Shown in pieces: positions 1-11,509 of a stretch of 11,509 nt of DNA (positions are counted from its first letter, which is position 1; each line of letters starts with the position of its first letter). The stretch covers positions 1 to 11,509 of the forward strand of contig JAJYAF010000036.1 in assembly GCA_021779655.1 (NCBI GenBank), read 5' to 3'. Source of the stretch: Pseudomonadota bacterium (GTDB lineage: Bacteria; Pseudomonadota; Alphaproteobacteria; Acetobacterales; Acetobacteraceae). The position numbers were made by a program, and so were the translations under genes. Below the pieces are notes generated by a model, which saw only the letters and a program-made list of their open reading frames with translations, did not search any database and had not been told where the DNA came from.

Positions 1-1488
1 GGCCGCGCCGCGCGCCGCCATCAGCTCCGCGGCGGAGCCGATCACCAGCACCCGGCCCGCATGCATCAAAGCCACGCGGTCGCAACGCGCCGCCTCGTTC
101 ATGAAATGGGTGGAGATGAAGATCGTTACCCGGTCCTGCCGCGAGAGATCGGCGAGGCTCTGCCAGAAGGCATCCCGCGCCACGGGGTCCACGCCGGAGG
201 TCGGCTCATCCAGGATGAGCATGTCCGGCCCGTGGATCATCGCCACCGCCAGGGAGAGGCGCTGGCGCTGGCCGAGCGGCAGGTTGCCGGGCAGGGCGTC
301 CATCAGTCCGGTCAATTCGAAACGCCGCGACATCTCTTCCACGCGCCCCGCTATGCGGGCGGCGGGGAGCTGGAACAGCTTGGCGTGCAGAACCAGATTC
401 TGGCGCACGGTCAATTCGGAATAGAGCGAGAAGGATTGCGACATATAGCCGACGCGGCGGCGGACCTGGATATCGTTGGCGTCCACCTCGCGGCCGAACA
501 GCCTCGCCTGCCCCTCGGTCGCGGGCAGCAGGCCGGTGAGCATTTTCATCGTCGTGGTCTTGCCGCAGCCATTGGAACCGATGAAACCGAAAATCTCCCC
601 CCGCTCGATCCGGAAATCCACGTGATCGACGGCGACGAAATCACCGAAACGGCGCGTCAATCCCTTGGCCTCGATGGCGATTTCCGCCTCGCCCGCCGGA
701 CGTGGCGGAATGTGCACGGGTTTATGAGCCCGGCGTTTTTCCTCCGGCAGCAGGGCTATGAACACCGCCTCCAGGGATTCCGCGCCTGTCTGGCGCTGAA
801 GCTCCGCCGGGGCGCCAGTGGCGAGAACCCGCCCCGCATCCATCGCCAGCAGCCAGTCGAAGCGCGCCGCCTCCTCCATGTAGGCGGTCGCCACCATCAC
901 GCTGAGCCCTGGCCGACCGGCGCGGATGCGGCCGATGAGCTCCCAGAACTGCCGCCGCGATAACGGGTCCACGCCGGTTGTCGGCTCATCGAGGATCAGC
1001 AGGTCAGGGTCGTGAATCAGCGCACAGCACAGGCCGAGTTTCTGCTTCATGCCGCCGGAGAGATGCCCGGCGGCGCGCGACGCGAACGGGGCGAGGCCGG
1101 TGGCCGCCAGCAATTCGCCGATCCGGGTCCGCCGCTCCTCCTCCGCCTGGCCGAACAACCGGGCGAAGAAGTCGATGTTTTCGAAAACCGAGAGGGTGGG
1201 ATAGATGTTGCGTCCCAGCCCCTGCGGCATATAGGCGATGCGCGGGCATACCCGGGCGCGGTGAGCCGGATCGGCGATATCGCCGCCCAGCACCTCCACA
1301 TGACCTTCCTGCACCCGGCGCGCGCCGGCAACAAGCGAGAGCAGGCTGGATTTTCCCACACCATCCGGGCCGATCAACCCGACCACCCGCCCGGCGGGGA
1401 TCTCCACGGCTACTTCCGCCAGCGCGTGCCTGGCGCCATAGCGCAGCCCCACGCCGCTCAGCCGCGCGACCGGAGCGCCGCCGCTCAT
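1..1488 (-). CDS. rbbA: RbbA-like fused ABC transporter ATPase (two ATP-binding domains), 3' part outside window
   Basis: The frame is open for all 496 codons from the ATG at 1488 to the window edge, so the gene is cut by the window. Two ABC ATPase domains are visible. NBD1 has a Walker A (GPDGVGKS, about 40-47), an LSGGMKQ signature (143-149) and a Walker B (LLILDEP, D167/E168). NBD2 has a Walker A (GSNGCGKT, 304-311), a degenerate signature (LPLGQRQRL, about 403-411), a Walker B (LILDEP) and the switch motif STHFMNEA with H461. In NBD1 the switch histidine is replaced (ATAYMEEA). From memory, E. coli RbbA/YhiH has the same order and the same oddities, followed by an ABC-2 type membrane half that would lie beyond base 1. 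The start overlaps the stop of the YhiI-like gene (ATGA), so translation is probably coupled. In E. coli the protein is described as a ribosome-associated ATPase, while its family is an exporter; which role applies here cannot be read from the sequence. Confidence 0.9.
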
Positions 1489-2558
1489 TGCGGCAATTTG
1501 ACGGCCAGAGCGGCGGGCCAGGGCTGGGTCGGATCCAGCCGGACATAGGCCACGCCGGGCAGGCCGGTCTTCACCCCGCGAATGTATTCCTTGAGCAAGG
1601 CCGGATCGATGCGCGCCTTGATCCGGAACATCAGCTTGGTCCGTTCCTCCGCCGTTTCCACGGTTTTCGGCGTGAATTGCGCGACATCGGCGACGAGGGA
1701 GATGCGCGCCGGGATTACATATTGCGGGAAGGCATCCAGTATCAGCCGCGCTTCTCCGTCCATGCGCAGCCTGCCGGCATCCGCGGTGGGCAGGAAAAAG
1801 GTCATATACACATCGCCGAGGTCGATCATGTTCAGCAGCTTGCCGCCGGCGGGCAGTACCTCCCCGGGCTGGGCGACGCGATACTGCACCCGGCCCTCAC
1901 GCGGGGCGCGCAACGTGCTGTCATCGATGTCGGCCTGGATGGCGGCGATATCCGCCCGCGCCGCCTCCACCGCCGCCCGTGCCCCGATCACCTGGGATTG
2001 GGCCGCGGTGACCGCCGCCTGCGCGGCGGCGAGATTGGCCTGCTCCCCGCTCACCGCCGCCTCGGCCCCGAGAAAATTGTCACGGTCGTCATCCAGGGTC
2101 TGCTGAGGCATGGCGCCGCGCGGGGCCAGGATCTCCGAGCGGGCGAGGCGGCGGCGGGCCGCGTCGCGCTCCGCCTCCCGCTGCGCAACCAGAGCCTGGG
2201 CCGCCGCGACTTCGGCCTGATGCTGGAAGACGAGACTTTGCGCGGTCTGAACATTGATCTGCGCTTCCTCCATCTGGGCGACCGCCGCGGCGCGCTGGGC
2301 CTCCAGCACCGAGACATCCATATGCCCCACCACCTCGCCGGCGGTGACGAAATCCCCCTCATCAACCAACATGTCTTTGATGCGTCCCGCGATCTTTGTG
2401 GCGATGTCGATATCCGTCGCCTCGATCCGGCCGTTGCCGCTGGCGAAGCCGGGGCCTAACCCGTTAGGTTGCAGCAGGTACCAGCCTAGACCGCCCGCCA
2501 GCAAAACCCCCGCGGTGAGGAGGAGGGCGAGCGGCCAGTGACGCTTCAGCCAGTGCAT
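1485..2558 (-). CDS. yhiI: YhiI-like HlyD-family membrane-fusion (periplasmic adaptor) protein
   Basis: A protein of 357 residues, close to E. coli YhiI in length. An uncleaved N-terminal membrane anchor (about residues 9-28, [14 protein letters not shown]) is followed by a biotinyl/lipoyl-like half ([18 protein letters not shown], then [17 protein letters not shown]). A long Ala/Gln/Glu-rich coiled-coil hairpin follows, then the second lipoyl half ([17 protein letters not shown]) and a beta-barrel region containing [10 protein letters not shown] and QFTPKTVET. These last two motifs match my memory of YhiI closely. The ATG at 2558 was chosen over longer in-frame starts because GGAAGGA lies 5 nt upstream and the anchor starts right after it. 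The protein would span the inner membrane and link the ABC exporter to an outer-membrane channel. Its stop overlaps the start of the RbbA-like gene by 4 bp, so they form one operon. Confidence 0.92.
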
Positions 2559-2667
2559 GAGAATCCTTCCAGTGTCACGACAACAGGGTGAGCGATAGGG
2601 AACAGGGCTGGGAAATGTTTCATTTCGGCTCCCGGCATTCGAACGAGGCGGCGCTTGGGCCTTTGCC

Positions 2668-2898
2668 TCAACTGCCTTCGGCGAAAGCCATTTCTGGCCG
2701 CGGCGCGGCCCGCGGCTCCTGGCGCGGCCAATCGACCCAGCCCCCCGAGCCCTCGCCCGCAGGGGCGAAGAGGGGAAGCCAGGCGATGCCGGGATGCACG
2801 CGCTCCACCCGCGCCACACGCGTCAGGCGCAATCCCGCCGCGTGGGCCGGGCGGACGTGATCATGACGGCCGGCTTCCAGATTGCTCATGACGCTCAT
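2668..2898 (-). CDS. small hypothetical protein upstream of the YhiI-like gene
   Basis: A 76-residue reading frame beginning [19 protein letters not shown] do not recognise a family. Coding is supported by a strong bias to G or C in third positions, by a GAGG 8 nt before the ATG at 2898, and by the absence of any overlapping gene. The central part ([21 protein letters not shown]) looks protein-like, while the C-terminus is Arg/Pro-rich and low in complexity. There is no signal peptide or membrane segment. It is on the same strand as the exporter genes and ends 109 bp before yhiI, so it may be the first gene of that operon. An alternative start is the ATG at 2889. It could be a chance frame in GC-rich DNA. 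Confidence 0.42.
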
Positions 2899-3076
2899 GG
2901 CCGCAGCCTCACACCGGACATATCAGCAAACCTCCGTCCGGCTGAACATGGCATGCACCGGGCCGCGCCGTCCACCTGCCGCGTTTCATATGCCCAGCCG
3001 GTTATGGAGTGCGGAACATAATAAGGTTCTGCAAAAGGGGAACTTTCGCAGTTCGTCGAACTTGTCTCAAATATTG

Positions 3077-3096
3077 GATTACTTAAAGTGGTAATC
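3077..3096. promoter_or_regulatory. inverted repeat GATTAC-N8-GTAATC, possible operator
   Basis: A perfect 6-bp dyad (GATTAC at 3077-3082, GTAATC at 3091-3096) with an 8-bp spacer (TTAAAGTG) that itself contains TTAA. It lies about 64 bp before the start codon of the CtrA-like gene and just upstream of the TTGACT element. The placement suits an operator for autoregulation or for an unknown regulator, but this is inference. It does not fit the TTAA-N7-TTAA site of CtrA. Confidence 0.4.
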
Positions 3097-3106
3097 AAAT
3101 AAGTTA

Positions 3107-3136
3107 TTGACTTTGTTCTTGCTGTGGTTGTACTCC
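3107..3136 (+). promoter_or_regulatory. possible promoter of the CtrA-like regulator gene
   Basis: TTGACT at 3107-3112 is a good -35 match. The best partner at 18 bp is TACTCC (3131-3136), a poor -10 hexamer, and the AT-rich TATTAA at 3138 is too far. The -35 half is the only strong part, so confidence is low. Confidence 0.28.
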
Positions 3137-3159
3137 GTATTAATCTTACGGAGGCGGCA

Positions 3160-3906
3160 ATGAAAATTTTATCTTTTGCGACGTTTGTTAATAAAGGCGA
3201 CTTACTGGTGCCTTACCTTCGGTCGAAGCTGGCTATCGTCGATGAAACAAATGATAGCGAGGAAGCCCTCGACCTCATCAAATTTTACGAATACGACGCT
3301 GTTTTGCTGCGTCTGTCGGAAGAACGCCCAAGCGAAGTGGAACTTATCCGTAAACTGCGGCTCGCAAAGGTGCGGGCACCCATCATCGTCATTGCGCGTT
3401 CAATGACGGAAATAGCCAGATTGCGAATTTTGCAGGCCGGGGCGGATGATCTTATCGTAAACGCCCTTTCGCACGAAGAAGTCTTCATGAAAATTCAGAA
3501 TCTTATCCGTCGCAGCCGAGGGTTTCAGGAAAACTCGCTCTGGATCGGAGCCGTCGAGATCAATATGAACGCGAAAAAGATTTTCGCGAAAGGCAAGCCG
3601 GTCATGCTAACGAAAAAGGAATATCAGATCGCCGAGATCCTGGCCCTTCGCAAAGGAGCCGTGTTGAGCAAGGAAGCGATTCTCGATCACCTCTATGGGG
3701 GGCTGGATGAGCCAAATCCCAAAATTATCGACGTATTCATTTGTAAGATCCGGAAAAAATTGCAGTCCATGGGCGTCGACGACTTCATTGAGACCAACTG
3801 GGGACGAGGCTATATGGTGATCGATCATCGGCAGGACGTACCGGCTGCTCAATCCTCAGGATTGAACATGTCCGTCGATGACGTAAAGGCCAGACAAATC
3901 GCATGA
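3160..3906 (+). CDS. CtrA-like OmpR-family response regulator with a degenerate receiver domain
   Basis: A protein of 248 residues. The ATG at 3160 is chosen because GGAGG (3150-3154) sits 5 nt upstream; a longer frame from GTG 3124 would read through that site. The winged-helix domain (about 125-225) is very close to CtrA: LTKKEYQIAEILALRKGAVLS, HLYGGLDEP, KIIDVFICKIRKKL and NWGRGY. The receiver (1-120) aligns without gaps to Caulobacter CtrA as I recall it, but the acidic pair D8/D9 is T8/F9, the phospho-acceptor D51 is R51, and the conserved lysine K101 is N101. It cannot be phosphorylated by the usual Asp chemistry, so it is a pseudo-receiver paralogue rather than CtrA itself. It may act constitutively, by binding a partner, or by competing at CtrA-type sites. 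GC content (about 42-50% in sampled lines) is well below its neighbours. The C-terminal tail after the winged helix is short and unrecognised. No kinase gene is adjacent. Confidence 0.93.
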   Translation: MKILSFATFVNKGDLLVPYLRSKLAIVDETNDSEEALDLIKFYEYDAVLLRLSEERPSEVELIRKLRLAKVRAPIIVIARSMTEIARLRILQAGADDLIVNALSHEEVFMKIQNLIRRSRGFQENSLWIGAVEINMNAKKIFAKGKPVMLTKKEYQIAEILALRKGAVLSKEAILDHLYGGLDEPNPKIIDVFICKIRKKLQSMGVDDFIETNWGRGYMVIDHRQDVPAAQSSGLNMSVDDVKARQIA

Positions 3907-3908
3907 AA

Positions 3909-3938
3909 TATGGGGCGCTTAAGTATGGGGCGCTTAAG
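3909..3938 (+). repeat. 15-bp tandem direct repeat (two units)
   Basis: TATGGGGCGCTTAAG occurs twice exactly (3909-3923 and 3924-3938) and begins a third time (TATG, 3939-3942). It starts 3 bp after the stop codon of the CtrA-like gene. Each unit holds the palindrome CTTAAG. It may be replication slippage or a pair of binding sites. Confidence 0.85.
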
Positions 3939-4061
3939 TATGCGCTGGGATCGCCGGTCCGGTGCGGGCCGCGCTGGGGCGGCCGCCCTGGCAGAGGGTG
4001 GAAGGCGATCGGGACCCGAGAGGAGCGTGCAAAGATCCTTCCGTTGCAAGCGCCAATCCGT

Positions 4062-4809
4062 TCATTCGACGATCTCGGGCAGAGCAGGGGACGCGCCGCG
4101 CAAGGGACGGCGGAATATGCCGGCGCAGGCTACGCCCGCGAGCACCACGCCACCGCCAACCATATGGTATAAACGTACAGGCTCCCCTAGCAGGACGATC
4201 GCCCCCAAGCGCGGTGAAGACCGGCAGCAGGTTCATGAAGACAGCGCAGCGGCTCGGTCCTAGGATATGGACACCACGGACCCAGAGAAAAGGAAGAACC
4301 ACCGAGGCCAGTCCACCCGCATAACCGACGAGCGGCAGGGTGCCGGCGTTCAGTGAGCGCAGCGGCGCAGGTGTCGCTAACAATGCGGGGAACATGATCA
4401 CCAGGGCGCAAAGCGCTTGCATGTAGGTTGATTGCCAGCCGACGACGGGCAGATTCCAGCGCTTCAGCAACACACCGTAAAGCGCATAGACCAGCGCGGA
4501 CAACAACATCAATGGGTCCCCGAAATGAACGCCATTGCGTGCGAGCGCTGCCGGGTCGCCCGCGCTGACCAGATAGAGCAACCCGAGCAGCGACAGGATA
4601 CCGCCGCCTACCATTCCGACAGTCGGTGTCTCCTTCAGCAGGGGAGCACTCAGCGCCACGGTGAGCAGCGGCGTCAATGCCGTGAATACAGCCATGTTCC
4701 TCGCCGTGATGCTTTCCGCGGCCAGATAAGACAGACATTGGAACAGGCACATCGCTAGAAAGCCAAAATGCCTTGACGAAATCGAGTATAAGGGTAACGA
4801 TGCCTTCAA
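4062..4809 (-). pseudogene. EamA/DMT-family transporter remnant (5'-truncated and frameshifted)
   Basis: The minus-strand frame encodes a typical EamA membrane protein: FQCLSYLAAESITARNMAVF, ALTPLLTVALSAPLLKE, then GGGILSLLGLLYLVSAGD and further hydrophobic helices up to NLLPVFTALG. Two defects are visible. First, about 70 N-terminal residues (the first two helices of the usual ten) are missing; an in-frame stop lies just upstream of 4809 and the neighbouring DNA is the P450 5' end. Second, a run of five G on the coding strand (4202-4206) shifts the frame. With four G the protein continues as ALGAIVLLGEP, then HMVGGGVVLAGVACAGIF, and stops at 4062, as expected for EamA. Unshifted, the frame runs on to 3934 with a non-homologous tail. 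The homopolymer could be a sequencing error, but the N-terminal loss cannot. The family exports small metabolites; no substrate can be assigned. Confidence 0.85.
4773..4800 (+). promoter_or_regulatory. possible promoter of the P450 gene
   Basis: TTGACG (4773-4778) with TAACGA (4795-4800) at 16 bp, about 50 bp before the P450 start codon. The -10 match is weak. A better -10-like TATAAG at 4787 has no -35 at proper distance. It lies in the junction region next to the truncated transporter. Confidence 0.27.
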
Positions 4810-4849
4810 AGCGCGTAAGTCGCAATTTCAAGCCAAGGGAAGAAATGTG

Positions 4850-6121
4850 ATGGATGGCATGGTAAATCCCGTAGACCAAAGGGTTTTGGATCGGATAAAA
4901 TCGGTCCCGATCGCCGACCTCGACGTGGCCGATACCGAGATCTTCCGCAGCGATGCGGTATTTACCGCGTTTGAACGGTTGCGGCGCGAGGACCCGATAC
5001 ATTATTGCACGAACAATAAACTTTATGGTCCCTATTGGTCGATCACGAAATTCAAGGACATCATCGCCGTAGAGACCAAGCCGCTGATTTTTTCATCGGA
5101 GCTCAACGGAACCACCATTGAGGATGGTTTGCTTGGTCTTGGGACGCCGATGTTCATCGCCATGGACCCGCCCAAGCATGACATGCAGCGCATGGCGGTG
5201 AGTCCCGCGCTTTCCCCCGAAAATCTGGCAACGTTGGAAGCCGGGATTCGCCAGCGAACCGAGGCTGTTCTGGATTCTCTGCCCGTTGGCGAGACCTTCG
5301 ACTGGGTCGATCGCGTCTCGATTGAGCTTACCACCCAAATGCTGGCGATCATTTTCGACTTTCCCTGGGAAGACCGTCGGAAGCTGACGCGATGGTCGGA
5401 AGTTGCGTCGGCGAGCCACGAATCGGGATCGACGGTCGTTGAGTCGCAAGAGGCCAGGATGGCGGAGCTTGGGGAATGTCTGGCTTATTTTACCAGGCTC
5501 TGGAACGAACGGGTCAATGGGCCGCCCCGCTTCGATTTGGTGTCGATGCTGGCGCATTCGCCGGCCACGCGGAACATGCCGCCGATGGAGTATCTGGGAA
5601 ATTTGCTTCTGTTGATCGTGGGAGGCAACGATACCACCCGCAACACGATGTCGGGGAGCGTTCTTGCGTTGAACCGCAACCCCGATGAATACCGGAAGCT
5701 GTGCGCCAAGCCGGCTCTGGTTCCGTCGCTGGTGTCCGAAAGCATCCGGTGGCAGACCCCGCTTACGCATATGCGCCGCACCGCCTCGGAGGATACGACG
5801 CTCGGTGAAAAGCAGATCCGCAAGGGCGATAAGGTCATCATGTGGTATCTGTCCGGAAACCGTGATTCCGAGGTGATCGAGAACCCGGATTCTTTCATCA
5901 TCGACCGTGCCAACCCGAGACAGCATTTATCGTTCGGCTTTGGTATCCATCGCTGCCTGGGCAATCGCCTGGCGGAAATGCAGCTCAGGATTCTCTGGGA
6001 AGAAGCGCTCAAGCGCTGGAACAAGCCGATGCAGATCGAGGTCGTCGGCACGCCTGAGCCGACCGATGTCAGCATCGCCTTCCGTGGCTTCAAGGCCCTG
6101 CCCGTTCGCATTAGTGCCTGA
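4850..6121 (+). CDS. CYP153-family cytochrome P450 (alkane / fatty-acid terminal hydroxylase)
   Basis: A complete protein of 423 residues, the usual length for CYP153. Diagnostic motifs are the I-helix GGNDTTRN (258-265), the ExxR motif ESIR (E297, R300) and the heme loop FGFGIHRCLG with the ligand C369. Family-specific stretches match CYP153A6 as I recall it: FIAMDPPKHD, VSIELTTQMLA, SESIRWQTPLTHMRR, VIMWYLSGNRD and the C-terminal LPVRISA. CYP153 enzymes are soluble class I P450s that insert oxygen at the terminal carbon of medium-chain alkanes or fatty acids, using a [2Fe-2S] ferredoxin and its reductase. The start is ATG 4850, with AAGGGA 9 nt upstream; GTG 4847 and ATG 4859 are alternatives. 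The stop codon's last base is the first base of repeat copy 1. The ferredoxin gene follows on the same strand. Chain-length preference cannot be read from sequence alone. Confidence 0.95.
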   Translation: MDGMVNPVDQRVLDRIKSVPIADLDVADTEIFRSDAVFTAFERLRREDPIHYCTNNKLYGPYWSITKFKDIIAVETKPLIFSSELNGTTIEDGLLGLGTPMFIAMDPPKHDMQRMAVSPALSPENLATLEAGIRQRTEAVLDSLPVGETFDWVDRVSIELTTQMLAIIFDFPWEDRRKLTRWSEVASASHESGSTVVESQEARMAELGECLAYFTRLWNERVNGPPRFDLVSMLAHSPATRNMPPMEYLGNLLLLIVGGNDTTRNTMSGSVLALNRNPDEYRKLCAKPALVPSLVSESIRWQTPLTHMRRTASEDTTLGEKQIRKGDKVIMWYLSGNRDSEVIENPDSFIIDRANPRQHLSFGFGIHRCLGNRLAEMQLRILWEEALKRWNKPMQIEVVGTPEPTDVSIAFRGFKALPVRISA

Positions 6122-6243
6122 TACCAATCCGCGAAAACGCGGATTGGTATGCGCGCGGGGTTGGTTGGGCGGCCGCGCGAAGTCAAAGCCTTATGCCAGC
6201 CTGCCACTTGTTAGGAAGAATCAATCAATTGGCGGGCTGGTAT
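6121..6243 (+). repeat. structured intergenic repeat, copy 1 (three hairpins)
   Basis: A 123-bp element, about 90% identical to the copy at 6706. It starts with a perfect 13-bp stem, ATACCAATCCGCG / CGCGGATTGGTAT, around an AAAA loop (6121-6150). A GC stem follows (CGCGCGG 6152-6158 with CCGCGCG 6173-6179). The last is a 14-bp stem with two G-T wobbles (6193-6206 with 6230-6243). The two ends form an imperfect terminal inverted repeat (ATACCAATCCGC against ATACCAGCCCGC). It fills most of the gap between P450 and ferredoxin and overlaps the P450 stop codon by one base. It resembles a REP/BIME or MITE-like element; I do not recognise it as a named family. Confidence 0.9.
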
Positions 6244-6291
6244 GAAGAAGGTCGGGACAGGCTCGGGTCGTTGCAAAGGATGCGTCGTCAT

Positions 6292-6612
6292 ATGGTCAAA
6301 GTAGTTTTTATCGATTATCAAAATGTCGCACGCGCCGTCGATGCCGCGGAAGGCGAATCGCTGAAAGACGCCGCCATTAAAAACCTGGTGCCGGGAATTG
6401 ATGCCGACTGTGGCGGCAATTGTGCTTGCGCCACCTGCCGTGTTGATGTCGATCCGGAATGGCTAAGCAAGCTGCCGTCTGTAAGTGCGGACGAAAAAGC
6501 CCTGCTCGCCATCGTTGACTCGGTCAAACCCAACTCGCGCCTCGCATGCCAGATCAAAGCACGCCCTGAGTTGAACGGGATCACCGTCCATACTCCCATG
6601 GGGCAACATTGA
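6292..6612 (+). CDS. adrenodoxin-type [2Fe-2S] ferredoxin, electron donor to the P450
   Basis: A protein of 106 residues with the plant/adrenodoxin-type cluster motif C-x5-C-x2-C (C40, C46, C49) and the fourth ligand C86 in RLACQI, which gives the spacing of the adrenodoxin/putidaredoxin group; C44 is an extra cysteine. The start MVKVVFIDYQ (ATG 6292) fits the family's N-terminus, with AAGGA (6276-6280) 11 nt upstream; ATG 6280 is in frame but overlaps that site. It lies 170 bp after the P450 on the same strand, the usual partner of CYP153, and would carry single electrons from a ferredoxin reductase to the P450. The gap is largely repeat copy 1, so expression relative to the P450 may be altered by its hairpins. 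No ferredoxin reductase gene is in the window. Confidence 0.95.
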   Translation: MVKVVFIDYQNVARAVDAAEGESLKDAAIKNLVPGIDADCGGNCACATCRVDVDPEWLSKLPSVSADEKALLAIVDSVKPNSRLACQIKARPELNGITVHTPMGQH

Positions 6613-6705
6613 TAGGGCCGGCTGAAATGCCCGAAGACAAAGTTAGCCGCAACAGGGGCTGGACGAGCTTGCCAAGCTGAAGAGGGAAGCCCCGGCCGGC
6701 AGCGT

Positions 6706-6830
6706 ATACCAATCCGCGAAAACGCGGATTGGTATGCGCGCGGGGTTGGCGGGGCGGCCGCGCGCGAAATCAAAGCCTTATGCCAGCCGGCCACCTGTCT
6801 GATAGAGTCAATGAATTGGCGGGCTGGTAT
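6706..6830 (+). repeat. structured intergenic repeat, copy 2 (three hairpins)
   Basis: A 125-bp element in the same orientation as copy 1. The first 44 bases are identical to copy 1, including the 13-bp stem with AAAA loop (6706-6735). The middle stem is longer here (GCGCGCGG 6736-6743 with CCGCGCGC 6758-6765). The third stem pairs 6780-6793 with 6817-6830; it has one G-G mismatch where copy 1 has a T-G wobble. The element lies between the convergent ferredoxin and dehydrogenase genes, where its hairpins could also end transcription. Confidence 0.9.
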
Positions 6831-6895
6831 TATGGCGGCGACCAAGCGTCGTACCGTCGCAACGTAACCGAGAAATTTGCCGGGGGACGGCGGTT

Positions 6896-7687
6896 TCAGA
6901 GCGAGTCGACCACCCCGCCATCCACGCGTAACGCCGCGCCGGTTGTGGCGGAGGCGAGGGGCGAGGCGACATAGACCACCATATTCGCCACTTCCTCAAC
7001 CGTGGCGGCGCGTCCGATGATGGAACTTGGCCGCGCCGCACGTGCGAATTCATCGGCAAGGACCTCGGCGGACTTCCCGGTTTTTACCATCGCCTCCACG
7101 AGCATTGCCCTGAAGCCGTCGGTCAGGGTCGGGCCTGGAAGGACCGAGTTTACCGTAACACCCGTGCCCGCCATCCGCTTGGCCAAGCCGCGCGCCGTTG
7201 CGACATTGGAAATCTTACTCACGCCATAGTGGATTATGTCGGCTGGGATGTTGAACGCGGATTCCGAGGCAATGAAGATAACCCGCCCCCAGCTCCGCGT
7301 CTTCATGGCTGGAAGATAGGCACGGGCGAGACGTACACCGGCCATGACGTTTACCTGCCAATGACGCTCCCAAATACCGTCATCCGCTTCGAAGAAATCA
7401 ATCGGCTGAAAAATCCCCGCATTGTTGACGAGAATATCCACCTGGGGAATTTTCCGTATCAGCTCGGCGCAGCCTTGTGCGCTGGCAAGGTCGGCGGCCG
7501 CGCCGACGATTTCGGCTCCGGAACAATCACCGCGTAGCCTGGCCACCGCCGCTTCCACGCTCTCGTTGCTCCGCCCGTTCACGATCACCGCCGCGCCGGC
7601 CTGGGCCAAGCCTTTGGCGATGCCAAAGCCGATGCCTGCGGTCGAACCGGTGATCAACGCTGTTTTGCCGGTCAGGTCTATGCGCAT
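6896..7687 (-). CDS. short-chain dehydrogenase/reductase (SDR), NAD(P)-dependent
   Basis: A protein of 263 residues, typical of classical SDRs. It has the nucleotide-binding motif TGSTAGIG (13-20), NNAG (88-91) and the catalytic set N113, S141, Y154 and K158 (S-x12-Y-x3-K). NGRS after the second strand (R39) suggests NADP(H) preference. The C-terminus (VANMVVYVASPLASATTGAALRVDGG) is the usual SDR end. The start is ATG 7687 with GGGAG about 6 nt upstream; ATG 7690 is possible and a TTG at 7717 is less likely. It would oxidise or reduce an alcohol/ketone or 3-oxoacyl substrate in the cytoplasm; the substrate is unknown. A role on alcohols made by the nearby P450 is conceivable, but the gene lies on the opposite strand with its own promoter. 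Confidence 0.95.
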   Translation of the reverse strand: MRIDLTGKTALITGSTAGIGFGIAKGLAQAGAAVIVNGRSNESVEAAVARLRGDCSGAEIVGAAADLASAQGCAELIRKIPQVDILVNNAGIFQPIDFFEADDGIWERHWQVNVMAGVRLARAYLPAMKTRSWGRVIFIASESAFNIPADIIHYGVSKISNVATARGLAKRMAGTGVTVNSVLPGPTLTDGFRAMLVEAMVKTGKSAEVLADEFARAARPSSIIGRAATVEEVANMVVYVASPLASATTGAALRVDGGVVDSL

Positions 7688-7746
7688 CATCCTCTCCCGA
7701 AAAAATGACGCTGACAAGAGTGTCCAGTTTCCGAAAGGTGATAAAA

Positions 7747-7775
7747 ATTGTACCCGCCCGGGCTTTTGTCAGCAA
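7747..7775 (-). promoter_or_regulatory. likely sigma70 promoter of the SDR gene
   Basis: On the minus strand TTGCTG (7775-7770) and TACAAT (7752-7747) are separated by exactly 17 bp. The -10 is a five-of-six match; the -35 keeps only TTG. The start of transcription would fall near 7740, about 53 nt before ATG 7687. The spacer holds an 8-bp palindrome GCCCGGGC (7756-7763) that could be an operator. Confidence 0.5.
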
Positions 7776-7790
7776 CCCTGTATATGTGCG

Positions 7791-7800
7791 TTGATACGCT
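7791..7800 (-). promoter_or_regulatory. motif AGCGTATCAA upstream of the SDR promoter
   Basis: This 10-bp word lies about 15 bp upstream of the proposed -35 of the SDR gene (near -51 to -60). It occurs exactly twice more in the window, in tandem upstream of the Hint-protein gene. The position suits an activator site. No regulator is known for it. Confidence 0.3.
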
Positions 7801-7872
7801 GTCGCAGCCAGACATCGCACCTCCGGCGAAGGCGGCGCCCGAGCGCCAAGCGTTCAGAACCGCCGCGCGAAG

Positions 7873-10800
7873 TTACGCGGCCTCTCGGCACGCATCGGTT
7901 CTGGGCAAGATCGCGCCATCGCAGGCGCGACGCACGATGATCGCCTCTTCACCCGTTCCGATATGGTCCGCAACGGAGAAGGAGAACATGCAATGCCCCC
8001 TTCCGAGACGCGCCGCCGCGAGGTCCCCGCGGTAATGGCAGGCAAGAGCGGTTCCCAAAACCATGTCCCCCAGGCAAATCTCCACGAGCACCGGAAAATC
8101 GGGCTGGGCTTCATCCCATGCCCATCCAACCACCTGGCTGTTGTCCACGCGTTCCACATACCCGCGCAACCCGCCGGGGGTAATGGCAAGAGCCGAAATC
8201 ACCGGCATAAGGGCCGCTTCCAGTTCCGGGCCGGCCTCGGGGCGTGGCGCGCATAGCCGCAATTCATCGGGCGTGATGTGATCGGGAAACAAAAGTTGGA
8301 ATTCAGCGGCGTTGTGAAACTGCGCGCGCAAGCCGGGCGCATCGGCAAAGCTTTCCGCCCACTGTCCGTTGGCGAGCACGCAATCATGCGTCTCGAACTC
8401 TATCGCGTAATACGCGATCGTTTCAGCCGCGTGTTCCTGAGTGACGGTAACGCCGTTGACAAGGTTGCGGGCGAGCACGAAAACCTCGCCCACCAGAACC
8501 GCATGGCCGGGCGAAACGTACAAAGCCTCGGCCGGCATGTTCGGTCCAAGCGCGCCCCGCGCAATCCGAACCGGCAGCCGGTCGGCGGAAAGAAAACGCG
8601 ATGAATAACTCTGGCGGCCGACCCATTTGACCGGCTGAAAGCCTTTGAAACGCGTGAGAACGATATCGCCCGGTCGCAATTCCTCAACCAGACATTCGCC
8701 CGAACGGGTCAGCACCCGCGTTCCGGCAAGGTAGCAGATGGTAAGCTCGGTTCCGGCGGCCACGGTTTGCATATGCACGGCGGTGACGCCGAGAAGATCG
8801 AGCGTTTCCCTGCCGGCGCCGGCGGCCAGCACGATCCCGCTGCCGGAAACATAGCTTTCGCTGGTCGCGGTAAATCCATCCAGAATGATCGTATCGCCGG
8901 CGGCGAAGCCGGAAATCGCCTGGCCCGAGGCAAGGCCGCCGCTATCGCCTTCAACCAGCCACGAGGCTCCGGCATCGATAACGATCGACTGGAACGAGAC
9001 AAATTCGGTGCCGACACCGGAGACGGTGCCTTTGACAGCGCTGCTGGCAAGTTCCAGCGCATTGGTGCCCTTCCCGCCGGAGACGGTGCCGATGAACACC
9101 CCGCCGGCCTCATCGATCAGACGATCGTTGTTATTACCAAAGGCAACCGCCGTGCCGCTATTGCCAAGCGTGCTGGCGATGGTGCCCACGTTGAAGATGG
9201 TATTGTTTCCATAAGGCCCGGTGCCAAGAGCGATGCCGCCCCCGATGACCGTGCCCAGATTGGTGAAGCTCACCGGCCCGCCAAGTTGCAGCGCCTTCGC
9301 CGAGCTTTCGATGATTCCACCGGCGAAATTGGTGATTGCTCCCTCACCGAGGTAGGCGCCTTCGGCGGAACCGCCGCTGATGACGGCATAATTCAGCGCC
9401 GTGCCGTAATATTGGTCGAAGGCAAAGCCTTTGCTGCCCGCGATCAGCGCCGTCCGGTCGGTTGCCGATCCGTTGATGGCGACGCCCGTGCCGACATAAA
9501 CCGCATTGAAAGCCACGGTGCCGACCTGGACCGTGCCGAAATTTTGAAATCGCGTCGGGCTGGGCGGCGTTTGGACGCCGTTGACGAACTGGGAGCCGCC
9601 GATAGTCACCCCATCGATAAATGCGCTTTGATCCGCCTGGGTGCCGTTGAGAAGGGTACCGCCGTTCAGAAGCTCGGCTTTCGCGCCGATGGTGCCGTAA
9701 TTGACGATTTCGCTATTGCCGGTAAGGGTGTGGAAAAATCCTTTTCCGATATAAACCCCGGAACCCGGGCCGGAGATCAACGCGGTCGTGTCGTTACTGC
9801 CGCCGTTGACAACCGTTCCAGCTCCGATGATATCAACGCCTGTGCCGATGAGGGGCGTGCCGAATCCCGTGGACTGAATCGTGCCCGAATTCAAAACCGT
9901 CGCGCCGATCCCGTATTCGTAAATTCCTGCCACGCCACCGGTGACAAGGCCGCGATTCTCGAATGTCCCAAGCGTCGTCGCGGGACCGGTGCCGGTTACA
10001 TAAAACCCGGAGGCAGAACCGCCTCCGGCCAAGGTGCCGGAGTTGATGACCGTGCTTTGTCCGGTGAGGCTGCCTCGCGTTACCGCCAGGCCGTTATCTG
10101 CGCCCGAGATCGTTCCGCTGTTGAGCACCGTCGCCGCCGCGTTGCCGAGCACGATCCCGTCGCCATGACCCGAGATGAGACCGCTGCCGCTGTTCGAGAC
10201 GAAAACATTGGGCGACTGCTCCAGGTTGAGACCAGCCTCATGCGCTCCCGATGTCGCCGCGGATCCAAATCCGATAATGGTGCCGGCATTGATGAGGCTC
10301 GCGGCCGCGCCCTTGATGTAAACCCCGGCATCGTAACCGGCAATCGTGCCTCCGGCCTGGTTGGTCACCTGGCCGCCGGCGGCAAGATAAATCGCGTCGG
10401 CGTTACTGCTCGTGGCCGTGATATGTCCGGAATTGTTCACGGTTACCGCAAAGCTTTCCTTGGCCGCCGTGGAAATGCCATAGCCGCCGGTTAGCGTACC
10501 GTGGTTGTTAATATTGGCCCCGGCGGCAAGATAAATGGCCGCGGCGCCGCTTGCCTGCACAAGGCCGGAATTGTAAATGCTGCCGCTGCCGCCGAAAAAG
10601 ATCGCGGAATACGTGCCTTCCCCGATAAGGGTTCCCTGGTTGTTGATGCTGGAACTAACGCTATAGCCCGTTACAACCGCGTTATACCCGATGATCGAGC
10701 CGCCGGCCTCGTTCTCAACCACGCCTTGCGCCTGAAGTTCCACGCCCGCGCCGCCAAGGGAAACTCCGCTTGGGGACATGAAATGGCGCGCGCTGGCTTC

Positions 10801-11301
10801 GATAAGCCCGCTATTTTGCACCGTGGCGGCGGTGGTGGCGAAGACGCCGAAATCGGTCGCGGCGATGGTTCCGGCGTTATCGACGCTGCCAGCGTCAACC
10901 AGCCGGACGCAATAAATACCGCTGATAACGCCTGTACTGGCGTTGCTGACAGTGCCACCCTTTGTCAGCCAGACGCCGGTGGAGACATAAGTCGGATTCG
11001 TGTCACCTGCCGCGACGGCAACGGAAAAACTACCGCCCGTGCCGGAAATCGTCCCTGCATTCACGATCCGCGCGCTTTGGTAAACCGAAACGACACCGAA
11101 TTCCAGGCTCGATATCAAGCCGGTGTTATGGACATATCCACCTTCGCTCAACCTCACGCCGCCGTGGAAATCACCCACGTGAGCAGAGGAAACCGTTGCC
11201 AAGACGGTTCCTGAATTGATGACCGACCCGGCCGAGCCGAGGCTGATTCCGTCATATGAGCCAATGGTCAGACCCGTATTGACCACGGTGACGCCCGGCA
11301 T
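7873..11301 (-). CDS. long beta-solenoid repeat protein with Hint (Hedgehog/intein) domain
   Basis: A protein of 1142 residues. The start is ATG 11301 (MPGVTVVNTG), with AGGAGGA (11314-11308) 6 nt upstream; the in-frame extension to 11391 would read through that site. Residues 1 to about 780 hold roughly 28 rungs of the type 'VxNSGTIxG' (for example VINSGTVLA, INNHGTLTG, VLNSGTISG), as in right-handed beta-helix passenger domains. A linker ends at TELTI, and the Hint domain begins at C856 (CYLAGTRVLT) with VEELRPGDIVLTR, the block SPGHAVLV (H933), LVNGVTV and HDCVLANG, matching the Hint_2 type. Residues 1047-1142 form a module (GYVERVDNSQVVGWAWDEAQ, HYRGDLAAARLG) that I recall from Acetobacteraceae surface-related proteins. 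No signal peptide and no autotransporter barrel are visible. It is likely a surface or secreted protein that may cut itself at C856; this is inference from the Hint family. Confidence 0.9.
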   Translation of the reverse strand: MPGVTVVNTGLTIGSYDGISLGSAGSVINSGTVLATVSSAHVGDFHGGVRLSEGGYVHNTGLISSLEFGVVSVYQSARIVNAGTISGTGGSFSVAVAAGDTNPTYVSTGVWLTKGGTVSNASTGVISGIYCVRLVDAGSVDNAGTIAATDFGVFATTAATVQNSGLIEASARHFMSPSGVSLGGAGVELQAQGVVENEAGGSIIGYNAVVTGYSVSSSINNQGTLIGEGTYSAIFFGGSGSIYNSGLVQASGAAAIYLAAGANINNHGTLTGGYGISTAAKESFAVTVNNSGHITATSSNADAIYLAAGGQVTNQAGGTIAGYDAGVYIKGAAASLINAGTIIGFGSAATSGAHEAGLNLEQSPNVFVSNSGSGLISGHGDGIVLGNAAATVLNSGTISGADNGLAVTRGSLTGQSTVINSGTLAGGGSASGFYVTGTGPATTLGTFENRGLVTGGVAGIYEYGIGATVLNSGTIQSTGFGTPLIGTGVDIIGAGTVVNGGSNDTTALISGPGSGVYIGKGFFHTLTGNSEIVNYGTIGAKAELLNGGTLLNGTQADQSAFIDGVTIGGSQFVNGVQTPPSPTRFQNFGTVQVGTVAFNAVYVGTGVAINGSATDRTALIAGSKGFAFDQYYGTALNYAVISGGSAEGAYLGEGAITNFAGGIIESSAKALQLGGPVSFTNLGTVIGGGIALGTGPYGNNTIFNVGTIASTLGNSGTAVAFGNNNDRLIDEAGGVFIGTVSGGKGTNALELASSAVKGTVSGVGTEFVSFQSIVIDAGASWLVEGDSGGLASGQAISGFAAGDTIILDGFTATSESYVSGSGIVLAAGAGRETLDLLGVTAVHMQTVAAGTELTICYLAGTRVLTRSGECLVEELRPGDIVLTRFKGFQPVKWVGRQSYSSRFLSADRLPVRIARGALGPNMPAEALYVSPGHAVLVGEVFVLARNLVNGVTVTQEHAAETIAYYAIEFETHDCVLANGQWAESFADAPGLRAQFHNAAEFQLLFPDHITPDELRLCAPRPEAGPELEAALMPVISALAITPGGLRGYVERVDNSQVVGWAWDEAQPDFPVLVEICLGDMVLGTALACHYRGDLAAARLGRGHCMFSFSVADHIGTGEEAIIVRRACDGAILPRTDACREAA

Positions 11302-11307
11302 GCCCGA

Positions 11308-11314
11308 TCCTCCT
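11308..11314 (-). promoter_or_regulatory. strong ribosome binding site AGGAGGA deciding the Hint-protein start
   Basis: AGGAGGA on the minus strand lies 6 nt before ATG 11301. It fixes the start at MPGVTVVNTG, since the 30-residue upstream extension from 11391 is unlike the repeat protein and would overlap this site. Confidence 0.85.
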
Positions 11315-11315
11315 G

Positions 11316-11335
11316 TTGATACGCTTTGATACGCT
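11316..11335 (-). promoter_or_regulatory. tandem motif AGCGTATCAA x2 in the Hint-protein leader
   Basis: Two perfect 10-bp direct repeats (11316-11325, 11326-11335) lie just upstream of the ribosome binding site. The same word occurs once upstream of the SDR promoter at 7791-7800. Spacing of one helical turn would place two protein sites on one face of the DNA. Function unknown. Confidence 0.45.
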
Positions 11336-11422
11336 CGGAACCTAGTTATCTCGATCCTGTTACAAGAAGCGGTCGGATCCGGCAATATCACTATTTACGG
11401 TCAAGTAACATTAGCTGCTGTG

Positions 11423-11509
11423 ATACGAGTCCGCGAAAACGCGGATTGGTATGCGCGCGGGGGTGGCGGGGCGGCCGCGCGCGAAATCAAAGCTGCGCGC
11501 GGGGTTGGC
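11423..11509 (+). repeat. structured intergenic repeat, copy 3 (altered, cut by window edge)
   Basis: The first part matches copies 1 and 2: stem 11423-11435 with 11440-11452 around AAAA, but the left arm has two changes (ATACGAGTCCGCG) that weaken the pairing, while the right arm is unchanged. The middle GC stem follows. After AAATCAAAGC the expected third hairpin is absent; instead GCGCGCGGGGTTGGC (11495-11509) starts the middle segment again at a 42-bp period. The copy lies about 120 bp upstream of the Hint-protein start. Confidence 0.85.

Follow-up and report, generated by a model that had tools for sequence, protein, structure and literature searches.

CtrA, the cell-cycle and motility regulator of Alphaproteobacteria, is the textbook output of a phosphorelay and is switched on by phosphorylation. 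In the Rhodospirillales cluster, the members of this relay are described as missing to a varying degree, chpT being absent and cckA present (PMC2877005; here and below, citations refer to excerpts of the papers), and another survey of Rhodospirillales genomes gives chpT, cckA and divL in 27-36% and ctrA, gcrA and ccrM in 72-82% (PMC8116508). The available excerpts of these two papers make no mention of a loss of the acceptor residue of CtrA. The laboratory allele CtrA-D51E is called phosphomimetic (PMC12186491, PMC6363796), and unphosphorylated CtrA has a role of its own in Rhodobacter capsulatus (PMC6363796). Aspartate-less receivers are a known class, in which Arg is rare at the Asp position (PMC4395418), and for two of its members, ChxR and HP1043, an activity that does not depend on phosphorylation is described (PMC3960148, PMC4395418).

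The gene studied here lies in a stretch of 11,509 nucleotides, the whole of which is called the window. Its product shares with CtrA the domain order, the KIIDVFICK stretch, the dimer-face charges and the position in the tree, but it lacks the phosphorylation residues, scores well under the cut-off of the CtrA model, and belongs to a type for which CckA and ChpT were undetected in 17 of 17 genomes. Like ChxR, HP1043 and RitR, the aspartate-less regulators of the OmpR/PhoB family, it has a receiver without phospho-Asp; it differs from them in that the window type is a relay-controlled regulator apparently converted clade-wide, with the relay undetected. The residue of the D51E allele occurs naturally in 37 of the 123 rows of our family survey, whereas the window protein carries Arg51 and lacks the acidic pair, Ser79 and Lys101 as well. 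Since it is a CtrA without phospho-acceptor, of a type whose genomes show no detected relay, we class it as a CtrA variant, and the view we favour is that of a CtrA orthologue which would work like an aspartate-less response regulator. We put at roughly two in three the probability that it serves the Acidocella/Acidiphilium lineage as its CtrA, freed from the CckA-ChpT phosphorelay, pairing without phosphorylation and controlled by synthesis and proteolysis.

The ctrA-type gene and its receiver

The features of the locus are as follows.

3107..3132, forward strand: TTGAC...GGTTGTA, a conserved element resembling a promoter, which starts 53 nt upstream of the start codon
3150..3154, forward strand: ribosome binding site GGAGG, five bases before the start codon
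3160..3906, forward strand: ctrA-type gene for a 248-residue regulator of the OmpR/PhoB family, with a receiver lacking the phosphorylation residues
3160..3519, forward strand: receiver domain (a pseudo-receiver) spanning residues 1-120, with a predicted (beta-alpha)5 fold
3310..3312, forward strand: codon CGT for Arg51, replacing the phospho-acceptor Asp
3460..3462, forward strand: codon AAC for Asn101, at the position of the conserved Lys; 78 of the 120 best relatives carry Asp there
3529..3825, forward strand: winged-helix DNA-binding domain, about residues 124-222
3724..3765, forward strand: region of the recognition helix, a helix being predicted for residues 189-202; nearly identical to that of Asp51 CtrA
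3895..3903, forward strand: C-terminal QIA, a possible degradation signal

The reading frame is intact, from the ATG at 3160 to the stop codon at 3904-3906 (248 codons). A short direct repeat, ATGGGGCGCTTAAGT, is present in two copies at 3909-3940, immediately 3' of the stop codon. The Pfam search returned Trans_reg_C at 67.2 bits and Response_reg at 30.9 bits, the latter barely above its cut-off of 30.2. Among the NCBIfam models, CtrA scored highest, with 208.9 bits, under its cut-off of 350 bits; the name of this model points to Rhodobacterales, and the Glu51 CtrA proteins of Gluconobacter (329.7) and Acidomonas (309.6) also stay under the cut-off, which Falsiroseomonas alone (386.3) passed among the seven genomes scored. 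The CtrA-type winged-helix domain is present, and in the recognition-helix stretch IIDVFICK the window protein is identical to the Asp51 CtrA consensus.

The receiver could be aligned without gaps to the Asp51 CtrA of genome G064, with identities of 35% in the receiver and 60% in the DNA-binding part. Positions of the type of 8, 9, 51, 79, 98 and 101 form the phosphorylation site and the switch of receivers. The window protein shows the replacements D8->T, D9->F, D51->R, S79->A, F/Y98->L, K101->N and P102->A, so that the loss extends beyond the phospho-acceptor Asp51 and the acid pocket to the Thr/Ser switch and the aromatic position. A receiver fold without the phospho-Asp is indicated by Pfam, the residue survey and the predicted structure. 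A first-pass annotation of this DNA had assigned the protein to the CtrA family and had read T8/F9, R51 and N101 in the receiver of an intact, non-decaying gene. The gap-free alignment confirms these residues, and the assignment to the CtrA family and the intact frame without decay are supported as well.

A homologue search gave 859 matches, and residues were counted in the best 120 of them, some of which come from Acidocella aminolytica or Acidocella sp. (two loci of the R51 type, L002 and L004, are from Acidocella sp. and Acidiphilium sp.). Position 51 is Arg in 117 of these 120, His in two and Ser in one. The pair R51+D101 was found in 77, R51+E101 in 11 and R51+N101, the pair of the window protein, in 29. 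The charge of the pocket, Asp51-Lys101 in the Asp51 type, is therefore reversed to Arg51 with Asp/Glu101 in most relatives (88/120), and the bulky residue 80, beside the pocket, is Arg in 110/120. Among 11 orthologous pairs, dN/dS could be computed in 10 for each domain; it was 0.028-0.119 for the receiver and 0-0.060 for the DNA-binding part, several of the dS values being above 1. These low ratios indicate strong purifying selection on both domains. The first-pass annotation had stated that its reading would fall if the divergence were limited to this strain with signs of relaxed selection, or if the genome held no other ctrA and the orthologues kept the Asp. The change extends beyond one strain, dN/dS is low and the orthologues do not keep the Asp; it is confirmed that the loss of the phosphorylation residues is due neither to chance nor to decay in one strain. 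The other half of the pair, the lack of another ctrA, did turn out to apply in relatives (see below).

Other features of the window were noted in passing. An EamA-type transporter at 3934-5002 (reverse strand) seems, from a reading of the frames, to be divided between two frames that overlap, which would fit a frameshift close to its 3' end. Cytochrome P450, 2Fe-2S ferredoxin and short-chain dehydrogenase genes are clustered at 4847-7717. Two similar stretches, 6121-6243 and 6706-6830 (97% over 59 nt, 87% over 70 nt), carry the palindrome ATACCAATCCGCGAAAACGCGGATTGGTAT on both sides of the ferredoxin gene, the longest frame of which starts within the first stretch. The reverse strand encodes, at 7873-11391, a protein of 1172 residues with a Hint_2 domain at 885-1017, the remainder being repetitive by eye.

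Position 51 and the CckA-ChpT relay in the family

The family survey comprised one CtrA from each of 121 genomes, the second copy of G238 and the window protein, i.e. 123 rows; the genomes were a non-random set, made up of best matches, further chosen listed places and the seven genomes behind named loci. Position 51 is Asp in 67 rows, Glu in 37, Arg in 17, His in one and Ser in one; the last three groups are hereafter the R/S/H rows. In the first 80 genome loci, which include many from Rhodobacterales, the counts were 73 Asp, four Arg and three Glu, the Glu51 loci (L008, L012, L028) being those of Gluconobacter cerinus, G. cadivus and Acidomonas methanolica. The CtrA of Gluconobacter, Acidomonas and their kin, in 37 genomes of the family, naturally carries the Glu that makes the laboratory allele phosphomimetic.

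ChpT was scored as a match to PF10090 above cut-off in a frame of 173-468 residues; matches within longer frames, probably histidine kinases, were left uncounted, and those of G193, G238, G016 and G198 were barely under the cut-off. With this criterion, ChpT was found in 27/32 and 29/35, i.e. 56/67, Acetobacteraceae genomes with Asp51, and in none of the 37 Glu51 genomes or the 17 R/S/H genomes (0/54). The CckA query was chosen as the neighbour of recA in the four Asp51 genomes examined (4/4), with a flhB-like frame on its other side in two of them, these gene names coming from the reading of the frames. With a fragment limited to the kinase core, CckA could not be told apart from other hybrid kinases, and this query was dropped; the full-length G064 protein did allow the distinction and was used, at most 17 or 33 candidates being scored per genome. 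CckA reached 300 bits in 44/67 Asp51 genomes, four more of which lay at 282-299 (G147, G194, G263, G149), and in none of the 54 genomes without Asp51, where the best score was 269.8. Among the Asp51 genomes, 11/67 had no ChpT match, 23/67 no CckA at the threshold and 7/67 neither (G024, G045, G047, G062, G077, G081, G233). Since one third of the Asp51 genomes fail the CckA test, this test is weaker than that of ChpT, and with such misses among the Asp51 genomes, non-detection is due in part to sensitivity, to incomplete assemblies or to a loss of the relay with Asp51 kept. The CckA result obtained here differs from the presence of cckA in the CtrA-bearing Rhodospirillales cluster given in PMC2877005.

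The independent losses of the relay and of Asp51 are few: the test of independent pairs gave one supported pair (three over all branches) and no opposite pair, a number for which significance is out of reach. GcrA was detected in 17/17 R/S/H, 29/31 Glu51 and 31/32 Asp51 genomes, and FliF in 17/17, 24/31 and 28/32, respectively. FliF scored 65-74 bits in nine Acidocella-like genomes (G001, G002, G003, G074, G146, G193, G230, G262, G289) and, G152 (42) excepted, 117-158 bits in all other genomes with a match, which suggests a different flagellar set in the nine. SciP (PF06627) reached its cut-off in none of 80 genomes and is therefore uninformative on the R/S/H clade.

Descent, copy number and competing readings

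A small tree was built from 55 rows, including 14/19 R/S/H, 16/67 Asp51 and 7/37 Glu51 rows, and a large one from which the second G238 copy and the five phosphorylation columns were left out. In the small tree, the R/S/H clade is monophyletic (100/100) and joined to the CtrA group (93/89), and the window protein thus has its place within CtrA, apart from other OmpR-family regulators; the tree tool flagged long branches, and long-branch effects are possible. In the large tree, the 37 Glu51 rows form one group with three Asp51 rows (G024, G062, G077; SH-aLRT 87), and neither ChpT nor CckA was detected in any of its 40 members, for which the simplest reading would be that the relay was lost first and Asp51 later in the Glu lineage. 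In the R/S/H clade, both are already missing in every member tested.

Among 299 genomes from the family to which G003 belongs, 14 gave window-type matches (63-81% identity), as one copy per genome except in G238, and the next match after the window type, among the matches listed, had 48% identity. The 238 genomes that have a match to Gluconobacter CtrA at E <= 1e-60 include none of these 14. When G001-G004 were scored with the CtrA model, the window-type protein came first with 201-223 bits, ahead of regulators that reached at most 165 bits. G003 belongs to both sets; together with G001, G002 and G004, the 14 make 17 genomes of the Acidocella/Acidiphilium type, and no CtrA other than the window type was found in any of them (17/17). 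The window type is thus the CtrA of the clade, at least in these relatives; for the organism of the window itself, the same status would follow from their genomes. The second copy of G238 (L258, C6:730000-748000) carries Arg51, has 58% identity to the window protein and evolves faster, with a dN/dS against the first copy of 0.220 in the receiver and 0.080 in the DNA-binding part; a frame for a PAS-like histidine kinase lies about 2 kb upstream of it. In Falsiroseomonas (G006), two further CtrA-like paralogues (L104, L110) exist beside the Asp51 CtrA, with degenerate receivers having Ser and Glu at position 51, and both fall outside the window clade in the tree.

Several other readings could be proposed. 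An old CtrA-like paralogue or a foreign copy may have taken over and the native ctrA been lost, as the long stem branch of the R/S/H clade (4.77 in the small tree, 7.55 in the large one) and the existence of degenerate paralogues in Falsiroseomonas might suggest. The gene neighbourhood points the same way, since fliI-fliJ (named from the reading of the letters) lies beside ctrA in 3/5 Asp51/Glu51 loci (G005, G013, G149) and in 0/12 R/S/H loci, the window included; it was not in the stretches retrieved for G064 and G121 either. Since synteny gave no proof, the basis for orthology is the tree, together with mutual exclusion. Such a displacement we hold to be unlikely: the clade sits within the CtrA group, apart from L104 and L110, long branches having been flagged there, and the 14 genomes hold one copy each, G238 excepted. 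The first-pass annotation had instead proposed a paralogue that blocks the sites of a normal CtrA. A retained DNA-binding part without phosphorylation residues would suit such an inhibitor, but there was no normal CtrA beside it in the 17 relatives' genomes, which makes this idea very improbable; the family, the lost residues and the absence of decay are what stands of the earlier interpretation.

That all phosphorylation residues are missing, and that the second G238 copy evolves faster in its receiver, would also be expected of a relic decaying under relaxed selection, a reading that we find scarcely credible in view of the low dN/dS of the orthologous pairs, even with some dS above 1, and of the promoter element conserved in 18/19 R/S/H rows. 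More room is left for a pseudo-receiver that senses another input, which might be redox, the binding of a ligand or of a partner protein, or another modification such as arginine phosphorylation of R51, although we regard this as rather improbable. The strong conservation of the receiver, with the clade-fixed residues E84 and N114 (19/19 rows), R87, L88 and S104, would be in agreement with it, and a survey that counts 63 receivers in which Arg takes the place of the Asp speculates on arginine phosphorylation (PMC4395418); on the other hand, His or Ser occupies position 51 in 3/120 of the best relatives, and no partner or ligand was seen, in what was not a systematic search.

Retained surfaces, proposed control of the protein and significance

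The reading of a CtrA freed from its relay supposes that the receiver still pairs. The charges of the alpha4-beta5-alpha5 face, which we take to be those pairing across the OmpR/PhoB dimer face, are kept in the 19 R/S/H rows: R87 in 19, D96 in 19, D97 in 18, E107 in 19, K/R111 in 19 and R118 in 19; position 87 is Lys in most of the other rows. AlphaFold2, run with 69 sequences (57 of the 120 listed relatives and 12 locus translations), predicted a complete receiver fold and a winged helix with a mean pLDDT of 82.1 and a pTM of 0.56, the tail from residue 225 being of low confidence.

As for the control of the protein level, a pattern search found TTGAC...GGTTGTA at 53-54 nt upstream of the start in the 18 R/S/H rows mentioned above and in none of three controls (G064, G013, G005). 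In G030, the one miss, the element is visible and is cut by the start codon assumed. A generic sigma-70 scan of 2900-4100 called no promoter, this element included, and Rfam gave no match within the window. Of the 120 best relatives, at least 108 have Ala as their last residue, as do 14/19 R/S/H rows; four of the 19 end in GT, and Ala is thus not universal. Caulobacter CtrA was stabilised by the replacement of its last three residues (PMC12186491). Together, the promoter element and the C-terminus lead us to infer that synthesis and proteolysis would control the protein.

Candidate targets were sought by scanning G238, G289 and G003 for TTAA-N{4,10}-TTAA. In G238, N7 was the commonest spacing (6 of 23 matches) and formed no clear peak, and none was seen among the matches listed for G289 and G003. 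The flagellar regions of 13 R-type genomes gave 31 one-mismatch matches at N7 against 14-34 at other spacings; the corresponding numbers were 4 against 0-2 in four Asp51 regions and 15 against 7-17 in three Glu51 regions. No TTAA-N7-TTAA is present within the window, so that a clear enrichment of CtrA boxes was found neither there nor in the genome scan or the R-type flagellar regions. The ctrA gene lies about 18 kb from fliF in G003 and G230, and flagellar genes are CtrA-controlled in all the orders studied (PMC8116508); a control of motility by the window-type CtrA is therefore plausible, although the scans showed no clear enrichment of the box.

Taken together, what can be read directly in the sequences is a pocket dismantled at D8, D9, D51, S79 and K101, an Arg51 that is nearly fixed, an apparently sole CtrA, and genomes in which neither ChpT nor a recognisable CckA was found. 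The CtrA freed from the relay would work as follows: the receiver, still folded, would pair through its alpha4-beta5-alpha5 face without phosphorylation, and the presence of the protein would suffice for binding to its sites, so that the amount made and degraded would set how active it is. Arg51 with Asp/Glu101 may lock the pocket in one state. At the level of the family, we lean towards the view that the relay was dismantled at least twice while CtrA was kept, and that the regulator was freed from phosphorylation by two chemical routes, one through Glu51 in the acetic acid bacteria and the other through the reversal of the Asp51/Lys101 ion pair, to Arg51 with mostly Asp, Glu or Asn at 101, in the acidophiles.

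The open-licence literature searched yielded no report that CtrA has lost its acceptor residue in this family. Aspartate-less receivers being a known class, what is new, as far as these searches show, is the clade-wide use of one by CtrA with the relay undetected. Such a loss of the acceptor in CtrA could explain the relay called "degenerate" in Rhodospirillales, and lineages that have CtrA, GcrA and FliF but neither the acceptor nor ChpT would make it testable which functions of CtrA need phosphorylation.
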